64,000 nt of DNA. Origin: an uncultured Lachnospiraceae bacterium. Lineage in GTDB: Bacteria > Bacillota > Clostridia > Lachnospirales > Lachnospiraceae. The stretch spans positions 1 through 64,000 of the forward strand of contig CANQRU010000013.1 of NCBI GenBank assembly GCA_947626395.1, given 5' to 3'. The notes beneath the pieces were generated by a model. That model had not been told where the DNA came from. It saw nothing but the letters and a program-made list of their open reading frames with translations, and searched no databases. The stretch's first letter is position 1, and the number at the start of each line of letters is the position of its first letter. Shown piece after piece: positions 1 through 64,000 of the stretch. The position numbers and the translations under genes are program-made.

Positions 1-2
1 AG

Positions 3-377
3 ATCCGCCAGCAATGCGAGGCCCGCGAAGATTATTACCGGAGCGTTGGATGGATGAATGATGAGATCGCACATCTGGCTTCCGATCTGAAACAACTGGC
101 TTCTGAGAAGCAGCAGCTGACTTCTGAAAACCAACAGCTGACTTCTGAGAAGCAGCAGCTGACTTCTGAAAACCAACAGCTAACTTCTGAAAAGCAGCAG
201 CTGACTTCTGAAAACCAACAGCTGACCTCCGAGAAACAACAGCTGGCCTCCGAGAAACAACAGCTGGCCTCCGAGAAACAACAGCTGGCCTCCGAAAACC
301 AACATCTGGCTTCCGAGAATGAACGCCTGCGCCAACTTCTCGCAAATGCCGGCATCCCGGATATCGAAAAGAACTGA
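3..377 (+). CDS. C-terminal part of a probable Rpn/PD-(D/E)XK nuclease-family protein, heptad coiled coil
   Basis: The reading frame is open to the left edge, so this is the 3' end of a longer gene. The first residues in frame (IRQQCEAREDYYRSVGWM) resemble the region just after the nuclease domain in Rpn-family (recombination-promoting nuclease, putative transposase) proteins of Lachnospiraceae, where a CEAREDYYR-like stretch leads into a variable coiled-coil tail. From base 96 to 326 the protein is eleven exact heptads of the type L-(A/T)-S-E-(K/N)-Q-Q with Leu at the core position, then LRQLLANAGIPDIEKN. No catalytic residues lie in the visible part. A strong terminator follows 15 bases after the stop. 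The gene is convergent with the glycan operon to its right. The Rpn assignment is inferred from the short non-repeat part and is moderate; a generic coiled-coil protein is the alternative. Confidence 0.6.
   Translation: MRQQCEAREDYYRSVGWMNDEIAHLASDLKQLASEKQQLTSENQQLTSEKQQLTSENQQLTSEKQQLTSENQQLTSEKQQLASEKQQLASEKQQLASENQHLASENERLRQLLANAGIPDIEKN
96..326 (+). repeat. 21-bp tandem repeat encoding eleven heptads
   Basis: Eleven in-frame 21-bp units, each encoding one heptad. The middle units alternate SEK and SEN, so the effective higher-order unit is 42 bp. The last units drift to LASEKQQ and LASENQH. Synonymous differences between units are few, pointing to recent slippage or unequal recombination. 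Confidence 0.9.
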
Positions 378-392
378 CGTTTTATATCTCTG

Positions 393-427
393 GCAGTCCC
401 GCGGTTTCACCGCGGGGCTGCTTTTTT
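393..427 (+). terminator. Intrinsic terminator of the leading coiled-coil gene
   Basis: Arms GCAGTCCCGCGG and CCGCGGGGCTGC flank a TTTCA loop and are followed by six T on the + strand. On the other strand the hairpin has no T-run, so it primarily ends the + strand gene, though it may also slow transcription arriving from the glycan operon. Confidence 0.9.
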
Positions 428-475
428 ATCCCAGCGGCTGCAGATATGGCGCCGGCAGTTCTTTTCCACACCACA

Positions 476-1747
476 TTACCCCGCAAAGCAGCTTCTGACG
501 ATTCCAATAATGGTCTCCTGCTGCTCCACCGTCATCTTATTATCACTCGGCAGGCACAGCCCTCTTTCAAAGATATCTGCACCTACATCGGCGACCGCCC
601 CGGTATCGATATACGCATTCGACCTGGCCCTTCCGCTCCCATTCCTCGTAATGAACGGATTCATCCGATACACCGGCTGCAGGTGCATCGGCTTCCAGAT
701 CGGACGTCCCTCCGCATTGTGCGCCGCCAGCTTCTCCAGGATCTCCGTCGGGCAGCTCTTTCCCTTCTCCGGCACATACAGCGAGTCTTTTTCCCCGCGT
801 ACCTGCCGGCACATGGCTTCGCGGTCGATCACAAGGCAGCTCAGCCAGAAGTTCGGCTCCATCTCTCCCTCTATGTACGGGTTCATCTTCACCGGAAGAT
901 CCTTAAAGCCTTCCTGATATCGCATGTAGATCCCTTTTTTCTGCCGGATGTGTTCTTCCAGATACCCGAACTGCCCACGCACGATCCCCGCGATGATATT
1001 GCTCATCCGGTAGTTGTACCCCAGTTCCTCATGCTGGTACCAGGGCGCCGCCTCACGGCTCTGCGTGGACCATTTCCGGGCTTTGTCCGCCGCTTCCTTA
1101 TCGTCGGTCAGTAGCATTCCGCCGGAACTTCCGGTGATGATCTTATTGCCATTGAAAGAGATTACGTTATAGCTTCCGAAATTTCCGGTCTGGACGCCCT
1201 TATAAGTCGCGCCTAAGGATTCCGCCGCATCCTCGACCAGAAGCGCGCCGTGAGCCTTGCAGACGGTACGGATATCGTCCAGCTTCGCCGGCGTCCCATA
1301 CAGATTGGCCAGAACCACCAGCTTCGCGTCCGGATAGATCTCAAAGGCCTTTTCCAAAGCCAGGGGATCCATATTCCAGGTCTCGTATTCCGAATCGATG
1401 AATACAGCCTCGCCGCCCTCATAGGCCACCGGATTCACCGTGGCGTCGAAGGTCATGTCCGAGCAGAACACCTTACGCCCTTCCAGGCTCCCATGTCCCG
1501 GCTCCGGCTGTCCATACAGGCGCTCTCCCGCCAGTTTCACCGCCAGATGAAGAGCCGCGGTACCGCTGGACAATGCCACGGCGCTGCCGCAGCCTATGTA
1601 CTCCCTTGCCAGCTTCTCCAGTTCCGTCAGGTTCTCCCCCACGGTGCTGACCCAGTTCTTCTCGATGGCTTCTGTTACATATTTCAGTTCATCCCCGTGC
1701 ATGGTTGGGGACGAAAGCCACACCTTTTCCCTGAATGATTCCGTCAT
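476..1747 (-). CDS. DegT/DnrJ/EryC1/StrS-type PLP aminotransferase, UDP-4-keto-sugar aminotransferase (PglE-like)
   Basis: A 423-residue sugar aminotransferase expected to transfer an amino group from glutamate to a UDP-4-keto-6-deoxy-sugar, giving UDP-4-amino-4,6-dideoxy-GlcNAc, the precursor of bacillosamine-type sugars. The fold-type I pattern is present: ALSSGTAALHLA near the N-terminus, VEDAAESLGA for the cofactor-contacting Asp, and FNGNKIITGSSGGM with the Schiff-base Lys at about residue 202. I chose the ATG at 1747: AAGAGGA lies 6 bases upstream, whereas an ATG two codons earlier abuts the Shine-Dalgarno. The gene begins 11 bases after the 4,6-dehydratase stop, so substrate and product match the neighbour. 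No acetyltransferase or glycosyltransferase follows; the operon stops here, facing the Rpn-like gene. Confidence 0.85.
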   Translation of the reverse strand: MTESFREKVWLSSPTMHGDELKYVTEAIEKNWVSTVGENLTELEKLAREYIGCGSAVALSSGTAALHLAVKLAGERLYGQPEPGHGSLEGRKVFCSDMTFDATVNPVAYEGGEAVFIDSEYETWNMDPLALEKAFEIYPDAKLVVLANLYGTPAKLDDIRTVCKAHGALLVEDAAESLGATYKGVQTGNFGSYNVISFNGNKIITGSSGGMLLTDDKEAADKARKWSTQSREAAPWYQHEELGYNYRMSNIIAGIVRGQFGYLEEHIRQKKGIYMRYQEGFKDLPVKMNPYIEGEMEPNFWLSCLVIDREAMCRQVRGEKDSLYVPEKGKSCPTEILEKLAAHNAEGRPIWKPMHLQPVYRMNPFITRNGSGRARSNAYIDTGAVADVGADIFERGLCLPSDNKMTVEQQETIIGIVRSCFAG

Positions 1748-1758
1748 ATTCATTCCTC

Positions 1759-3627
1759 TTATCCCTGCGGCTGGTACGTCGGCACCATCTCTTTGACCAG
1801 TACCTTCACCTGTTCTGTATCCTGGTTCGCCACCTCATACAGGCGCGCCAGGTCCTTCTCCAGCTTCTCCGCGTCAAACTCGATCGGCCTGCCAATATGG
1901 ATCAGCTGGTTCGGCGTATCCTGCAGCCCCTCTTCTCCCATCAGCAGTTCCTCATACAGCTTCTCCCCGGGACGCAGCCCCGTGAACTCGATCGGTATAT
2001 CCACATATGGCTCATAACCGGACAGCCGGATCAGGTTCTCCGCCAGATCCAGTATCTTCACCGGTTTCCCCATATCCAGCACGAAGATCTCTCCGCCTTT
2101 CGCGTACGCCCCGGCCTGCAGCACCAGACTCACCGCCTCCGGGATCGTCATGAAATACCTTATGATATCCGGGTGCGTCACCGTCACCGGCCCGCCCGCC
2201 TCGATCTGCTTCTTGAACAGTGGAATGACAGAGCCGTTGCTTCCCAACACATTCCCGAACCTTACCGCCACGAAGTCCGTCTCAGATCGGGCATCCATCA
2301 TCTGGACGACCATCTCGCAAAGCCTCTTGCTGGCTCCCATGATGTTCGTCGGGTTCACTGCCTTATCCGTGCTGATCAGCACAAACCGTTTCGTCCCATA
2401 TTTATCCGCCGCTTTCGCGGTCTTATAGGTACCGAAGACATTGTTCTTGATCGCCTCGCACGGACTGTCCTCCATCAGCGGCACATGCTTGTGCGCCGCT
2501 GCATGATACACGATATCCGGCCTGTATTTCGCGAACACACTCTCCATCCGGTGTGTATTTCTCACCGACCCAATCAGAACTACCAGATCCAGTTCCGGAT
2601 GGCTCTCCTTCAGCTCCTGCTGGATATCGTAGGCGTTGTTCTCATACACATCAAAAATGATCAGCCGCTTAGGGTTATGTCCTGCGATCTGCCTGCAAAG
2701 CTCACTCCCGATGGATCCGCCGCCCCCGGTGACCAGTATCGTCTTCCCGCTCACATATCCGATGATCTCATCCAGATCCACACGGATCGGCTCCCGCCCC
2801 AGCAGGTCCTCGATCTGCACTTCACGCAGCTTTGACACGCTGACCTCATCATTCAGCAGCTGGTAGATCCCCGGAAGGATCTTCACCCTGCAGTCTGTCT
2901 TCTGGCAGATGTCGATGATGTCTTTCCGGTCCTGGGCCGGCGCCGCGGGCATCGCGATGTAGATCTCATCCACCCGGTACTTCTCGGCCAGCTTCGGGAT
3001 ATCGTTCCGGTTCCCTTCGATGGGCACACCGTTTAAGATCTTTCCGATCTTATTCTTATCGTCGTCCACGAAGCAGACGACCGTATCATTCACAAATGAA
3101 CTGGTATGTATTTCTTTCAGGATCACGGTACCGGAAGTGCCGGCGCCGACGATCATGATCCTCTTTCCATTTTTCCCGCGTCGGCCGGACCCGAACAGCG
3201 ATACCCAGATCCGGTAGGATAGGCGCACAGCCAGCGCCATCCCGCACAGCACCACGAAGGAGATCAAATAGTAACTCCTTGGCACCGAGAACTGCAGGAG
3301 CATCATCCCGCCGGTCTGCAGAAGCGCCGCGATACCGCATGTCCCGACGATATTGAGCGCCTCCCGCACCCCGGCGGCGCTCCACACGATGTCGTACATT
3401 TTCCGGAACAAAAAAACAGCCAGCGTACCGGTGATGTACGTTGGCAGGTACCGTATGATTACAGATTTGAATTCCGGCGGCACAGCCGCCCAGCTCAGAT
3501 CGAACCGGACGATGAGTCCCAGGAATGCGGACAGGCAGATGATCGCGGTGTCGATCAAGAGAAGTCCAATCATCTGCACCCATTTATTTTTTGGAATATG
3601 TCTTTCGATGAAACCGTTATCTTTCAT
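1759..3627 (-). CDS. Membrane-bound UDP-N-acetylglucosamine 4,6-dehydratase, CapD/EpsC/PglF family
   Basis: A 622-residue nucleoside-diphosphate-sugar epimerase/dehydratase of the long, membrane-anchored type. The N-terminal quarter holds about four hydrophobic segments (residues ~17-125). A CoA-binding-like Rossmann domain with VGAGTSGT follows, then the catalytic SDR domain starting TGGGGSIGSE at ~300. The active-site block STDKAVNPTNIMGASKR at ~419-435 has the T-D-K triad and a Met in place of the usual YxxxK Tyr, as known for PglF/WbpM-type 4,6-dehydratases. It would convert UDP-GlcNAc to the UDP-4-keto-6-deoxy sugar used by the next gene. AAGGAA lies about 10 bases before the ATG. It follows the second NusG-like gene after 27 bases. 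Confidence 0.92.
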   Translation of the reverse strand: MKDNGFIERHIPKNKWVQMIGLLLIDTAIICLSAFLGLIVRFDLSWAAVPPEFKSVIIRYLPTYITGTLAVFLFRKMYDIVWSAAGVREALNIVGTCGIAALLQTGGMMLLQFSVPRSYYLISFVVLCGMALAVRLSYRIWVSLFGSGRRGKNGKRIMIVGAGTSGTVILKEIHTSSFVNDTVVCFVDDDKNKIGKILNGVPIEGNRNDIPKLAEKYRVDEIYIAMPAAPAQDRKDIIDICQKTDCRVKILPGIYQLLNDEVSVSKLREVQIEDLLGREPIRVDLDEIIGYVSGKTILVTGGGGSIGSELCRQIAGHNPKRLIIFDVYENNAYDIQQELKESHPELDLVVLIGSVRNTHRMESVFAKYRPDIVYHAAAHKHVPLMEDSPCEAIKNNVFGTYKTAKAADKYGTKRFVLISTDKAVNPTNIMGASKRLCEMVVQMMDARSETDFVAVRFGNVLGSNGSVIPLFKKQIEAGGPVTVTHPDIIRYFMTIPEAVSLVLQAGAYAKGGEIFVLDMGKPVKILDLAENLIRLSGYEPYVDIPIEFTGLRPGEKLYEELLMGEEGLQDTPNQLIHIGRPIEFDAEKLEKDLARLYEVANQDTEQVKVLVKEMVPTYQPQG

Positions 3628-3654
3628 GTATCACATTTCCTTAAGTTCCTGTTT

Positions 3655-4224
3655 CTATCCGATCGCCCTCATTGGCTCTTCCGCTCTCACGCCGAGCCCC
3701 TCATAGATCATCCCCATATCTTCATCCAGCAGTATCCCCAGGCTGAAACTTGCATCTTCTCCCAGAAACCTGTGTTTCGCGATCGCGTAGCGCTTCTTAA
3801 ACTGATATCTCTCCACCGATCCGCCGAAGGCTTCCAGCGGTCCGGTAATCTCTGTAATTATCCCATCCGACTTCTTCACATGCGAAAGCCGCACGATATG
3901 GTCTTCCCCGGAAATCTTCTCCAGGAATTCCGCGTCCTCTTTCATTAACGGCAGCATGTTCATTTCGCTGGAGGCGGCTAGTCTCGACATGGCAGGGATC
4001 CGTTCCATCCTTCGGAAAAGCGGCTCCGTCTCCCGGCAGGTAATGAATACGCATCCGGGAAGCAGCGGTTCGATATGAAGAACATTATGCTGCTGTTTTC
4101 TCCAGATCCGTTCCTGTCCAATGGTGAAGCACTTATGGTACATGCCGGGCGGAACGGTCCGATGGATCTCACGGACCAGTTCTTCCTCGCGGCCCGTCCA
4201 GGTTTTCATCATATACCAGAGCAT
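3655..4224 (-). CDS. NusG N-terminal-domain protein without KOW (LoaP/UpxY-like)
   Basis: A 189-residue protein beginning MLWYMMKTWTGREEELV, the classic start of the NusG N-terminal (NGN) domain that binds RNA polymerase. PLLPGCVFI and ERIPAMSRL match the corresponding blocks of the neighbouring NusG-like protein. The C-terminal KOW domain seen in that paralogue (GDQVTVMSGDLAGMCG) is absent; the last ~50 residues read ILLDEDMGMIYEGLGV and stop. The start at 4224 is set by AGAGAGGAG eight bases upstream. It sits between the KOW-bearing paralogue and the dehydratase in one operon. NusG-like antiterminators of this sort (LoaP in Firmicutes, UpxY in Bacteroides) let polymerase read through long glycan or antibiotic operons. 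Loss of KOW could make this copy a competitor or partner; that is inference. Confidence 0.75.
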   Translation of the reverse strand: MLWYMMKTWTGREEELVREIHRTVPPGMYHKCFTIGQERIWRKQQHNVLHIEPLLPGCVFITCRETEPLFRRMERIPAMSRLAASSEMNMLPLMKEDAEFLEKISGEDHIVRLSHVKKSDGIITEITGPLEAFGGSVERYQFKKRYAIAKHRFLGEDASFSLGILLDEDMGMIYEGLGVRAEEPMRAIG

Positions 4225-4346
4225 ATCCGCGTCTCCTCTCTGCGTCGCCATCATTGCCGGCTTTCACATCTTCAGCTCTGCATTTCCGGCTTCTTTTGCC
4301 TTATGTTTTTCGCATTCGGCTTCCTGTCTTTTCCTGCTGCCCTTCT

Positions 4347-5126
4347 CTATTCCAGCTTCTTCACATCTCCGGCCTCGACTTCGATATCGAGCTGCTGCCC
4401 CAGGAAATGGATATTCAGTCTCACCGTGTGTTTCTTCGTCTTGCTGACGGTTCCGCACATTCCGGCGAGATCGCCGCTCATCACCGTCACCTGATCGCCG
4501 GGCAGGAATTGCTGCTGAATTTCCGGCGTCTTCTCAGGGGCGCTTGCCTGGACCTGGTAGCGCTCCGGCACCGCGATCGGCGCCTCCACCTTGCCGTAGC
4601 GTAGCTGCCTGCGGATGTCTTCCGGTAAAATGATCCCCAGCGGGATCTGTTTCTCGCTCTCTGCCAGGCTCAGCCGGATAACGGCGCTCCGCCTTCGGTA
4701 GTTATATCGAACGACCTGTTTCAGACACGATCTAAGCGGCCCCGCCGTCTGGCGGACCTGGCCGTGACCGTCGGTAGACAGATAAGACAGCCCGATCACA
4801 TGACTCTCGTTCATGATCTGCTTAAGGAACGCCGCTTCCTCCGGCTCCAGCGCAAGGAAATACAGATTATCTCCCGCCATAAGCTTCGACATGGCCGGTA
4901 CCCGTTTCAGTTCCAGATACAGCGCGTCCGGCTGCTCCGCAGTGATAAAGACATATCCCGGAAATGCTCTCGCCACATGGACGAACGCTCCCTCATGACG
5001 CCGCCAGAGCTGTTCGCAATACAATACGAAGCACTCGCCGTACAGATCCGAGGGGAGCATCTTCCGAATCATCGTCACCAGTTTCTCCTCCTCGCCGGTC
5101 ATTGTCTGAAGCACATACCAGTTCAT
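4347..5126 (-). CDS. loaP: LoaP-like NusG-family transcription antiterminator with NGN and KOW domains
   Basis: 259 residues. The NGN domain covers ~1-110 (MNWYVLQTMTGEEEKLV, ARAFPGYVFI, KRVPAMSKLM). A middle linker follows, then a KOW domain at ~206-255 (FLPGDQVTVMSGDLAGMCGTV). It is not the housekeeping NusG: the sequence is diverged, and it is the first gene of a glycan operon rather than next to secE/rplK. Specialised NusG proteins of the LoaP group act on the operon that encodes them through an RNA element in the 5' leader. The ATG at 5126 has GGAGA seven bases upstream. A leader of about 270 bases separates it from the invertible promoter segment. The gene symbol is used by family analogy. 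Confidence 0.8.
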   Translation of the reverse strand: MNWYVLQTMTGEEEKLVTMIRKMLPSDLYGECFVLYCEQLWRRHEGAFVHVARAFPGYVFITAEQPDALYLELKRVPAMSKLMAGDNLYFLALEPEEAAFLKQIMNESHVIGLSYLSTDGHGQVRQTAGPLRSCLKQVVRYNYRRRSAVIRLSLAESEKQIPLGIILPEDIRRQLRYGKVEAPIAVPERYQVQASAPEKTPEIQQQFLPGDQVTVMSGDLAGMCGTVSKTKKHTVRLNIHFLGQQLDIEVEAGDVKKLE

Positions 5127-5397
5127 ATGGTTTTCTCCATTTCCCCGGGTCGGAGAGGCTTAACTGGCATGAAAATGGCATAGCTCCGCCATCCCGGCTG
5201 ATCCCCTGGGGGATCCGGGAAGTATATGCTCCGCCATTCCGGGCCGCGCGCGGCGAACCGGACTGTGAAATGCACTGGCATTCCTGCCGCCGATATAACC
5301 CCATTCCGGGAAATGCAACCTCAGGCTCGCGATCTCCCGTCCCGGTTTTGTACAGATCCGGCCAACACTAAATACAGTGTCTGCCGGGCGTTTAGGG
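5127..5397 (-). promoter_or_regulatory. Untranslated leader of the glycan operon, possible antiterminator target
   Basis: About 270 bases with no credible gene lie between the inverted-repeat segment and the first antiterminator gene. Read as leader RNA, it contains a stem of GATCCC with GGGATC (5199-5214) and a short ACAC/GTGT hairpin near 5367-5382. It also has three related elements: CCGGRATGGCGGAGC twice (complements of 5183-5197 and 5228-5242) and a shorter CCCGGAATGGGG (complement of 5299-5310). LoaP proteins are known to need a hairpin in such a leader; which element would serve is unknown. Confidence 0.55.
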
Positions 5398-5432
5398 TCG
5401 AGTTCAACACAATATAGGATTGAGTTGAACTC
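5398..5432 (+). repeat. Left 35-bp inverted repeat of the invertible segment
   Basis: It matches the reverse complement of 5623-5657 at 34 of 35 positions (C at 5410 differs). The repeat is itself nearly palindromic: outer arms GAGTTCAAC and GTTGAACTC, the symmetry continuing through CAAT/ATTG to a short asymmetric core ATAGG. Paired protein-binding arms around a short directional core are the layout of a tyrosine-recombinase site. Confidence 0.93.
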
Positions 5433-5579
5433 AAAACGGAGGGTTGGAGCGGTGCCGGCGCAATAAAAAAGAGGATTTTTGTCTGAACAGAAAGGAATCG
5501 CTGACAAATTATCGAAAATTAATAATTTTCATTGCTTTTACTAAAGAAAAGATTAACTTTTTTCCCAAAAGAAAGGGAC

Positions 5580-5608
5580 TTGAATTATCCGGGAAAGCGT
5601 GCTATCAT
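5580..5608 (+). promoter_or_regulatory. SigmaA promoter inside the invertible segment, directed rightward (OFF)
   Basis: TTGAAT at 5580-5585, a 17-base spacer and TATCAT at 5603-5608; transcription would start near 5615. It reads away from the glycan operon. I found no comparably good promoter on the other strand within the segment or in the leader. Confidence 0.75.
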
Positions 5609-5618
5609 AATAAAGCGT

Positions 5619-5663
5619 AATCGAGTTCAACTCAATCCTATATTTTGTTGAACTCGATTTTTT
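5619..5663 (+). terminator. Terminator-like hairpin formed by the right inverted repeat
   Basis: Arms AATCGAGTTCAAC and GTTGAACTCGATT (13 bp) with a 15-base loop, followed by six T (5658-5663). It lies within the first 50 bases of the transcript from the promoter at 5580-5608. The outer flank of the left repeat has no T-run (GACCCTAAACG on the operon strand), so after inversion the same hairpin would not be followed by a U-tract. Confidence 0.65.
5623..5657 (-). repeat. Right 35-bp inverted repeat of the invertible segment
   Basis: Reverse-complement partner of 5398-5432 with one mismatch. Its outer arms extend to an 11-bp perfect match, TCGAGTTCAAC and GTTGAACTCGA. Confidence 0.93.
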
Positions 5664-5673
5664 GTATTTCCAC

Positions 5674-5704
5674 ACAGGAAGATCGTCAGCGACGCTCTTC
5701 CTGT
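5674..5704. other. Strong hairpin right of the switch
   Basis: Arms ACAGGAAGA-CGTC and GACG-TCTTCCTGT pair across the loop AGC with one internal mismatch. There is no T-run on either side, so it is not a classical terminator. It may be a transcript end-processing or blocking structure between the gerW operon and the switch. Confidence 0.5.
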
Positions 5705-5873
5705 ATTCCGGCCAACGCCGCCGTCCGATCCGTTTTCGCAGACTGGTACAATGCGGAGACTCGCCGGTCTCTTTTACATATACTATATATTTTACATATA
5801 CTATACAAATGACCGCTGCACCCGTCCAAAAGTACAGCGGCCTGTAATTTTTCCGTCATTCTGTCCTGCAGAA
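5705..5873. other. Intergenic stretch with an 18-bp direct repeat
   Basis: No gene is supported. TTTTACATATACTATA occurs at 5772-5787 and again at 5790-5805 (period 18). A hairpin with arms CCGCTG and CAGCGG follows at about 5813-5841 and is trailed by a short T-run on the + strand. Confidence 0.5.
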
Positions 5874-6014
5874 TCAACACCGGCAGAACAGATTATAACC
5901 GATCACCATCAAGGCAATAATAAACACCAGCAGCGCCAGCGTGGTCGGGATCAGTACCTTTACCGCCATGCCGACGCCGGTGCAGAACATGCAAAGTCCC
6001 CAGACACGCCGCAT
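5874..6014 (-). CDS. Small membrane protein, 46 residues
   Basis: The predicted product begins MRRVWGLCMFCTGVGMAV and continues with an uninterrupted hydrophobic segment of about 20 residues (LIPTTLALLVFIIALMVIGY), ending LFCRC. The ATG at 6014 has GGGGGA three to four bases upstream, close but usable. An in-frame ATG at 6035 has no Shine-Dalgarno. The gene lies 118 bases downstream of the gerW-type gene on the same strand and may be the last gene of that operon. I do not recognise the family. Support comes from the membrane-type composition, the RBS and the position; it is too short to be certain. Confidence 0.5.
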   Translation of the reverse strand: MRRVWGLCMFCTGVGMAVKVLIPTTLALLVFIIALMVIGYNLFCRC

Positions 6015-6132
6015 ATTTCCCCCGCAGATTTCCATCTTTTTGACGTTTCTCAGCCGCTAACTCTAACGCGGAAACGTCTATAGGACATCATATGCAAAGG
6101 CTGTCGCTTATATGACAACGGTGCCTCCAGCC

Positions 6133-6546
6133 TTATTTCCCGTCGTCCCGGGCCATCTCCTCCGCCACCTGCACGGCGTTCTCCGAGATCGGCTCGCCGA
6201 CGCTGACCTTACCGGATGTGAAACGGTTCACCAGATCGGGGATCATGTCCAGAACCTTGTTCACGGTGTTCTGGTTCTTGATGTTCACCAGGCGGGTGGA
6301 ACCGTTCTGGATCACAAGGATCGCGCTGGGACTCATTTTCGCGCTCATACCCCCGGCGCCCCGGTTCTTGGCGTTGGCGTCGAAGGCGCCCGCGGCCATA
6401 CCGCATGACACGTCCATTAACGGCAGGATGATCGCGCCGTCCACGCGCACCGCGTCGCCCACCACGGTCTTGGTGGTCACCAGTTTATCGATACCGGAAA
6501 AAAGGGCATCGATGGAAGATGTGATCTGTTTGCTGCTGTCTGCCAT
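6133..6546 (-). CDS. gerW: GerW/YtfJ-family sporulation protein
   Basis: 137 residues starting MADSSKQITSSIDALFSGID, with the conserved core KTVVGDAVRVDGAIILPLMDVSCGMAAGAF and a Gly-rich loop before LVIQNGSTRLVNIKNQ. In Bacillus, GerW (YtfJ) is a spore protein needed for germination through some receptors; clostridial spore-formers carry it beside a DUF2953 gene, as here (one base separates the two). The ATG at 6546 has GGAGGG seven bases upstream; an ATG five codons earlier overlaps that Shine-Dalgarno. The last residues (AEEMARDDGK) are charged. Its presence argues that the organism forms spores. Confidence 0.9.
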   Translation of the reverse strand: MADSSKQITSSIDALFSGIDKLVTTKTVVGDAVRVDGAIILPLMDVSCGMAAGAFDANAKNRGAGGMSAKMSPSAILVIQNGSTRLVNIKNQNTVNKVLDMIPDLVNRFTSGKVSVGEPISENAVQVAEEMARDDGK

Positions 6547-6547
6547 A

Positions 6548-7690
6548 TTATTTCCCTCCACTTTCCAGGAATTTCCTGACCTTCTTAATCATTCTCCAGA
6601 GATTTCTGTCGATCAGTACACGTACCGTCCTGACCGCCAACGCTCCCGCGCGGATTCGGCCTTTCATCTGGAGATTTCCGTCGATCACCGCGTTCTCGAA
6701 ATCAGGCGTGATCGTCAGTTCCGTACCATACAGCGCATAGAGTACACTGCACGCCGCCAGTACACTCCCCGTCGTCGCCGGGTCGTCGAATCCGAACGTA
6801 ATCTGCCCTGACGCCTTCTGCGGCAGGATATGCCGAATCATGGCCTTTGCCTGACGCCAGACCAGCCGGATCGTCTTCTGGTTCTTCGGATCTTCCAGGA
6901 AACGCTCGATCCAGCGGCGCTTCCTGTCCGCCCACTCAAGCTTCCCGCCGATCCGGTCAAAAATATTCTCGATCTTATCAATGATATCGTCGGAGGATTC
7001 TTCTGCCCCCGGCGGGTTATGTTCATTCTCATCCTGCCGCAGCTCTTCTTCCAAAGTCGGCAGCTGAGAAATATCGATGCCTTCCGTTATAGTTTCTTCG
7101 GTCTGGGAATCCGCCATATGAGCGGAATCTGCAGTTTCGGATATATTTTCCGTGACATTGTCCACGGAACTGGCAGCTTCATGTGTATCTCCCGCAGTGC
7201 CATTCGCTGTGCCTGCGGCATTGATAGTTCCGGATGTATCTCCCGCAGCGCTATCCGCGGCATCTGCCGAATCGGCAGTTCCGGATGAAACTCCCGCGGC
7301 GCCTGTCGCCCCATCATCCGTCTCCAGCGATGTTACGCTTACGATCTCATCTCCATCCGCTATATCCGCTTCGCCGTCAATTTCATCGTCCCACTCGCCG
7401 GCTTCGCCTGCCTCTTCATTTTCTTCTCCTCCCGAAGCAGAATGAAGCACAGTGAATCCGAACAGCTTCGCCGTGATATCCAGACCATTTTCATACGAAG
7501 CCAGAACAGAAACCGCGTGAAGCAGCCATGTGACCCGGACCTTCCCCGCGGGCTCTCCGTGCCAGCTTCCCTCCAGACGGTATCGGAGAGGAACCAGAAG
7601 CACCAGCAGCACGGCCGCAAGCAGCAGCCCCAGGATAACCAACAGCACAATCCCTATGATCTTAAGTATCAAAAGCAGGATATGCAGCAT
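6548..7690 (-). CDS. DUF2953-domain membrane-anchored protein with long acidic insertion
   Basis: 380 residues. A hydrophobic N-terminus of ~30 residues (LLLILKIIGIVLLVILGLLL...) gives one membrane anchor. The segment LVPLRYRLEG...WLLHAVSVLASYENG is the start of the DUF2953 region. Its C-terminal part (KAMIRHILPQ, GQITFGFDDPATTG, ITPDFENAVIDG) is intact. Between them (~residues 90-225) lies a low-complexity acidic stretch rich in Ala, Asp, Ser, Thr and Gly with imperfect repeats (SADAADSAAGD, INAAGTANGTAGD). This makes the protein much longer than the usual ~200-230 residues. It is translationally close to gerW, the B. subtilis ytfI-ytfJ arrangement. Function in sporulation is inferred from that pairing. 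GGGAGAGG precedes the ATG. Confidence 0.85.
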   Translation of the reverse strand: MLHILLLILKIIGIVLLVILGLLLAAVLLVLLVPLRYRLEGSWHGEPAGKVRVTWLLHAVSVLASYENGLDITAKLFGFTVLHSASGGEENEEAGEAGEWDDEIDGEADIADGDEIVSVTSLETDDGATGAAGVSSGTADSADAADSAAGDTSGTINAAGTANGTAGDTHEAASSVDNVTENISETADSAHMADSQTEETITEGIDISQLPTLEEELRQDENEHNPPGAEESSDDIIDKIENIFDRIGGKLEWADRKRRWIERFLEDPKNQKTIRLVWRQAKAMIRHILPQKASGQITFGFDDPATTGSVLAACSVLYALYGTELTITPDFENAVIDGNLQMKGRIRAGALAVRTVRVLIDRNLWRMIKKVRKFLESGGK

Positions 7691-7716
7691 CTCACCTCTC
7701 CCGATCTTTCATGCTT

Positions 7717-8037
7717 TCAGCCGGCGGCCATTTCCAGAAATTCCTCGATCCGGAACCCGCCGGTCTTTTGGTACATCTCGTCCACAATGCGGCCGGCCAG
7801 CTTCAGAGCCTCCTGATACCCCTGGGCGATTCCCAGAACCAGCAGTTCCCTGTCCTCGTAGTAATCCTTTAAGATCGTTTCCGTCGGATAGATGTCAAGG
7901 ATATTATTCCCATTGGAAGGGGGCGTAATCACATAGACGCCTTTTCCGGCCTTATTCTCGCGGATATCCTGAATGATCGCGAAGCGGCGGCGTCTCGCCT
8001 TCGCGCCCATATACAGATGCTCATACCAGACGATCAT
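7717..8037 (-). CDS. Conserved hypothetical protein, 106 residues
   Basis: The product starts MIVWYEHLYMGAKARRRRF and has a basic N-terminal patch, the central segment VYVITPPSNGNNILDIYP and a helical C-terminal half (ELLVLGIAQGYQEALKLAGRIVDEMY). The ATG at 8037 is preceded by GGAG eight bases upstream; longer in-frame starts lack an RBS. It lies 26 bases upstream of the DUF2953 gene on the same strand, so probably in the same transcript. No signal peptide or membrane segment is visible. I do not recognise a named domain; a small cytoplasmic protein of unknown function is the safest reading. Confidence 0.75.
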   Translation of the reverse strand: MIVWYEHLYMGAKARRRRFAIIQDIRENKAGKGVYVITPPSNGNNILDIYPTETILKDYYEDRELLVLGIAQGYQEALKLAGRIVDEMYQKTGGFRIEEFLEMAAG

Positions 8038-8181
8038 CCGCCTCACTCCTCTCTTAAAATCTGCTCCATGCATGCATTCGCGCGGCCGGTCCCGGCGCCG
8101 GATGATACGCTTTCTTCGGAAATCATACCAAAACACTGTGCCGAACGCCGCGGTTCTTCCATGAAATCATACCAACACGGC

Positions 8182-9429
8182 TCACTCTTCGAAAAGTTCC
8201 TGCGCCAGCAGCTCCATGCAGGCTTCCCTCTCCACGTAGTCCGTGCAGGCCAGCAGGCTTTCGCGGACATACTCCTCCAGCTCGTCCACCGACCGGAATG
8301 TCATCGGAAGCTGGGCCAGGACTCCGGACATCACGGCCCGCATCACGGCCTTGGGCATTCCCGCAAAGGACGCCTCCAGATCCTCGCAGAACTGCCGGCT
8401 CTTCTCCTCTACCCATTCCCGGTCCGCCGGCTCCGCCTCGCCGCCCGCCTCCTCAAGAGGCGCAAACTCGCTCGCGGACATCAGGATCTCCATTTTCTTC
8501 AGGTCGCCGTCGGTCTCGTCTTCTTTAAAATGGATCCGCTCCATGGCGGATTCCTGAATGCCTTCCAGGTCCTCCAGGGACTCGGTCAGCGTCTCGTCGA
8601 TCTCCGTAAGTCCTTCTTTCCGGAAATGCTCCCGCACGCCGCTCACCACATGGCGGAACATATCGTTCTCCCACACATCGATCATGGCCTCGTTCCGGCT
8701 CAGGAAAAGCACATACAGGTCATTTAACAGGCTCTCAAACTGAAGCTTCACATCCGCCTTGGTCTGGTACGCCTCGACGGCCCGGTCAAGACGGAAGCGG
8801 CAGTTCTCGTAGCCGTCCCGGTCCATGTTCCGGTAATCCGCGTCACGCAGAACAATATACGCCTCTTCCAGTTCCGGGTACTGCTCCGCTCTTCCCTCCG
8901 GCAGATCCACCATGGCGGAAGTGCGCAGCATATACAGAAGCCCCTCGATCCCGGCCTTATCGGCGCCGATATAGGTGGTCAGCTTGTCCATGACAAGACC
9001 GTAGAATTTCTGACGGGTATAACGGATCGGCAGCTGCGCCACCACGCTCCGCATGCCGCTGTCCAGGATCACCGCGTCTTTGGACGCGCGCAGGCGTTCC
9101 ACGATTTTCGCCGCGAATTCCTCAGGCGTCTCCTTCGGCGCCTCCATCTCCACGAAACGCCGTTCCAGACGGTTCAGAACGTATTCGTAGATCGTGTAGC
9201 AGTCGGCGTAGGATGTCAGGAGTTCCATCTCCTTCACGTTCCGGCTGCGGAGCGCGTCCACCTCGGCTGCCCGGTCCTCGCCGCCTAGGAAACCGTCAAG
9301 CAGCCGCCCGAATTCCCGCTCACGAGTGCGGATGTCCTCCGCCATAGCCGGAGATTCCAGCATCATCTCGCAGAATGTATAGTAATTGAGCGCCAGCCGC
9401 GAAAACGCGCAGCGGTAGGCGGACGACAT
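8182..9429 (-). CDS. Uncharacterised helical protein, 415 residues
   Basis: The product begins MSSAYRCAFSRLALNYYTFCEMM and is predominantly alpha-helical and acidic, with many Glu, Asp, Leu and Tyr, no signal peptide and no membrane segment. Stretches such as RRFVEMEAPKETPEEFAA and LPIRYTRQKFYGLVMDKL give no catalytic motif that I recognise. AAAGGA eight bases before the ATG at 9429 supports this start over upstream ones. It follows cinA after 107 bases and precedes the 106-residue hypothetical on the same strand. Codon use and composition match the neighbours. A protein-interaction or regulatory role is possible, but nothing in the sequence shows one. Confidence 0.75.
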   Translation of the reverse strand: MSSAYRCAFSRLALNYYTFCEMMLESPAMAEDIRTREREFGRLLDGFLGGEDRAAEVDALRSRNVKEMELLTSYADCYTIYEYVLNRLERRFVEMEAPKETPEEFAAKIVERLRASKDAVILDSGMRSVVAQLPIRYTRQKFYGLVMDKLTTYIGADKAGIEGLLYMLRTSAMVDLPEGRAEQYPELEEAYIVLRDADYRNMDRDGYENCRFRLDRAVEAYQTKADVKLQFESLLNDLYVLFLSRNEAMIDVWENDMFRHVVSGVREHFRKEGLTEIDETLTESLEDLEGIQESAMERIHFKEDETDGDLKKMEILMSASEFAPLEEAGGEAEPADREWVEEKSRQFCEDLEASFAGMPKAVMRAVMSGVLAQLPMTFRSVDELEEYVRESLLACTDYVEREACMELLAQELFEE

Positions 9430-9536
9430 AAGTCGTTTCCTTTCATGGGTTTCCAAAATTCCTGTCCTCCATGCTTTTTGATTATTCCACAGTATTCCGG
9501 CAGCAGCTTCTTTGCCGTCTCTGTCTGCACTGATAC

Positions 9537-10784
9537 CTATTTCGCGTAATTCTCCAGAATGCACCGCCGCAGCAGATCCAGCCCTTTCACAACGGCCTGC
9601 TCCCGCACCTTCTGGCGGTTGCCTTTGAACTGGTATTTCTCCACTTCAACCTTATCCTTCATGCAGCAGCCGATGTAGACCAGTCCAACCGGCTTGTCTT
9701 CCTCGCTGTCCGGTCCCGCGATGCCGGTGACCGCCACACAGGCGTCCGCGTCCGACGCGAACACGCCGCCGGTGGCCATTTCCTTCACGGTCTCCTTGCT
9801 GACGGCGCCGTATTTCTTAAGGGTCGCCTTATTCACATCCAGAAGCCTGCGTTTGGCCTTATTCGAATAGGTCACCAGTCCCTGACGGAATACCTCCGAC
9901 GCGCCGGGTACATTGACGATCCGGGCGGCCAGCATACCGCCGGTACAGGACTCGGCCGTGGTCACAGTCAGCTCGTATTTCTTAAGCAGGCGGACGACCG
10001 CCATTTCCAGCGTCTCGTCCTCTCTGGTCGTATAAACCGCCGTGCCGAAGCGCCTGCGGATCTCCTTCACTACGGGGCGCAGAAGCTTCTCGCCCTCTTC
10101 GGCGTTCGCCGCCCTGGCGGTGACGCGCAGATGAACCTCTCCCACCTTCGCGTAGGTGGCGATGGTCGGATTCGTCTGGGCGTCGATCAGGTCCAGAAGC
10201 TCGCTTTCCACCTTGCTCTCGCCCACGCCGCAGATCTTCACCATCTGGGAAATGAGAAGCTCCGGCTGCTTCCTCTGCAGATACGGAATTACCTTCTCCT
10301 CAAACATCGGGATCAGCTCATTCGGCGGTCCCGGCAGAAGGATCGCGCATTTGCCGTTCTTTTCAAGGATCAGGCCGGGCGCGGTGCCATTTTCATTATC
10401 AAGGACCGCGGCTCCGTGAGGAACCATGGCCTGGCGCCAGTTATTATCCGGGATCTCCTTAAGCGTACTGTTCTTAAAATACTCCCGGATCCGCTCCTTC
10501 GTATGTTCGTCCGGTTCCAGGGGCATCTCCATGACCTTCGCGCAGGTCTCCCGGGTCAGATCGTCCTCTGTCGGCCCAAGGCCGCCGGACAGGATCACCA
10601 CATCGGACCGGCCAAGCGCCGTCCGGACCGCCCCGGCGAGGCGCTCTTCATTGTCCCCCACCACGGTCTGATGGTACATGGACAGGCCCAGACCGGCGCA
10701 CTGGGCGGCCAGGTACTGGGCGTTGGTATTCACGATATTGCCCATAAGGATCTCGGTGCCCACCGAGATCAGTTCCGCTGTCAT
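9537..10784 (-). CDS. cinA: CinA-family protein, competence/damage-inducible, NMN amidohydrolase domain
   Basis: 415 residues, full length. The N-terminal MoaB/MogA-like domain starts MTAELISVGTEILMGNIVNTN and carries ILSGGLGPTEDDLTRE. The C-terminal CinA/PncC domain has TTAESCTGGMLAARIVNVPGAS and VTGIAGPDS. The family hydrolyses ADP-ribose-like and/or nicotinamide mononucleotide substrates in pyridine-nucleotide salvage. It begins one base after pgsA ends, a typical pgsA-cinA pair of Firmicutes. GGGAG precedes the ATG. Overproduced natural competence should not be inferred from the name. Confidence 0.95.
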   Translation of the reverse strand: MTAELISVGTEILMGNIVNTNAQYLAAQCAGLGLSMYHQTVVGDNEERLAGAVRTALGRSDVVILSGGLGPTEDDLTRETCAKVMEMPLEPDEHTKERIREYFKNSTLKEIPDNNWRQAMVPHGAAVLDNENGTAPGLILEKNGKCAILLPGPPNELIPMFEEKVIPYLQRKQPELLISQMVKICGVGESKVESELLDLIDAQTNPTIATYAKVGEVHLRVTARAANAEEGEKLLRPVVKEIRRRFGTAVYTTREDETLEMAVVRLLKKYELTVTTAESCTGGMLAARIVNVPGASEVFRQGLVTYSNKAKRRLLDVNKATLKKYGAVSKETVKEMATGGVFASDADACVAVTGIAGPDSEEDKPVGLVYIGCCMKDKVEVEKYQFKGNRQKVREQAVVKGLDLLRRCILENYAK

Positions 10785-10785
10785 C

Positions 10786-11367
10786 TCACATACTCCCTTC
10801 CGTAAGTACCTTGTGATTCTTAGCGATGTAATCGATGAGCGACACCACGGTCAGGATCAGCGCGATCCAGACGCAGAGCGTCGTAAGCATCTGCATGAAA
10901 CCCGCCCGGAAATTCACGATCAGCAGGATCACGGCGATCATCTGGAACGTCGTCTTGAATTTCCCCCAGTAGCTGGCCGCGATGACCACGCCGTTGTCGG
11001 AAGCCACCAGACGAAAGCCGCTGATGATGAACTCGCGGCTGATGATGATGATGACCATCCAGGCAGGAAGCCGGCCCATCTCCACCAGGCAGATGAGCGC
11101 CGAGCAGACTAAAAGCTTATCCGCCAGCGGATCCATGAACTTGCCGAAATTCGTGACCAGGTTATACTTCCTGGCGATCCTGCCGTCCAGCATGTCCGTC
11201 AGGCTGGCGATGATGAAAATGGCGACGGCGATGTAGTCCACATACGGAAGGATACTGCCGAAAAGCGCCATAAACCAGCCCCACTGCTGGTGGCTGCCCA
11301 GAAGAAGCAGCACAAAGGGCACGATCAGAATTACACGGAAAATCGTTAATTTGTTAGGCAGATTCAT
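10786..11367 (-). CDS. pgsA: CDP-diacylglycerol-glycerol-3-phosphate 3-phosphatidyltransferase
   Basis: 193 residues with about four to five membrane segments. The CDP-alcohol phosphotransferase signature is complete: the DG-AR-G-D-D pattern in DMLDGRIARKY and GKFMDPLADK. It makes phosphatidylglycerol phosphate, the committed step of phosphatidylglycerol synthesis in the cytoplasmic membrane. The start overlaps the rimO stop by four bases, implying translational coupling, and GGAGG lies upstream. Residues MNLPNKLTIFRVILIVPF are the standard N-terminus. Confidence 0.97.
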   Translation of the reverse strand: MNLPNKLTIFRVILIVPFVLLLLGSHQQWGWFMALFGSILPYVDYIAVAIFIIASLTDMLDGRIARKYNLVTNFGKFMDPLADKLLVCSALICLVEMGRLPAWMVIIIISREFIISGFRLVASDNGVVIAASYWGKFKTTFQMIAVILLIVNFRAGFMQMLTTLCVWIALILTVVSLIDYIAKNHKVLTEGSM

Positions 11368-12701
11368 AGGCTCCCCTCCTCACAGATCTCCCCGATCAGA
11401 TCATATTCCGCCGCCCCCGTCACCTTCACCCTGACGAAGTCGCCGGTCATCAGTTCTTCATCCGTATTCACAAACAGCAGTCCGTCCACGCCGGGCGCAT
11501 CCATATAGGTCCGCCCCACATAGGCGTTCTCGTCGGCCACCTTGCCTTCGATCAGAACCTCCAGCACGCGCCCCACCATCGCTTCCGACTTGTCGAAGGC
11601 GATCTCCTGCTGAAGCTCCATCACCTCGTCCCGCCGTTCCTCCTTCACTTCTTCCGGAACCTGATCCGGGAAGGAAGCCGCCGGCGTATCTTCCTCCTGC
11701 GAATAGGCGAACACGCCCAGCCGCTCGAATTCCATATCATTTACAAAATCCATCAGGATCTCGTGATCCTCCTGCGTCTCTCCCGGGAAACCCGAGATCA
11801 GCGTGGTGCGGAGCACGATATCCGGGATCCGCTCCCGCAGGCGCCCCACGATCTGCCGCAGGCTCTCCTGCGTGGTCCGCCGGCCCATCCGCTTTAAGAT
11901 CCGGTCGCTGGCGTGCTGGATCGGCAGATCCAGATAATGGCAGATCTTCTCCTCCTCCGCGATCACATCGATCAGTTCTTCCGTGATCTCTTCCGGGTAG
12001 CAGTACTGGATCCGGATCCACTGGATGCCCGGTATGCGGCAAAGCTCGCGCAGAAGCCGCGGAAGGGATTTCTTCCCATACAGATCCACGCCGTAAAGCG
12101 TCGTCTCCTGGGCCACCAGGATCAGTTCCTTTACGCCCTGACGCGCAAGCGTCCTCGCCTCGTCCAGAAGTTCCTCCATCGGAACGCTCCGGTAACTTCC
12201 CCGCAGGCTGGGAATGATGCAGTAGGTGCAGCGCTTGTCGCAGCCCTCCGCAATCTTCAGGAACGCATAGTAGCCGCCTGTGGTCACAATGCGGTCCGCC
12301 GCCACCTTAGGAAGTGCGTTGATATCGGCAAACCTTTCGGATTTCTCTCCTTTTAGGGCTTTATCTAGCACTTCGGCGATCTCATCGTAAGCCGATGTGC
12401 CCACCACCGCGTCCACCTCCGGGATCTCCGTAAGGATCTCGTCCCGGTAGCGCTGGGCCAGGCAGCCGGTGACGATCAGCGCCTTACAGGGGCCTGAGGC
12501 GCGCCACTGGGCCATCTCCAGGATCGTATTCACGCTTTCTTCCTTGGCGTCGCCGATGAAACAGCAGGTATTGATAAGGATCGCGTCGGCCTCCGCCTCG
12601 TCGTCGGTAAATTCATATCCGCCGCTGCGCAGAAGGCCAAGCATCTTCTCCGTATCTACCAGGTTCTTGTCGCAGCCCAGGGAAATGCAAAGTATCTTCA
12701 T
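11364..12701 (-). CDS. rimO: Ribosomal protein S12 methylthiotransferase
   Basis: 445 residues. An N-terminal UPF0004 domain (ISLGCDKNLVDTEKMLG, NTCCFIGDAKEES, VTGCLAQRY) supplies one 4Fe-4S cluster. A radical-SAM core follows with CDKRCTYCIIPSLRGSYRS (CxxxCxxC), and a TRAM domain ends the protein. RimO beta-methylthiolates the conserved Asp of ribosomal protein S12. SLGCDKNLVD separates RimO from MiaB. GAGGAG lies just before the ATG; pgsA follows with overlap. Confidence 0.96.
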   Translation of the reverse strand: MKILCISLGCDKNLVDTEKMLGLLRSGGYEFTDDEAEADAILINTCCFIGDAKEESVNTILEMAQWRASGPCKALIVTGCLAQRYRDEILTEIPEVDAVVGTSAYDEIAEVLDKALKGEKSERFADINALPKVAADRIVTTGGYYAFLKIAEGCDKRCTYCIIPSLRGSYRSVPMEELLDEARTLARQGVKELILVAQETTLYGVDLYGKKSLPRLLRELCRIPGIQWIRIQYCYPEEITEELIDVIAEEEKICHYLDLPIQHASDRILKRMGRRTTQESLRQIVGRLRERIPDIVLRTTLISGFPGETQEDHEILMDFVNDMEFERLGVFAYSQEEDTPAASFPDQVPEEVKEERRDEVMELQQEIAFDKSEAMVGRVLEVLIEGKVADENAYVGRTYMDAPGVDGLLFVNTDEELMTGDFVRVKVTGAAEYDLIGEICEEGSL

Positions 12702-12762
12702 GGTTGCTCCTCGTTCTGATCTCTAAGGAAGCGGTCTCCGTGAGCCGGGAAACACCCGGTCC

Positions 12763-13119
12763 CTACTCGGTCACTTCCGAAAGATCCTCGTCAGCTGCGT
12801 CAGGCTCAGCCGTATCCGCGGCTTCGGTCCCTGCCGCCTCCATTTCCGCGGTCTCCGCCGCAGCTGCCGTCGGCTCGTCGTCGGCGGTATCGTCCTCACT
12901 GACGATCTTCACCTTCTGATGGTACAGTTCATCCACCGCCACGGAAAGCGGCTTCCGTCCCGCGGACGGAACCATGGCGTCTTCGCCGGCGATCAGCTGG
13001 CGCGCCCTTTTGGCGGTCGCAATCACGATAGAATAACGGCTCTGGACCACCGGCTCCTCGCCCGGCTCCACACCGCTGTTAACTGCCTGGATCAGATCAT
13101 GATAAGATGGATGTAACAT
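12763..13119 (-). CDS. rpoZ: RNA polymerase omega subunit with acidic C-terminal extension
   Basis: 118 residues from MLHPSYHDLIQAVNSG. The omega core (SRYSIVIATAKRARQLIAGE and KPLSVAVDELYHQKVKI) promotes assembly and stability of RNA polymerase. After ~residue 75 the protein runs into an Ala/Glu/Asp/Thr-rich tail (AAAETAEMEAAGTEAADT) roughly doubling the usual length. The ATG at 13119 has AGAGAGGAG nine bases upstream. It stands 44 bases after gmk, the standard gmk-rpoZ order. Confidence 0.93.
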   Translation of the reverse strand: MLHPSYHDLIQAVNSGVEPGEEPVVQSRYSIVIATAKRARQLIAGEDAMVPSAGRKPLSVAVDELYHQKVKIVSEDDTADDEPTAAAAETAEMEAAGTEAADTAEPDAADEDLSEVTE

Positions 13120-13163
13120 AGATAAATGCTCCTCTCTTTGATGCATTGTTATAGTCTTGTATT

Positions 13164-13784
13164 TCAGTTCTCCGCCAGTTCCGCGCGGATCTTCTCGACG
13201 AACCGCCGGTTATTGCTCATTCTGGCGTGCTGCGCCTGAATGATCCGGTGCATCTCCTCGACGCAGGCGTCCAGATCGTCGTTGATCAGCAGATAGTCAT
13301 AGCGGTCCATGCCTTCTGCCTCCTCCTTCGCACGCGCAAGGCGCTCGCGGATGACTTCCCCGCTCTCGGAGCCCCGTCCGGTCAGACGGCGCCTAAGCTC
13401 CGCCGCGTCCGGCGCCGATACGAACAGAAGCAGCGTATCCGGAAACTCCTCCTTCACCTTCAGCGCGCCCTGGATCTCGATCTCCAGGATCACGTCCTTC
13501 CCCGCCTGCAGCTGTTCCAGCACATAACTCTTCGGCGTTCCGTAAGAATGCTTCACATATCTGGCGTATTCGAGCAGTTCTTCCTCCCGGATCATCCGGT
13601 CAAATTCCTCGTCCGTCACAAAGAAGTATTCCCGGCCGTGTACTTCGCCATCCCTCGGACTTCTGGTGGTGGCTGAGATGGAAAGCGCGTAGTTGTCGTA
13701 CCGGCTCAGAAGTTCCTTCATGAGAGTTCCCTTGCCCGCGCCGGAGAACCCCGACACTACCGCCAATATTCCCTGATCGCTCAT
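13164..13784 (-). CDS. gmk: Guanylate kinase
   Basis: 206 residues with the P-loop SGFSGAGKGTLM, the GMP-binding block SATTRSPRDGEVHGREYFF and YGTPKSYV, all typical of GMP kinase (GMP + ATP to GDP + ADP) in nucleotide synthesis and (p)ppGpp homeostasis. AGGAGC and AAGGA precede the ATG. In most Clostridia a small remA (DUF370) gene lies between yicC and gmk; here that 89-base gap is too small to hold it. Confidence 0.97.
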   Translation of the reverse strand: MSDQGILAVVSGFSGAGKGTLMKELLSRYDNYALSISATTRSPRDGEVHGREYFFVTDEEFDRMIREEELLEYARYVKHSYGTPKSYVLEQLQAGKDVILEIEIQGALKVKEEFPDTLLLFVSAPDAAELRRRLTGRGSESGEVIRERLARAKEEAEGMDRYDYLLINDDLDACVEEMHRIIQAQHARMSNNRRFVEKIRAELAEN

Positions 13785-13873
13785 ATCCTTATGCTCCTAT
13801 CCTCCGATGCTTTGCTCTGGGCCGCGATGCCGCGGACTGCTCCGCGCCGCGCGGTCCCGCGATCCGGAAAACA

Positions 13874-14752
13874 TCACTCGATGTTCTGTATCTGCTCCCG
13901 CACCTTCTCGATGCCGGTCTTCAGCTCGATAGCCTTGCCGGACACCTCCAGGTCGCTGGCCTTGGAGAGGATCGTGTTGGCCTCCCGGTTCATCTCCTGG
14001 GCAATGAAATCCAGTTTCCGCCCAACGCTTCCGCCGGCCTCCAGTTCCTTCTTCGTGGCCGCGATATGGCTCCTAAGCCGCACCGTCTCCTCATCCACAC
14101 AGATCTTATCCGCGAAGATCGTGGTCTCGGTGACGATCCTGGCTTCATCCACCGTATTGTTCTCCAGAAGTTCTTTCACCTTCTCGGTCAGTCTGGCCCG
14201 GTACTCCTCGACGATGGACGGCGACCGGTTCTCGATCTCCTCCACCAGTCCCAGCATCTCGTCCAGCTTGCTGATCAGGTCGTTCTTCAGATGTTCGCCC
14301 TCGCGGATGCGGGTCTCCACAAACGCCTTCGCCGCCTCTTCCACCGCGCCTGACAGCAGCTTCCACATGGATTCCTCGTCCTCCGGCGTCTCCTCCATGG
14401 TCAGGACCTCCGGCATGCGCGCAAGCTGCGACACGGTCACATCGTCTGCAAGGCCGAACTGCTCCTTCATTTTCCTAAAATATTCCATGTACTCCGCGGC
14501 CAGGCCCTCGTTATACTTAAGCTGCATGGTCTGGGTCGTGTAATCTTCATAGGTGATGAAGATGTCCACTTTGCCGCGCTGGATATCATTTTTCAGTAAA
14601 TTGCGGAGAGCGGCCTCGAAATAATTAAACTTCTTCGGCATCTTGATGCTCATGTCCAGATAGCGGTGGTTCACCGACTTGATCTCTACGGAAATCTTGT
14701 ACTGATCCGTGACCTTCTCACATCTGCCGAAGCCCGTCATACTCTTGATCAT
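13874..14752 (-). CDS. yicC: YicC/YloC-family endoribonuclease
   Basis: 292 residues beginning MIKSMTGFGRCEKV, the hallmark N-terminus of the YicC family. ISVEIKSVNHRYLDMSIK and the C-terminal DUF1732 part (GRKLDFIAQEMNREANTI, ASDLEVSGKAIELKTGIEK) are complete. YicC proteins are metal-dependent endoribonucleases reported to act in RNA turnover. The ATG at 14752 has AGAGAGGA eight bases upstream. It is the first gene of a long leftward operon and lies under a near-consensus promoter. Confidence 0.95.
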   Translation of the reverse strand: MIKSMTGFGRCEKVTDQYKISVEIKSVNHRYLDMSIKMPKKFNYFEAALRNLLKNDIQRGKVDIFITYEDYTTQTMQLKYNEGLAAEYMEYFRKMKEQFGLADDVTVSQLARMPEVLTMEETPEDEESMWKLLSGAVEEAAKAFVETRIREGEHLKNDLISKLDEMLGLVEEIENRSPSIVEEYRARLTEKVKELLENNTVDEARIVTETTIFADKICVDEETVRLRSHIAATKKELEAGGSVGRKLDFIAQEMNREANTILSKASDLEVSGKAIELKTGIEKVREQIQNIE

Positions 14753-14787
14753 TTCGCGGTTCCTCTCTTTCCTCATAGTTAAATACC

Positions 14788-14816
14788 ATTATACGGCAAA
14801 TGGAAAATGAAGTCAA
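14788..14816 (-). promoter_or_regulatory. SigmaA promoter of the yicC-gmk-rpoZ operon
   Basis: On the minus strand TTGACT, a 17-base spacer, then TATAAT. Near consensus and 36 bases before the yicC start. Confidence 0.9.
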
Positions 14817-14853
14817 CATCGGGCGGAAAAGTTTCCTGCGGTTTGCCGGGTAC

Positions 14854-14882
14854 TTGTGCTGTTTTCATATCTGTGCTATGAT
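14854..14882 (+). promoter_or_regulatory. SigmaA promoter of the nitroreductase gene
   Basis: TTGTGC, a 17-base spacer, then TATGAT, 45 bases before the ATG. Divergent from the yicC promoter. Confidence 0.8.
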
Positions 14883-14927
14883 GAGCATATCCGATTTCAT
14901 TTAAGAAAACATTCGAGGTGAACGATT

Positions 14928-15509
14928 ATGGAGATTATGGACCTTTTGCAGACCAAGCGGACCTACCGCCGTTTTGACCAGAGCCGGCCGGTCCCGCGGC
15001 AGGTCGTCGACGACATGATGGAAGCGGCCAGACTCGCCTCCTGCGCCGGCAACAAGCAGCCGCTGCGCTATCTGGCAGTCTGCTCAGAAGAACTGGTGGA
15101 ACAGATCTTCCCCTTCACCTACTGGGCCGCCGCCCTGACCGACGCCGTGGGACGCCCGAGAAAAGACCATCATCCGGTCATGTACTGGGCAGTTCTCTGC
15201 GATAAGGACGCGAAGAATTTCGGCCTCGGCGTGGACGCCGGGCTGGCCATGGACAACATTATCACGGCCGCCTGGTATCACGGCGTGGGAAGCTGCATGA
15301 TGGGCAATATCAACCGGGATGAGATACGCAGGATCCTGTCCGTCGATCCTTCCCTGGAGATCCTGTATATGATCGCTTTCGGCTATCCCGCGCACCGAAG
15401 CGCCGTCGTGGATCCGGACGCGTCCGGGAGCCTGAACTACTATATGGACGAGGATGAGAATTTCTACGTACCGAAGCGGAAAGTTTCGGACTTCATAGAG
15501 ATCAAATGA
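14928..15509 (+). CDS. Nitroreductase-family flavoprotein
   Basis: 193 residues. MDLLQTKRTYRRFDQSRPVP is the standard FMN-binding start of the family, with the Arg residues contacting phosphate. CAGNKQPLRYLAV and the later GLGVDAGLAMDNIITAAWYHGVGSCMMG block match the second FMN-contact region. These proteins reduce nitroaromatics, quinones or related substrates with NAD(P)H; the physiological substrate is not visible. GAGGTG lies seven bases before the ATG. rqcH follows after 42 bases and may be co-transcribed. Confidence 0.9.
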   Translation: MEIMDLLQTKRTYRRFDQSRPVPRQVVDDMMEAARLASCAGNKQPLRYLAVCSEELVEQIFPFTYWAAALTDAVGRPRKDHHPVMYWAVLCDKDAKNFGLGVDAGLAMDNIITAAWYHGVGSCMMGNINRDEIRRILSVDPSLEILYMIAFGYPAHRSAVVDPDASGSLNYYMDEDENFYVPKRKVSDFIEIK

Positions 15510-15551
15510 TGCCGCGGCCGCAGGCCGCGCAGTACGGAGGTTTTATCATAA

Positions 15552-17294
15552 ATGGCATTTGACGGAATTGTGATCGCGAACCTTACCCGCGACTTAAAAG
15601 ACCGCCTGGAAGGCGCCAAGATCACCAAGATCGCCCAGCCCGAAAAGGACGAGCTTCTATTTACCATAAAGAATTTTAAGGACACTTACCGGGTGCTGAT
15701 GTCGGCCAGCGCCAGCCTGCCGCTGATCTATTTCACGGAAAGCAACAAGCCGGGGCCGCTGACCGCGCCCAATTTCTGCATGCTGCTGCGCAAGCACATC
15801 GGCAGCGGCCGCATCGTAAGCGTGAGCCAGCCCGGCCTGGAGCGCGTCATCGAATTCACCATCGAGCATCTGGATGAAATGGGCGACCTTCGCCGCAAGA
15901 AACTGATCGTGGAGCTGATGGGCAAGCACAGCAATATCATCTTCTGTCGGGACGACGGTGTGATCCTGGACAGCATCAAGCATGTGTCCGCCCAGGTTAG
16001 TTCCGTACGGGAAGTTCTTCCGGGACGGGAGTATTTTCTCCCGCAGACCGTGGAGAAAGCGGATCCGCTGACTGTATCCGAGGAAGAATTTTCCCGGCGC
16101 ATCAGTGCCGCGCCCATGCCGGTCCAGAAGGCGCTCTATTCGACCATAACCGGCTTAAGCCCTATCGTCGCGCTGGAACTGTGCCATCTGGCTTCCATCG
16201 ACGGCGACCACTCCGCCAATGAACTGTCGGCGGCGGAGCTGACGCACCTTTATCACACGCTGACGCTCATGATGGAGGACGTCCGCGAGGGTCGCTTCAC
16301 GCCAAATATCGTGTATCGGAACGACGAGCCGGTGGAATTCGCGTCGGTGCCGCTGACATGCTATAACGGCGGCGGCTATTATGCGCAGGAATTCGCCTCT
16401 GTCAGCCGGCTTCTTGAGACCTACTACGCCTCCCGCGACACCGTCGTCCGCATCCGCCAGAAGTCCACGGATCTGCGCAAGATCGTCCAGACCGCGCTGG
16501 AGCGCAATTATAAAAAGCTGGAACTTCAGGAAAAGCAGCTCCGCGATACGGATAAGAGGGATAAATTCAAGACCTACGGCGAACTTCTCAACACCTACGG
16601 CTACGAGCTGGCAGGCGGCGAGAAGGAACTGAAATGCCTGAATTATTACACCAACGAAGAAATCCGGATTCCGCTGGATCCGCAGCTGACGGCCCGCGAG
16701 AATTCCCAGAAATATTTTGACCGGTACAATAAGCTGAAACGCACCTACGAAGCCCTGACTGAGCAGACCGCCGCAACCCGCGGCGAGATCGACCATCTGG
16801 AGTCCATCGCCACGTCCTTAGAGATCGCCTTAAAGGAAGAGGATCTGGTCCAGATCAAGGAGGAACTGACTGAATACGGCTATATCCGCCGCCATAACAC
16901 CGGCGGTAAGAAACCGAAGATCACCAGCAAACCCTTCCACTACCTCTCTTCCGACGGCTTCCATATCTATGTGGGCAAGAACAACTATCAGAATGAAGAA
17001 CTGACCTTCAAGCTGGCCTCCGGCGGCGACTGGTGGTTCCACGCCAAGGGCATTCCCGGCTCCCATGTGATCGTGAAGACGGAAGGCAGGGAACTGCCCG
17101 ACCGCGTCTTCGAGGAAGCCGGCGCTCTGGCCGCCTACTACTCCAAAGGCCGCGGAAATGAGAAGGTGGATGTCGACTACATCCAGAAGAAGCATATCCG
17201 CAAGGTGGCCGGCGCCGCCCCGGGATTTGTCATCTATCATACGAATTATTCGCTGGTGGCTGCGCCGCGGGCGGATCTTAAAGAAATCGGATAA
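15552..17294 (+). CDS. rqcH: Rqc2/NEMF homologue, ribosome-associated quality-control factor
   Basis: 580 residues with the NFACT-N domain (MAFDGIVIANLTRDLKDRL, FCMLLRKHIGSGRI), a central coiled coil (~300-430: ELQEKQLRDTDKRDKFKTY) and the NFACT-R domain (DGFHIYVGKNNYQNEELTFK, WWFHAKGIPGSHVIVK). RqcH binds obstructed 50S subunits and adds C-terminal Ala tails to stalled nascent chains, marking them for ClpP. Older annotations call this family fibronectin-binding protein A. GGAGGT lies upstream. It ends 22 bases before the convergent TSUP gene. Confidence 0.95.
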   Translation: MAFDGIVIANLTRDLKDRLEGAKITKIAQPEKDELLFTIKNFKDTYRVLMSASASLPLIYFTESNKPGPLTAPNFCMLLRKHIGSGRIVSVSQPGLERVIEFTIEHLDEMGDLRRKKLIVELMGKHSNIIFCRDDGVILDSIKHVSAQVSSVREVLPGREYFLPQTVEKADPLTVSEEEFSRRISAAPMPVQKALYSTITGLSPIVALELCHLASIDGDHSANELSAAELTHLYHTLTLMMEDVREGRFTPNIVYRNDEPVEFASVPLTCYNGGGYYAQEFASVSRLLETYYASRDTVVRIRQKSTDLRKIVQTALERNYKKLELQEKQLRDTDKRDKFKTYGELLNTYGYELAGGEKELKCLNYYTNEEIRIPLDPQLTARENSQKYFDRYNKLKRTYEALTEQTAATRGEIDHLESIATSLEIALKEEDLVQIKEELTEYGYIRRHNTGGKKPKITSKPFHYLSSDGFHIYVGKNNYQNEELTFKLASGGDWWFHAKGIPGSHVIVKTEGRELPDRVFEEAGALAAYYSKGRGNEKVDVDYIQKKHIRKVAGAAPGFVIYHTNYSLVAAPRADLKEIG

Positions 17295-17316
17295 TAATAG
17301 AAAAGCAGGGAAACAT

Positions 17317-18081
17317 CTAATACACTCCAAGTATCTTCAGAAACAGCAGAATCAGCACCAGCAGAATGCTTGGCCGCACGATCTTCGTCCCTTTCGTCAT
17401 CACCAGCGACGCGCCGATCCAGGCGCCGGCCATATTGCTTAAGGCCGCCGCCAGTCCCAGCAGGAAGATCACCTGGCCGTCCAGCAGAAACACCGCCAGC
17501 GACGTCACATTGGTCGTCCAGTTAATGACCTTGGACTGGCCGTTGGCCCGCTTCATCGGCAGCTTGGCAAATACTGTCAAAGCAATGATCAGAAATGTTC
17601 CCGTTCCCGGCCCGTAGAAGCCGTCGTAGAAACCGATGAGCAGCGCCGCGAGGGACGAGACCACATATACCCGCGAATTCAGCACTAGCTCACTGCTCTC
17701 CTCGTCTGCCGGGAACAGTTTCCGGTTCAGCACGATGAACGCCGTCACCGGCAAAACCACGAAGAGAATATACTTCATCGCGGCCTCGTCCACCGTCAGC
17801 GAGATCCTCGCGCCGCAGGCGGATCCGATCATCGCGGCGATGACCGTGGGAACCGCCAGCCGCAGGCTGACCATTTTCGCACGGATGAATTTAAGAGTCG
17901 CCAGGGTAGTCCCGCAGGCGGATGATAATTTATTAGTGGCGATCGCCATGTGGATCGGGATCCCGGCGATCAGGTAAGCGGGCAGGGAGATCAGGCCCCC
18001 TCCCCCGCCGATGGCGTCCACCAGCCCGGCCAGGAATACCAGCGGGCAGACGATCAGAAACATAATTGGTGTCAGCTGCAT
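17317..18081 (-). CDS. TSUP/TauE-SafE family membrane transporter
   Basis: 254 residues, mostly hydrophobic, with about seven to eight membrane segments. The two family repeats are visible: LAGLVDAIGGGGGLISLPAYL near the N-terminus and IGFYDGFYGPGTGTFLIIAL in the second half, each with the Gly-rich entry. The family exports or imports small sulfur- or carbon-containing anions (sulfite, sulfoacetate, taurine-related); the substrate is not predictable here. The RBS is weak (AAAGAGAT). It follows thrH by 80 bases on the same strand. Confidence 0.9.
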   Translation of the reverse strand: MQLTPIMFLIVCPLVFLAGLVDAIGGGGGLISLPAYLIAGIPIHMAIATNKLSSACGTTLATLKFIRAKMVSLRLAVPTVIAAMIGSACGARISLTVDEAAMKYILFVVLPVTAFIVLNRKLFPADEESSELVLNSRVYVVSSLAALLIGFYDGFYGPGTGTFLIIALTVFAKLPMKRANGQSKVINWTTNVTSLAVFLLDGQVIFLLGLAAALSNMAGAWIGASLVMTKGTKIVRPSILLVLILLFLKILGVY

Positions 18082-18161
18082 AGTTACAGTATCTCTTTCT
18101 CTCTCGTCGAATCATGCAATGAATGAAATCTTAAGCGGCTTCAGGGCCGGATCCAACTCCC

Positions 18162-18773
18162 CTAGTTGAATGGATCCAGCGTTCCCTTGATCGCCGCCAG
18201 CAGATCGTCGAATTCCTCGAACGCCTGCAGATCCGGATTATCGGCGATGATCTTTTCCGTACTCTTGAAGAGGAACCCGGCCTTGCTTGCACGGATCATA
18301 CCCAGGTCGTTATAGCTGTCGCCGGCCGCGATCGTCTCGTAGCCGATGGACTGGAGCGCCTTCACGGTGGACAGCTTCGACTGCTCCACGCGCATCTTAA
18401 AGCCGGTCACCTCTCCATCCGCCGCCACTTCCAGCGTATTGCAGAAAATGGTGGGCCAGCCCAGCTTTTTCATTAACGGCTTGGCAAACTGGGTAAACGT
18501 ATCGCTCAGAATGATCACCTGAGTCATCGTCCGCAGTTCGTCCAGGAACTCCTTTGCGCCCGGCATCGGATCGATCGTCGCGATCACATCCTGGATCTCC
18601 TTAAGGCCCAGGCCATGCTCCTTTAAGATTCCCAGTCTCCATTTCATCAGCTTGTTGTAATCCGGCTCATCCCTGGTCGTTCTCGAAAGCTCCGGGATCC
18701 CGCTTGCTTTCGAAAATGCGATCCAGATCTCCGGTACCAGCACGCCTTCCATATCCAGACATACGATGTTCAT
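18162..18773 (-). CDS. thrH: ThrH-type HAD phosphatase: phosphoserine phosphatase / homoserine phosphotransferase
   Basis: 203 residues beginning MNIVCLDMEGVLVPEIWIAF. ThrH proteins replace the second Asp of HAD motif I by Glu (D-x-E), as here. Motif II is IILSDTF and motif IV AAGDSYNDLGMI. Along the length it matches the ThrH pattern (TTRDEPDYNKLMKWRLGIL, EHGLGLKEIQDVIAT). The known Pseudomonas enzyme dephosphorylates phosphoserine and can pass the phosphate to homoserine. Useful for serine or threonine synthesis. AAAGGAGAG stands eight bases before the ATG. Confidence 0.9.
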   Translation of the reverse strand: MNIVCLDMEGVLVPEIWIAFSKASGIPELSRTTRDEPDYNKLMKWRLGILKEHGLGLKEIQDVIATIDPMPGAKEFLDELRTMTQVIILSDTFTQFAKPLMKKLGWPTIFCNTLEVAADGEVTGFKMRVEQSKLSTVKALQSIGYETIAAGDSYNDLGMIRASKAGFLFKSTEKIIADNPDLQAFEEFDDLLAAIKGTLDPFN

Positions 18774-19112
18774 ACTAATTTCTCTCCTTTTCTGTCTTAT
18801 CTGCGGCTGATGCCGCAGCAGATTTCATTTCTCATACACAATTCCGGGCAAACAGGCGCATATTTTCCCTGTCGCCAACCGCTTCTCCACAGGCACAGGA
18901 CGTCTCTCATCTGCCATAAATGCCGCAGGCAATGCATCGCTCTACTCTGTTAAAGCGCCGATAGCAAAATAACATCCGGGAAGCATCCGCATTTTCCTCT
19001 ATATGCATGGACAATTCCCGGATGTGAATCTCCTTGCTTTACGGTTTTCTCTGCCTTACAGCTTCTCTGTTTTACGACTGACCGGCCTTACGGCTTCCAG
19101 TCCGGCGTCTTC
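18774..19112. other. Intergenic region between serS and thrH
   Basis: 339 bases with no supported gene. A perfect 7-bp hairpin, CTGCGGC-TGAT-GCCGCAG, lies at 18801-18818 in the thrH leader. No T-run, repeat or convincing promoter was seen; short frames here lack ribosome-binding sites. Confidence 0.5.
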
Positions 19113-20399
19113 TCACTTCTTCGGCACCAGCACCGTCTTGCCGCCCATATACGGCTGCAGGACTGTCGGGATCTTCACGCTGCCGTCCGCCTGCAGATTG
19201 TTCTCCAGGAAAGCGATCAGCATACGCGGCGGGGCCACCACCGTGTTGTTCAGCGTATGGGCGAAATATCTGCCGTTCTCGCCTTCCACGCGGATGCGGA
19301 GTCTCCTGGCCTGAGCGTCGCCCAGATTCGAGCAGGAACCGACCTCGAAATACTTCTTCTGCCGCGGGCTCCAGGCCTCCACGTCGCAGGATTTCACCTT
19401 CAGGTCCGCCAGGTCGCCAGAGCAGCACTCCAGGGTCCGCACCGGAATGTCCATGGAACGGAACAGATCCACTGTGTTCTGCCACAGCTTATCATACCAC
19501 ATCGGAGAATCCTCTGGTTTACAGACCACGATCATCTCCTGCTTCTCAAACTGATGGATGCGGTACACGCCTCTCTCCTCGATACCGTGGGCGCCCTTTT
19601 CCTTGCGGAAGCAGGGAGAATAGCTGGTCATTGTCTTCGGAAGTTCGCTCTCCGGTGTGACCGTGTCGATGAACTTGCCGATCATCGAGTGCTCGCTGGT
19701 TCCGATCAGATACAGATCCTCGCCCTCGATCTTATACATCATGGCGTCCATCTCCGCAAAGGACATAACACCGGTCACCACGTTGCTGCGGATCATGAAC
19801 GGCGGCACACAGTAGGTGAAGCCCCGGTCGATCATGAAATCGCGGGCGTAGGCGATCACCGCCGAATGAAGCCTGGCGATATCTCCCATCAGATAGTAGA
19901 AGCCGTTGCCGGCCACGCGTCCCGCCGCATCCAGATCGATGCCGTCGAAGGTCTTCATGATATCCGTATGGTACGGGATCTCGAAATCCGGAACCACCGG
20001 CTCGCCGAATCTCTGGAGTTCCACATTCTCGCTATCGTCCTTACCGATCGGCACGCTGGGATCGATGATGTTCGGGATCGTCATCATGATCTTCGTGATC
20101 CGCTCCTCATAGGCCGCCTCATCCTTCTCAAGCTGGGCCAGGCGCTCCGCGTTGGCGGTCACCTGGGCCTTCACAGCCTCGGCTTCCTCCTTCTTTCCCT
20201 GGGCCATCAGCTGGCCGATCTGCTTGGAAAGCTTATTGCGGGCCGCCCGGAGGTTGTCCCCCTCGGTCTTGGCCGCCCGGTTCTTCGCGTCGAGATCGAT
20301 CACCTCGTCCACCAGCGGAAGCTTCTCGTCCTGAAATTTATTCCGGATATTCTGCTTTACGATCTCCGGATTCTCTCTCACAAATCTAAGGTCTAACAT
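19113..20399 (-). CDS. serS: Seryl-tRNA synthetase
   Basis: 428 residues. MLDLRFVRENPEIVKQNIRNK and an N-terminal coiled-coil arm (~30-105) that grips the tRNA long arm are present. Class II motif 2 appears as CFRKEKGAHGIEERGVYRIHQF. Motif 3 is in a variant form (FAHTLNNTVVAPPRMLIAFL) instead of the commoner HTLNGSGLA. AGGAGG lies six bases before the ATG. A -10-like TATACT sits on the minus strand at 20493-20498 with only a weak -35. The ~80-base leader seems too short for a T-box. Confidence 0.96.
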   Translation of the reverse strand: MLDLRFVRENPEIVKQNIRNKFQDEKLPLVDEVIDLDAKNRAAKTEGDNLRAARNKLSKQIGQLMAQGKKEEAEAVKAQVTANAERLAQLEKDEAAYEERITKIMMTIPNIIDPSVPIGKDDSENVELQRFGEPVVPDFEIPYHTDIMKTFDGIDLDAAGRVAGNGFYYLMGDIARLHSAVIAYARDFMIDRGFTYCVPPFMIRSNVVTGVMSFAEMDAMMYKIEGEDLYLIGTSEHSMIGKFIDTVTPESELPKTMTSYSPCFRKEKGAHGIEERGVYRIHQFEKQEMIVVCKPEDSPMWYDKLWQNTVDLFRSMDIPVRTLECCSGDLADLKVKSCDVEAWSPRQKKYFEVGSCSNLGDAQARRLRIRVEGENGRYFAHTLNNTVVAPPRMLIAFLENNLQADGSVKIPTVLQPYMGGKTVLVPKK

Positions 20400-20617
20400 A
20401 ATATTCCTCCTGCAAAATCTGCATCAGTAAATAACTTCGTCCCGCACCGCAGCTGCCTGCCGCGCCGCACGCGGCCAAATCTTACTCAGCACAGTATACC
20501 GCAAACTTCAGAAAAAGAAAACCCCCATTTTGCACGGTATTTTCCATGTTTATCCCCTCCGCTCCGTCATTCTTCTAAAAACAATACCTCCCGGACAGGT
20601 CATTCTGCACGATTCTT

Positions 20618-22771
20618 TCAATTTCCCACCCGGTTCAGCGTAAAGTCATCGATCGTCCCCCAGCCCTTCGCGCCGCATTTCACGCGCACGCCGACCGTCA
20701 TGCTGTCGCCGGTAAGCTTTATCCCCGTAATCTTCGGATTCTTCCAGTCCGCGTAGCCGGTCACCATAAAGGGCTGCGTCTTCTCCTCGCCGTCCGCCGC
20801 CGCGTACAGCTCCATCTCCGCGTCCGCAGACATATCGCCGCCCTGCGAATAAACCATCAGCTGGTAAGTCCCCGACTCCAGGTTCGTCACTTCCTGCTCG
20901 ATAGCAAATTCCATATCCGATTCCGACCAGAAATGGAACGCCACATTGCCGCTGTAGGCGTCGTCAGCCTTCGTCTGGAAATCCGTCGGATTCTTATTTC
21001 CTTCGTACGTCACTTTCCACATAGAGGTATCCGCTCTCTCAAAGCCGGGATTCTCCACCAGATTCAGCATCAGGATCTCCACATGGGCCGGGATCTTCGT
21101 CCCGTCCTCCAGGATTCCGGTAACAATATACTCGCCGCCCTGCGTCATATCGATCGCAGCCAGAGATTTCTCATCCCAGGTAACCGGCATCTGCGTGTTT
21201 GCCGATGGGTCGTTATAGATCACATCCACCTTATCCGGCATCTGCAGCTCGCTTCCCACACTGCCGAACACCTTCACATCCGGAATATCCACGAAAGCCA
21301 AAGGCGCGGTGGAACCGTATTTTAAGTACTTAAACACATTCAGGGACGCCAGCGGATGACCGCTCCAGTCGAACATCGCCTGGTTGTCCCAGGAACAGCC
21401 GCCGTAATAAAGTCCCGCGTCGTCCGGGTCATAATCCGCCGCGTAGCTGCTGGCCCAGCCGCTTCCGTATTTCTCCCAGATCGGAGAATTGTCCGATGCC
21501 GCCGGTCCAACCGGAATCCAGACGCCTTCCCAGTAGAAGACTCCCAGTGCGCCCGCGTCCGACGCCGCCGCGCAGATATCACGGATCATCGTCGCCTGGC
21601 TCTGCACCTTCGCCGGATAGCCCGGCACCAGATCATCCGAAGATACGCTGTTGCTGGTACCGTCGCCCTCGTCATTGGTATAAGGGTAGGCCGTCTCGGC
21701 GATCAGCGTCTTCTTGCCGTACTTTTCCTGGATCCGTCTCACGGCAGCCTGCATATCTTCCGTGGTTCCGTGCCAGTAAGGATAGTAGGACATCGCGAAA
21801 ATATCGTAGTCCACATTATTATTTTTCAAATTCGCGGCGATCGTGTCCAGTTTGTCCAATTGGTGAATATCCGTGTAATGCACTGCCACCTGAATATCCT
21901 TTCCATAGGCTGCGGCTGTCTCCCGGACCGCCCGGCTTCCGGAATTCAGGAGTTTCGCGACCACGGAAGGCTGCGATTCTCCGGACATTCCGTTGTTGAT
22001 CTCATTGCCGATCTGCACCATGCCTACGTCCACGCCCGCGTCTAGAATCGCCGTCAGACTTTCTGCAGTAAAATCGTACAGAGCCTCGCATTTCTCATCC
22101 GCGCTCATGCCTTTCCAGGCCTTAGGCGCGTTCTGGCGCTTGGGATCGGCCCAGAAATCCGAATAGTGGAAATCAACACACACCTTCATGCCGTACTGCG
22201 TCGCCCGCCGGCCAAGCTCGATCGCCTTGGGGACGTCGCAGTTACCGCCGCCGTAGCCGTGTCCGTCGGCGTCGTAAGGATCGTTCCAGACCCGCAGACG
22301 GATATAGTTGACACCGGCCTGGGCCAAGGTCATGAAGACATCCTGCTCTTCTCCTGCGAAATTATAATACCGGACGCCGCTTTCTTCCTCCGCGATCACG
22401 GAGGAGGCGTCCATTCCGCGGATGAAATCGTCCGCGATCCCCTCCACCGGGGCTATAAAGATCTCGGATTCCTCCGGGCCGTCCGGCAGCGGGAATGTGA
22501 TCTGCTCGATTACCGGCTGTGTTTTAACTCCCTGTTCTTTCTGCGCCGGCTGATCTTCTCCGGCTGATTCGGGCACGGATCCCGCCGTCTGAATCTCCAC
22601 ATTCTGCGTTTCCGCTGTCTGCTCTCCTGCCGCCTGCGATTCCACCGTCTGAACTTCCGACTGCATTCCCGCGCCGGCTCCGCTGCCGTCCCGACCACAC
22701 CCGTAAAGTCCGCCGATACAAAAAACAGCGGCAGCGCTAAGCCCTATCAGTCTCAAGCATTTTCTCTTCAT
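20618..22771 (-). CDS. Secreted lipoprotein endo-beta-1,4-galactanase (GH53) with Ig-like and carbohydrate-binding C-terminus
   Basis: 717 residues. The signal peptide ends in GGLYGC, a lipobox placing the mature Cys at ~25. A ~70-residue Gln/Glu/Ala/Thr-rich linker follows. The GH53 domain (~115-500) contains FIRGMDASSV, NYIRLRVWNDPYD, VCVDFHYSDFWADP, the acid/base in VQIGNEINNG and the nucleophile in LIAETAYPYTND. A bacterial Ig-like (Big_4) segment follows (VDIPDVKVFGSVG...PVTWDE). A jelly-roll carbohydrate-binding module ends the protein (LVENPGFERAD...WGTIDDFTLNRVGN). It would cleave beta-1,4-galactan of type I arabinogalactan/pectin at the cell surface. No transporter or beta-galactosidase gene is adjacent. 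GGGGAGGAG precedes the ATG. Confidence 0.93.
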   Translation of the reverse strand: MKRKCLRLIGLSAAAVFCIGGLYGCGRDGSGAGAGMQSEVQTVESQAAGEQTAETQNVEIQTAGSVPESAGEDQPAQKEQGVKTQPVIEQITFPLPDGPEESEIFIAPVEGIADDFIRGMDASSVIAEEESGVRYYNFAGEEQDVFMTLAQAGVNYIRLRVWNDPYDADGHGYGGGNCDVPKAIELGRRATQYGMKVCVDFHYSDFWADPKRQNAPKAWKGMSADEKCEALYDFTAESLTAILDAGVDVGMVQIGNEINNGMSGESQPSVVAKLLNSGSRAVRETAAAYGKDIQVAVHYTDIHQLDKLDTIAANLKNNNVDYDIFAMSYYPYWHGTTEDMQAAVRRIQEKYGKKTLIAETAYPYTNDEGDGTSNSVSSDDLVPGYPAKVQSQATMIRDICAAASDAGALGVFYWEGVWIPVGPAASDNSPIWEKYGSGWASSYAADYDPDDAGLYYGGCSWDNQAMFDWSGHPLASLNVFKYLKYGSTAPLAFVDIPDVKVFGSVGSELQMPDKVDVIYNDPSANTQMPVTWDEKSLAAIDMTQGGEYIVTGILEDGTKIPAHVEILMLNLVENPGFERADTSMWKVTYEGNKNPTDFQTKADDAYSGNVAFHFWSESDMEFAIEQEVTNLESGTYQLMVYSQGGDMSADAEMELYAAADGEEKTQPFMVTGYADWKNPKITGIKLTGDSMTVGVRVKCGAKGWGTIDDFTLNRVGN

Positions 22772-22827
22772 TGCTGTCTCTCCTCCCCTTAAAACACATC
22801 CATCGGACGTTCAAAAAATACAATTCG

Positions 22828-22856
22828 ATTATATCGTAATCACAGATATATTGCAA
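22828..22856 (-). promoter_or_regulatory. SigmaA promoter of the GH53 gene
   Basis: On the minus strand TTGCAA, a 17-base spacer and TATAAT, 57 bases before the ATG. Confidence 0.85.
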
Positions 22857-22969
22857 GATTCCTGACCGGACGGATGCACCCGACTCTTTCTCCATCACGG
22901 AACCATCTCGAAATATTCTTGAATCTTACACAGAAAATTTCGGGAAATTGCCGAATCTTAAGAATCACA

Positions 22970-22998
22970 TAGACTTTGCAAACCGGCCGTGGTATACT
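22970..22998 (+). promoter_or_regulatory. Probable promoter of the heptad-repeat gene
   Basis: TAGACT, a 17-base spacer, then TATACT, 42 bases before the GTG start. Confidence 0.6.
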
Positions 22999-23039
22999 TA
23001 TTTCGTGACTGGTCAATCATACAGGAAGGGAGTGATGCT

Positions 23040-23636
23040 GTGAATGACCGTGAACTGATGGAAGCAATGTTTGAAGCTGTAACCGGACTAAAGGTTGATA
23101 TGACCGACATGAAAACTGAGATGACCGGTATGAAGGCCGAAATGGCAGGCATGAAGGCCGATATCAACGACATGAAAGCCGATATCAACGGCATGAAAGC
23201 CGATATCAATGGCATGAAAGCCGATATCAATGGCATGAAAGCCGATATCAACGGCATGAAAGCCGATATCAACGGCATGAAAGCCGATATCAATGGCATG
23301 AAAGCCGATATCAATGGCATGAAAGCCGATATCAATGGCATGAAGGCCGATATCAATGGCATGAAGGCTGAGATAACCGGCATAAAGACCGATATGGCTG
23401 ATATGAAAGCTGAACTGAAAGCTGACATAACAAACCTGCGAACTGAGCTGAAGTCCGATATTCAAAAGATTAACATTCAGTTAGAGAATGATATTGTACC
23501 GCGTCTGAATACAATCGAAGAATGCTATACCGATACATACAAGCGTTATGTGGTTGAAACAGATAATATTCAGCAATTGAAAACCGATGTACATCTGTTA
23601 AATATAGCCGTATCCAGATTATATCAGTCAGCCTAA
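23040..23636 (+). CDS. Heptad-repeat coiled-coil protein, 198 residues
   Basis: I start this gene at the GTG at 23040 because AGGAAGGGAG ends seven bases upstream; an earlier ATG at 22989 lies inside the promoter region. The N-terminus (NDRELMEAMFEAVTGLKVDM) is followed by an almost perfect heptad array MKADING, ten exact MKADIN units flanked by degenerate ones. Met and Ile fall at the two core positions of each heptad. The C-terminal ~70 residues (QKINIQLENDIVPRLNTIEE...VHLLNIAVSRLYQSA) are less repetitive and also helical. No signal peptide or membrane segment. The architecture suggests a rod-like homo-oligomer; the function is unknown. GC is lower than in the neighbours. It has its own promoter and a hairpin downstream. 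Confidence 0.85.
   Translation: MNDRELMEAMFEAVTGLKVDMTDMKTEMTGMKAEMAGMKADINDMKADINGMKADINGMKADINGMKADINGMKADINGMKADINGMKADINGMKADINGMKADINGMKAEITGIKTDMADMKAELKADITNLRTELKSDIQKINIQLENDIVPRLNTIEECYTDTYKRYVVETDNIQQLKTDVHLLNIAVSRLYQSA
23151..23360 (+). repeat. Ten 21-bp tandem units encoding MKADING/D heptads
   Basis: Ten units with exactly 21-bp spacing. They differ mainly at the Asn codon (AAC in units 1, 2, 5 and 6, AAT in the rest) and at AAG/AAA in the second codon. The pattern of synonymous sites indicates block duplication. Confidence 0.95.
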
Positions 23637-23658
23637 CCGATTATAATACACGACCGCA

Positions 23659-23697
23659 AAGCGCGTGAGTCTATGCCTCCCCATAGTCCACGCGCTT
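23659..23697 (+). terminator. Hairpin downstream of the heptad-repeat gene
   Basis: Arms AAGCGCGTG and CACGCGCTT with an inner CTATG/CATAG pairing. The T-rich stretch that follows (GTATAGTTTTATA) is imperfect, so efficiency is uncertain. Confidence 0.65.
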
Positions 23698-23720
23698 ACC
23701 TGTATAGTTTTATATAAGTA

Positions 23721-23748
23721 TTGTATATAAGTATGAAAATAATAGAAT
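23721..23748 (+). promoter_or_regulatory. Probable promoter of the alpha/beta hydrolase gene
   Basis: TTGTAT, a 16-base spacer, then TAGAAT in an AT-rich region 37 bases before the ATG. Confidence 0.55.
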
Positions 23749-23784
23749 ATATTTCAAATAAGAATTACAAGGAGGGATGTTCAC

Positions 23785-24765
23785 ATGAAATACGCAATCG
23801 ACGAAAAAGGCTACGTCTCCATCGGCGGCTTCGGCCAGAACCTGCGGATCCGCAGCACCGACCCGGCTCTCCCGGTGATCCTCTTCATCCATGGCGGTCC
23901 CGGCGTCTGCGACCGCCATTGGGTGTTAAAGGACCAGTCCGCCCTGGCACAGCACATGACCATGGTCTGCTGGGACCAGCGCGGCGCGGGCCTGAGCTAT
24001 TTCCGCAGGCAGCCGGAGGAAGACATGACCCTGGATCGGATGATCGAGGACGCTCACGAAGTCATCCGCTATCTGAAGCGGCGGTTCCGCAAGAAAAAAA
24101 TCTATATCGTCGGCCACTCCTGGGGCTCCCTTCTGGGATCGCTGACCGCGAAACGCTATCCGCAGGACGTAGCGGCCTACATCGGCATGGGCCAGTTTGT
24201 CGACGGCGATGAAAACGAAACGCTCTCCTACCAGTTCGTCCTGGACGAAGCCACAAAGCGGAACGATACGAGGGCCCTCAAGGAACTTGAGCGGATCGGC
24301 TGGCCGAAGAAAGGCCGCTACGCCAGCATGGACGACATGATGGTCCAGCGCAACCTGATGAGCAAATACGGCGGCGAGGAGCACGGCAAGAGCGACGGCA
24401 TCATTGAGTCGGTCGTGATCCCGATCCTCAAATCGCCGGAGTACAGCCTTCTCGATCTGTGGCGCTACTATAAGGGCGCGTTCTTCAGCCTGCGGACCCT
24501 GTGGGATGAGATCGTGGCCTGCAACTTAAATGAAATGATTCCGGACATTGACGTCCCGGTCTATCTGACCGAGGGCCGTCATGACCAGAACTGCCCGCCC
24601 TCCATCGCTGAGAAATGGTTTGCAGCTCTTAACGCCCCCCGCAAAGAGTGGATCTGGTTCGAGGATTCCGGCCACTCCCCGATCAAGGAGACGCCGGAGG
24701 AATGGAGAAAGACGGTCGAGCGGATCGTGGCGCAGGAAGAAGCGATCTGCCCGACGGCAAGATAA
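23785..24765 (+). CDS. Alpha/beta-fold hydrolase, proline-iminopeptidase-like
   Basis: 326 residues, cytoplasmic. The oxyanion motif HGGPG occurs in VILFIHGGPGVCDRHWVL and the nucleophile elbow in IYIVGHSWGSLLGSLTAKRYP. The acid is probably in VYLTEGRHDQNCPP and the His in FEDSGHSPIKETPE. VCWDQRGAGLSY matches the prolyl-iminopeptidase (S33) group, though many such proteins have other substrates. AAGGAGG lies nine bases before the ATG. An amidohydrolase gene follows after 145 bases with its own possible -10, so the two may be functionally linked in peptide or cyclic-dipeptide breakdown; that link is inference. Confidence 0.88.
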   Translation: MKYAIDEKGYVSIGGFGQNLRIRSTDPALPVILFIHGGPGVCDRHWVLKDQSALAQHMTMVCWDQRGAGLSYFRRQPEEDMTLDRMIEDAHEVIRYLKRRFRKKKIYIVGHSWGSLLGSLTAKRYPQDVAAYIGMGQFVDGDENETLSYQFVLDEATKRNDTRALKELERIGWPKKGRYASMDDMMVQRNLMSKYGGEEHGKSDGIIESVVIPILKSPEYSLLDLWRYYKGAFFSLRTLWDEIVACNLNEMIPDIDVPVYLTEGRHDQNCPPSIAEKWFAALNAPRKEWIWFEDSGHSPIKETPEEWRKTVERIVAQEEAICPTAR

Positions 24766-24825
24766 CAGTCTTGCGACACTTTACAAGTGAAATCGTTCAT
24801 TCAATGCAATTCCGTGCCGCTGGTG

Positions 24826-24831
24826 TATAAT
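24826..24831 (+). promoter_or_regulatory. -10-like element before the amidohydrolase gene
   Basis: A TATAAT with no good -35 lies 80 bases before the ATG. Downstream, at 24868-24892, is a leader hairpin with arms ATTCCCGG and CCGGGAAT and a 9-base loop, ending six bases before the AAAGGA Shine-Dalgarno. Confidence 0.45.
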
Positions 24832-24910
24832 ACAAAAGGCAGATTCATCTACACCGAAATACTAAAAATTCCCGGAACCGCATGCCGGGAATCACAGAAA
24901 GGACACGACT

Positions 24911-26239
24911 ATGGAAAAGAACAGTTCAAAGAACCACGGACACAACACCATCCCGCGCAGAACCGCCTACACAAACGGCATCCTGCTGTCCGGCCATGAA
25001 GATATGACGCCGGTCACCGGCATGACCCTGATCACCGACGGCGAGAAGATCGCCGCCATCCAGCCGGCAGATCAGCCCCTTCCGGCCCACTGCCGCGAGG
25101 TCGACCTGAGCGGCAAATACCTGATGCCCGGCCTGATCAACATGCACGTCCACATCCCATCCGGCGGAAAGCCGACAAAGAAGCCCATGGATGCGCGCAG
25201 GACCGTAAAGCTTGTGACGGCCAACCGCCTGACCCGCAAGGTTCTGGAAAAGATGTACCGCGATTACGCGAAGACCGAACTCTTAAGCGGCGTGACCACG
25301 ATCCGCACCGTAGGCGGCGTGGAAGCCTACGACACCTGGCTGCGGGATGAGATCGCCGCGGGCCGCGGCGTAGGCCCTACGATCCTGGCCGGCAACATGG
25401 CGGTCTCCGTTCCCGGCGGCCATATGGCCGGTTCCCTGGCCTACGAGGCCACCTCCGCTGAGGAAGCCGCCGCATATGTCAGGAAGATCGCCGAGGATAA
25501 ACCGGACCTGATCAAGCTGATGATCACCGGAGGCGTTCTGGACGCCACGGAGATGGGCGAGCCCGGCGTGCTGCGCATGCCTCCGGAATATGTGAAGGCC
25601 GCCTGCGACGAAGCCCACCGTCTCGGCCTGCCGGTCGCCGCCCATGTGGAAAGCCCCGAAGGCGTCCGCGTGGCGCTCGCAAACGGCGTGGACACCATCG
25701 AACACGGCGCGCAGCCAGACGAAGAAATCCTGCGGCTCTTCAAGGAGCGGAACGCAGCCATCGTCACTACCCTGTCCCCGGCGCTGCCCTACGCCCTGTT
25801 TGACCGCTCGGTCAGCCACTGTACGGAGATGGCCCAATATAACGGCAAGATCGTCTTCGACGGCATTGTCGCCTGCTGCAAGGCCTGTCTGGAAAATGGT
25901 ATCCCCGTAGGTCTTGGCACCGACACCGGCTGTCCGTTCATCACCCACTACGATATGTGGCGGGAACTGGTCTATTTCAGCCGCTACTGCGGCGTAACGC
26001 CTGCGTTCGCCCTCTACAGCGCGACTCTTGGAAATGCAAAGATCGCCCATATCGACGATCATGTGGGCTCTCTGGACATAGGCAAAACCGCGGATCTGGT
26101 GATCACGGAGAAGAATCCGCTTGAGGATCTGACAGCACTTCGCAATATCTCCGCCGTCGTCACCCGCGGCCGTCTGATCGAGGAGCCGAAGGTGAAGAAG
26201 ATGGAACAGGTGGAGCGGGAATTAGACAAATTTCTGTAA
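24911..26239 (+). CDS. Amidohydrolase-family metalloenzyme (imidazolonepropionase/prolidase-like)
   Basis: 442 residues. The metal-binding H-x-H lies in LMPGLINMHVHIPSGG after the N-terminal beta-sandwich. The Lys in KLMITGGVLDATE is in the position of the bridging carboxylysine. Further His ligands are in PVAAHVESPEGV and TIEHGAQPDE, and the catalytic Asp in GLGTDTGCPF. DIGKTADLVITEKNPLEDL closes the sandwich domain. Relatives hydrolyse Xaa-Pro dipeptides, imidazolonepropionate or related amide bonds; the substrate cannot be read from the sequence. AAAGGA precedes the ATG. A textbook terminator follows. Confidence 0.9.
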   Translation: MEKNSSKNHGHNTIPRRTAYTNGILLSGHEDMTPVTGMTLITDGEKIAAIQPADQPLPAHCREVDLSGKYLMPGLINMHVHIPSGGKPTKKPMDARRTVKLVTANRLTRKVLEKMYRDYAKTELLSGVTTIRTVGGVEAYDTWLRDEIAAGRGVGPTILAGNMAVSVPGGHMAGSLAYEATSAEEAAAYVRKIAEDKPDLIKLMITGGVLDATEMGEPGVLRMPPEYVKAACDEAHRLGLPVAAHVESPEGVRVALANGVDTIEHGAQPDEEILRLFKERNAAIVTTLSPALPYALFDRSVSHCTEMAQYNGKIVFDGIVACCKACLENGIPVGLGTDTGCPFITHYDMWRELVYFSRYCGVTPAFALYSATLGNAKIAHIDDHVGSLDIGKTADLVITEKNPLEDLTALRNISAVVTRGRLIEEPKVKKMEQVERELDKFL

Positions 26240-26292
26240 AACACCCCATACAAGCAAGGCGTCACTGGCGCCCTGCTCGCATGAAAATTTTA

Positions 26293-26327
26293 ATGCAGGA
26301 GAGCCCGGCGGCTTCTCCTGCATTTTT
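26293..26327 (+). terminator. Intrinsic terminator after the amidohydrolase gene
   Basis: Arms ATGCAGGAGA and TCTCCTGCAT with an inner GCC/GGC pair, followed by five T. On the minus strand the tail is ATTAAAATTTTC, so it may also serve the convergent kinase gene. Confidence 0.92.
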
Positions 26328-26423
26328 CTGACCGAAACGTCTCGATATTACTTTCTTCTTTACACATCAGCAAACTCTTCTATACCGCAATCCTCTTCCC
26401 AGGCTCCACGGCACACTCCACAA

Positions 26424-27263
26424 TCAACCCCGATTCACTCTCCGCACCAGCCCCGGAAGCGCCTTCTCAAACTTTACACCATACCAGTGACTTTCGTCAC
26501 CTGCAGTCTTCTTCATGCTCTCCACAGTAAAATCCGCCGCGATGCCGGCCGCTTCCAGGACGCTGAACCCCTGCATCAGCGAACCCACGAACGCGGACGC
26601 GTAGATATCGCCGGTTCCATGGGAATTGCGCTCCAGCCTCTCGTGGAAATAATAGCTGGTCTTCCCATTCTGACGCACCGCCACGCCAAGTCGATCCGGT
26701 TCATAGCTGACCCCCTTCATGACCACGCATTTCGCCCCGAGCGCGGACACCTTGTCCAGAAGCGACTCAATATACGCCTCATCCTTCGGTCCCTCCTCGT
26801 AGGGAGTCCCGGTCATCAGGCACGCTTCCGTGATGTTCGGCAAAGCGATATCGGCAATACCGCATAATTCTCCCATCCTGACGGCAAATTCACCGGTAAA
26901 ACCGCGATACAGCCTGCCGTGATCTGCCATGGCCGGATCAACGATCCGCAGGCCTCCCGGTACCAGAGTCTCATCCATGATCGTCTGCACATAGCCGATC
27001 TGATCGATACTTCCCAGATATCCGGTATACACCGCGTCAAAATGAATATCTTCCTTCTTCCAGTGATCCCCGATCGCCAGCATGTCGCCGCTCAGATCGC
27101 GGAATGTATTTCCTGAAAATCCGCCCGTGTGGGTGGAAAGCACCGCCGACGGCAGGATCGCCGTCTCGATGCCGCAGGCCGAGATGACCGGCAGCGCTAC
27201 AGTCAGGGAACACTGCCCGACGCAGGAAATGTCCTGAATTGTCAAAACTCTCTTATCGCTCAT
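26424..27263 (-). CDS. pdxY: Pyridoxine/pyridoxamine kinase (ribokinase-like fold)
   Basis: 279 residues from MSDKRVLTIQDISCVGQCSLT. VLSTHTGGFSGNTFRDL, TGYLGSIDQI and IVDPAMADHGRLYRGF are typical of the PdxK/PdxY group. The anion-hole motif near the C-terminus is SHGTGDIYASAFVG, with the catalytic Asp. It would phosphorylate pyridoxal, pyridoxine or pyridoxamine to feed PLP synthesis. The ATG at 27263 has GGAGGA four bases upstream; an ATG four codons earlier overlaps that site. It lies 119 bases beyond thiN at the tail of the large cluster. Confidence 0.9.
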   Translation of the reverse strand: MSDKRVLTIQDISCVGQCSLTVALPVISACGIETAILPSAVLSTHTGGFSGNTFRDLSGDMLAIGDHWKKEDIHFDAVYTGYLGSIDQIGYVQTIMDETLVPGGLRIVDPAMADHGRLYRGFTGEFAVRMGELCGIADIALPNITEACLMTGTPYEEGPKDEAYIESLLDKVSALGAKCVVMKGVSYEPDRLGVAVRQNGKTSYYFHERLERNSHGTGDIYASAFVGSLMQGFSVLEAAGIAADFTVESMKKTAGDESHWYGVKFEKALPGLVRRVNRG

Positions 27264-27382
27264 GTATTCCTCCATTCCACGGTGCCGGCGGGCAGCTCTT
27301 TTCTTTTTCCTCTGCCGCTATATGCAGCTTTAGGCTTCGACAGACTTTCGCCCTGCCTCCAGGATTCTCATCTCTCTCCCGC

Positions 27383-28057
27383 TCAGTCCCTCGACTCCAC
27401 GCAGATCAGGATCCCATCATCAAATCGTATCTCCGCCGTTTCCTCCACGATCTCATTGCTGACGCAGAGCCCGGCTTCCCGACCGATGGCAATATTCTTC
27501 CCAATAAGCGGATACTTGAATCCGGTCAGCGTGATCCCCCGCACCTGCTCCGTCATCGGGATAAACGACACATACTTTCCATAAGTTTCGTCCCGGTGGA
27601 ATACCCTGCCGCCGTTCAGAAGACTCACCCGGTTCTGGGCGTCATAAAGCGCCGCTTCCACGCCCGCGTCCAGGCACATTTTCAGCAGATGGATATTGGA
27701 AAGTTCATGATCCAGCCGTCCGCCGGTAGCGCCCAGGATCGCCAGCCGCGTACATCCCAGCTTCATGGCGGTGCTGATCGCCAGCTCCGTATCGGTCTCG
27801 TCCTTCTCCGGCTTATGCACATCCCAGAGGACATCCCCGCCTGCAGCTCTGCGGTACCGGTCCAGGATCTCCGGACGGACCGTGTCGAAATCCCCGACAA
27901 TGGCGTCCGGCACAAGCCCCAGCTTCTCCGCCGGTTCCAGACCGCCGTCCACCAGAACGACGCAGCCGAAACCGGAATTCTCAGCATACCCACGCAAAAA
28001 TTTACCGGCGAAAGCCAGATCCAGCTTTCCGCCGGTGATGATCAGTCCTGTCTTCAT
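27383..28057 (-). CDS. thiN: Thiamine pyrophosphokinase
   Basis: 224 residues. VLVDGGLEPAEKLGLVPD, AIVGDFDTV, KPEKDETDTELAIS and LGATGGRLDHELSNIHLL are the conserved catalytic and substrate blocks of thiamine diphosphokinase. It converts thiamine to thiamine diphosphate with ATP. The start overlaps the rpe stop by four bases (ATGA), and it closes the conserved priA-to-thiN cluster. Confidence 0.95.
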   Translation of the reverse strand: MKTGLIITGGKLDLAFAGKFLRGYAENSGFGCVVLVDGGLEPAEKLGLVPDAIVGDFDTVRPEILDRYRRAAGGDVLWDVHKPEKDETDTELAISTAMKLGCTRLAILGATGGRLDHELSNIHLLKMCLDAGVEAALYDAQNRVSLLNGGRVFHRDETYGKYVSFIPMTEQVRGITLTGFKYPLIGKNIAIGREAGLCVSNEIVEETAEIRFDDGILICVESRD

Positions 28058-28719
28058 TTCTTTTCAAATTCCTCGAATATCTTCAGAAATTCCCTGGTGT
28101 TGGCTGCCGCATCCCCCCGGTAAATGGCGGATCCGGCCACGATAATATTGGCGCCTGCCTCCAGACAAAGCCGCACATTGTCAATCGTCACGCCGCCGTC
28201 GATCTGGATATCCAGATCCACGCCCCGGTTTTTGCACAGCTTGCGCAGCGAACGCACCTTATTCAATGTATAAGGGATCATCTCCTGTCCGCCGAAACCC
28301 GGATTCACGGTCATGATCAGAACCATGTCCACGCAGTCCAGCAGATCATGGATCATCAGGATCGGCGTCGTCGGATTCAGCGCCACGCCCACCTTCAGTC
28401 CGGCCTTGCGGATCTCCCGCAGCGTGTAATCCAGATGGGTGCACGCCTCGGCGTGAACCGTAATAATATCCGCGCCGCACTGTACGATCTCCGGCAGATA
28501 ACGCAGCGGTTCCTGAACCATCATATGTACGTCGAACACTTTGTCGGTACAGCTGCGGATCGACGAGATCACCTGCATTCCGAAAGAGATGCAGGGTACG
28601 AAGGTTCCGTCCATCACGTCCAGATGAATGTACTGGGCTCCCGCCCGGTCCACCTCTCCGATCTGCTGCTCCAGTTTCTTAAAGTCCGCTCCCAGAATGG
28701 ATGGCGACAGAATCAACAT
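28054..28719 (-). CDS. rpe: Ribulose-phosphate 3-epimerase
   Basis: 221 residues, a complete TIM barrel. LSPSILGADFKKLEQQI, YIHLDVMDGTFVPCISFG, FDVHMMVQEP, MTVNPGFGGQEMI and LDIQIDGGVTIDN carry the metal-binding His and Asp residues. It interconverts ribulose-5-phosphate and xylulose-5-phosphate in the pentose phosphate pathway. AGAGGAG precedes the ATG. It follows rsgA by three bases. Confidence 0.97.
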   Translation of the reverse strand: MLILSPSILGADFKKLEQQIGEVDRAGAQYIHLDVMDGTFVPCISFGMQVISSIRSCTDKVFDVHMMVQEPLRYLPEIVQCGADIITVHAEACTHLDYTLREIRKAGLKVGVALNPTTPILMIHDLLDCVDMVLIMTVNPGFGGQEMIPYTLNKVRSLRKLCKNRGVDLDIQIDGGVTIDNVRLCLEAGANIIVAGSAIYRGDAAANTREFLKIFEEFEKK

Positions 28720-28722
28720 ATG

Positions 28723-29601
28723 TCAGTATCTCCTCTTCTCTTTCTGTTCCGTATAAAGCAGCCGGTAATTCTCATAACGGCTGCGGCTGATCTTCCCCGC
28801 TTCCACCGCGGCTTTGACCCCGCAGACCTTCTCCCCGATATGGACACAGCCCGGGAATCGGCATTCTTCCTCATAGGATCCAAACTCCGGAAAACAGTCC
28901 TTCAGCTCCTCCGGCTCCATATCGTCCACATATATGGAACTGAAACCGGGCGTGTCCATCAGATACGTACCTTTCTCCAGACAGAACAGTTCGGAATGGC
29001 GGGTCGTATGCCGGCCGCGGCGGATCTTCTCGCTGACGGTTCCTGTCTCCATATTGGCTTCCGGCATCAACAAATTGGTAAGGGAAGACTTCCCCACTCC
29101 GGACGGCCCCGCAAGCACCGTCGTCCTGCCCTGCAGCTTCACGCGGATCTGATCCATTCCCTGTCCTGTGTAGGTACTAAGCGCCAGTACCGGATAACCC
29201 GCAGGTTCATAGATCTTCCGGCACCGTTCTATCATCCCTTCATCCGCCAGATCCGTTTTGTTAAATACAATAGACACCGCCGTCTGCTGCCGGTAAAGCA
29301 TTACGAGATACCGGTCCAGCAGATTCAGGTTCGGCTCCGGATCCTTCGCCGCGAAAACGACCAGCGCCTGGTCTGCATTGGCCACAGCCGGACGGATCAG
29401 CTCGTTGCGGCGGGTAAGGATCTCATCCACATTGCCTTCCGGCGGATCGGTACCCAGTACGGAGATCACCACATTATCGCCCACAAGGGGCTTCACCTTC
29501 CTGTTCCGGAAGATCCCCTTGGCCCTGCACTCGTAAATCCTGCCGTCTTCCGCGTGGACATAATAGAAGCCGGCGATTCCCCTGATAATCTTGCCTGTCA
29601 T
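28723..29601 (-). CDS. rsgA: Ribosome small-subunit-dependent GTPase A
   Basis: 292 residues. An N-terminal OB-fold is followed by a circularly permuted GTPase: G4 VFNKTDLAD comes before G1 LAGPSGVGKSSLTNLL and G3 DTPGFSS. A C-terminal zinc site follows (ECRFPGCVHIGEKVCGV). RsgA acts late in 30S subunit maturation. It stands 13 bases after prkC, and in this conserved cluster it can be a PrkC substrate in other Firmicutes. Confidence 0.96.
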   Translation of the reverse strand: MTGKIIRGIAGFYYVHAEDGRIYECRAKGIFRNRKVKPLVGDNVVISVLGTDPPEGNVDEILTRRNELIRPAVANADQALVVFAAKDPEPNLNLLDRYLVMLYRQQTAVSIVFNKTDLADEGMIERCRKIYEPAGYPVLALSTYTGQGMDQIRVKLQGRTTVLAGPSGVGKSSLTNLLMPEANMETGTVSEKIRRGRHTTRHSELFCLEKGTYLMDTPGFSSIYVDDMEPEELKDCFPEFGSYEEECRFPGCVHIGEKVCGVKAAVEAGKISRSRYENYRLLYTEQKEKRRY

Positions 29602-29614
29602 CCGCCCTGCCTTT

Positions 29615-31738
29615 CTACTCCGTCACAAAGAACTGGACCGGGTAGCTGGCCAGCACCTGGCCGGACTCCGCGTTGACCACCTCGACCTCGCCGTATTCCG
29701 CGCCGGGAATGATCGCCTCGATCTCCGGGAATTCGATCGGAAGCAGGCTTCCGGTAGTAACCTCTGTCGCTTCCATCAGAGTACGGTACTGAGAACCGTC
29801 CTCCGCGTCCTGACGCAGACGCACCTCCAGCTTTAACGTCGTCCCTTCCATGCCAGGTCCGAACGCGCCCTGCAGGTCATACGTCTCGCTGATCGCGGCG
29901 ATATGCCTCTGGGGAGGCGGCTCAGGCCCGTCGCTTACGACGAAGGAGATCCTGCTTCCCTCCTCGACGCTTTCATTGGCCGCGATATTCTGACTGATCA
30001 CATATCCCTGCGGGATCACCGCATCGAAGCTTCTCGTGACCTCGCCCGGATTTAACTTGGCGTCGATCAGCCGCTGCCTCGCTTCCTCTTCCGTAATATT
30101 ATAAAGATCGGGCACCGTTCTCATGACCGGAGCAGGTCCCAGACTTACATAAAGCGTTACCGTCTCGCCTTCGCGCACCTGCGCCGGCTCATAGCGGACG
30201 ATCTTATCCTGCGCTACCGTATCATTGTACTCGTCAAAGAATTCCGACTTCAGCCCGTTCTGAGCCAGCACGGCCGCCGCCGCCGCTTTATCCATGCTCG
30301 TAAGGGCCAGAGCCTGCAGATCGATCATACCGTTGCCGGTACTGACGACCACATCCACGGTAGAATATTTCTCGACTACCGTTCCCTCCTCCGGAGACTG
30401 GGAGATCACATAATTATTCTCCACCGTATCCGACTCCTCGTAGCGGACGACACGCATGACCAGCGTGGATTCCTTCAGCTTGGCCTCCGCCATATCCACC
30501 GGCAGATTCTTCGCATCCGGCGCCAGAACCTCCGTATCCGCAAGCTGCGGCTTCGACTCGTCCGATACCGTCTCCATCTGGATCGACGACTGCGTATCGC
30601 CCAATCCTATATTCAGGCCGGAACCGCTGCGGAACAGACCTCCGATCCTGGAGAACAGTACGATCAGGACCGCGACGATAATAACTGCAACCAGGACGCC
30701 TGCGCTTGTCAGTATCCTCCCGATCCTGCGGCTCACATTCGAAGGCCTCTCCGGCTCCCGTGTATATTCCGGTTCTTCCATATAATCCGGCTCAAGATCC
30801 TGCTGCATCGGCTGATAGGATTTATGGGAGAGATTGATCACCTTCAGCTCATCTTCGCTGATCTGCCTGGTATCCGCACTGTAATCGATCTCCGGAGCCA
30901 TGGTGACGAAGTTCTCATCCGGATGCAGAAGCACCCGGCGAAGATCCGCGATCACCTCAGTGACCGAGGAATATCTCCGCTCTGGCTTCTTCTCCGTACA
31001 TTTCAGGATAATATTTTCCAGGCTCACCGGAATATCCGGTTCATAGATACTTGGCCGCGTGATCGGCTCCTCCACATGGGCCAGAGCCACGGACACCGTA
31101 TTATCCCCTTCAAAGGGCAGGCGTCCCGTGACCATCTCATACATGGTGATGCCGAGAGAATAGATATCGCTCCTGGCGTCGCTGTAGCCGCCCCTCGCCT
31201 GCTCCGGCGAGATATAATGGACCGATCCGACCGCCGCGGACCCCTGCGTCTGCGCCGTTACCACCCTGGCAATGCCGAAATCAGCCACTTTCACTTTGCC
31301 GTCCCGGGAAATGATCATGTTCTGGGGCTTGATGTCTCTGTGAATGATATTCTGCTCATGGGCCGCCGCGATGCCCTGCGCCACCTGGATCGCGATACCT
31401 ACCGCTTCCTTCACGTCCAGCTTGCCTTTTCTCGCGATATACGTCTTAAGCGTAATGCCCTCGATCAGCTCCATGACAATATAATGGAGCTGCCCTTCGT
31501 CCACGACGTCGTAGACGCTGACGATATTGGGATGCGACAGACCTGCCGCCGCCTGGGCCTCCATCTTGAATTTGGCGACGAAAGAATCGTCGCTGCTCAG
31601 TTCTTCCTTTAACACCTTGATCGCCACCAGCCGGTCCAGCTTATGGCACTTTGCTTTATAGACATCCGACATGCCCCCGGAACCGATCAGTTCCAGGATC
31701 TCATATCGGTTCTGCAAAAACTGTCCCGCTCTCAGCAT
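29615..31738 (-). CDS. prkC: PASTA-domain Ser/Thr protein kinase (PrkC/Stk1)
   Basis: 707 residues. The kinase domain (~10-270) shows IGSGGMSDVYKAKC, the ATP Lys in VAIKVLKEE, IIHRDIKPQNMI and KVADFGIARVV. A juxtamembrane segment is followed by one membrane helix (~345-368, GVLVAVIIVAVLIVLF). Three extracellular PASTA repeats follow (~400-600), then a ~100-residue C-terminal extension without a recognised fold. PASTA kinases sense muropeptides or lipid II and regulate cell-wall synthesis, dormancy exit and division. It overlaps its partner phosphatase gene by seven bases. GAGGTG lies before the ATG. Confidence 0.97.
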   Translation of the reverse strand: MLRAGQFLQNRYEILELIGSGGMSDVYKAKCHKLDRLVAIKVLKEELSSDDSFVAKFKMEAQAAAGLSHPNIVSVYDVVDEGQLHYIVMELIEGITLKTYIARKGKLDVKEAVGIAIQVAQGIAAAHEQNIIHRDIKPQNMIISRDGKVKVADFGIARVVTAQTQGSAAVGSVHYISPEQARGGYSDARSDIYSLGITMYEMVTGRLPFEGDNTVSVALAHVEEPITRPSIYEPDIPVSLENIILKCTEKKPERRYSSVTEVIADLRRVLLHPDENFVTMAPEIDYSADTRQISEDELKVINLSHKSYQPMQQDLEPDYMEEPEYTREPERPSNVSRRIGRILTSAGVLVAVIIVAVLIVLFSRIGGLFRSGSGLNIGLGDTQSSIQMETVSDESKPQLADTEVLAPDAKNLPVDMAEAKLKESTLVMRVVRYEESDTVENNYVISQSPEEGTVVEKYSTVDVVVSTGNGMIDLQALALTSMDKAAAAAVLAQNGLKSEFFDEYNDTVAQDKIVRYEPAQVREGETVTLYVSLGPAPVMRTVPDLYNITEEEARQRLIDAKLNPGEVTRSFDAVIPQGYVISQNIAANESVEEGSRISFVVSDGPEPPPQRHIAAISETYDLQGAFGPGMEGTTLKLEVRLRQDAEDGSQYRTLMEATEVTTGSLLPIEFPEIEAIIPGAEYGEVEVVNAESGQVLASYPVQFFVTE

Positions 31739-32478
31739 ACACCCACCTCGCTTATCTGTGGGTCTGCCAGAACAACCGCAATATTGTCCCGCCCGCCGTT
31801 TCTGTTGGCGCCGGCGACCAGGCTCTCTACTTTATCTTTAAGCGTCCCGCCCGCTGCGAGGCAGTCCGCGATCTCTCTGTCTGTCATCATATTCGTAAGT
31901 CCGTCAGAGCACAGAAGAATCAGGCCGCCTGCTTCCAGCTTCACCTGAAAATAGTCAGCCTCCACGGTCCGGTTCGTCCCGACCGCCCTGGTGATCAGAT
32001 TCTTCTTCTCCAGATACTCCCTGCTTCCTCTTTTCATACGTCCCAGCCGGACCATCTCTTCCACATAGGAGTGATCGCGCGTAATCTGGGACAGAGCACT
32101 ATTTTTATATAAATACAGACGGCTGTCTCCCACATTGGCCGCAAAAAGCTCGCCATTTCTAACCGTTGCCGCCACCAGAGTCGTTCCCATGCCTTCCAGG
32201 TCCACACTGGTCAGCGACTTCTCATAAAGTTTCCTGTTGGCATAGCGGATCCCCTCTTCAAAAAGCGCCCGCACATCTTCCAGATGGCTCTTCTCAAAAT
32301 ACGCAACCAGCTGTTCCACCAGAAAACGCGACGCAAAATCCCCCGCTTTATGGCCGCCCATACCATCGGCCACGAGATACAGATTCTCAAGCTCCCCTAC
32401 CGGAGCCGACGAAGAATAGAGATAGTCCTGATTGCGGGGTCTTACCCTGCCCACATCTGTAAGCGCATAGTCCTGCAT
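31732..32478 (-). CDS. prpC: PP2C-type Ser/Thr protein phosphatase (Stp1/PrpC)
   Basis: 248 residues from MQDYALTDVGRVRPRNQDYL. The metal-binding motifs of the PPM family are complete: RPRNQD, LVADGMGGHKAGD, ANVGDSRLYLY, LLCSDGLTNMM and RDNIAVVL. It reverses the phosphorylation made by the adjacent PASTA kinase. The ATG at 32478 is preferred: AAGGAGGG ends seven bases upstream, while the neighbouring ATG at 32484 is too close and longer forms lack an RBS. Confidence 0.96.
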   Translation of the reverse strand: MQDYALTDVGRVRPRNQDYLYSSSAPVGELENLYLVADGMGGHKAGDFASRFLVEQLVAYFEKSHLEDVRALFEEGIRYANRKLYEKSLTSVDLEGMGTTLVAATVRNGELFAANVGDSRLYLYKNSALSQITRDHSYVEEMVRLGRMKRGSREYLEKKNLITRAVGTNRTVEADYFQVKLEAGGLILLCSDGLTNMMTDREIADCLAAGGTLKDKVESLVAGANRNGGRDNIAVVLADPQISEVGVC

Positions 32479-32587
32479 CCTCATCCCTCCTTCGAAACAG
32501 GATCCCGTCCCGCCGGACGCTGTGACCACGGCGGACCGGCGATACCTTTCTTCCGCTGCAGCGCGTTCTGTCACAGGACGCAATTCT

Positions 32588-33622
32588 CTATGACATAAGG
32601 TAACTTCGCCTGAGCTGGCCGCAGGCTCCGTGGATGTCGCGGCCCATCTCCCTTCTTATAGTAACATTAATTCCGCTTTTTTCAAGCTGATTTTTAAACG
32701 CTTCCACGGTTTTTCGTTCCGACTGGACGAAATCCCGTTCTTTGATCGGATTTACCGGGATCAGGTTCACATGCCCGTGCTGGTCCTTCAGAAGCCGCGC
32801 CAGCGCGCCGGCTTCCTCCATACTGTCGTTGACGCCCCGGACCAGACTGTATTCAAATGTCATCCGGCGTCCGGTCTTCGCAAAGTATGTATGGCAGGCG
32901 TCAAGGACCTCACTAAGCGGATAACGTTTGGCGACGGGCATCAGCTGCCGCCGCGTCGCATCGCTGGAAGCATGCAGCGACAGGGCCAGCGTGATCTGCA
33001 GATCTTCCTCCGCCAGCTTAAGCATCTGCGGCACCAGGCCGCAGGTAGAGACCGTGATGTTTCTCTGACTGATATTCAGGCCCCTCTCATCCGTCAGAAG
33101 CCGGATAAAGCGGAGCAGGTTATCGTAATTGTCAAGCGGTTCCCCGCTTCCCATGACCACTACATTGGAGACACGTTCCCCGGTGTCACGTCCGATCCGG
33201 TAGACCTGCTCCAGCATCTCGGAAGGTCTTAAGTTTCTCGCCAGACCGTCCAGAGTCGACGCGCAGAAACGGCAGCCCATCCGGCAGCCCACCTGGGAAG
33301 AGATGCAGACCGAATTGCCGTGCTTATAACGCATCAGAACGCTTTCGATCACATTGCCGTCCGGCAGGGCGAAAAGATACTTGCGCGTGCCGTCGATGGC
33401 GGAGATCTTCACTTCCACCGGCTTTAAGACCACCAGCTCGAACCGTTCCTCCAGCCGGCTGCGAAGAGCCGCCGGGAGATTCGTCATCTCATCGAAGGAG
33501 ACCGCCTGCTTCTCATGAAGCCACTGACAGATCTGTCCGGCGCGGTAGGCCGGAAGCTCCATGGCATGTATCTGCTCCGACAATTCTTCAAACGTTAACG
33601 ATTTGATGTCAATTCTGTCCAT
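32588..33622 (-). CDS. rlmN: Dual-specificity 23S rRNA (A2503-C2) / tRNA (A37-C2) methyltransferase
   Basis: 344 residues from MDRIDIKSLTFEELSEQI. The radical-SAM cluster motif is VGCRMGCRFCAST. The methyl-carrying Cys is in the C-terminal DIHGACGQLR and the second catalytic Cys in ITVSTCGLVPQM. RlmN makes 2-methyladenosine in 23S rRNA and certain tRNAs. A GTG at 33634 is an in-frame alternative start; neither start has a strong Shine-Dalgarno, and the ATG gives the usual family N-terminus. Confidence 0.95.
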   Translation of the reverse strand: MDRIDIKSLTFEELSEQIHAMELPAYRAGQICQWLHEKQAVSFDEMTNLPAALRSRLEERFELVVLKPVEVKISAIDGTRKYLFALPDGNVIESVLMRYKHGNSVCISSQVGCRMGCRFCASTLDGLARNLRPSEMLEQVYRIGRDTGERVSNVVVMGSGEPLDNYDNLLRFIRLLTDERGLNISQRNITVSTCGLVPQMLKLAEEDLQITLALSLHASSDATRRQLMPVAKRYPLSEVLDACHTYFAKTGRRMTFEYSLVRGVNDSMEEAGALARLLKDQHGHVNLIPVNPIKERDFVQSERKTVEAFKNQLEKSGINVTIRREMGRDIHGACGQLRRSYLMS

Positions 33623-33648
33623 TTTGTTTCTCACTTATGCATTTCTCA

Positions 33649-35136
33649 TTACGATCTGTGCATGACGGCCAGGAAAAAGCCGTCGCAGGGATACTGCCCA
33701 GGAAGAAGCTGAACATAGCCTTCCTCCATGGTTTCGGCGGCGATCCGTCCGCCCAGCCTGCCGGTGATATCCACCGGTTCAAACGGATAGTTCGCAAGGA
33801 ACCAGTCGCGGTTGCCGGTGTTCTCCTGCGGAGACGCCGTACAGGTACTGTACACCAGGATACCGCCCGGCTTCACATACTGCCAGACCACGGAAAGGAT
33901 CTCCCTCTGAAGCGCCGCCAGGACGCCGATATCTTCCGGCCGGACGCGGCCCTTGATATCGGGCTTGCGGCCGATAACGCCGAGACCGGAACACGGAAGA
34001 TCCGCGAACACCACATCCGCCTTCTCCGCCATATCCTCATCGAAGGCCAGCGCGTCCCGGACCTGGACCGTGACCATATCCTCATAGCCGCAGCGGCGGA
34101 CATTCTCAGCGATCATGGCCGCCTTCCGCTCGCTGATGTCGCGGACGTAAATACTCCCCGGCCTCTGACCTCCGCCTTCCGGCAGTCCGGAAATACTGCC
34201 GGACCGACCATCCTGCCACGCTTTCCGCAGGACCGACGCCGCGTGAATCGCCTTGCCGCCCGGCGCGCCGCAGACATCCAGCACCGTATCGCCGGCTTTA
34301 AGCCCGGCCGCCTTCGCCACACAGGCAGAACTGAGATCCTGTACGGTAATAAGCCCCGTCTGAAAAGCCGTCAGCCGCTCCGGGTAATCGATATTCTCCA
34401 GATACAGCATATCCTCCGCACAGGCGTTCTCCACCGCGGTCACGCCCTGCAGGCGGAGACTCTCCATGATCTCTTCTTTTGACGCCTTGTCCGGATTACA
34501 GCGGACGCTGAACGGACTTTCTTTCAGAAACGCCTCCAGCATCCCGCGGGCCGTTCCCCCGCCGTAAGCTTCCGTCCACATCTCAATAAGCCACTGCGGC
34601 ATACTGTACCGGACGGAATCGTCCGGCCACGGATCGGCGCCGCCGTTCTCCCGCCAGGCAATGTAACGGTCCCTTTCGCGGGAAATGCTGCGCAGGATCC
34701 CATTTACAAAACCTTTGAGTCCCTCGAACCGGCGCTTCACGGCCAGCTTCACCGCCTCATTGCAAACGGCGGAATCCGGGATCCGGTCCATATAAAGAAT
34801 CTGATAGACCGACATCCGCAGAAGCGTGCGGATCAGAGGTTTCATCTTCTGCACCTTCGTGCGCGAATACCGGTCTATAACATAATCGATCTGAATCTGG
34901 TATTCCAGGGTTCCTTCCACCACTCTCGTGATGAAGGCGCGGTCCTGTTTATCCAGATACTGGTATTTGGTCAGGGCCTGATTGAGAACCACATGGCTCA
35001 ATGCGCCGCGTTCCAGGATCTCCATAAGGATATCCAGCGACAGTTCCCTTGCAGTGACCGCGCTGGCCGCAGCCGTCTGTCCCTTCTGCCCTCCGTCTGG
35101 TCTGCCGCCGGACGTATTCTGCCGCTTAATTGTCAC
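33649..35136 (-). CDS. rsmB: 16S rRNA (cytosine-967-C5)-methyltransferase
   Basis: 495 residues. A NusB-like N-terminal domain (~25-160, ARELSLDILMEILERGALSH) is followed by the Rossmann methyltransferase. Motifs: DVCGAPGGKAIHAASVL for SAM, VFADLPCSGLGVIGRKPDI with the PC catalytic site, and YSTCTASPQENTGN with the TC Cys. A Gly-rich insert of ~25 residues (RSGSISGLPEGGGQRPG) makes it longer than usual. The start is GTG with GGAGGAAGAAGG upstream. It overlaps the metallopeptidase gene by 11 bases. Confidence 0.95.
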   Translation of the reverse strand: MTIKRQNTSGGRPDGGQKGQTAAASAVTARELSLDILMEILERGALSHVVLNQALTKYQYLDKQDRAFITRVVEGTLEYQIQIDYVIDRYSRTKVQKMKPLIRTLLRMSVYQILYMDRIPDSAVCNEAVKLAVKRRFEGLKGFVNGILRSISRERDRYIAWRENGGADPWPDDSVRYSMPQWLIEMWTEAYGGGTARGMLEAFLKESPFSVRCNPDKASKEEIMESLRLQGVTAVENACAEDMLYLENIDYPERLTAFQTGLITVQDLSSACVAKAAGLKAGDTVLDVCGAPGGKAIHAASVLRKAWQDGRSGSISGLPEGGGQRPGSIYVRDISERKAAMIAENVRRCGYEDMVTVQVRDALAFDEDMAEKADVVFADLPCSGLGVIGRKPDIKGRVRPEDIGVLAALQREILSVVWQYVKPGGILVYSTCTASPQENTGNRDWFLANYPFEPVDITGRLGGRIAAETMEEGYVQLLPGQYPCDGFFLAVMHRS

Positions 35137-35863
35137 GCCTTCTTCCTCCGAACAGGATTATCAGACGCAGAAGCTGAAGGATCGAGGTAGCGGCCGCAGC
35201 CACATAAGTCAGAGCCGCGCTGCCTAAAACCTTACGGGTCTGTCCCACTTCCTCGCCGTGCAGGATTCCCACGCTGTCCAGAAGCCGCACCGCACGGGCG
35301 GAAGCGTTAAACTCCACCGGCAGCGTGATCAGCTGGAACAGCACCACCAGCACGAACATCCAGATGCCGATATTGACGATCGTGCTTCCCGCGCCGCCCA
35401 CAAGCAGTCCGATCAGGATCAGAGGCCAGGAAAGCATGCTTCCGAAATTCACCACCGGCACGAAGGCCGCACGCATCCGCAGCGGCACATAGCCCTCATT
35501 GTCCTGCATCGCGTGGCCGCATTCGTGAGCCGCCACGCCGATGGCGGACACCGATGTGGAGCCATAGACCGCATCGGACAGATTCACCGTCTTCGTTCTC
35601 GGATCGTAGTGATCCGTCAGCTTCCCAGCCACATGCTGGATCGTCACATCATAGATCCCCTGCGAATTCAGAAGTCTCCTGGCCGCCTCCGCGCCAGTCA
35701 TGCCGGTCATGCTGCGGACGGAAGAATATTTCTGGAACGTACCGTTCACACGGGCCGAAGCCCACATGGACAGCACCGCCCCGATCAGTACCAGAAGGAT
35801 CGTCCAGTCAAAACCGTAATACCCGTAACCCATTCCATAACCATATCCATATCCGTATGGCAT
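35126..35863 (-). CDS. YugP-family zinc metallopeptidase, membrane bound
   Basis: 245 residues. The metal site is HECGHAMQDNEGY (HExxH). DPRTKTVNLSDAVYGSTSVSAIGVAA and SARAVRLL are the conserved DUF2268/YugP blocks. Membrane segments: one near the N-terminus (TILLVLIGAVLSMWA) and two or three after ~150. An unusual run of Tyr and Gly (PYGYGYGYGMGYGYYG) precedes the first helix. Substrates are unknown. It sits between fmt and rsmB, as in other Lachnospiraceae. AAAGGGG precedes the ATG. Confidence 0.9.
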   Translation of the reverse strand: MPYGYGYGYGMGYGYYGFDWTILLVLIGAVLSMWASARVNGTFQKYSSVRSMTGMTGAEAARRLLNSQGIYDVTIQHVAGKLTDHYDPRTKTVNLSDAVYGSTSVSAIGVAAHECGHAMQDNEGYVPLRMRAAFVPVVNFGSMLSWPLILIGLLVGGAGSTIVNIGIWMFVLVVLFQLITLPVEFNASARAVRLLDSVGILHGEEVGQTRKVLGSAALTYVAAAATSILQLLRLIILFGGRRRDN

Positions 35864-36027
35864 ATCATTCGCCCCTTTCTGCGCCCCGTCCTTTGATTCC
35901 TTCCATATTCAACAGACAGAGCTTTATATAAATGAATCCGGCTCCGGCAGATCGTATGCCGACACCTTCAATCTGACTCTGCATAAATTACATGCGTCCA
36001 GCTGTTCCCGCAAGCCCGAATAAGAAA

Positions 36028-36975
36028 TCACTCTTCTGCACGGCTTTTCGTAAATACAGTTCCTTCTTCCACCGGGTAGCCCCGGAGGAACGCGTCCACT
36101 TCCATCCGCTTCTTTCCTTCCGGCTGAAGTTCTGCAAGGGACAGCGTCCCCTTTCCGCACTTCACATATAAGTGATTCTTGTCCGCCAGAACGACCTGGC
36201 CGCAGGCCCCGGCGCTCTCCTCCGGCACCGCCTGCGCCTTCCAGATCTTAAGCGTCTTCCCGTTCCAGCCCGTATAGGTTCCTGGCCAGGGGCTCAGTCC
36301 CCGGATCAGCCGCTCGATGGCCCCCGCGTCCATGGTCCAGTCGATGTCTCCCATGGTCTTCTTAAGCATCTTTGCGTAGCAGGTACCCGCGTCCGTCTGC
36401 GGAGTCCGCACCGCGGTGCCATTTTCCAGCTTCGCCAAAGTGGATACGATCAGCTCCGCCCCCAACGCGCTCAATTTATCATGAAGGCTGCCTCCGGTTT
36501 CATCCGGTTCAATGGGAACCGCCGCTTTCTCCAGGATATCCCCGGTATCCAGCCCCTCGTCCATCATCATCGTAGTCACGCCGGTCTCCTTCTCGCCGTC
36601 GATGATCGCCCACTGGATCGGCGCCGCGCCCCGGTATTTGGGAAGCAGCGACGAATGAACATTCACGCAGCCCAGCCGCGGGATCTCAAGCACCGTCTTC
36701 GGCAGGATCTGCCCGAAGGCCGCCACCACGAAGACGCCCGCGGAAAGCCCCCTCAGGATCTCCACGAATTCCGGCTCCCGCACTTTCAACGGCTGATAAA
36801 CCGTAAGCCCCAGTTCAAGCGCCCGCTCCTTCACCGGCGTCATCAGCACCGCTTTTCCGCGTCCCTTCGGCTTATCCGGCTGGGTCACCACGCCCACGAC
36901 GTCATGACCGGCTTTCACGAGAGCCGAAAGCACCGGCACTGCGAAATCCGGCGTCCCCATGAATACGATCCTCAT
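36028..36975 (-). CDS. fmt: Methionyl-tRNA formyltransferase
   Basis: 315 residues. MRIVFMGTPDFAVPVLSALV, the formyl-THF binding and catalytic block NVHSSLLPKYRGAAPIQWAI with the Asn-His pair, and TTMMMDEGLDTGDIL are all present, followed by the C-terminal OB-like tRNA-binding domain. It formylates initiator Met-tRNA. It starts within the end of def (four-base overlap), so formylation and deformylation are coupled genetically. Confidence 0.97.
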   Translation of the reverse strand: MRIVFMGTPDFAVPVLSALVKAGHDVVGVVTQPDKPKGRGKAVLMTPVKERALELGLTVYQPLKVREPEFVEILRGLSAGVFVVAAFGQILPKTVLEIPRLGCVNVHSSLLPKYRGAAPIQWAIIDGEKETGVTTMMMDEGLDTGDILEKAAVPIEPDETGGSLHDKLSALGAELIVSTLAKLENGTAVRTPQTDAGTCYAKMLKKTMGDIDWTMDAGAIERLIRGLSPWPGTYTGWNGKTLKIWKAQAVPEESAGACGQVVLADKNHLYVKCGKGTLSLAELQPEGKKRMEVDAFLRGYPVEEGTVFTKSRAEE

Positions 36976-37472
36976 GCGTCCTCTCCTTCTTCCGCGTTCT
37001 CCAGCTCCGAATTGTCATGAAGTCCGTCTTCCGCCAGATCCACATACAGCGCGCCGTGAAGATGGTCGCACTCATGGCAGATGCACCGGGCCAGCAGGCC
37101 CTCCGCCTCCAGCTCAAAGGGTTTCATATGCTCGTCAAGCGCCTTTACCTTCACCTTCTCCGGCCTGGTCACCACGCCGAACTTGCCGGGTACGCTTAAG
37201 CAGCCTTCATTGCCGGTCTGGCTTCCTTCCGTGAAAATGATCTCCGGATTGATCAGCACATAGGCCTTTCCGTCCTCCTCGCCCACGTCAATGACCACGA
37301 CCTGCTTTAAGATGCCCACCTGGGGCGCCGCCAGTCCCGCGCCGTCCTGGGCGTACATGGTCTCAAACATATCTTCGATCAGCAGAGCGATCCGGGGAGT
37401 CATGAATTTCACCGGCTTGCACTCTTTTGTCAGAATCTCGTCTCCTATGGTCCGTATATTTCGGATCGCCAT
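36972..37472 (-). CDS. def: Peptide deformylase
   Basis: 166 residues with the three motifs GAGLAAPQVG, EGCLSVPG and CHECDHLHG (HExDH), which bind Fe/Zn. It removes the formyl group from nascent proteins. The C-terminal tail (ELENAEEGEDA) is acidic. AGGAGG precedes the ATG. It follows priA by 77 bases. Confidence 0.97.
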   Translation of the reverse strand: MAIRNIRTIGDEILTKECKPVKFMTPRIALLIEDMFETMYAQDGAGLAAPQVGILKQVVVIDVGEEDGKAYVLINPEIIFTEGSQTGNEGCLSVPGKFGVVTRPEKVKVKALDEHMKPFELEAEGLLARCICHECDHLHGALYVDLAEDGLHDNSELENAEEGEDA

Positions 37473-37549
37473 ACCCTGTCCTCCTGTTTTCGCGGCTCAA
37501 GCCGCTTACCAAAATACAATGCCCTTTGTCACCGGCAGGATCCGCCGCC

Positions 37550-39955
37550 TTAAGCGAAGTCAAACTGCATCATCACACGGTCGCACCACTCCGCCCGGCT
37601 GCATAAATCTTCCAGGCGGTTCTTTATCCTTACTAGTATATCATAGTTTTCCTGTTTCATATATAAAATTTTTCTGTAGATATCATTAACTTTGTAAATG
37701 GGCGCCTCCGCGGGGCCGATCAGCTGGATCTGCGCCGCTTCCGGCATCCCAAGGACCCAGCTATACATCTGTTTCACCGCACCGTCCAGCGTTCTCTCGT
37801 CGCGGGAGGATACCAGCACGGACAGAAGCTCGCAGGCCGGCGGATAATGAAGCACCTGCCGGTAGGCCATTTCCTTCTCATAGAAGGATTCGTAGTCCTG
37901 CCTGGCCGCGCAGTCGATGGCGTAATGCCCGGGACTGTAGGTCTGAATGATCACCTGCCCCGGAGTCTCGTCCCGCCCGGCTCTTCCGGCCGCCTGGGTC
38001 AGCAGCTGAAACGTCCTCTCCCCGCACCGGAAATCCGACGAATACAGCGACAGATCCGCTGCCAGGATCCCCACCAGCGTCACGTTGGGGAAATCATGGC
38101 CTTTGACGATCATCTGGGTGCCCACCAGAATGTCCGCCTCGCCTTCCGCAAACGACGCCAGGATCTCCTCATGGCCGCCCTTCTTCGACGTGGTATCCAG
38201 ATCCATCCGGAGGATCCGCGCCGAAGGGAACATTTCCCGAGCCATGGACTCGATCTTCTGGGTCCCGGTGCCGAAACCCGCGATGTACGGCGAACCGCAG
38301 GACGGGCATCTCTGCGGCGTCCGGATCTGATAGCCGCAGTAATGGCAGACCAGCCGGCCGTTCCGGTGAAGCGTCAGCGTCACGTCGCAGTGGGGGCATT
38401 TCAGGGCCTGTCCGCAGCTGCGGCAGGAGACGAAATTCGAATATCCCCGGCGGTTTAAGAACAGCATGATCTGATGGCCGTCTCCCAGTTCCCGCTCCAT
38501 GGTCTCCTTAAGGCTCCTGCTGAAAATGGACCGGTTGCCGGCGCGCAGCTCTTCCCGCAGATCCACGACCTGTACACCAGCCATGTGGCTGCCGGTTTTT
38601 GCGCGCTCGGTTAAACGGTAAAGATGATAGCCGGTTTCTCTTAATTCCCTTGAGGTTTCTTTGACTTCAAATTCCGCTGTGGTTCCTTTGACTACATCTT
38701 GGGTATGCCCTTCGGACATAGCTGGCACAATTCCTCTTTCCGCGCCCAGTGCACATACTCCAGATATAGCTAAAGAAGTTGGTCGGTCCTTCCCAGCGCT
38801 CCCAAGCAGCGCCCGCGAATACGCCTCCAGCGACGGCGTCGCCGAACCGAGCACCAGCGCGGCATCATTCATCCGCGCCCGCATCTCCGCCACCTCGCGG
38901 GCATGATACCTGGGCGAAAGCTCGCTCTTATAGGCGCTTTCATGCTCCTCGTCGATCACGATCAGACCCAGATCCGGAAACGGCGTAAACAGCGCCGACC
39001 TTGGGCCGATCATGACGCGCACATCGCCGGCCATGGCCCGCTCGAACTGGTCGTACCGCTCCCCGGCCGACAGCCGGGAATTGATGACCGACACCAGATC
39101 GCCGAAGCGCCGGTAGAACCGGAGCACCGTCTGGTAGGTCAGGGCGATCTCCGGGATCAGCACGATGGCTTCCCGGCCCTGCCGCAGCACATGTTCGATC
39201 ATTTCCATGTAGACTTCCGTCTTGCCGCTGCCGGTGACGCCGTAGATCAGCGAAGTCTGCCGGTCTCCCCGGTCATAGCGGGCCGCGAAATCATCGACTA
39301 TGGCCTGCTGCTGCGGATTCAGAGTACAAGTAGCTGTACTGCTTCCGGCCTGCGGCCGGATCTTCTTAATCCCTTCCACCGGACTCCTATCCACAGCCCG
39401 CGCCTGCAGCCCGACCACGCCCTTCTCCAGAAGCGGTTTCAGCGTCGCCGCCGTCAGGTTCATCTGCCGCAGGGCGATACCGTAGGGGATACGCGGACTT
39501 TCCAGAAACGCCCGCAAAAGCCGCTCCCTGGCCTTATATTTCTTCCGCGCCGCTTCCTCAATGGCCGCGCGCAGTTCATTTTCCGAAAGAAGGCATACCA
39601 ACAGACGGTCTTCCCTCTTCTGCACCTTCTGCTTCACCGGGAACACCGTCTTAAGCGCCTGGTTCATCGTGGAGCCGTAGCGCTCCTTCATCCACCAGGC
39701 AAGCCGGATCAGCTGGGACTGCCCCGTCACGCTGCCGGACACGACGCCGGCGATCTCCTTAATCTGATCCGTATTCCATTCCGCCCGGTCCGTGATCTCC
39801 ACCACGTACCCTTTCCGCTCATGATTTCCCGCGCCGAAGGGGATCCGCACACGGACGCCCACCTGCACCTGATCCGCCAGTTCCTCCGGGATCCGGTACT
39901 GGAACGCCCGATCCACCTTCTCATGGGAAATGTCAATGATGACGTTGGCATACAT
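37550..39955 (-). CDS. priA: Primosomal replication-restart helicase with a ~60-residue insertion
   Basis: 801 residues. An N-terminal 3'BD domain (MYANVIIDISHEKVDRAFQY), Walker A IYGVTGSGKTEVY, DEEH box VIDEEHESAY, motif III GSATPSLEAYSRAL, the zinc-binding Cys clusters (CRSCGQALKCPHCDVTL, CHYCGYQ, CPSCGSP) and the C-terminal helicase motifs (GTQMIVKGHDFPNV, QAAGRAGRD) are all there. Between ~383 and ~446 (bases 38618-38809) is an extra stretch (KDRPTSLAISGVCALG... to YHLYRLTERAK) where relatives have ~8-10 residues. It is more AT-rich than the rest of the gene. The gene start overlaps murF by 23 bases. Confidence 0.96.
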   Translation of the reverse strand: MYANVIIDISHEKVDRAFQYRIPEELADQVQVGVRVRIPFGAGNHERKGYVVEITDRAEWNTDQIKEIAGVVSGSVTGQSQLIRLAWWMKERYGSTMNQALKTVFPVKQKVQKREDRLLVCLLSENELRAAIEEAARKKYKARERLLRAFLESPRIPYGIALRQMNLTAATLKPLLEKGVVGLQARAVDRSPVEGIKKIRPQAGSSTATCTLNPQQQAIVDDFAARYDRGDRQTSLIYGVTGSGKTEVYMEMIEHVLRQGREAIVLIPEIALTYQTVLRFYRRFGDLVSVINSRLSAGERYDQFERAMAGDVRVMIGPRSALFTPFPDLGLIVIDEEHESAYKSELSPRYHAREVAEMRARMNDAALVLGSATPSLEAYSRALLGSAGKDRPTSLAISGVCALGAERGIVPAMSEGHTQDVVKGTTAEFEVKETSRELRETGYHLYRLTERAKTGSHMAGVQVVDLREELRAGNRSIFSRSLKETMERELGDGHQIMLFLNRRGYSNFVSCRSCGQALKCPHCDVTLTLHRNGRLVCHYCGYQIRTPQRCPSCGSPYIAGFGTGTQKIESMAREMFPSARILRMDLDTTSKKGGHEEILASFAEGEADILVGTQMIVKGHDFPNVTLVGILAADLSLYSSDFRCGERTFQLLTQAAGRAGRDETPGQVIIQTYSPGHYAIDCAARQDYESFYEKEMAYRQVLHYPPACELLSVLVSSRDERTLDGAVKQMYSWVLGMPEAAQIQLIGPAEAPIYKVNDIYRKILYMKQENYDILVRIKNRLEDLCSRAEWCDRVMMQFDFA

Positions 39956-41357
39956 AATCTGCCGCTTCTCCCAGATTCATGCTGTTGGAGCCCTTCATCA
40001 GGATGCAGTCGCCGGCCTTAAGCTCCCCGGCGATCCACCGCTCCATCTCTTCTTTCTCCGATTCCTCAAAATGACGGACCAAAAGCTTCGGGTTCGCCTT
40101 CCGCGCCCCCGCTTCGATCTCCTTCGCAAGTTCTCCGTAGGTCACTAAAAGTCCGATGGGCCGCGCCCCCAGATACTCCCCCACCTCCCGGTGGAAACGG
40201 ACGCTCTCTGGTCCCAGTTCCTTCATATCCGCCAGCAGCGCGATCCGGCGGCTGCAGTCTTCCACCGCTGTCAGATTGTCGATGGCTCCCTTCATAGAGA
40301 CCGGATTGGCGTTATACGTATCGTCGATCAGCGTGATGCCGTCAAAATGATGCACCTGCTGCCGCCCTTTCATCCCGGCAAACTGCCCCAGGGACTCCGC
40401 CGCAGCCTTCAGATCAACGCCGTAAAGATCCGCCACGGCCAGTGCCACCATCGCGTTCTGGACCTGATGGGAACCCATGACCTTCAGTCGGACTTCCACC
40501 TGCTTCGCGCCATCCCGGCCGCAAACCGCCGTAAACGTCGGATAGCCGTTCACCAGCCGCACATCCACAGCCCGGTAGTCGCAGTTCTCGCCCATTCCAT
40601 AGTAGAGCGTCCGGCAGCCCGGTTTGGCCTCCGCATCCTTAAGGAACGGATCGTCGCCGTTTAACAGCAGGATCCCGCCGTCTTTTAAGCCGTTCTGGAT
40701 CGTCATTTTCTCCCTGAAAATGTTCTCCTGGGAGCCGAGCTGCTCGATATGGGCCACGCCGATATTGGTAATGGCCGCCACATCCACCCGGGCCATCTCC
40801 GCGATGACCGTAAGCTCGCCCGGCTCGCTCATGCCGAGCTCGATGACGCCGATCTGGTCCTCCTTATCGATATCCGTGATCGTGATCGGCACGCCCACCT
40901 GACTGTTGCGGCTTCCGTAGGTCTTGTAGACCCGAAGCCCGGCAGACAGCGCGGCCGCCACCATTTCTTTCGTCGTCGTTTTGCCGACGCTTCCGGTTAT
41001 GCCGATAAGCGGCAGTGTCAGCGTCTTCCGGTACGCCCGGCCAATGGCCTGGAGCGCCAGTTTCGTGTCGTCCACGGCAATCCATGCCCTGCCGCAACCA
41101 ATAACACCATCATCGCTAACCGGAACTGGCTGCTTCGCTCCATGCTCGCTGGTCAGCGTAACCACGGCTCCGTTCTCCAGCGCCTGCCGGATGAACCGGT
41201 GGGCGTCCACCTTCTCGCCGATCAGCGGCACAAAAAGGTCATTCCCCTCCATCTTCCGGGAATCCAGGCTGATATGCTCCACCGGCGTATCGCCGTCGCC
41301 GCACAGCAGAACGCCTCCGCAGGCCTTTACCAGATCATTTACCGTCCAATCCTGCAT
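39933..41357 (-). CDS. murF: UDP-MurNAc-tripeptide-D-alanyl-D-alanine ligase
   Basis: 474 residues. The N-terminal Mur ligase domain (LDSRKMEGNDLFVPLIGEK), the P-loop ITGSVGKTTTKEMVA, the central motif ITNIGVAHIEQLGS and the C-terminal DDTYNANPVSM are complete. It adds D-Ala-D-Ala to the UDP-MurNAc tripeptide, the last cytoplasmic nucleotide step of peptidoglycan synthesis. It overlaps murE and priA by 23 bases at each end. Confidence 0.97.
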   Translation of the reverse strand: MQDWTVNDLVKACGGVLLCGDGDTPVEHISLDSRKMEGNDLFVPLIGEKVDAHRFIRQALENGAVVTLTSEHGAKQPVPVSDDGVIGCGRAWIAVDDTKLALQAIGRAYRKTLTLPLIGITGSVGKTTTKEMVAAALSAGLRVYKTYGSRNSQVGVPITITDIDKEDQIGVIELGMSEPGELTVIAEMARVDVAAITNIGVAHIEQLGSQENIFREKMTIQNGLKDGGILLLNGDDPFLKDAEAKPGCRTLYYGMGENCDYRAVDVRLVNGYPTFTAVCGRDGAKQVEVRLKVMGSHQVQNAMVALAVADLYGVDLKAAAESLGQFAGMKGRQQVHHFDGITLIDDTYNANPVSMKGAIDNLTAVEDCSRRIALLADMKELGPESVRFHREVGEYLGARPIGLLVTYGELAKEIEAGARKANPKLLVRHFEESEKEEMERWIAGELKAGDCILMKGSNSMNLGEAADYVCQRHH

Positions 41358-42948
41358 TTTCTTTACCGCCTTCCAGTTTCGCTACGACTTCTTCAATAAC
41401 CTGCCGGTCAAGGAACGGATACCGCACGCCGTTGATCTCCTGATAATCCTCGTGACCCTTGCCGATCACGGCGATCATATCGCCGGGCTGGGCGTTCACG
41501 ATGCTGTACTCGATGGCCTCCCGCCGGTCCGGGATCTCGACGAACGCGCCGCCGGTCTTTTCGATGCTACCCCGAATGTCCGTCAGAATATCCTCCACCT
41601 TCTCGAACCGCGAATTATCGGCCGTCAGGATGCACAGATCCGCCAGCCGTCCCCCGATCTCGCCCATGGAATAGCGCCGATCCTTCGACCGGTTGCCTCC
41701 GCATCCGAAGACGCAGACAAGCCTCTTCGGATGGTAATCCCGAAGCGTCAGCAGAAGGCTTTCCATACTGACCGCGTTATGGGCGTAATCCACGATGACC
41801 GTGCAGCGCTCCGACGTATGGACGATCTCCATGCGCCCGTTGACATAAAGATGCTCCAGCGCATGGCAGATCTTCTCTTTCGGAAGATCCAGAAAGCTGC
41901 AGACCGACACCGCCGCCAGCGCGTTATAAACGTTAAACCGGCCGGGAATATTGACCCGCACCTCCAGATCGTACTTTCCGCTCACCTTAAAATCCAGCCC
42001 GACGAAGTCCGGCTCCGACACATACCGGATATCGTCAGCCATGAAATCCGCCTTGTTATCAAGCGCATAGGTGTAACAGGCGTACTTTCCGTCCGCCGCG
42101 ATCTCAAACGCGGCATCAGCGGCAGCGCCCCCGGGCAGCAGTTTCGCCGCCTCGCCGTAAGCCGCCATAGTTTCCTCCACCTGCTTCACGATCTCCGCGT
42201 AATGCTCATCGTCCCGGTTGATAAGACCGACCCGGCAGAGATTCAGCAGCTTGGACTTATAATACAGATACTCCTCAAAACTGGCGTGTTCATTGGGCCC
42301 GATATGGTCATTGGAAATGTTCGTAAACAGGCCGTAGTCAAATTCAATGCCGTCCACCCGGTGCATCTTAAGCCCCTGGGACGACACCTCCATGATCATG
42401 TACTCGCAGCCCTCTTTCACCATCTGAGCAAAATAGCGGTGCAGCTCATAGGATTCCGGCGTCGTATTGGCCGTGGGATAGGTATGCTCCCCAATGACGG
42501 CTCCCGCGGTTCCTATGAGACCCACCTTTTTCCCGGCGGCCTCGAGAATTGCCTTGATCATATAGGTTGTGGTCGTCTTCCCCTTGGTGCCGGTGACGCC
42601 GATGCAGGTCATCTTCCGGGCCGGATAGCCGAAACGGGCCGCTGACAGATGGGCAAGCGCAGAACGGGCGTTCTCCACACGGATGACCGTAACCGGCCCA
42701 GCCTGCGCATCGCGCAGGAGCGCCATTGTTCCTGCATCCGGTTCCTTTTCCACCACAAATACGCGCGTCCCCTTCTCAAGCACCTGGGGAATAAAATCAT
42801 GGGAGTCGATCTTCGTTCCCATTATGCAGACGAACACCGCCCCCGGCTCCGCCTTTCGGGAATCGTAAATGACTTCCGATACCTCCACGCTGTCGTCCCC
42901 CAGCAACACCTGATAATTTAATCCGGCCAAACCTTCTGCTATCTTCAT
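41335..42948 (-). CDS. murE: UDP-MurNAc-L-Ala-D-Glu:diamino-acid ligase
   Basis: 537 residues. YDSRKAEPGAVFVCI, the P-loop GVTGTKGKTTTTYMI, YPTANTTPESYELHRYF, the carbamylated-Lys region YYKSKLLNL and IVDYAHNAVSM are complete. The amino-acid selectivity loop reads TADNSRFEKVE: the Arg of the meso-DAP motif DNPR is kept while Pro is Ser, so meso-diaminopimelate is the likely third residue but not certain. GGAGG stands five bases before the ATG. It is the first gene of the murE-to-thiN cluster; no strong promoter is visible in the 224 bases upstream. Confidence 0.96.
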   Translation of the reverse strand: MKIAEGLAGLNYQVLLGDDSVEVSEVIYDSRKAEPGAVFVCIMGTKIDSHDFIPQVLEKGTRVFVVEKEPDAGTMALLRDAQAGPVTVIRVENARSALAHLSAARFGYPARKMTCIGVTGTKGKTTTTYMIKAILEAAGKKVGLIGTAGAVIGEHTYPTANTTPESYELHRYFAQMVKEGCEYMIMEVSSQGLKMHRVDGIEFDYGLFTNISNDHIGPNEHASFEEYLYYKSKLLNLCRVGLINRDDEHYAEIVKQVEETMAAYGEAAKLLPGGAAADAAFEIAADGKYACYTYALDNKADFMADDIRYVSEPDFVGLDFKVSGKYDLEVRVNIPGRFNVYNALAAVSVCSFLDLPKEKICHALEHLYVNGRMEIVHTSERCTVIVDYAHNAVSMESLLLTLRDYHPKRLVCVFGCGGNRSKDRRYSMGEIGGRLADLCILTADNSRFEKVEDILTDIRGSIEKTGGAFVEIPDRREAIEYSIVNAQPGDMIAVIGKGHEDYQEINGVRYPFLDRQVIEEVVAKLEGGKENAGLDGK

Positions 42949-43172
42949 GTCAACCTCCGCCAGTCAATTCGTTTCGCAGGCATGATACACAGGGCAAAAT
43001 ACATTCCCCTGACATCATAGTATTCCGCAGGAAGGCCGCCTGCGCCTGAATCCTTCCTTTCTGCGCGTACCGCGCACCTAAACAGCCGGACAGTCTGACA
43101 GGGGCCGCCGCAGGCCCGGATCTCCCGCCGCCCAATGGCGAGCAATCCATCCTGCAGCAGCCCCGCCTGTCT

Positions 43173-44843
43173 TTAGAAAAGTCCTACGATCTTTCCTTCT
43201 TCGTTCACATCGATATTGTCCGCCGCCGGCTTCTTCGGAAGTCCCGGCATGGTCATGATCGCGCCGGTGATCGCCACCACGAAGCCCGCGCCCGCCGACA
43301 CATAGACGTCGCGGACATTGATGCGGAAACCGGTGGGCCGTCCCAGCTTGTTCTGGTCATCCGACAGGGAATACTGGGTCTTGGCCATGCAGACCGGCAT
43401 GCGTCCGAAGCCCATAGCCTCGATCTGCTTAAGCGCCTTCGCCGCCGCGGGCGCGTAATCCACGCCGTCTGCTCCGTAGATCTCTTTCGCCACGGTCTCG
43501 ATCTTCTCCGCCAGGCTCAGCTCGTCGCTGTACAGCGGATGATAATGACTCTCCTTCGTCTCTAACGTCCCGATCACTTTAGAAGCCAGCGCCTCGCCGC
43601 CCTCGCCGCCTTTGGCCCAGACCTCGGAGAGCGCGAATTCGCAGCCCCTTTTCTCGCAGAAATCACGGATAAACTCATACTCCGCCTCCGTGTCGGTCAG
43701 GAACGAATTCAGCGTCACTACGACCGGCACGCCGTACTTCTGGATATTCTCGATGTGCTTCTCCAGGTTCACGATGCCTTTCTTAAGCGCCTCCAGATTC
43801 TCCGTACCGAGCTCCGTCTTCGGCACGCCGCCGTTATACTTAAGCGCCCTTACCGTCGCCACCAGCACCACCGCGTCCGGCTTCAGTCCCGCCATGCGGC
43901 ACTTAATATCCAGGAACTTCTCCGCGCCCAGATCCGCGCCGAATCCGGCCTCCGTCACCACGATATCCGCCAGCTTCAGCGCCGTCTTCGTGGCCCGGAC
44001 GCTGTTGCAGCCGTGGGCGATATTGGCAAACGGTCCTCCGTGGACCATGGCTCCGTTGTGCTCCAGGGTCTGGATCAGGTTGGGCTTGATCGCGTCCTTT
44101 AAAAGCGCCGCCATAGCGCCCACCGCGTTCAAATCCTTCGCCGTCACCGGCTCGCCGGCGTAATTGTAGGCCACGATGATCCGGCCGAGCCTTGCCTTCA
44201 GATCCTCCATGTTGTCCGCCAGGCACAGGATCGCCATGATCTCCGACGCCACGGTGATGATGAAATGATCTTCCCGCACGAAACCGTCCGCCTTGGCCCC
44301 AAGACCGATCACGATATTGCGCAGCGCCCGGTCGTTCATATCCAGACACCTCTTCCAGAGCACCTGGCGGGTGTCGATCCCCAGGGCGTTGCCCTGGTGG
44401 ATATGGTTATCCAGAAGCGCCGCCAGCAGGTTATTGGCGGATGTGATCGCGTGAAAATCTCCTGTAAAATGGAGGTTCAGATCCTCCATCGGCACCACCT
44501 GGGCATATCCGCCGCCGGCCGCGCCGCCTTTGATGCCGAAGCACGGTCCCAGGGACGGCTCGCGCAGAGCCAGCATGGTCTTCTTCCCCAGACGGTTCAG
44601 CGCGTCGGCCAGCCCGATGCTGGTGGTCGTCTTGCCTTCTCCCGCGGGAGTCGGATTGATGGCGGTCACCAGAACCAGCTTCCCGTCGGGGCGGTCCTTG
44701 ACCTGTTCCCAGAGTTCGTCAGTCAGCTTCGCCTTGTACTTCCCGTAAAGCTCCAGGTCGTCCTCGGCGATCCCATAATTCGCCGCCACCTCGCGGATGG
44801 GCAGCATGGCCGCTTCCTGCGCAATCTGAATGTCTGTTTTCAT
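43173..44843 (-). CDS. fhs: Formate-tetrahydrofolate ligase
   Basis: 556 residues from [20 protein letters not shown]. The ATP site is [61 protein letters not shown] and the C-terminal [15 protein letters not shown] are all conserved. It makes 10-formyl-THF from formate, feeding purine and formyl-Met synthesis and, in acetogens, the methyl branch of the Wood-Ljungdahl pathway; no other genes of that pathway are here. AAAGGAGG about ten bases upstream fixes the start at 44843; an open frame extends 44 codons upstream without an RBS. Confidence 0.96.
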
Positions 44844-45038
44844 GTGTCGATGTCCTCCTTTATTGTTGAAACACCGCCCTGCAAAGGCGTCCTCCGTGCC
44901 GGTTCCTATGTGCCCGGATACGGAAGCAGTTGTTAGAAACCCATTTTCATCCGAAGCAGATCCGGCAGAACGCATATGGTTCTTCCATACGCGCTCCCGG
45001 CTCCTGCCCCGCCCGCGCCATGCGCCGCGGCCTGAACT

Positions 45039-48000
45039 CTACCCGTTCAGCATCTCCTCGAACTCCTCCGGCGTCATCAGCACCTTCCTGGGCTTGGTCC
45101 CTTCGTCCTCGCTCACGACGCCGGCTTCCGCCAGCTGATCCATGATTCTTGCAGCCCGGTTGAAACCGATCTTGTACATCCGCTGCAGCATGCCGATGGA
45201 TGCCTTGTCCTTCTCGATGATAAAGCGGCCCGCCTGGGCGAAATACTCGTCCCGGTCGCTTCGGCCGTCCCCGCCGCTTTCCGCGACAGGCATGGAGATC
45301 TGGTTCTCGATATCGATATCATAATCGACGGCCATACCCTGCTTTTTCAGGAAATCGACCACCTTCGACACCTCGGAATCCGTCACCAGAGCGCCCTGTA
45401 CGCGCTGCGGCTTGGGCATTCCCGACGGGAAGAACAGCATATCGCCCTTGCCCAGAAGCTTCTCCGCGCCCACCATATCCAGGATCGTTCTGGAATCGGT
45501 GCCAGATGAAGTCGCAAACGCGATTCTGGACGGCACATTGGCCTTGATCAGTCCGGTGATAACATCCACCGAAGGCCGCTGGGTCGCGATCACCAGATGA
45601 ATACCCGCGGCCCTGGCAAGCTGGGCCAGACGGCAGATGGAACCTTCCACCTCGCCCGGCGCCACCATCATCAGATCCGCCAGCTCGTCGATAATAATCA
45701 GGATCTGCGGCATCTTCACCGGTTTATTCTCGTCCTCAATATCCTTAAGCGTCTCGACCTTCGCGTTATAGCCCTTCAGATCGCGTACGCCGGAGGCCGC
45801 GAATTTCTTATAGCGGTCGTCCATCTCCGCCACAGCCCAGTTCAGCGCCCCGGACGCCTTCTTCGGATCCGTCACCACCGGGATCAGCAGATGCGGAATG
45901 CCGTTATACGCGCTTAATTCCACCACCTTCGGATCCACCATGATCATCTTCACATCTTCCGGATCCGCCTTGTAAATGATGCTCATGATCAGCGTATTGA
46001 TGCAGACCGACTTGCCGGAACCGGTGGCGCCCGCGATCAGCACATGAGGCATCTTAGCGATGTCAGTAACGATCACCTGACCGCCGATGTCCTTGCCCAC
46101 AGCGAAGGTCAGCTTCGACTGGCTGGTCTTAAATTCCTGCGACTCCAGCAGTTCCCGCAGATATACCGCGTTCTTCTCCTTGTTCGGAACCTCGATGCCA
46201 ACCGCGGATTTGCCCGGGATTGGTGCCTCGATACGGATGTCCGCTGCCGCCAGGCTCAGCTTGATGTCGTCGGCCAGGCCCACGATGCGGCTGACCTTCA
46301 CGCCCTGCTCCGGATGCAGCTCGTAGCGGGTAACGGACGGCCCGCAGCTTACATTGGTGACCGTCACGCCCACGCCGAAATCCCGCAGGGTCTGCTGCAG
46401 CTTGATCGCGGTCTCCCGATACTCCTTGTCTGACTGGGAACCGTTTCCGCCCGGTCCCCGGGTCAGCAGATTCATCGGCGGGAATATGTATTTCTTCTTC
46501 ACGGCCGGCTTCGGCTTCTGTACCGGCGCCGCCGGTCTGTTCTGTGTTCCCGCACCCGCGATACCGGATCCCGCCGTCCTTCCCTGCGTGCCCGCACCCG
46601 CAGCGCCGCCCGCCACAGGTCTTCCCTGCGCGTCTGTGCGGCCCAGCGACCGGGCAGCTTCTGTATCCGCACCGGCGAATTTCTCCTCCCGGGCCTCCTG
46701 ACGGCGGCTCTCCAGCTTCTTCTGAAGCGCCTCCGTATCGCTCTCGATGATCTTGCCTGAGGCAGTCACTACCTTCTTCGTACCTTCCTCCACGGTAACA
46801 GCGCCGCCGATCACTTCCATTCCGCCGGAAGCGCGCGTCTTCTCAGAAACTCCAGACTCGCCTTCAGCTTCTCCGACCGTGATCTCCGCCCAGTCCGCCA
46901 TGTCCGCATGTCTGTCCGCCAAAAACTCCTCATACGGTTCTTCATAGGCGTCTCCGTATTCGTCCCGGCGGCCACTCTCCGGCGCTGCCCCAGAATACGC
47001 CGCACCGTCCTCCAAAGGCATCTCTGCCCCCTGAACATGCTCCGACGTAATCTCATACGTATCAAAAGGAACCGTATCGTCATCCGGATCGATATAGACG
47101 GGCGGCCTGGTGATATTGCCTGTAAATACATCCGCCCGGTCCGATCGCTTCCCTCTGCCGTTCTTATATTCCTCCGGCAGGAGTTCATCCATAAATCTCT
47201 GATTGCCCGTTTCCGGATCAAACTGGGGGTCGCTGACCAGACGCGGTCCGCGGCCGGAGCCGGAAGACCTGCTTCCGCCGTCTCTCCCATTGTCGTAGGC
47301 TTCCGCCGGTCCATAATCATCATGCTCCGCGGTCCATCTCATATCCCCGCGCGAACCGTCCCCCCGGCCGGCGTCGTTCCATTCATCGTCCTGACCGCCA
47401 TCTTCCCGGCCGGTATTCCGGCTGCCGGCATCCCCGGCATATTCCTGACCATAATTCTGCGCGCCGCCATCCTGACCGTACTCCCGGCCCGCCGCGCCTC
47501 CGGCGTACCCGTCCACGTTCTCATCGTCCGCCGCGCTGTCCGGAATCTCATCCGGCATATCTTCGATCTTTGTAGAATTCAGATTCACGCCGCGAACCTT
47601 CTGTTCCTCCCGCAGACGCCTGCGCTCTTCCTTTCTCTCTTCCCGGACCACCTTTCTGCGGTCCGCGTCTTCCTTCGCGTACTGGTACGCCTTTCCGCCG
47701 CTCCGCTTTACCACGGAGACCACAGACTTCTCCGTGATACAGACGGCGCAGATCACCAGAACTACCAGAAGGATCAGATAGACGCCGATCGTTCCCAGAA
47801 GAGAACCGATGCCCACGACCAGCACGCCGCCCAGCACGCCGCCGCCCAACCCGCTTTCCGCGCAGCGGGCATAAATCTCCGCGATCTTCTGCCCGGGCAC
47901 ATAACCGGCCCCGAAGAGCATCTCCGCAAGCCCGCACAGCGCCCATATTCCTATGATCACGGCAGCCAGCTTCACATGCGCCAGCGTACTCCCCCGGTTG

Positions 48001-48293
48001 GCCAGGGCAAAGCATGTCCCCACAAAAAGCAGGATCGGCGCTGTAAAACCGATCATGCCGAAAAGGCCCAGCTGCACCGAGCGGAGCACGCCGCCCAGAC
48101 TTCCGCAGAGCCTGAAATTGCTCAAAAATAAAAGCACAGCCACGGCAAACGAGGTCAGTATGAAGACCTCTTCCGGAAGGAAACTGCTCTCCGGTTCCGG
48201 CTCAGGCGCCCTGCGTCCGCCGGTCTTCGCCCTGGAACCGGTCGTCTTTTTACCGCTTCCTGTGGATTTTTTGCGATTTGTACTGTTCGCCAC
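45039..48293 (-). CDS. ftsK: DNA translocase FtsK/SpoIIIE
   Basis: 1084 residues. The N-terminal membrane domain has four helices (~48-190). A long low-complexity linker (~215-600) rich in Gly, Asp, Arg and Glu follows, with small repeats such as AGAGTQGR/AGAGTQNR. Then the alpha domain and the RecA-like motor with LIAGATGSGKSVCINTLI and ILIIIDELADLMM. The C-terminal gamma winged helix (FIIEKDKASIGMLQRMYKIGFNRAARIM) reads DNA polarity sequences. It pumps chromosomes through the division or sporulation septum. The start is GTG, ten bases after AAGGAGG. Confidence 0.96.
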   Translation of the reverse strand: MANSTNRKKSTGSGKKTTGSRAKTGGRRAPEPEPESSFLPEEVFILTSFAVAVLLFLSNFRLCGSLGGVLRSVQLGLFGMIGFTAPILLFVGTCFALANRGSTLAHVKLAAVIIGIWALCGLAEMLFGAGYVPGQKIAEIYARCAESGLGGGVLGGVLVVGIGSLLGTIGVYLILLVVLVICAVCITEKSVVSVVKRSGGKAYQYAKEDADRRKVVREERKEERRRLREEQKVRGVNLNSTKIEDMPDEIPDSAADDENVDGYAGGAAGREYGQDGGAQNYGQEYAGDAGSRNTGREDGGQDDEWNDAGRGDGSRGDMRWTAEHDDYGPAEAYDNGRDGGSRSSGSGRGPRLVSDPQFDPETGNQRFMDELLPEEYKNGRGKRSDRADVFTGNITRPPVYIDPDDDTVPFDTYEITSEHVQGAEMPLEDGAAYSGAAPESGRRDEYGDAYEEPYEEFLADRHADMADWAEITVGEAEGESGVSEKTRASGGMEVIGGAVTVEEGTKKVVTASGKIIESDTEALQKKLESRRQEAREEKFAGADTEAARSLGRTDAQGRPVAGGAAGAGTQGRTAGSGIAGAGTQNRPAAPVQKPKPAVKKKYIFPPMNLLTRGPGGNGSQSDKEYRETAIKLQQTLRDFGVGVTVTNVSCGPSVTRYELHPEQGVKVSRIVGLADDIKLSLAAADIRIEAPIPGKSAVGIEVPNKEKNAVYLRELLESQEFKTSQSKLTFAVGKDIGGQVIVTDIAKMPHVLIAGATGSGKSVCINTLIMSIIYKADPEDVKMIMVDPKVVELSAYNGIPHLLIPVVTDPKKASGALNWAVAEMDDRYKKFAASGVRDLKGYNAKVETLKDIEDENKPVKMPQILIIIDELADLMMVAPGEVEGSICRLAQLARAAGIHLVIATQRPSVDVITGLIKANVPSRIAFATSSGTDSRTILDMVGAEKLLGKGDMLFFPSGMPKPQRVQGALVTDSEVSKVVDFLKKQGMAVDYDIDIENQISMPVAESGGDGRSDRDEYFAQAGRFIIEKDKASIGMLQRMYKIGFNRAARIMDQLAEAGVVSEDEGTKPRKVLMTPEEFEEMLNG

Positions 48294-48390
48294 GTTCTGT
48301 CTGCCTCCTTAACCTCTTCCCGTCGAAGTATAGTATACAAAATATGGGAGAAAATTGCAAGGCAAACACAACTTCAAATTTCCCGGCGGT

Positions 48391-49104
48391 CTAACGCCCG
48401 CGCCGTCCGCCGTCCGAGATCATCCGATGAAGTTTCGCAAGCGCCTCCCGGATGCCGCCGACCTCGTTGATCAGTCCGTTCTCCACGGCTTCCCGGCCGA
48501 CCAGCACCGTACCGAGATCCCGGGTCAGCATCTTCGTATTCAGCATAAGACTCTTCACCTCGTCATAACCGATGGAAGAATGCTCCGTGATGAAGCTTAA
48601 GATCCGGTCCTGGATCATTTCAAAATATTCGTAGGTCTGGGACGCTCCAATCACCATCCCGCTCATGCGCACCGGATGGATCATCATGGTCCCCGTAGGC
48701 ACGATAAAGGAATAATCTGTGGAGACTGCCAGCGGAACGCCGATGGAATGGCTGCCGCCAAGCACCAGCGAGACGGTCGGAATGCTTAAGGATGCGATCA
48801 TCTCCGCGATCGCGAGTCCCGCGTCCACATCGCCGCCGGACGTATTCAGAAGAACCAGCAGACCTTCCACCTCTTCGTTGTCCTCGATGGCCGCGAGACT
48901 CGGCAGAACATGGTCGTATTTGGTGGTCTTGCTGCTGCCCGGCGCGTTCTCATGGCCTTCCACCTCGCCGATGATGGACAGAAGGTGGATCTTCTGCCTG
49001 CGCCCGCCCCCTTCCAGCGTCATCTGACCGTATTCTTTCAGATTCTCGTCTTCCTTCTGTCCGATCTCTTTCTCCGTCTTCTTCGCTTCCTGATTTTCGT
49101 CCAT
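48391..49104 (-). CDS. tepA: ClpP-like serine protease, TepA/YmfB family
   Basis: 237 residues from MDENQEAKKTEKEIGQ. After a charged N-terminal arm, the ClpP fold appears with LLNTSGGDVDAGLAIAEMIAS, the catalytic Ser in VLGGSHSIGVPLAVS and the His in MMIHPVRMSG. VLVGREAVENGLINEVGG is the usual end. In Bacilli and Clostridia this gene precedes ftsK/spoIIIE, as here. It is reported as a spore-related or translocation-enhancing protease. GGAGG ends seven bases before the ATG at 49104; longer frames lack an RBS. Confidence 0.92.
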   Translation of the reverse strand: MDENQEAKKTEKEIGQKEDENLKEYGQMTLEGGGRRQKIHLLSIIGEVEGHENAPGSSKTTKYDHVLPSLAAIEDNEEVEGLLVLLNTSGGDVDAGLAIAEMIASLSIPTVSLVLGGSHSIGVPLAVSTDYSFIVPTGTMMIHPVRMSGMVIGASQTYEYFEMIQDRILSFITEHSSIGYDEVKSLMLNTKMLTRDLGTVLVGREAVENGLINEVGGIREALAKLHRMISDGGRRGR

Positions 49105-49219
49105 GCCCGGCCCTCCGCAGACTGATTCATTTCCGGCCGTCCTGTTATACGCCGACGCTGTCAAACAGGACCTGTTCCGCCGCTTCTTATAGTTTACCGG
49201 ACACACATAAAAATATTCT

Positions 49220-49837
49220 TCAATACGTCCCCTTCTTTAACAGCCACCGCATATACCGGAACGTCTTCTCCTCCCCTTCCCGGCTCAGCATCACCAGGAT
49301 CTTCTCCAGCAGCCGGTTCGTATCCGGATGCATCACCGGTTTCACATGGGGCCGTTCCCATTTATAATATTCCAGCGCGCTGGAGTCCGTATAATCCCTG
49401 CCCCGGTAGACCCTGCAGGCGGCGATCCGGTCCATAACCATCTCCACCACGTAATTCACCGGCATCTTCTGCCCGATCAGCCCCTTCGGCTCTCCCAGGG
49501 AGAAATCCAGCCAGTACTCAAAATGATGCTTATTGCGGCCCTTATGGTGCAGCCACGCCAGGGAATAGCCCTTCTCCTCCCGCTCCGCCGCGTTGGGACT
49601 GCGCGTCCCCTGATAATATTTCACGCCGGTCCAGAATTCCTCCGGGGAATATTTGGACAGATCGTGCAGAAGCCCCTGCTTATAGAGTCCCACCCGGAAA
49701 CAATTCTTCATAACAAGCAGTTTATGCTCGGTAATCGTCACGAAATGATGCCACGCGTTCAGCCACAACACAGCGGTTTCCTCCTGTTTGTTTGTACTTT
49801 GTTTGTACTTTTTTCGGTACTTTTCGGAATATTTCAT
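49220..49837 (-). CDS. DUF5662-family protein
   Basis: 205 residues. The core [39 protein letters not shown] and [17 protein letters not shown] repeats His and Asp in HD-like spacing (H..HD..H), suggesting a metal-binding or hydrolase fold. The family is named but uncharacterised. [20 protein letters not shown] closes the domain. No signal peptide. It diverges from the cold-shock gene, and its 5' end ([18 protein letters not shown]) lies in AT-rich DNA without a clear promoter. Confidence 0.88.
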
Positions 49838-49846
49838 GGAAAATAT

Positions 49847-49875
49847 TTGACACTTTTTTACAATTATGCTATTCT
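49847..49875 (+). promoter_or_regulatory. SigmaA promoter of the cold-shock gene
   Basis: TTGACA, a 17-base spacer, then TATTCT; start expected near 49881. The 5' leader of ~55 bases begins with a hairpin of arms AGTTGC (49882-49887) and GCAACT (49901-49906) enclosing the palindrome CGAAATTTCG. Confidence 0.88.
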
Positions 49876-49936
49876 TAATACAGTTGCGAAATTTCGAGCA
49901 GCAACTATATTATCTTTTCTTTTGGAGGTATCAGTC

Positions 49937-50137
49937 ATGAGCAAAGGTACAGTTAAGTGGTTTAACAATCAGAAGGGCTACGGCTTTATCTGTGATGAGA
50001 ACGGAAAGGACGTATTCGTACATTATTCCGGTCTGAACATGGAAGGCTATAAGACCCTCGAAGAAGGCGCTGCAGTTGAGTTCGACGTAGTGGAAGGCGC
50101 TAAGGGACCACAGGCTACCAACGTTACCAAACTTTAA
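49937..50137 (+). CDS. cspA: Cold-shock protein, CspA/CspB family
   Basis: 66 residues: [18 protein letters not shown] at the start, with RNP1 KGYGFI and RNP2 VFVHYS. The single OB-fold binds single-stranded nucleic acid and acts as an RNA chaperone. TTTTGGAGGT lies about eight bases before the ATG. A longer in-frame reading upstream has no support. It is monocistronic, with its own promoter and terminator. Confidence 0.97.
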
Positions 50138-50195
50138 TCAGCAGTGTACCTTTATTTATGTAGTATCGATACAGACACACCGGCAGATTACGACT

Positions 50196-50232
50196 GAGAG
50201 CCACCCCATCCTGCAAGGGGATGGCTCTTTTC
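50196..50232 (+). terminator. Intrinsic terminator of the cold-shock gene
   Basis: Arms GAGCC-CCCC and GGGG-GGCTC around ATCCTGCAA, then TTTT. Confidence 0.85.
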
Positions 50233-50290
50233 GTTTAACACAGGGGCCTGCCTGCGCAGAACCCGATCTTTATGCTCTCACAACGTACCC

Positions 50291-51175
50291 TTACTTCTTC
50301 TCTGCCTTGCGCAGCAGTTCTTCCAGCTCCGGCACCGTAAACGTGTACTTCTTCCCGCAGAAATGGCACCCCGCCTCGACAGGCTTGCCGTCGTCGATCA
50401 TCTCCTGCAGATCCTTCTTCCCGATGCTGATCAGCGCCTTCTCCACCCGCGCCTTACTGCAGCCGCAGTAGAACCGGGTCTCCAGCCGGTCCGTGATCTC
50501 CAGGCCAATATCGCCGAGAAGCGTCTCAAGCATATCCTCCGGCGTCTGTCCCGCGTCCAGAAGGGACGTCACGGAAGTGATCCCCGCGAGCTTCTCCTCG
50601 ATCTTCGCCGCGATCTCATCCGACGCCCCCGGCATCATCTGAATGATAAATCCGCCGGCCTGGCGCACCGTATTGTCCTTATTCATCAGGACGCCCAGCG
50701 CCACCGACGACGGCGTCTGCTCCGATGTGGCGTAATAATAGGTCAGATCCTCGGCGATCTCGCCGCTCACCAGGATCGTCTGACCCACATAGGGCTCCTT
50801 TAATCCGATATCCATGATCACACTGAGAACGCCGATCCCAAGAGCGCCTCCCACGTCCAGCTTTCCCTGCGCGTTTGGCGGAAGCATCACCTGCGGATTG
50901 GCCGCGTAGCCCTTCACATCGCCCTTCGAATCCGCCGTCACCGTCAGGCTTCCGATGGGGCCGTCCCCCTGAATCTTGATCGTCAGAAGGTCGTCCCCGC
51001 CCTTCATCATACTGCCCATCATGCCAGCCGCCGTCAGAAGACGGCCCAGGGCCGCCGTCGCCACCGGACTCGTGTTATGTCCGGCCCTGGCCGTCTCCAC
51101 CACATCCCTGGTCGTGGACGCGAACGCCCTCACCTGTCCGCCGGCCGCCGTGGCACGGATGATATAATCTGCCAT
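50291..51175 (-). CDS. hslO: Redox-regulated chaperone Hsp33
   Basis: 294 residues. MADYIIRATAAGGQVRAFA and the long beta-sheet domain are followed by the redox zinc site CGCSKARVEKAL and CHFCGKKY (CxC...CxxC). Oxidation opens the site and activates holdase activity. AAGGGAG precedes the ATG. The methyltransferase gene lies 126 bases upstream on the same strand. Confidence 0.97.
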   Translation of the reverse strand: MADYIIRATAAGGQVRAFASTTRDVVETARAGHNTSPVATAALGRLLTAAGMMGSMMKGGDDLLTIKIQGDGPIGSLTVTADSKGDVKGYAANPQVMLPPNAQGKLDVGGALGIGVLSVIMDIGLKEPYVGQTILVSGEIAEDLTYYYATSEQTPSSVALGVLMNKDNTVRQAGGFIIQMMPGASDEIAAKIEEKLAGITSVTSLLDAGQTPEDMLETLLGDIGLEITDRLETRFYCGCSKARVEKALISIGKKDLQEMIDDGKPVEAGCHFCGKKYTFTVPELEELLRKAEKK

Positions 51176-51301
51176 ATTCTATCTGCTCCCTTTCTGGCTT
51201 TGCCGCCATGATACTGTCGGTACGGCTGCAGGCCGATCACGCCCGCAAGTCTCCTCGCGCTCAGGCCAGGCATCCCTGTCACTCAAGCAGTCTCTTCGCC
51301 T

Positions 51302-52075
51302 TCAGCCCGGCATTCCGGTCAAGTGCTTTCCCTGTTCCCGCAGCACCACGTAGATCCGCTCGCTGTCTTCACGCGGCGCCTGACGTGTAAACGCGTCATA
51401 GGCGACCACAAACTCCATCCCGGCTTCTTCCGCGGCCTGCCTGATCTCCGAAAGCTCATAAGCCCTCTGAAAATGGGTCTCGTCGTACCTCCGGTACAGA
51501 TCCCCGTCTTCCCTCACAAACAGCGTCAGATCGTATTCATTGACCCGGCTGTCCTCATCAAAATAATTCTCCCAGATGAATCCGGCGTCGTCCCGGCTCT
51601 CGGCAATGGTCTCCTCACCGATCTCATCCCGGTACTTGTGAACGGTATTCAGATCGAAAATGAACACGCCCCGCGGATCCAGATAATTATTCACCAGCTT
51701 CAGCACCGTCACCAGATCCTCATAGCTGGTCAGATAATTCATGCTGTCGCAAAGACTGACCACCGCCGCCACCGTACCGTAAAGTTCGAACTCCCGCATA
51801 TCCTGCAAAAGATACAGGATATCCAGTCCGGACCGGTCGCGCTTCTCCATGGCGATCTGCAGCATCTCCTCCGACACGTCCACGCCGATCATATCGAAGC
51901 CGCGCCGCGCCAGGATCTCCGTCAGACTGCCGGTGCCGCATCCCAGATCCAGAACCAGACCGTCCGTCACTCCATAATCTGCCAGAAGACCGGTAAGATA
52001 TTCCGCCCACTCCTCATAAGGGACGTTGTCCATAAATGCGTCGTAGACCGCCGCAAATCCGCTGTAAGCGTCCAT
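51302..52075 (-). CDS. Class I SAM-dependent methyltransferase
   Basis: 257 residues from MDAYSGFAAVYDAFMDNVPY. Motif I is LVLDLGCGTGSLTEILA, followed by MIGVDVSEEMLQIA and VVSLCDSMNYL. The substrate is unknown. The N-terminal Y..FA.VYD pattern is common in small Firmicute methyltransferases near hslO. AAGGTGG precedes the ATG at 52075; earlier starts have no RBS. Confidence 0.88.
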   Translation of the reverse strand: MDAYSGFAAVYDAFMDNVPYEEWAEYLTGLLADYGVTDGLVLDLGCGTGSLTEILARRGFDMIGVDVSEEMLQIAMEKRDRSGLDILYLLQDMREFELYGTVAAVVSLCDSMNYLTSYEDLVTVLKLVNNYLDPRGVFIFDLNTVHKYRDEIGEETIAESRDDAGFIWENYFDEDSRVNEYDLTLFVREDGDLYRRYDETHFQRAYELSEIRQAAEEAGMEFVVAYDAFTRQAPREDSERIYVVLREQGKHLTGMPG

Positions 52076-52309
52076 TTTCTTCCACCTTCCGCTGTTTTGG
52101 GGCTTGCGCATCCGGTATTTGCGCGCGGTGCACGGCTGCTCTGTTCAAATTCCACACGCACGTTACCCGGCTTTGCCCTGTCCGGCTGTCCCGCGCACTG
52201 CGCTGCCTGCCTCATCCGGCTATCCCGCTCGCGGCGCCCGGCTCCTCGTATACGGCCTTTGCCTTCACAAACAAAAAGTCTGCCATCGGCAGGCTTTTTG
52301 ACATCTTTC

Positions 52310-52819
<510 letters not shown>

Positions 52820-52974
52820 GTTGATTCCTTCTTTCTTTCATTCTTCCGGTATGCGGAGGGTTCTGCCGGCTCCTGCGGCCGGCACAGCCCTCCTGGCCAG
52901 CGGTATTTCCACAAATCATATCCTAGTATATAACAAGCGGACGGGTTTTGCAATCAGATTCCGCTTTTTTCCGT

Positions 52975-53682
52975 TCATGCCTCTTTCTGTTCGGATTGGG
53001 ATTGCAGTTTCTGAAGCTGGCGCTCTTTCTCTTCAAGCATTCTCTTATATTGAGCCAGTTGTGCATCCTTCTGATTCAACTGTGCATCCTTCTGGGTCAG
53101 TTGCTCCGATTGCTCCTCAATCACAGCATCTTTCCGATTGATCATCTCCTGCATCTCGTCGATCATGTACTGTACCGTATTGCGGTCCAATTCCTGCAGT
53201 TCCTTCGAATACATCTCCATCACTCTCTCCAAATTGCGGCACATTTCGTACACTTCCTCATACATGGGGCGAAATTCCGGATACGCCATGATCACCTTTT
53301 CAACCCATCCCGGCTCATCCAATGCCAGAAATGCCAGCCATGCGTCCAGTTTACTTTTAATACCTCTATTCTGAAGGATTTCCCTCATGATGTCAAGCGG
53401 AATGAAGAAATATTCCTCCAGCAGTTCCAGTTCCAGCCCAGTATCGGAAGTCTGACGAAAATGATGCAGATATGTATCCGGATAGTCGCGGAACACAGAC
53501 GGGCTGGACTCATAAAGCAGTTTCACTCCCCGAACTCCGCTGCAGAAATCCAGGAATTCATCCTGCTGCTCCGATTTCCAGGAATGAAAAGCACCAAGCA
53601 TAGATGGACTGCTTTGAATCTCTTCCATAATCTGCTCACGTGAGCGGATAATAGGAAAATACTGCTGCAATTTTGTTGGCAT
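52975..53682 (-). CDS. Rpn-family (PD-(D/E)XK transposase-type) protein lacking the nuclease core
   Basis: 235 residues. The N-terminus (PTKLQQYFPIIRSREQIMEEI, FHSWKSEQQDEFLDFCSGVRGVKLLY) and the C-terminal half (FRDYPDTYLHHFRQTSDTGLELELL, KLDAWLAFLALDEPGWVEKVI, MYSKELQELDRNTVQYMIDEM) closely resemble a Lachnospiraceae Rpn subgroup. In that subgroup VRGVK(L/M)LY leads into the nuclease fold (...FFKEVLNPEYTPERL...), and the ...SPxxFxxxPDTYLHHF block comes ~130 residues later. Here the two are joined directly at ~residue 57 (near base 53510), in frame, so the catalytic D...(D/E)xK region is missing. The tail (EEQSEQLTQKDAQLNQKDAQLAQ) is a coiled coil with a duplicated heptad. AAAGGAG precedes the ATG. 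The family layout is recalled, not aligned. Confidence 0.8.
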   Translation of the reverse strand: MPTKLQQYFPIIRSREQIMEEIQSSPSMLGAFHSWKSEQQDEFLDFCSGVRGVKLLYESSPSVFRDYPDTYLHHFRQTSDTGLELELLEEYFFIPLDIMREILQNRGIKSKLDAWLAFLALDEPGWVEKVIMAYPEFRPMYEEVYEMCRNLERVMEMYSKELQELDRNTVQYMIDEMQEMINRKDAVIEEQSEQLTQKDAQLNQKDAQLAQYKRMLEEKERQLQKLQSQSEQKEA

Positions 53683-54115
53683 AGAAAATCTCCTTTCTGC
53701 TTGAAAATGCGTCTATTGCTATAATTTTACTCTTTTGCAGAAATGCATCCCAATGGAATCTGCCGGAGATTAAATCCAGCCATGATACCAGATACATGAT
53801 AACGGAAAATGGAAAATCTTCCGAAGTGAATTCATCATAACATATGAGAGGGGCGATTGCAAGCCCTAAATCGCATCACATCCGGCTTTTTATCGCCTGA
53901 AAAGTTAATGCCAATGAACGAATGATAGAACCACACGTGAAATCAGATATAAAAAAGGAGGTTCTGACAGCAGATAGCGCCTGATATTCTATGATCAAAA
54001 TTTCCACTTTGGTATTTAATAAAAATATTTTACTTCCTGTGTATAACCTGTCCGTAATCGGACATACTGTGATTAGTACGAAAGAGAAGATTAATACTTA
54101 TCCTCCCCTTTTTAG

Positions 54116-54152
54116 CCGGTTCCACTGCAAAGGCGCGGTGGAACCGGTATTT
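54116..54152 (+). terminator. Terminator-like hairpin with no gene in front
   Basis: Ten-bp perfect arms CCGGTTCCAC and GTGGAACCGG, a 12-base loop, then TATTTT on the + strand. No + strand gene lies upstream within 1 kb, so it ends either an unseen small transcript or nothing. Confidence 0.6.
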
Positions 54153-54285
54153 TCAGCTTAAATACGTCGTTCTTCAGAAAACGTTTTCTCTTCCTTCCGC
54201 TCGCAAAGCAGGATTTACACCACTTTTACACCATTTGTCATCATACAGCATCGGAGGCATGTCCGGCCAGTCCACGGAATGCTCT

Positions 54286-54326
54286 AAAAAACTGGTTCCA
54301 CCGCCCCCGCGATGAAACCAGTTTTT
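54286..54326 (-). terminator. Bidirectional-looking terminator of the ECF/kinase operon
   Basis: On the minus strand, arms AACTGGTT and AACCAGTT around a GC-rich centre are followed by six T. It starts 3 bases past the kinase stop. The + strand side also has a T-run. Confidence 0.85.
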
Positions 54327-54328
54327 AC

Positions 54329-54916
54329 TCAGGCTATCGGTATGACCATATCACACCTCTCCCGTGCGCCCGTTCTTTCAAAATAAACCTTCTCCAGCGG
54401 GATCCATTCGTCAAAGAACCGCTGTGTCTTCTCTGCCGAATTGCGACGCAGGATCCTTTCCCGCTGCAACTCCGGCGTTATGTCCAAAAACGCCGAGAAA
54501 TCATAATACTCCGCAAGCTTCGGGTGCATCGAATACGCCCCTTCCACAATTACAAGTTTTGCGGGAGTGATCTGCTCCGCTTCCGCCAACGACATGGAAG
54601 AACAGTCAAATCTCCGATAGCTGACTGTTTCGCCCCTGCTAAGCGGCTTCAGTACCTCTTCCAGAAAGCGCTCCCAGTCAATATTTCCACCGACCTGCGC
54701 GAAGCGCTCGAGAGTCCTCTGCTCCGACCGGAGGAAGAAATCATCCATATGAAATACCGTACAGCCATAGATTTCCTCAAGCAATCCGCTCAGCGTCGTC
54801 TTACCGCTTGCGCTGCCGCCTTCAATGGCGGCAATGACCTTCCCTTTCGCAAGCCTTTTATTGAGTTCATCAAACAGCGGCCGGAAATATTCTCTCACCA
54901 AAGAGTTTAGCTCCAT
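54329..54916 (-). CDS. Uridine-kinase-like P-loop kinase
   Basis: 195 residues. P-loop VIAAIEGGSASGKTTLSGLL, Asp block VFHMDDFFLRSEQRT, RRFDCSSMSL, VIVEGAYSMHP and a LID-like RERILRRNSAEK place it in the uridine kinase/phosphoribulokinase/pantothenate kinase superfamily. It is not the standard udk in length or context. Five bases separate it from an upstream ECF S-component gene, so it may phosphorylate the imported vitamin or nucleoside to trap it; this is inference from context. Confidence 0.85.
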   Translation of the reverse strand: MELNSLVREYFRPLFDELNKRLAKGKVIAAIEGGSASGKTTLSGLLEEIYGCTVFHMDDFFLRSEQRTLERFAQVGGNIDWERFLEEVLKPLSRGETVSYRRFDCSSMSLAEAEQITPAKLVIVEGAYSMHPKLAEYYDFSAFLDITPELQRERILRRNSAEKTQRFFDEWIPLEKVYFERTGARERCDMVIPIA

Positions 54917-54921
54917 GGTTC

Positions 54922-55467
54922 TTACCCTTCATCCCGCAGACTGATCACCTTCGGGTTATCCAGAAGCATTACCAGCACCGGAATCAGCACAATCTGGACA
55001 ATGATGCCGGGAATCGCGTTGAGAACCGCACCGGAAAGGAAAGCGGCGAAAGTAAAACCAGTGCCTTTGATGCCGGTGCATATAAGCATCGCCGCACCCC
55101 AGACCAGCCTCCCGGCGATCATGGCCGTCAGCAGAGACACATATATGTACGGCTTCTTCCGGGGAAGAGCCCGGTGCATCAGCCCGGCGACCGCGCCGTA
55201 AGAGGCAAGTTCAAATGTCATACAGACCGCCTGCGGGAACAGCGGCGGCATGCCGAGCGTGACCGAACGGAACAGCGGCGCGATCAGGCCGACGGCAAGT
55301 CCCCACTGCCAGCCGCAGATAAAGCCGCAGAGCAGTACAGGAATATGCATCGGACACAGCATGGAGCCGATCTCTTTGATCTGGCCTGTCAGAAACGGCA
55401 TGACGTAGGCGAGCGCCAGGAAAAAAGCGGCGAGAACCATTCTCAGTAAATTATTGCGTTTTTTCAT
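54922..55467 (-). CDS. ECF transporter S component (vitamin-binding subunit)
   Basis: 181 residues from MKKRNNLLRMVLAAFFLALA, with six hydrophobic segments. GSMLCPMHIPVLLCGFICGW and PLFRSVTLGMPPLFPQAV are hallmarks of a large ECF-S family. It would bind a vitamin or precursor and use a shared EcfAA'T energiser encoded elsewhere. The ATG at 55467 has AGGAAGGA about nine bases upstream; an earlier in-frame start (55548) has none. It is under its own promoter with a ~135-base leader, and the kinase gene follows at once. Confidence 0.87.
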   Translation of the reverse strand: MKKRNNLLRMVLAAFFLALAYVMPFLTGQIKEIGSMLCPMHIPVLLCGFICGWQWGLAVGLIAPLFRSVTLGMPPLFPQAVCMTFELASYGAVAGLMHRALPRKKPYIYVSLLTAMIAGRLVWGAAMLICTGIKGTGFTFAAFLSGAVLNAIPGIIVQIVLIPVLVMLLDNPKVISLRDEG

Positions 55468-55610
55468 CGTAAAATTCCTTCCTAAATGCAATAAAAGTAC
55501 CACTACCTCTTCAGAGATAATGATACCTTCACAGCATCGTTTGTTCATATTTTTTAATTCTTTTTAATGGAAACTTCTGCTTCCGGGCTGTTCTTCTGAA
55601 CAACATATAA

Positions 55611-55639
55611 ATCCTAACATAAAACCTGCGAGCCGTCAA
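55611..55639 (-). promoter_or_regulatory. Promoter of the ECF-S/kinase operon
   Basis: On the minus strand TTGACG, a 17-base spacer, then TAGGAT. The ~135-base leader contains a TGTTC-AGAA-GAACA hairpin (near 55586-55604); I could not match it to a known riboswitch. Confidence 0.7.
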
Positions 55640-55737
55640 GCGGTCTGTGCACTTGATTTTCCGTCCGCGTTACATCCTGATTTACATCTGCGCCATGGTT
55701 TTATGTCTGCTTTCCTTCTTTTCCCGAGCTTCCCCGC

Positions 55738-56151
55738 TCATACCTTCGTCAGAATATGCTCTGCCTTCTCGACGGCATCCGCGATCAGCGCGCCGGCGTT
55801 TAGATTCGGCACTCCCGCGACCAGATTATCGCACCGGTTTAATGGTATCAGGATCCTGACGGCGTCTGCCCTGGCAACGGCAAGCGCCATTTTTTCCGTT
55901 ACCTCCCCGAGAAGCGAATCCGCGATGACGATACCGATCGGACCGATGATGATATCGGCGCTGCGGCAGGCCACCACGACCGGGTTTTCACCCGTGGCGA
56001 CGTTCTTCGCTCCCGCTTTCAGCATTGCCGCGGATGCGGCGGCATTGGTTCCGATCGCGGTCAGTTCCGTATCTGGGAATCTCGTTGTAATTTCTTTCAC
56101 GAGCTGGGCGCCCAGTCTTCCGCCCTGCCCGTCAATGATCGTGATATTCAT
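55738..56151 (-). CDS. DUF3842-family protein
   Basis: 137 residues: MNITIIDGQGGRLGAQLVKEI, LTAIGTNAAASAAMLKAGA and IIGPIGIVIADSLLGEVT define DUF3842, a small Rossmann-like family of anaerobic Firmicutes with unknown function. The Gly-rich start (DGQGGRLG) looks like a nucleotide-binding loop. AGGAGA lies five bases before the ATG. It stands alone, between the AT-rich EcsC-like gene and the ECF promoter. Confidence 0.9.
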   Translation of the reverse strand: MNITIIDGQGGRLGAQLVKEITTRFPDTELTAIGTNAAASAAMLKAGAKNVATGENPVVVACRSADIIIGPIGIVIADSLLGEVTEKMALAVARADAVRILIPLNRCDNLVAGVPNLNAGALIADAVEKAEHILTKV

Positions 56152-56265
56152 AGCTGGTCTCCTGTTCTTTTTCGTCCAACATTTTTTCGTCTAACTTTTT
56201 TTCTATCGTCCAATCATGTTCAATTTTGTATGAAAAGCAATCAACTGGGCAAAAATCATTTGTCA

Positions 56266-57189
56266 TTATTCATCGTTATTTTCTTCATCATAAACGATTT
56301 CATTATAATCAACATCGATAACGGCACCTTCTGTTATACTTGTGACAATTTTATCTTCTTCAACTGAAGATTTATGGTTAGGATTTGAAAGCATCGTATC
56401 TTGAAGAGCATCCTTTAACCTATTGCAACACGGTTCGAATGAAAAGAATGTTATTCCACCACCGATAACGCCGCCAACAATAGGGATTGCCTTTTTAAAA
56501 AATCCTGCAAAAATAGTTTTTGTCATTTTTACGCCAAACCATTTTGCAATGGCTTTCACTAACGGATAGAAAGTTCCCTTTGTTAACGCCTTATTAAGTA
56601 ATTTCTTTTCAACGCCTGTTGCTAATGCCTTTGCCATTCCTTTAATTGCATTATTTGCCCCGGCAACACCGTTCATAACTCCCATACACAGTATTATTTG
56701 ATTAGTAGTTTGACTATCAAGTTGCAGCCCGTCTTCGTCAGAATCTATTTCAGGGAAACCGTAAAGGTAAAGTAGTTTTTGAACTGTGCGGAGAGTATAT
56801 CCGTAATACTGAATGATATCGGTTGGAATAGTCGCAATCATTGCCCAGCCACCGGGCGCACCTAATGCAGCGGAAATACCTGACACACAGTTACGCTCAT
56901 ATTTGATAACCTCTTTTGCTATTTTGTCTATTTCATCCGCGGGAATTCCAGCTTGCGCAGGAGTAGCTGCAATTGCTTTATCAACTACTTTCTGCGGATG
57001 GTTTTTGAACAGCTCTTTTTTCAAAAAGCTTGATCTTGATATGTATACACCAGGGGTTTTTATAGCCAAAACTATAATATCCTCGATATCGATTGTACCG
57101 TTTTTGTTTTGATCTAACGCATTTACTGCTGCATCTCTCGCCTTGATAATTGCATTTTTATCCTGCGAATCATGCTTTTTTATTTTCAT
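56266..57189 (-). CDS. EF-hand/EcsC-like protein in an AT-rich gene
   Basis: 307 residues from MKIKKHDSQDKNAIIKARDA. Residues ~27-40 (LDQNKNGTIDIEDIIVL) form a canonical EF-hand calcium loop: D-x-N-x-N-G-x-I-D-x-E-D. The middle and end resemble EcsC-family proteins: GGWAMIATIPTDIIQYYGYTLRTV followed by KLLYLYGFPE, and later KKAIPIVGGVIGGGITFFSF followed by NRLKDAL. An acidic tail ends the protein. About 40% GC, clearly lower than its neighbours. GGGAGGT lies five bases before the ATG. No signal peptide, but the Gly/Ile/Phe-rich parts may associate with membranes. EcsC function is unknown; the domain combination is unusual. Confidence 0.75.
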   Translation of the reverse strand: MKIKKHDSQDKNAIIKARDAAVNALDQNKNGTIDIEDIIVLAIKTPGVYISRSSFLKKELFKNHPQKVVDKAIAATPAQAGIPADEIDKIAKEVIKYERNCVSGISAALGAPGGWAMIATIPTDIIQYYGYTLRTVQKLLYLYGFPEIDSDEDGLQLDSQTTNQIILCMGVMNGVAGANNAIKGMAKALATGVEKKLLNKALTKGTFYPLVKAIAKWFGVKMTKTIFAGFFKKAIPIVGGVIGGGITFFSFEPCCNRLKDALQDTMLSNPNHKSSVEEDKIVTSITEGAVIDVDYNEIVYDEENNDE

Positions 57190-57231
57190 CGAATACCTCC
57201 CGGTCATCTTGGAAGCTTTATTGTTTGTACC

Positions 57232-57260
57232 ATAATATACCTTTCGCCTATAACAATCAG
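57232..57260 (-). promoter_or_regulatory. Possible promoter of the EcsC-like gene
   Basis: On the minus strand CTGATT, a 17-base spacer, then TATTAT. The -35 is weak. Confidence 0.45.
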
Positions 57261-57275
57261 ATTCATTTCCGCCTT

Positions 57276-58712
57276 TTATATTTTGACTAATATGTCTTTC
57301 CTTGATACCATTACCGCTGTCTCTATATGTTCTGTGTGCGGGAATAAATCATACGGCCACGCTTCCCCCGCCCGGTAGCCGAACTGCTTAAACACCTTCA
57401 GATCCCTGGCCAGCGTCTCCGGATTGCAGGAAATGTACACCACCCGCGACGGCTTCAGCGCCGCCGCGGCGCGGATAAATTCCTCCGTGCTGCCGCTTCT
57501 GGGCGGATCCATGAAGATCACGTCCGCGCGTTCTCCCTGGGCCGCCATGCCTGTCATAAATACCGTCGCATCGTTCTGGTAGAATTGGATATTCTCCGTC
57601 CGGTTGCGCTTCGCGTTGGCGGCGGCGTCCCGCACCGCGTCCGGATTCAGCTCCACGCCGATCACCCGGCCTGCCTTCGCGGCAGCGATGATGCCGATAG
57701 TTCCCGTACCGCAGTAAGCGTCGATCACCGTCTCCTGCCCGGTCAGACCGGCCAGTTCCATGGCTTTTCCGTAAAGCTTCTCCGTTTGCGCCGGATTCAC
57801 CTGGTAAAAAGACTTGCTGGAGATGCGGAACCGGCAGCCGCACAGTTCGTCCTCAATATAGCCTTTGCCATAAAGCACTCTCTCCTTGTCCCCCAGCACC
57901 ATGCTGGTGGAACGGTCGTTCTGATTCTGGATGACCGTGGTGATCTCCGGATGACGTTCCCGCAGCGCTTTTACAAAATTGTTGCGGGAGGGAAATACCG
58001 GCGAAGCCGTCACCAGCACCACCATGATCTCGCCGGTGGCGAAGCCGCGCTTCACCAGCACATGGCGGAGAAAGCCGAAGCCGCTGTCCTCGTCGTAGGT
58101 CTTGATCTTAAAAGATTTCGCCAGTTCCCGCACAGTTCCGATGATCTCGTCCGCCTTCTCGTCCTCGATCATGCAGGACTTCACCGGCACGATCCGGTGG
58201 CTCCCCTCCTGGTAGACCCCGGAAATGATCTCGCCCTTCCGGAATCCGAATACAGCGTGTACCTTATTCCGGTAATGGAACGGTTTCTCCATACCGGTGA
58301 TGGGCTGCACTTTGCATGCGCCGCCCAGGAGCCGTTCCACGCTGTGCTGCTTGCGCTTCAGCTGTTCATCGTAAGGAATGTCCAGCATCTGGCAGCCGCC
58401 GCATTTACCAAAGGCGGGACAGATCGCTTTCTTCTCAACAGTCGCCTGCTTTTCTTTTTTGACCTGAGTTGATATGGATGTCTGCCTCGAATCGAATTCA
58501 CCGAGACGTTGAGATCTCCTTGGTCTCTGAGACGCGCCTGCCTTTTGCGGCATCTTTGTCCGCTGTGGTTCTTCTTCCTTCCGCGGTCCTGCTGCTTTTC
58601 GCTGCGTTTCTTCCTTCCGCGGTCCTGCTGCTTTCCGCTGCGTTTCTGCCTTCTGCGGCGCCGCCCCCTGCGCCGACTTCTTATCTGTATTTCTCTTATT
58701 CCTGCTGTCCAT
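57276..58712 (-). CDS. rlmD: RlmD/TrmA-type 23S rRNA (uracil-C5)-methyltransferase with a basic repeat tail at the N-terminus
   Basis: 478 residues. The 4Fe-4S motif CPAFGKCGGCQMLDIPY, KPFHYRNKVHAVF, the SAM site VIDAYCGTGTIGIIAAAKAG, DVIFMDPPRSGSTEEF and the catalytic Cys in VVYISCNPETLARDL are complete. RlmD-type enzymes make 5-methyluridine in 23S rRNA; Firmicutes often have two copies with different sites. The first ~90 residues are a Lys/Arg/Gln/Glu-rich extension with a tandem 12-residue repeat (QRKAAGPRKEET). I start at ATG 58712 (GGGG upstream); a GTG at 58733 is possible. Confidence 0.92.
   Translation of the reverse strand: MDSRNKRNTDKKSAQGAAPQKAETQRKAAGPRKEETQRKAAGPRKEEEPQRTKMPQKAGASQRPRRSQRLGEFDSRQTSISTQVKKEKQATVEKKAICPAFGKCGGCQMLDIPYDEQLKRKQHSVERLLGGACKVQPITGMEKPFHYRNKVHAVFGFRKGEIISGVYQEGSHRIVPVKSCMIEDEKADEIIGTVRELAKSFKIKTYDEDSGFGFLRHVLVKRGFATGEIMVVLVTASPVFPSRNNFVKALRERHPEITTVIQNQNDRSTSMVLGDKERVLYGKGYIEDELCGCRFRISSKSFYQVNPAQTEKLYGKAMELAGLTGQETVIDAYCGTGTIGIIAAAKAGRVIGVELNPDAVRDAAANAKRNRTENIQFYQNDATVFMTGMAAQGERADVIFMDPPRSGSTEEFIRAAAALKPSRVVYISCNPETLARDLKVFKQFGYRAGEAWPYDLFPHTEHIETAVMVSRKDILVKI
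58575..58646 (-). repeat. Two tandem 36-bp units in the methyltransferase N-terminus
   Basis: Two adjacent 36-bp copies (58575-58610 and 58611-58646) with one mismatch, encoding the duplicated 12-residue basic motif. Confidence 0.85.
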
Positions 58713-58812
58713 GATGATCCCCGTAATAAACACGTATTTCTTTAAGACATACCATCTGTAGTTAAACCAACAAGCATCTCTTAGCGCCCATACTAATTAT
58801 TGAATATCACCG

Positions 58813-58840
58813 TTGCATTTTCCGATCTTTTTTGTATAAT
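58813..58840 (+). promoter_or_regulatory. Promoter of the YbaK-type gene
   Basis: TTGCAT, a 16-base spacer, then TATAAT, about 130 bases before the ATG. Confidence 0.7.
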
Positions 58841-58970
58841 AATCTCGTGTGCTGCCGCTGCATTATCGGCAGCGGTTTCCAAAGCATTCACCGACCAGAC
58901 AGCTCCGCCGGACAGCTACCGCACATGGCAGAGCAAAACAGCAAATCCATTTCAAGACAAGGAGAAACAA

Positions 58971-59528
58971 ATGGAAGAATTCTACATAGATCCGACACTC
59001 TATATCGGCCGTCCCGCGGACGTATCCGACCGTCTCCCGCGCGAGGTCCGCACCTACGACCTTCTGGACCAACTGGCCATTCCCTACGCGCGGCTGGATC
59101 ACACAGCCACCTACACCATCGACGCCTGCCACGATATCGACAAACGGCTGGGCATCGAGATCTGCAAGAATCTTTTTCTCTGCAACGCCCAGAAGACCAG
59201 CTTCTATCTTCTGATGATGCCGGGAGAGAAGAAGTTCCGCACCGCCGTTCTCTCCAAGGAGATCGGCAGCGCCCGCCTGTCCTTCGCCTCCGCCGAATAC
59301 ATGGAGGAGTTCCTGGACATCACGCCCGGCTCCGTAAGCATCCTTGGCCTGATGAACGACCATGAACACCGGGTGCGGCTGCTGATCGACGAGGATGTGA
59401 TCAACGGTCACGAATACATCGGCTGCCATCCCTGCGTCAATACCTCCAGCCTGCGGATCAGGACTGCGGATATTCTGGAGAAATTCCTGCCGTATGTAGA
59501 GCATCCGTATACGGTGGTGAAGCTGTAA
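58971..59528 (+). CDS. YbaK/ProX-type aminoacyl-tRNA deacylase
   Basis: 185 residues from MEEFYIDPTLYIGRPADVSD. RTYDLLDQLAIPYARLDH, LCNAQKTSFYLLMMPGEKKF, SARLSFASAEYMEEFLDITPGSVSILGL and the IGCHPCVNTSSL end are typical of free-standing INS-like editing proteins (ProX/PrdX). They hydrolyse mischarged Ala- or Cys-tRNA(Pro). AAGGAGA before the ATG at 58971 decides the start; the open frame further upstream contains the promoter. Confidence 0.9.
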   Translation: MEEFYIDPTLYIGRPADVSDRLPREVRTYDLLDQLAIPYARLDHTATYTIDACHDIDKRLGIEICKNLFLCNAQKTSFYLLMMPGEKKFRTAVLSKEIGSARLSFASAEYMEEFLDITPGSVSILGLMNDHEHRVRLLIDEDVINGHEYIGCHPCVNTSSLRIRTADILEKFLPYVEHPYTVVKL

Positions 59529-59577
59529 CCCAGCCGCACCACCGTAATGTTTGTCAGCCGATCCTGCCCATCCTGTT

Positions 59578-61362
59578 TCAGATTTCCCTCGTCGCTTCCT
59601 TAAGCCACGCCTTCTCATCCTCATCCAGATACGGTGAGATCTTCTCATAGACCTGCTTATGATATTCATTTAAATATTCAATGTCCCGCTTCTCCATCAG
59701 CGACACGTCCAGCGCGTCCAGATCGATCGGCACATAGGTCAGATACTCGAATTCCATGAACTGGCCGTACTCGTTCTTCTCCGCCTTTTTGCACACCAGA
59801 AGATTCTCCGTGCGGACGCCGTGGCTTCCCTCGATATAGACGCCCGGCTCGTCGGAGCAGACCATGCCTTCCTCGAAAGCGGCCCATTCCGTCCGCTCCG
59901 GAACCGCCTTCCAGCGGAATCCCACCGGCGCCTCATGGACGTTCAGCAGATACCCGACGCCATGCCCGGTACCGTGGTTGAAATTCAGCCCCCGGCTCCA
60001 GAACGGCTCGCGAGCCACATAATCTAACGTCATGCCGCTGCTGCCGTAGAGGAATTTCACATGTCCCAGGCGCAGCATACTCATGGCGACCAGCGTGAAA
60101 TGCTCCCGCTCCTCGTCGGTGATCGGCCCCATGGCGATCGTTCGGGTGATATCCGTGGTTCCCTCGTAATACTGGCCTCCGGAATCCACCAGATACAGTC
60201 CCCTCGGCTCGATCACCGTATCCGATTCCGGCGTGGCCGAATAATGGCACATGGCCGCGTTGGGACCGTATGCGGAGATCGTATCGAAACTCAGGCCCAG
60301 ATTGCCCTCCTGCTGCCTGCGCAGTTCCTCCAGATAGTCGGAGACGCTGATCTCGGTCATCGGGATCTTACCGATATTCTTCTTCATCCAATAGATGAAT
60401 TTTGTCACCACCACGCCGTCCTTGATATGGGCGCGGCGCATATTCTCCACCTCGGTCGGATTCTTCACCGCTTTGGCCAGCGTGGCCGGATTGGTCTTGT
60501 CAATGGTCTTGTTGCTGTCGTCCAGATTGCTGACCAGCGCGTAATTGGTCTTCGCCAGCTGCAGCAGTACGCTTTCATTTCTAAAGGACTTCACAAATTC
60601 GTAGATGTCGTTATAGGGCTTCACAGTCACGCCAATTCCCTGAAGATAATCCCGCACCTCGCCGTTCAACGTCTTCTCATTAATAAACAGATACAGATTC
60701 GCCTCTGTCACGACCGCGTAGGACAGCACCACCGGATTGCAGGGCACGTCGTTACCGCGGATATTTAAGAGCCAGACGATATCGTCCATGCTGGTCAGAA
60801 TATGGACCGTGGCCTTCAGTTCCTTCATCTTCGCCCGCAGATCGCTGATCTTTTCAGCGGCGGATTTGCCGGTATATTTCTCATTCAGGATCCACACCGG
60901 CTCGGCGGACAGCGCGGGACGGTCCGCCCAGATCTCTCCCACCAGATCCAGCTCATAGGAAAATGTGATCTTCTTCTCTTCCAGCTTCTTCGCCAGCTTC
61001 TTCCCCTCCTGGCTGCTGACCACACGGCCGTCGAAGCCCAGGACGCCGCCCTCCGGCAGCACGTCCGCCAGATAGTCCTCGATCTCCGGCACGCCTTCCT
61101 CCCCCATCTTCATCAGGGTGAAGCCGCTGCCCGCAAGCTCCTTCGCAGCCTGGACAAAGTAGCGTCCGTCAGTCCACAGACAGGCTTCCTTCGCCGTCAC
61201 CACTGCGGTTCCGGCGGACCCGGTAAAGCCGGTCAGGAAACGGCGGCATTTGAAGTAACCGTCCACATACTCGGACAGATGGAAATCCGACGTCGGCACC
61301 ATATAGGCGTCCACGCCCCGCTCTGCCATCAAACTGCGAAGCTTTTGAAGATTCTCATTCAT
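59578..61362 (-). CDS. Xaa-Pro aminopeptidase (M24B)
   Basis: 594 residues with two creatinase-like N-terminal domains (MNENLQKLRSLMAERGVDAY, FTGSAGTAVVTAKEACLWTD) and the C-terminal pita-bread catalytic domain. Metal ligands are in YLVDSGGQYYEGTTDITRTI, NHGTGHGVGYLLNVHE and CSDEPGVYIEGSHGVRTEN. The long, three-domain form resembles eukaryotic and Bacteroides APP1 enzymes that cut N-terminal residues before Pro. Start at ATG 61362 is fixed by AAAGGAGA. No signal peptide. It is convergent with the YbaK-type gene. Confidence 0.94.
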   Translation of the reverse strand: MNENLQKLRSLMAERGVDAYMVPTSDFHLSEYVDGYFKCRRFLTGFTGSAGTAVVTAKEACLWTDGRYFVQAAKELAGSGFTLMKMGEEGVPEIEDYLADVLPEGGVLGFDGRVVSSQEGKKLAKKLEEKKITFSYELDLVGEIWADRPALSAEPVWILNEKYTGKSAAEKISDLRAKMKELKATVHILTSMDDIVWLLNIRGNDVPCNPVVLSYAVVTEANLYLFINEKTLNGEVRDYLQGIGVTVKPYNDIYEFVKSFRNESVLLQLAKTNYALVSNLDDSNKTIDKTNPATLAKAVKNPTEVENMRRAHIKDGVVVTKFIYWMKKNIGKIPMTEISVSDYLEELRRQQEGNLGLSFDTISAYGPNAAMCHYSATPESDTVIEPRGLYLVDSGGQYYEGTTDITRTIAMGPITDEEREHFTLVAMSMLRLGHVKFLYGSSGMTLDYVAREPFWSRGLNFNHGTGHGVGYLLNVHEAPVGFRWKAVPERTEWAAFEEGMVCSDEPGVYIEGSHGVRTENLLVCKKAEKNEYGQFMEFEYLTYVPIDLDALDVSLMEKRDIEYLNEYHKQVYEKISPYLDEDEKAWLKEATREI

Positions 61363-61628
61363 AGTCTGTATTCTCCTTTTCCTGCGAAAAGCGCGCGGAT
61401 TCTGGTCTGCACATACATATTCTCTGTGACCGGACGAATGCCGGCGCACTTTCGCGATATTCTTCTATTTTTGTCCGGCTCAGCCGGATACTCTCTGTTC
61501 AAATACTATTCCGAAACAGAATGAACAGCCGTCTGCTGAAACATCCGGCACCCTGCCTATTAAGACCTTCGCTGTATCCAGGCCTTCGCTGTACCCGGCC
61601 CTTTACAGCATCCGGATCTTTCCCGGTA

Positions 61629-62417
61629 TTATGCGCCCTCGATCAGCCCCAGCGCCACGCACGCCTTATACACGCCGTCGTCGGCGATATCGGCGGTCAC
61701 ATAGTCGGCCACCGCCTTTAGCTCATCCGGCGCGTTTCCCATGGCGACGCCGCAGCCGACTTCCTGAAGGATCGCATAGTCGTTCATACTGTCCCCGAAG
61801 GCGTAGCATTTTCCGATATCCACTCCCAGATAATCGCAGAGACGCTTAAGCCCGACCGCCTTGGATTTCTCCTTCTCCATAATGTCGGCGCCCAGCCGCG
61901 ACGCGATCAGCGGGCAGTCCAGTTCCGGGAACGCCCCGGCGATCTTTGCCGCCCCTTCTTCCCGGCCTATGTAGATCATGGTCCGCACCGGATAATCCAG
62001 CGCCTCCCACGGATCCTTAAAATTTCTCATACTCTCGCCCCAACGCAGAATATCGATCTCCACCACCTTATCGGGATGGGTAAAATAATCCTCCGTGCCT
62101 GTGAGCCAACCAATAGCCAGATCCTCCTTCTCGCCGAATTCCAGAAGTCTCCGGATCAGATCCTTCGGCATAAATGTCTCATAGATCAGCTTATCGCCTA
62201 CCGTGATCTTCGTTCCGTCGTTATGGACGATGGCGTCCGGACGGATGATGTCCCGGTAAATGCTGCTGTTCGGCGCATCCATATCCCGCGCCGTTCCCAG
62301 CACAATACAGTAATTCTCACGCAGCTTATCAAGCGCCGCAATGGCGCTGTCCGGAATGGTCATTGTCGCGTGATTTAAAAGTGTCATATCCAGATCAAAG
62401 CTAACGATCGGTTTCAT
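61629..62417 (-). CDS. HAD-superfamily hydrolase, Cof type
   Basis: 262 residues. Motif I is VSFDLDMTLLNHATM, motif II GTARD, and the C-terminal motif YAFGDSMNDYAILQEVGCGVAMG contains the metal Asp residues. Cof-type HADs dephosphorylate sugar phosphates, FMN or PLP; the substrate is not visible. Lys in EKEKSKAVGLKRL is motif III. GGAG lies five bases before the ATG. It is co-directional with engB upstream, 189 bases away. Confidence 0.92.
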   Translation of the reverse strand: MKPIVSFDLDMTLLNHATMTIPDSAIAALDKLRENYCIVLGTARDMDAPNSSIYRDIIRPDAIVHNDGTKITVGDKLIYETFMPKDLIRRLLEFGEKEDLAIGWLTGTEDYFTHPDKVVEIDILRWGESMRNFKDPWEALDYPVRTMIYIGREEGAAKIAGAFPELDCPLIASRLGADIMEKEKSKAVGLKRLCDYLGVDIGKCYAFGDSMNDYAILQEVGCGVAMGNAPDELKAVADYVTADIADDGVYKACVALGLIEGA

Positions 62418-62606
62418 CCAAACTCCTTTCGTGTGATCTCTTATTCAAACAATGAATTTTCATCTTCTCCGCAGAACCCGCAATTTCAATAAAGCTTAAA
62501 TTCGCAAAGCCTGCCTCCGCCAAACCCGCAGATTGGAAAATCCCCGCAGCACTTCTGTCTCCGTCTCCCGGACACACCCGGATTCTGTATCCGGCCGTGC
62601 TAAGCT

Positions 62607-63218
62607 TTAAGCTTTCTCTGCCTCTTCGCCTTCCGGCTGCATCAGGGACTCCACATACGTCCATATCTCCTCGCGCCCCTGCCTGCTCATCGCGGAAAAC
62701 GGCAGGAGCACATCGTCCTTTTCCATCCCCAGCCCTTCCCGGATCATTTTCACCTGCTTTGCCGTCTGGCTGCGGTTGATCTTGTCCAGCTTGGTAGCAA
62801 TGACCACCGGCCTGAATCCGTTATAGACGATCCAGTCGTACATGGTCCTGTCATTGGCCGACGGCTCGTGGCGGATATCCACCAGCAGGAACACGCAGAG
62901 CAGCGATTTGGAACGATGAAGATACTCCTCGATCATCTTCCCCCAGGACTGCTTGACGGCCACGGCGATCTTCGTGTAGCCGTAGCCGGGAAGATCGACA
63001 TAGTAAAATGCGTCGTTGACATGATAGAAATTCACGGTCTGGGTCTTGCCCGGCTGGGAAGAGGTACGCGCCAGGGACTTCCGGTTCATCAGCGCATTGA
63101 TCAGGGAGGATTTCCCTACGTTGGACTTGCCGGCAAAGGCAAATTCCGGCTGGTCGTGGACCGGAAACCGGCTGGTAACGCCGCACACGGTCTCCAGTTC
63201 GGCATTCTTAATAATCAT
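62607..63218 (-). CDS. engB: Ribosome biogenesis GTPase YsxC/EngB
   Basis: 203 residues from MIIKNAELETVCGVTSRFP. G1 FAGKSNVGKSSLINALM, G2 SQPGKTQTVNFY, G3 YVDLPGYGYTKI, G4 VIATKLDKI and G5 LPFSAMSRQG are in order. It is essential for 50S subunit assembly in Firmicutes. Standing right after lon is the usual lon-ysxC order. AGGAAAGGA lies ten bases before the ATG at 63218. Confidence 0.96.
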   Translation of the reverse strand: MIIKNAELETVCGVTSRFPVHDQPEFAFAGKSNVGKSSLINALMNRKSLARTSSQPGKTQTVNFYHVNDAFYYVDLPGYGYTKIAVAVKQSWGKMIEEYLHRSKSLLCVFLLVDIRHEPSANDRTMYDWIVYNGFRPVVIATKLDKINRSQTAKQVKMIREGLGMEKDDVLLPFSAMSRQGREEIWTYVESLMQPEGEEAEKA

Positions 63219-63332
63219 AAAACTTTCGTCCTTTCCTGTGCTGTCATACCGCGGCGCGATCTGCCGCAAGCCGCTTCGATGCCCGGTTATCGACCGCTTC
63301 CACCTGGTCTTTCGTATAGAACCCTAAGCAGT

Positions 63333-64000
63333 CTAATCCTGCGGCTTCTCCTGCTGCCCCGCCGCCGCATTCCGACTTCCGCCGCCGACAAATGCTTCCG
63401 CGATCACTTCTTCCATATCCTTTACATAAATGATATTCAGCCCCCGCGTGATTTCTCTGGATAGTTCCGCGATATCCGGCCGGTTCTTATCCGGCACCAG
63501 GACGCGGCGGATGTGGGCCATCTTGGCAGCCAGGATCTTCTCCTTCAATCCCCCGATCGGCAGGACCCGGCCCCGGAGCGTGATCTCCCCAGTCATGGCC
63601 AGCTTACAGTCCACGGCGTGGCCGGTGACTGCGGACAGCATGGCCGTAGCCATGGTGATTCCGGCGGACGGCCCGTCCTTGGGCACGGCGCCTTCCGGAA
63701 TATGGATATGTAGATTATGCTTCTCAAAATACTCGTCGTCCACGCCGTACCGCGGGCAGACGGAGCGGACATAAGTCATCGCGATCTGGGCGGACTCCTT
63801 CATCACGTCGCCCATCTGGCCGGTCATCTTAAGCTCCCCTTTGCCAGGCATGGTATTGACTTCGATCTGCAGCGTATCGCCGCCCACGCTGGTCCAGGCC
63901 AGGCCGCGGACGATACCCACCTGATCCTCCTCGTTGGCATCTTCAAAGGAGACCCGCTCCTTGCCAAGGTATTTCTCCAGATTGGACTCGGTAACGCGGA
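63333..64000 (-). CDS. lon: ATP-dependent protease Lon, C-terminal part (5' end beyond the window)
   Basis: The frame continues to the right edge (…[19 protein letters not shown] before [13 protein letters not shown]), so the AAA+ part lies outside. Visible: the entire protease domain with the catalytic Ser in [14 protein letters not shown], Lys in [16 protein letters not shown], and [15 protein letters not shown]. Lon degrades misfolded and regulatory proteins. The last residues ([17 protein letters not shown]) are a flexible tail. engB follows 114 bases downstream. Confidence 0.96.

Follow-up and report, generated by a model that had tools for sequence, protein, structure and literature searches.

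Two long inverted repeats in front of a glycan operon of an uncultured Lachnospiraceae bacterium raise the question of whether the short segment between them is an invertible promoter and, if so, in which orientation it was captured. The DNA analyzed here (64,000 bases, referred to as the window) comprises bases 1–64,000 of contig 13 of a 3.46-Mb draft genome in 87 contigs (G000). A repeat search placed the 35-nt repeats at 5398–5432 and 5623–5657, where they are complementary at 34 of 35 positions (97%) with 190 nt between them, exactly at the coordinates of the original prediction; no such pair is expected by chance (0 matches expected from 100 dinucleotide shuffles). As had also been predicted, each 35-bp arm is a near-palindrome around a short core, with a layout of 14 bp, 5 nt and 14 bp (GAGTTCAACACAAT-ATAGG-ATTGAGTTGAACTC). 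The copy nearest the operon (5398..5432) has its core ATAGG at 5414–5418 and shares its geometry with recombinase-carrying relatives; the inverted copy on the ytfJ side (5623..5657) has the core CCTAT at 5637–5641. The presumed invertible segment itself (190 bp, 5433..5622) is gene-free. Among the listed ORFs only 5160–5507 runs across the left site, and this TTG-started frame is unsupported. As a control, the 3 kb in front of each gene were scanned for palindromic sites in inverted pairs: of 46 window genes, this operon's were the only ones with such a pair, and none was found for 80 other genes of G000.

The top-scoring promoter within the segment is TTGAAT-17-TATCAT with a TG extension (TTGAAT-17-TGcTATCAT, 5580..5608, plus strand), which is directed away from the operon and thus corresponds to an OFF state. 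Upstream of it lies the conserved block AAGAAAAGATTAA (5544..5556, plus strand). A terminator-like hairpin between ytfJ and the switch (5811..5842, minus strand) could shield the operon against read-through; it comes from a consensus scan only, in which 2 hairpins were found and 1.2 were expected.

The operon behind the repeats is encoded on the minus strand and starts with two NusG-family genes in tandem. The antiterminator gene loaP1 (4347..5126; PF02357) scores narrowly above the cut-off of the LoaP model (NF033641, 125.5 bits vs. 125) and heads a biosynthetic operon, which places the locus among the LoaP operons; with the UpxY model the same gene reaches 35.2 bits against a cut-off of 100 and is not assigned to that class. 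The second and more divergent NusG paralog, loaP2 (3655..4254), matches PF02357 with 26.2 bits and NF033641 with 78.7 bits, which is under the cut-off. Then follow the genes for a membrane-type, CapD/PglF-like nucleotide-sugar dehydratase (1759..3627; PF02719, 413 bits) and a DegT-family, LegC-like aminotransferase (476..1753; PF01041, 247 bits; LegC model 285.6 bits, under the cut-off). The domain matches therefore agree with the NusG-like antiterminators and the glycan operon that had been read from the sequence before. The operon is cut by the contig start beyond the aminotransferase gene, and at this break positions 54–377 of the window hold an ORF of coiled-coil-like tandem repeats (SEKQQLTSENQQL...).

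The site is present in 10 of the 26 genomes of the genus. No further copy of the 35-bp site, for which the original prediction had left room, was found in the rest of the 3.46-Mb draft of G000, and none was found in IMG/VR. The related genome G010 has the same short element in the same place and orientation, with a spacer 91% alike over 112 bp. Five long elements, in G013:C93, G017:C3, G017:C50, G018:C165, and G021:C34, have their sites ≈750–880 bp apart and enclose the gene for a 192-aa tyrosine recombinase, then the AAGAAAAGATTAA block and, a short way inside one of the sites, the same promoter. The block is shared by the window with the long elements of all four genomes, and the promoter is kept in G010 as well as in the long elements. 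As the window segment corresponds by homology to that end of the long forms which holds the promoter (75% over 68 bp for G017:C3), the window element reads as a recombinase-less version of them. The tyrosine recombinase gene that relatives carry between sites of this kind also supports the earlier assignment of the repeats to this recombinase type.

Tandem LoaP genes follow directly after four of the five long elements. Recombinase and promoter point toward LoaP (ON) in G017:C3 and G017:C50 and away from it (OFF) in G013:C93 and G018:C165; the promoter is also directed away from LoaP in the short elements of G000 and G010. Type-A elements with a recombinase were in addition seen beside tpiA and not LoaP (L050:15754-16441 in G020:C17 and L052:51-927 in G021:C34), one of them with a single recognizable site, so this element family can occupy other loci.

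Using LoaP1 as the query, we identified LoaP genes in 19 of the genus's 26 genomes. In 37 tandem-LoaP operons the available upstream sequence was 1.3 kb or longer, and paired inverted palindromic sites were located upstream of 35 of them (33 in the first pass and 2 on closer reading); the remaining two have one site each and are truncated by the contig end. Single-LoaP operons are mixed, and several have no switch. The sites belong to several families. Family A (TTCAACACAAT-5-ATTGTGTTGAA), found in the window, goes with the small recombinase. Family B (TGTCGTAGAGT-5-ACTCTACGACA) has a ≈390-aa recombinase inside or occurs as 290–520-bp versions without a recombinase. Family C (TGTCGCTTAAC...GTTAAGCGACA; L226-L237, in G003, G006, G009, and G024) has a spacer of ≈180 bp and precedes the LoaP genes of more distantly related members of the genus, and family D (CAACATTTT-5-AAAATGTTG) has its promoter in common with type A. 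All four LoaP loci of G000 carry a switch, namely C13 (the window; A, OFF), C21 (B, OFF), C22 (D, OFF), and C4 (B, ON), and the genes downstream at C4, C21, and C22 include a sugar transferase, glycosyltransferases, a DegT aminotransferase and Polysacc_synt_2. Each of 37 scored elements, including the window, has a strong promoter that starts 69–96 bp from one end, and by its direction 29 elements are OFF and 8 are ON; G017:C50 was tallied as ON by its outward promoter, while the script scored it as ambiguous. The long recombinase-encoding form, the second and larger recombinase/site system, the switches at all LoaP loci of G000 and the conserved leader RNA described below all go beyond the original prediction.

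The cores within a genome are all distinct. We do not take this as a sign of selection, because so many different cores exist that only ≈0.6 coincidences would be expected by our own estimate, and the observation alone is not significant. Outside the genus, where both sides of the loci and extended upstream stretches were surveyed, LoaP-linked switches of this kind were found only in G136 among 14 genomes with LoaP; G208 has one other inverted pair.

Two further type-B invertons with a recombinase are found in G000, at G000:C15 (L169:6281-16148) and G000:C9 (L170:1-8404), next to predicted proteins of 2561 and 2102 aa, with the promoter facing away. Other Lachnospiraceae genera (L106, L107, L108, L109, L112, L117, L119, and L129) have self-contained invertons with the recombinase family of the long type-A elements. 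Judged by eye, these carry an apparent sigma28/SigD promoter (TAAAGT-N-CCGATAT), not a sigmaA promoter, between the recombinase stop and the site, which hints at motility-linked switches.

The comparisons that bear on flipping rest on draft and metagenome-assembled genomes, and in two cases they catch a switch of a LoaP operon in both orientations. The flanks of the type-B switch in G000:C4 and G010:C91 are collinear over ≈9 kb, and the segment 8149–9593 of L167 is reversed at 89% identity. Likewise, the orthologous type-B switch of G012:C66 and G015:C45 is inverted exactly between the sites. The central five bases of type-B pairs match in inverted orientation in 31/31 pairs, though the cores vary by locus, and this is what strand exchange requires. 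Contig ends point in the same direction. On the orthologous ytfJ-side flank the contigs G012:C13, G013:C109, and G023:C75 stop exactly at the inner site edge, which is the break expected if both orientations coexist in the assembly graph. The contigs G015:C225, G012:C22, G023:C12, G020:C60, and G021:C34 start at a nearly fixed distance of 77–78 bases before the outer site edge, an offset that fits a k-mer fork there with k = 77 as the inferred value. Contig breaks of this kind can also stem from other repeats or strain variation. Orientation thus differs among the loci of the family, and two orthologous LoaP switches are inverted, whereas the relatives that resolve the window locus (G010 and CANPZE010000030.1) show it in a single orientation.

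In its main claim, an invertible promoter in the OFF orientation, the original prediction is supported by this comparison across relatives. From these comparisons we consider the site structure, the conserved promoter, the recombinase-encoding long forms, the presence of both orientations across the family and the exact inversion of two sister switches to be established. It is therefore very likely that 5398–5657 is a phase-variable promoter switch of the tandem-LoaP glycan operon, in which a small tyrosine recombinase inverts 190 bp and which is now OFF.

A search for the recombinase that might flip the window copy gave 19 PF00589 matches in G000, so the genome-wide look for recombinases advised earlier did yield a candidate: one of them, and only one, is near the type-A recombinases. 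This 191-aa protein (G000:C2:133783-134358; PF00589, 94 bits) is 67–71% identical to them and qualifies as a tyrosine recombinase by its R, K, HxxR, H, and Y residues, read from the alignment. Its gene has no flanking sites. The nearest relatives, in G011, G013, and G018, are also standalone and together make up a separate group. Perfect type-D sites are only found in G000, G011, and G018, all three with the standalone gene, and the protein may therefore serve type D, type A or both. We stop short of naming it the definite driver at the type-A site, since it tracks type-D sites at least as well as type A. G136, a genome from a different genus, combines a single standalone recombinase of the family with short type-A-like elements at two LoaP loci, where the same leader RNA is also present; this supports action in trans. 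On balance we lean toward the G000:C2 recombinase acting in trans on the window site. The two G136 elements (G136:C7, L284:1524-1780 and L285:1238-1494) are ≈33 kb apart and have identical sites and cores and near-identical spacers; the intervening DNA could be inverted or lost if the two recombined.

The missing internal recombinase could also be read in another way. The window element might be a recombinase-less remnant of a long element, locked OFF since its cognate recombinase is missing from the genome, and this would agree both with G000 having a standalone homolog only and no member of the in-element clade, and with the identical orientation in G010 and CANPZE010000030.1. We find such an orphaned switch unlikely. 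Both the sites and the promoter have been conserved intact, three relatives have a contig break at the site edge of this locus, and the standalone protein is close in sequence to the type-A recombinases; moreover, G136 likewise combines short elements with one standalone recombinase. A switch that can still invert remains our preferred reading.

The OFF assignment depends on which promoter in the segment counts. The outward promoter had been described as the one good promoter, and it is indeed the best, but a second, weaker match toward the operon is also present (TTGAGT-17-TATTAT, 5635..5607, minus strand, 9/12 matches). If this match drove transcription, the captured orientation would be ON, which we regard as very unlikely: its −35 sits in the repeat and is poorer in G010 (TTAAGT), where the outward promoter is kept or better (TTGAAA), the outward extended −10 promoter is conserved in A and D elements, and all 36 other scored elements have a strong outward promoter near one end, with an internal match nearly equal in score in G017:C50. 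Still less probable is a leftover or MITE-like derivative of a transposable element that no longer moves and has no regulatory role, which the terminal inverted repeats and, in G020 and G021, the recombinase-carrying relative at a different locus beside tpiA might suggest, since the element does not show the dispersed, transposon-like occurrence that the original prediction had named as evidence against itself (it is a single genome copy with no target duplications visible at its ends, and it does not classify as a transposon or MITE), its promoter and its position upstream of LoaP are conserved, and two other site families occupy the same position in sister operons.

Between the switch and loaP1 we identified a conserved leader RNA of 75 nt with a covarying hairpin (5280..5354, minus strand). 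The element is common to operons with type A and type B switches, where it is found between the LoaP-side site and LoaP1. Pairing is kept in 94.3% of cells compared with 88.4% in shuffles, and the covariation score is 0.352 against 0.242, a value reached by 0/500 shuffles (which ignore kinship); when slid, the score is at most 0.155. Rfam has no family for the leader or for the whole window. A short coding frame was ruled out as an explanation because indels shift the frame among relatives. LoaP of Bacillus velezensis requires a leader hairpin (PMC12691694), and this makes the 75-nt leader a natural candidate for LoaP recruitment, i.e., a putative recruitment signal.

We propose that a small tyrosine recombinase of FimB/FimE size, probably the standalone G000:C2 protein in trans, would pair the two 35-bp sites. 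Crossover in the identical core of the paired sites would then invert the 190-bp segment. As the segment lies now (OFF), its promoter should fire toward the 3′ end of ytfJ and not into the operon. In the ON orientation transcription would be expected to start ≈10 bp inside the operon-side site, giving a transcript in which the leader with the conserved RNA hairpin is followed by loaP1, loaP2 and the genes for the sugar dehydratase and the aminotransferase. LoaP may be recruited by binding to the leader RNA and keep RNA polymerase transcribing across the glycan operon; this would make the contrast between ON and OFF sharper and presumably alter the surface phenotype of the cell.

Capsule phase variation by promoter inversion in Bacteroides is the best-known case of such control and affects phage sensitivity, immune recognition and colonization; Mpi, the invertase of these capsule loci, is a serine recombinase. 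As in the UpxY capsule switches of Bacteroides, a small, probably invertible promoter here precedes a glycan operon led by specialized NusG paralog genes, and there are several switch loci per genome, most of them OFF. The differences are that the present system belongs to another phylum, has LoaP and not UpxY, with two NusG paralogs in tandem, and uses unrelated sites, a sigma-A type promoter and recombinases that are often inside the invertible segment. In the fim system of Escherichia coli, FimB and FimE are proteins of ≈190–200 aa consisting of the catalytic domain, and the promoter lies within a segment of a few hundred bp. The small catalytic-domain recombinase and the promoter in a short segment are thus seen in both, whereas the sequence similarity is weak (tyrosine-type DNA invertase NF007371, 38 bits vs. 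a cut-off of 222) and the long form described here has its recombinase gene between the sites.

According to the main text of the hCom2 survey, UpxY genes are enriched as regulatable genes beside Bacteroidota invertons, and clostridial invertons (group 139, invertase group 35) have tyrosine-type recombinases and flip in culture (PMC11892184). By that main-text description, group 139 resembles the present elements in its occurrence in Clostridia, the nearby recombinase and, in its examples, repeats on the 25-bp scale with ≈200-bp spacers; the same main text makes no mention of LoaP or clostridial capsule operons (PMC11892184). In Eggerthella lenta, megabase inversions rearrange capsule clusters relative to loaP (PMC13174815). 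DNA inversion near a LoaP gene, which in E. lenta changes capsule gene expression, would be common to both cases, yet there whole clusters are moved and here it would be a promoter segment of 190 bp (PMC13174815). B. velezensis likewise has a LoaP-class NusG paralog and a leader RNA hairpin before a long biosynthetic operon, with a different hairpin sequence, and an invertible promoter is not described there (PMC12691694). Within the open-licence literature we found no description of LoaP operons under small invertible promoters.

The switch appears to work like the UpxY capsule switches of Bacteroides and is built from unrelated parts. That Lachnospiraceae have this architecture with other components suggests that bet-hedging with surface glycans evolved convergently in one of the major groups of gut Firmicutes. 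For the genus as a whole, it is probable that nearly all glycan operons with a LoaP pair are separately phase-variable through invertible promoters of their own, which would involve several unrelated recombinase/site systems with locus-specific cores that do not cross-react and leave most loci OFF and few ON per genome, giving Firmicutes a convergent equivalent of the capsule-switching repertoire in Bacteroides. The analysis ties LoaP antitermination to DNA inversion and yields a candidate leader RNA for LoaP together with recombinase/site pairs whose cores are distinct, and how a commensal restricts itself to one or a few glycans becomes testable in a Gram-positive.

Follow-up and report, generated by a model that had tools for sequence, protein, structure and literature searches.

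Invertible promoters are usually drawn with an OFF state in which the promoter has merely been pointed elsewhere. The nearest precedent for the switch described here is that of cwpV in Clostridioides difficile, for which an OFF-only intrinsic terminator, made of a stem and a poly-U run, was proposed at the junction of the inverted repeat (Emerson et al. 2009, PMC2784873). cwpV has a small, recombinase-driven inversion switch, as our locus is presumed to have, and for both a terminator is proposed at a repeat junction in the OFF orientation only. It should be pointed out that the cwpV promoter lies outside the invertible segment whereas the promoter of our locus lies inside it, so the two are not switches of the same type. 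The cwpV terminator silences the regulated gene itself, while the one considered here is predicted to stop transcription directed away from the regulated gene. Finally, the cwpV stem spans the junction between repeat and segment, whereas in our case the stem is the repeat itself.

Orientation-dependent termination has also been described in Escherichia coli, where fimS provides fimE with a detachable Rho-dependent terminator (Joyce and Dorman 2002; Hinde et al. 2005; both as cited in PMC9993118). It is an invertible promoter with a terminator that depends on orientation, as is proposed for our locus. The fim terminator, however, sits on the invertible segment and acts on the recombinase mRNA rather than on the OFF transcript of the switch promoter, and it requires Rho, while our site has the features of an intrinsic terminator. 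Another switch of C. difficile, flg, resembles what is predicted for ours in that transcripts of the OFF orientation are preferentially terminated (PMC7446863). According to the accessible part of that report, this is the work of Rho, which acts in the mRNA leader of the regulated gene itself, and a hairpin of the site is not involved. A likeness of a different kind is found in Bacteroides, in which UpxY antiterminators and capsule loci are preceded by invertible promoters (PMC11892184), the same order of invertible promoter, NusG-paralogue antiterminator and polysaccharide operon as in our locus. Bacteroides belongs to another phylum and UpxY to another antiterminator family, and the sections of that paper available to us do not report a terminator built from the repeats. 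Our search of the open-access literature found no paper on LoaP together with an invertible switch, and, in the texts as far as they were accessible, none describing inverted repeats that serve as terminators of invertible promoters.

The putative switch between loaP and gerW

The window, as we call the whole stretch of 64,000 nucleotides that was analysed, contains at 5398-5657 what is best explained as an invertible promoter upstream of loaP and sugar-biosynthesis genes, that is, the control region of a phase-variable, LoaP-controlled surface-polysaccharide operon. Its repeats would serve both as the DNA target of recombination and, on one side, as an intrinsic RNA terminator predicted to work in the OFF orientation only. 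We put the probability of this explanation as a whole at about 0.78. The features it involves are the following.

476..1753, minus strand: DegT/DnrJ/EryC1-family aminotransferase (by domain family), a surface polysaccharide gene
1759..3627, minus strand: nucleotide-sugar dehydratase (Polysacc_synt_2 / CoA_binding_3), a surface polysaccharide gene
3655..4254, minus strand: a further NusG/LoaP-like gene in tandem, scoring below the cut-off for LoaP
4347..5126, minus strand: loaP, NusG-paralogue antiterminator (NCBIfam LoaP, 125.5 bits against a cut-off of 125)
5127..5397, minus strand: predicted leader of the ON transcript, with a structured, near-invariant block and, ending near 5176, a weak candidate for a leader terminator
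5398..5432: putative recombination site on the left (loaP) side, palindromic in itself, with no T-run in its outer flank
5580..5608, plus strand: putative switch promoter TTGAAT-17-TATCAT with an extended -10, by consensus match, facing right (OFF)
5619..5659, plus strand: 13-bp RNA hairpin formed by the right site and a few bp of its flank, -17.2 kcal/mol
5623..5657: putative right (gerW-side) recombination site, palindromic and 97% complementary to the left site
5658..5663, plus strand: T6 run, the putative U-tract that would turn the hairpin into an intrinsic terminator when the switch is OFF
6133..6561, minus strand: gerW (ytfJ), the adjacent gene, across which an OFF transcript would run in antisense if it were not terminated

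The two repeats, 35 bp each and 97% complementary, are inverted and leave 190 nt between them, as in invertons, which are recognised by long inverted repeats around a segment of promoter size. The right end of the segment scores 10.0 and the other end 7.0 against the promoter consensus, scores that reflect consensus match only, and a relative, G009, has TTGAAA-17-TATCAT at the equivalent position. Since the promoter points away from loaP, the switch as assembled is taken to be OFF. The transcript start that the sequence-only reading had placed near 5615 is reasonable, given the promoter-like element at 5580-5608 on the plus strand.

In the ON orientation the transcript would run through the leader, whose block (ACAAAACCGGGACGGGAGATCGCGAGCCTGAGGTTGCATTTCCCGG) is near-invariant across five species. 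In Bacillus velezensis, LoaP recognises an RNA hairpin (PMC12691694). The block in our leader is a likely candidate for the LoaP recognition RNA, and the weak terminator candidate of the leader for an attenuator. The block is absent from the OFF RNA, and LoaP could thus presumably not antiterminate that RNA. Elsewhere in the window, a short open reading frame at 54-377 (plus strand) is made up, nearly throughout, of copies of a short peptide (SEKQQLTSENQQLT-like) with the appearance of a coiled coil.

The right repeat as a predicted OFF-only terminator

Because the sites are palindromic, RNA transcribed through them is expected to fold into a hairpin. On the right side, AATCGAGTTCAAC at 5619-5631 pairs with GTTGAACTCGATT at 5647-5659, and the RNA of 5616-5672 (plus strand) folds with -17.2 kcal/mol (z -6.4; none of 200 shuffled sequences was as good). 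The T6 at 5658-5663 gives the U-tract a tail score of 5.56. A hairpin of 13 bp followed by six U had been claimed from the letters, and indeed both the pairing and the T6 are there, but two bases were counted twice; stem and T6 overlap, and the structure is either 13 bp with four U or 11 bp with six U. The stem is A/T-rich, with G-C pairs at 5 of 13 positions, and is weaker than those of textbook terminators. Its loop of 15 nt is longer than the usual 3-10 nt, a range set by the models used to search for terminators and not by any strict definition; the arms of the palindrome are separated by only a few bases in two other site families, TGTCG and GTGTCGC. A stock terminator pattern scan of the window did not list the hairpin because it allows loops of 3-8 nt only. 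A search against Rfam gave chance hits only.

The two orientations were compared with a score of the d'Aubenton-Carafa type, the ON junction being a hybrid rebuilt in silico. Through the right repeat, the OFF transcript scores +22.5; through the left repeat, the ON transcript scores -39.7, with the tail CCCTAAACGCCC. The rebuilt ON hairpin is equally stable as the OFF hairpin, and it is followed by CCCTAAACG, which leaves it far below terminator grade. The U-tract, in other words, is found in the OFF orientation only. This bears out the earlier proposals that the outer flank of the left repeat lacks a T-run and that the flanks add a one-sided terminator to the switch. When the window hairpin was joined to random flanks from the window, 0 of 300 combinations scored above 0. 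On the plus strand from 5600 to 6600, which includes the whole of gerW, the right-repeat hairpin is the sole site scoring above 0. Taken together, the window very probably contains a one-sided terminator.

In the proposed mechanism, a T-run is present on the outside of the loaP-distal site only. In the OFF orientation, the transcript would form the hairpin some 5 nt after its start, meet the U-tract and end near 5664, giving an RNA of about 50 nt. In the ON orientation, the same hairpin would be followed by non-T sequence and become a harmless 5' structure, and transcription would continue via the leader into loaP. The benefit would be that no antisense or misdirected transcription arises from the idle promoter. 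The sequence-only reading had been more specific and assigned the hairpin the protection of the gerW operon. gerW is indeed antisense to and downstream of the OFF promoter, with no other good plus-strand stop from 5600 to 6600, and its shielding is a plausible motive, one of several possible ones. The open frames beyond the other switches surveyed below are apparently of mixed orientation; for this reason, the wording that the terminator avoids useless or misdirected transcription is the safer one.

Right next to the site, a hairpin at 5662-5710 (ACAGGAAGATCGTCAGCGACGCTCTTCCTGT) is a dispersed repeat, with several more copies in the genome and many in the genus. The idea that the T-run is simply a part of this repeat was rejected, as species with other sequence at that place keep the T-run.

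Recurrence in relatives and the rival explanations

Six further species-level genomes from the genus (G001, G004, G009, G012, G018 and G021) have the same switch site adjoining gerW, and a T-rich run is found on the gerW side in all six, with at least five T in five of them and TTTCTT in G009. The sequences after the site read TCGATTTTTTG in the window and G004, TCGCTCTTTCTTG in G009, TCGTTTTTTG in G012, TCGCTTTTTCTG in G018, TCCTTTTTTAC in G021 and TCGTTTTTCC in G001. On the loaP side, the sequences, where known, are GACCCTAAACG, AGTTCCAAACG, AGACGCTAAGG and GATCCCAAGCG, none with a T-run. Beyond +15 the gerW-side flanks have 15-42% ungapped identity, which is about chance, except for the pair of window and G004 (75%). 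Between the window and G009, the foot of the stem beside the site is changed on both sides with the OFF pairing kept (AATC/GATT to GAGC/GCTC). The G009 OFF terminator scores +12.7, and its GAGC/GCTC bases are unpaired in ON. Where a gerW-locus contig ends within the repeat, only its T-run was counted, since the missing 5' arm makes the terminator score too low.

A wider survey covered 48 LoaP-linked switches in 22 species-level genomes, loci that are related to one another so that the counts are not independent. A positive terminator score was OFF-only in 36, ON-only in 1, obtained for both orientations in 1 and for neither in 10. The first set of 29 switches (18 genomes) was collected upstream of loaP genes with a repeat gap of up to 1250 nt, the promoter end being chosen by consensus; 19 were OFF-only, 1 ON-only, 0 both and 9 neither, and the excess of OFF-only over ON-only has a binomial probability of 4e-5 if shared ancestry is ignored. 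This set left out the recombinase-carrying switches of about 1.4 kb, which are included in the second. The latter consists of 19 TGTCGYAGAGT switches, most of them 1.3-1.5 kb long, of which 17 were OFF-only, 0 ON-only, 1 both and 1 neither; since they were found with the site pattern taken from the first set, they amount to a wider sample of one site family. The T-runs themselves show the same asymmetry. Among the first 29, runs of at least five T within 14 nt of the site, reading outward, occur on the far side in 14 of 29 and on the loaP side in 2 of 29, while on the same far flank T-runs 15-28 nt away and A-runs at the site were each seen in 1 of 29. The pattern is specific to side, position and strand and fits a function in RNA.

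Palindromic sites of three or more unrelated families (GTTCAAC.., TGTCGYAGAGT.. and GTGTCGCTTAAC..) have the asymmetry in common. In addition, four switches of the TGTCGYAGAGT family whose neighbours were not recognised as loaP (L262, L263, L277 and L282) have a T-run only away from the adjacent gene; for the genes beside two non-LoaP switches, NCBIfam and Pfam gave no family. In other genera the pattern is rare, with 1 OFF-only and 1 ON-only among 6 loci. The site family of the window is itself narrow, as a search of 397 genomes for the exact family added just one doubtful match. We consider it probable that this is a general dual-use design, arisen or kept in several unrelated site families of this Lachnospiraceae genus, in which the T-run stops the idle promoter and leaves the ON transcript untouched.

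How else could one account for the T-run? It could be a signal in the DNA, a bend or the site of an accessory protein, that biases the direction of recombination as in fim, with the look of a terminator as a by-product. T-runs do lie at specific flanks of the sites, and 10 of the 29 first-set loci have a second one at the non-promoter inner end, an arrangement that would leave their far site symmetric in the ON orientation. We nevertheless consider this unlikely, because the run begins at the end of the stem on the RNA strand of the OFF promoter, neither A-runs nor runs at 15-28 nt are in excess, the stem bases beside the site co-vary in the OFF pairing, and several sites of the window family without a T-run still look like switches. 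The hairpin could also be nothing but the palindromic site of recombination, beside a T-run that is there by chance or local inheritance and has no function. Palindromic sites fold by default and the loci have a common ancestry; a chance T-run is, however, very hard to reconcile with the random flanks, none of which scored above 0, and with 36 OFF-only switches against a single ON-only one among 48 loci in three site families, the flanks of the first 29 being unalignable except for two short matches.

It is just as improbable that the site mainly insulates loaP from transcription entering from the gerW side instead of stopping the OFF promoter. gerW and loaP share a strand, and at other loci T-runs that read inward do exist, but the T-run of the window reads outward, the inward hairpin has ACGC behind it and a score below 0, and for gerW itself there are weak stop candidates at 5925 and 5811. 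If the preferred reading, a recombination site that doubles as an OFF-only terminator, is true, it is the recombination site that actively closes the OFF state, and switches could adjoin unrelated genes without disturbing them. A T-run outside the far repeat would then be a rule by which the ON/OFF polarity of uncharacterised switches can be read from sequence, and the arrangement might lend itself to synthetic memory switches as a compact part. That it recurs at recombination sites of unrelated families adds to the interest.

Inversion, recombinases and exceptions

Both assembled orientations occur among the surveyed switches. Five contigs (L067 in G012, L068 in G004, L079 in G018, L071 in G021 and L080 in G001) end inside the repeat core or within 2 nt of its inner edge, as would be expected if both orientations coexist, which points indirectly to inversion; such a contig-end footprint might allow active switches to be located from assemblies alone. 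As for the enzyme, short tyrosine recombinases (PF00589) are encoded inside longer switches of the window family (L072, L073, L074, L069, L078 and L082), and the long TGTCG switches have tyrosine recombinases of about 400 aa inside the segment. The switch of the window is without an internal recombinase. A stand-alone relative, 67% identical, is found in the same genome at C2:133783; it is the best, though unproven, candidate for the enzyme on which the window switch may depend. Some relatives that carry the switch have no detectable copy.

There are exceptions to the pattern. Several sites of the window family have no T-run there and are still switch-like, and most recombinase-carrying kin of this family lack the T-run at the site. 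Those without a scoring terminator there are G004 C93, G008 C3 and C50, G025 C165, G018 C34 and L082; another such relative, L085, has one. In G004 C93 a separate strong terminator ends 35 nt further on, the sole such case among the recombinase-carrying relatives. The T-runs that read inward at the non-promoter end in 10 of the 29 first-set loci (for example L103, L186 and L192) are outside what a model of OFF termination explains; in the ON orientation the far site of these switches would be symmetric, with the order A-run, site, T-run.

Two minor observations may be added. At L007 1540-1640 and L081 (G019), the same promoter is directed toward loaP beside a single decayed repeat, apparently a switch locked in the ON state. 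In the recombinase-carrying L069, L074 and L082, the ON transcript would begin with an extended hairpin (GGTGATATCCA / TGGAGATTCACC in L069; changed in L074 and still pairing), and this longer 5' hairpin of some recombinase-carrying switches is a different use of the same symmetry.

Follow-up and report, generated by a model that had tools for sequence, protein, structure and literature searches.

Cap-rod-cap proteins of Lachnospiraceae: conserved ends around a coiled-coil-like rod of highly variable length

Introduction

Length-variable heptad arrays are usually met gene by gene in pathogens. An array of this kind lies in the genome of an uncultured gut bacterium of the Lachnospiraceae (assembly GCA_947626395.1, contig CANQRU010000013.1, positions 1 to 64,000, the whole stretch of 64,000 nucleotides being called the window hereafter), where a short gene repeats one heptad ten times through a 21-bp tandem array. 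The locus raises the question of what such a protein is, and of whether the length of its repetitive part matters. The gene turned out to belong to a family that offers over a hundred natural versions sharing their ends but not their rods, some of them rodless and of constant size. With such a set it becomes testable whether rod length tunes function or drifts freely, and so does the birth of coiled-coil repeats, through two-copy stages (L100 and L101) and units derived from the end pieces, or caps (L052 and L153).

Results

The rod gene and its tandem array

The product of the 198-codon frame (Table 1) contains the exact motif MKADIN ten times in steps of seven residues (21 bp), and Tandem Repeats Finder assigned the array a period of 21, 11.8 copies and a score of 389, the top score in the window. 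Along the ten units the asparagine codon runs AAC AAC AAT AAT AAC AAC AAT AAT AAT AAT, and the longest exact repeat in the gene measures 81 bp at a lag of 84 bp, both of which indicate that a block of four units was duplicated. An earlier note on this DNA, made from the letters alone, had described ten exact heptads with 21-bp spacing, block duplication from the AAC/AAT pattern, and a coding repeat that had grown into a coiled coil through in-frame duplication, in tandem and in blocks, all of which was borne out. Its description as a perfect heptad holds for the array, whose register is a=Ile, b=Asn, c=Gly, d=Met, e=Lys, f=Ala and g=Asp, but not from 23394 on, where the hydrophobic spacing read from the sequence becomes 3-4-4. 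An 18-residue part of this post-array segment is absent from the alignment of the nearest orthologue, G013. No signal peptide or membrane segment was visible on inspection of the window protein.

Table 1. Features of the rod gene and its surroundings, in window coordinates.
Feature	Position	Strand	Basis
Promoter-like site TAGACT-17-TATACT, TG before the -10 (extended -10)	22970..22998	+	9/12 matches; weak alone
Ribosome-binding site AGGAAGGGAG	23023..23032	+	Sequence; kept in three orthologues
Rod gene, 198 codons plus stop, GTG start	23040..23636	+	Reading frame; orthologues
N-terminal cap (NDRELMEAMFEAVTGLK...)	23040..23099	+	Alignment; 115/122 uncut members open with an N-cap-like pattern in the same frame
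21-bp tandem array	23148..23395	+	Tandem Repeats Finder; motif count
Post-array segment, 3-4-4 (hendecad-like) hydrophobic spacing	23394..23459	+	Sequence; alignment
C-terminal cap (LENDIVPRLNTIEECYTDTYKRY...), conserved signature of the family	23460..23633	+	Alignment, profile
Hairpin 3' of the rod gene, without T-run	23659..23697	+	z -5.47; kept in G012, G013, G014 and G021

An alternative, longer frame starts at 22989. The start codon at 23040, which is GTG in the window and in G013, is supported by the ATG found at the equal position in the orthologues of G012 and G014. Six promoter-like sites were found in the region, against 3.9 expected by shuffling, and the one listed in Table 1 is kept, together with the ribosome-binding site, in G012, G013 and G014, the three relatives with upstream sequence. 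The hairpin was not among the calls of the terminator scan. Of the promoter, Shine-Dalgarno sequence and downstream hairpin from which the earlier note had concluded that the gene looks expressed, the second and the third were recovered, the hairpin lacking a T-run, whereas the promoter-like site is weak when taken alone.

A family with two conserved caps

The key step, already proposed in the earlier note, was a homologue search with the non-repeat C-terminus, which opened up a family. Searched with a C-terminal cap profile, 53 of 396 Lachnospiraceae genomes contained members, as did 49 of 77, 6 of 8 and 2 of 2 genomes of three single genera; the protein tail, used by itself against the window's own genus, matched in 11 of 26 genomes. 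The same profile recovered the window's own copy only in a sample of 299 genomes of the phylum. Each of three profile searches (the 396 genomes of the family and the genus sets of 77 and 8) contained only one listed place with an internal stop in its open stretch. From part of the listed loci, 128 distinct proteins were collected, duplicates being dropped where they were repeat retrievals of one place only, and 122 of them are uncut by an end.

The C-terminal cap carries the family signature ENxIxPRLxxIExCYxxTYxRY, kept in the window protein and its orthologues, and at the other end NDRELMEAMFEA of the window protein aligns in the same frame with the MTDNELLLAIS type of N-terminal cap. The window protein therefore has all three features of the family, namely the C-cap signature, an in-frame N-cap and variable tandem repeats between them. 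Alignment of the members shows the two caps to be conserved and the middle to vary freely. Nine rodless members measure exactly 86 residues, with an anchor distance of 37 residues from cap to cap in 9/9. An insert is lacking in 12 of the 106 members that could be scored. At the other extreme, the length between the caps reaches about 234 residues, and it is 118 residues or more in 25% of the 122 uncut members. On a tree of weak resolution, with good support for 17 of its 113 inner branches, rod and rodless states switched at least 14 times (104 members) and array types at least 17 times (78 members).

No partner gene common across genera emerged when the predicted genes around 46 loci were clustered, so no partner is suggested by the neighbourhood; the commonest other neighbour cluster occurs at 13 of the 46 loci, at varying distance. 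These all-helical proteins have no family name in curated libraries, and no description of the cap-rod-cap family was found in a literature search with thin coverage of subscription papers and preprints.

Two variants of the design were also seen. A sub-type of the C-terminal cap in L093 (G366) and L098 (G130) has LLAENYVPAAKRYE instead of the CYTSTYxRY motif. A paralogous cap-rod protein is encoded in the window's own genome (L002/L178, G000 contig C18, 61796-62359, at a contig end) and in G014 (L015); its C-terminal cap is of another kind (EGHxDLxRKLDxAxK...), so that the design is equal and the ends are other. For this type, a single query of 249 phylum genomes (248 besides its own) returned its own copy only.

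Repeat units and their origin

Arrays exceeding those of 200 shuffles were detected in 79 of the 122 uncut members. When members were grouped into 44 clusters by tail similarity and each period was counted once per cluster, 58 period calls were obtained: 4 residues (3 calls), 7 (21), 8 (1), 11 (5), 14 (17), 15 (2), 16 (2), 18 (1), 19 (2), 21 (2), 22 (1) and 23 (1). Excerpts of PMC5344682 give 4, 11, 15 and 18 as coiled-coil periods besides heptads. Most of the family's periods are multiples of 7 or 11, or are 4, 15 or 18, as in that excerpted list, and 16, 19 and 23 are off it.

Repeat units arose de novo repeatedly, some of them from end pieces. Ten members carry extra copies of a cap-like Pro-Arg/His/Gln-hydrophobic motif inside the rod, and in L052, L131 and L153 the rod consists of cap-like units, which means that the C-terminal cap itself was amplified into rod units. 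Two-copy stages were found as well, of an N-cap piece in L100 and of a C-cap piece in L101.

Orthologues and rapid change of rod length

The gene order GH53 galactanase, rod gene, alpha/beta hydrolase and amidohydrolase (Pfam names) is kept in G012 and G013, and one side of it is present on the contigs of G014 and G021. Four of the relatives with an orthologue also occur among named Lachnospiraceae bins from rabbit gut. Over the 117 codons shared with G013 there are 0 synonymous differences in 71.8 sites and 3 non-synonymous ones, against a dS of 0.17 to 0.38 in the neighbouring genes, where 0 of 1311 windows of 58 codons are as low as the rod gene. The G013 version, of 117 residues, is nevertheless 81 codons shorter, which corresponds to nine heptads plus the 18-residue piece. 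Similarity of the tail is unusually high towards G014 (0 of 794 neighbour windows as low) and G021 (11 of 652), and not unusual towards G012 (204 of 1307). The near-identical patch extends over window positions 22916-23719, with 98.9% identity to G013 (561 aligned bases, 6 mismatches) between flanks of 81% and 90-94%, and therefore points to an apparent interspecies exchange of the gene with its promoter and hairpin. The rod gene and its control region thus seem to have been exchanged between species by recombination, and recently so, the rod being altered afterwards; a chimeric assembly is a possible alternative source of the near-identity.

With 85% or more identity across the final 50 codons as the criterion, 41 close pairs were found among uncut members: 31 join two genomes and 10 join gene copies on one contig. 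The length differs in 41/41, although these pairs come from few related groups and are not independent. Members of equal length do exist among the rodless ones, but they are less closely related than the 41 pairs. Rod length thus changes far faster than point mutation accumulates, both between species and between gene copies. Length variation, which the earlier note had anticipated between strains, is therefore real between relatives. The note had named a constant number of repeats combined with synonymous divergence as the pattern that would speak against it, and the reverse was seen, the length in G013 differing at zero synonymous divergence. Its expectation of steps of one heptad did not hold throughout: G013 differs by nine heptads and 18 residues, and other lineages use units of 11, 15, 18 and further numbers of residues.

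Family gene copies lie side by side on several contigs, including L076 (G095 contig C55, four copies), L159 (G744) and L113 (G745), and each copy has another rod length.

Coiled-coil constraint and predicted structure

In 50 heptad-type arrays, with the register picked to maximise hydrophobic filling of a and d, hydrophobic residues occupy 485/513 a and 503/518 d positions, and 8/520 e and 0/519 g positions. Between neighbouring units, pN was lowest at e and g (0.047), intermediate at a and d (0.086) and highest at b, c and f (0.132), and both position contrasts stay off zero when arrays are bootstrapped, also with one array per cluster (33). The overall pN/pS between units, 0.23, is biased low since the arrays were found by amino-acid identity, a bias that only the contrast between positions escapes. 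The rod positions evolve as expected of a coiled coil.

AlphaFold2, given single chains only, predicted one helix in the window protein (residues 3-197, pLDDT 94.7) and likewise in an 86-residue rodless member (residues 3-85, pLDDT 93.0); the pTM was 0.48. Insert lengths showed no lock to a helical phase (Rayleigh R 0.07-0.21 for three periods in three ranges, none significant), which speaks against a ruler with fixed cap rotation. Accordingly, the rod does not fix the rotation of the caps and has no preferred length, a result that is also compatible with a rod whose length does not matter.

Database searches and comparison with known systems

Matches of the whole protein in PADLOC, Pfam, NCBIfam and PHROG were coiled-coil noise in large proteins, and an identity as a known domain or antiphage system was rejected; the C-terminal part and the rodless members gave few matches in the same libraries. 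PDB sequences yielded nothing credible. A phage or plasmid origin was discarded as well. The full protein matched 55 phage records by coiled-coil similarity only, 0 of them covering 80%. Two short members found no match in a phage genome collection. Among plasmids there were two weak records, whereas a short member had no match, and in IMG/VR two contigs carry a relative. PHROG 33872, which has no annotated function, was matched at E <= 1e-3 by 11 of 26 short members, near end to end with weak scores, the C-cap sub-type of L093 and L098 matching best (2e-7 for L098), and may be a phage-side relative; it is absent among the best 25 for the window protein, and the C-terminal part did not match it. 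A bdr gene annotated in Borrelia was hit weakly by the C-terminal 80 residues (E 9e-3, 35.6% identity), which looks like typical coiled-coil similarity. The Rfam model Gut-1 (RF01706), whose printed consensus itself looks like tandem hairpins about 20 nt long, was rejected for the minus strand, where it scored 26.0 and 22.6 bits against a curated 50.

Length-variable heptad proteins are already known, as excerpts of the papers on NeuO, FutA/B and DUF16 make clear. Judging from the text excerpted from PMC3472980, the nearest architectural parallel is the DUF16 (RepMP1) group of Mycoplasma pneumoniae, in which 21-nucleotide tandem direct repeats encode 7-residue coiled-coil repeats in strain-dependent number; its function is given there as unknown, and the authors propose slipped-strand mispairing and unequal crossover. 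The rod gene too has 21-nucleotide repeats coding for heptads in variable number, here between species. In the same excerpts, however, the DUF16 repeats lie in a distal domain, itself variable in sequence and length, and change by one or two heptads, whereas those of the rod family lie between two conserved caps, change by up to 81-112 residues in close relatives and use other unit lengths too. DUF16 is absent among the best 25 of 108 Pfam families that match the whole window protein through coiled-coil similarity, and the C-terminal 80 residues matched 4 Pfam families, none of them DUF16.

For copy number as a dial, NeuO and FutB are precedents. According to the excerpted parts of PMC3046976, Escherichia coli K1 NeuO carries variable tandem heptads and its activity rises linearly with their number, but its repeat is of seven nucleotides, so that the frame switches on and off, its heptads stand at the N-terminus of an enzyme, and the structure is argued not to form a triple coiled coil. 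The window protein, a predicted helix throughout with no enzyme family in its C-terminal part, has no enzyme domain for heptads to sit on. In Helicobacter pylori FutA/FutB, closely related strains carry unequal numbers of heptads (12 against 4 in futB), and this number is described as determining how far the active site stands off the cell surface (excerpts of PMC5358919); there the heptads form the tail of a glycosyltransferase, a domain that the window protein lacks. Bacterial Smc arms share with the rod family a coiled-coil spacer between two conserved ends, but only arms whose length fits a periodic pattern are functional, as stated in the excerpts of PMC5344682, and no such pattern was found here. 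None of NeuO, FutB and DUF16, as the excerpts describe them, combines two conserved caps with a rod whose repeat unit is made anew from lineage to lineage.

Discussion

The reading that we hold to be probable is that these proteins act as a cytosolic, self-associating helical spacer with conserved ends, its length being set by the copy number of an in-frame repeat. The product would be a short cytosolic protein forming one continuous alpha helix that most likely self-associates into a coiled coil; the two caps would probably carry a binding or self-association function, and the middle would act as a spacer whose length follows the number of in-frame tandem repeats. Slippage or unequal recombination may shift this number, far faster than point mutation changes the sequence, with the outcome that each species would have another rod length between similar ends. 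Several results argue for the spacer: relatives keep both caps while the rod varies, the nine 86-residue members share one anchor distance, 79 of 122 members carry arrays above shuffles, G013 differs by 81 codons without a synonymous difference, all close pairs are unequal, positions a and d are filled with hydrophobic residues and differ in pN from the others, and a single helix is predicted. Counted against it are the missing helical phase, the lack of a conserved neighbour, and models of single chains only, with a pTM of 0.48.

A bolder extension, tentative and somewhat doubtful, would treat these undescribed Lachnospiraceae rods as an adjustable spacer in which selection maintains the caps and the coil chemistry, and length serves as a heritable dial. 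In its full form, put forward with the same reserve, independently born repeats, some derived from the caps, would reset the length faster than synonymous sites change and so tune whatever the caps hold. The strongest rival is a neutral account, which we regard as rather doubtful, in which the caps alone matter and any in-frame helical length is harmless, the variation being without function. The occurrence of rodless members in several genera, a length with neither preferred value nor helical phase, and the repeated changes between rod and rodless states on the weakly resolved tree speak for it. Nevertheless, charged and core positions of the rod are conserved relative to b, c and f, which argues that the sequence is not free, and long rods recur, as the quarter of members with at least 118 residues between the caps attests. 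We consider it improbable that the locus diversifies under selection by a phage, a competitor or a shifting partner for new rod versions, as contingency loci do. Its patchy presence (11 of 26 genomes in one genus, 49 of 77 in another) and the exchange-like patch with promoter and hairpin would suit such selection, but the caps have been kept and not diversified, inspection revealed neither a signal peptide nor a membrane segment, and no credible defence family was matched, the rodless L035 giving no match and long members matching only coiled-coil parts of large proteins.

Collapsed or chimeric draft assemblies of similar species in one sample might account for part of the length differences, given that the related records stem from binned rabbit-gut metagenomes and bear node names of an assembler, that several members lie at contig ends and that the 81-bp exact repeat exceeds small assembly word sizes. 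We judge this very unlikely, because the differences include non-repeat pieces such as the 18 residues absent from G013, unit sequences differ between members, and unequal copies occur within one contig (L048, L159 and L113). Hardly credible is a role of the repeat as DNA or RNA, for instance as an antisense, Gut-1-like small RNA on the minus strand, with the protein incidental: the two weak RF01706 matches, 84 bp apart at window positions 23156-23316, and an antisense open frame at 22958-23428 could be cited for it, yet both scores fall below the curated one with many pairs unformed in the alignment, the caps are conserved as protein, and positions in the rod follow heptad chemistry.

Other repeats in the genome

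Independently of the rod gene, a gene cut by the contig start (window 3-377), whose Pfam matches are coiled-coil only, contains a second 21-bp heptad array at 91-319 with QLTSEN/QLTSEK units. Further tandem repeats with periods that are multiples of three lie in the window at 7184-7303 (51 bp), 56168-56203 (15 bp) and 58572-58658 (36 bp). On contig C9 of the same genome (G000), L003 encodes a PD-(D/E)XK nuclease family transposase protein (PF12784, E 7e-13) that ends in a heptad-like AALESSKAELAANQAELAANQ tail.
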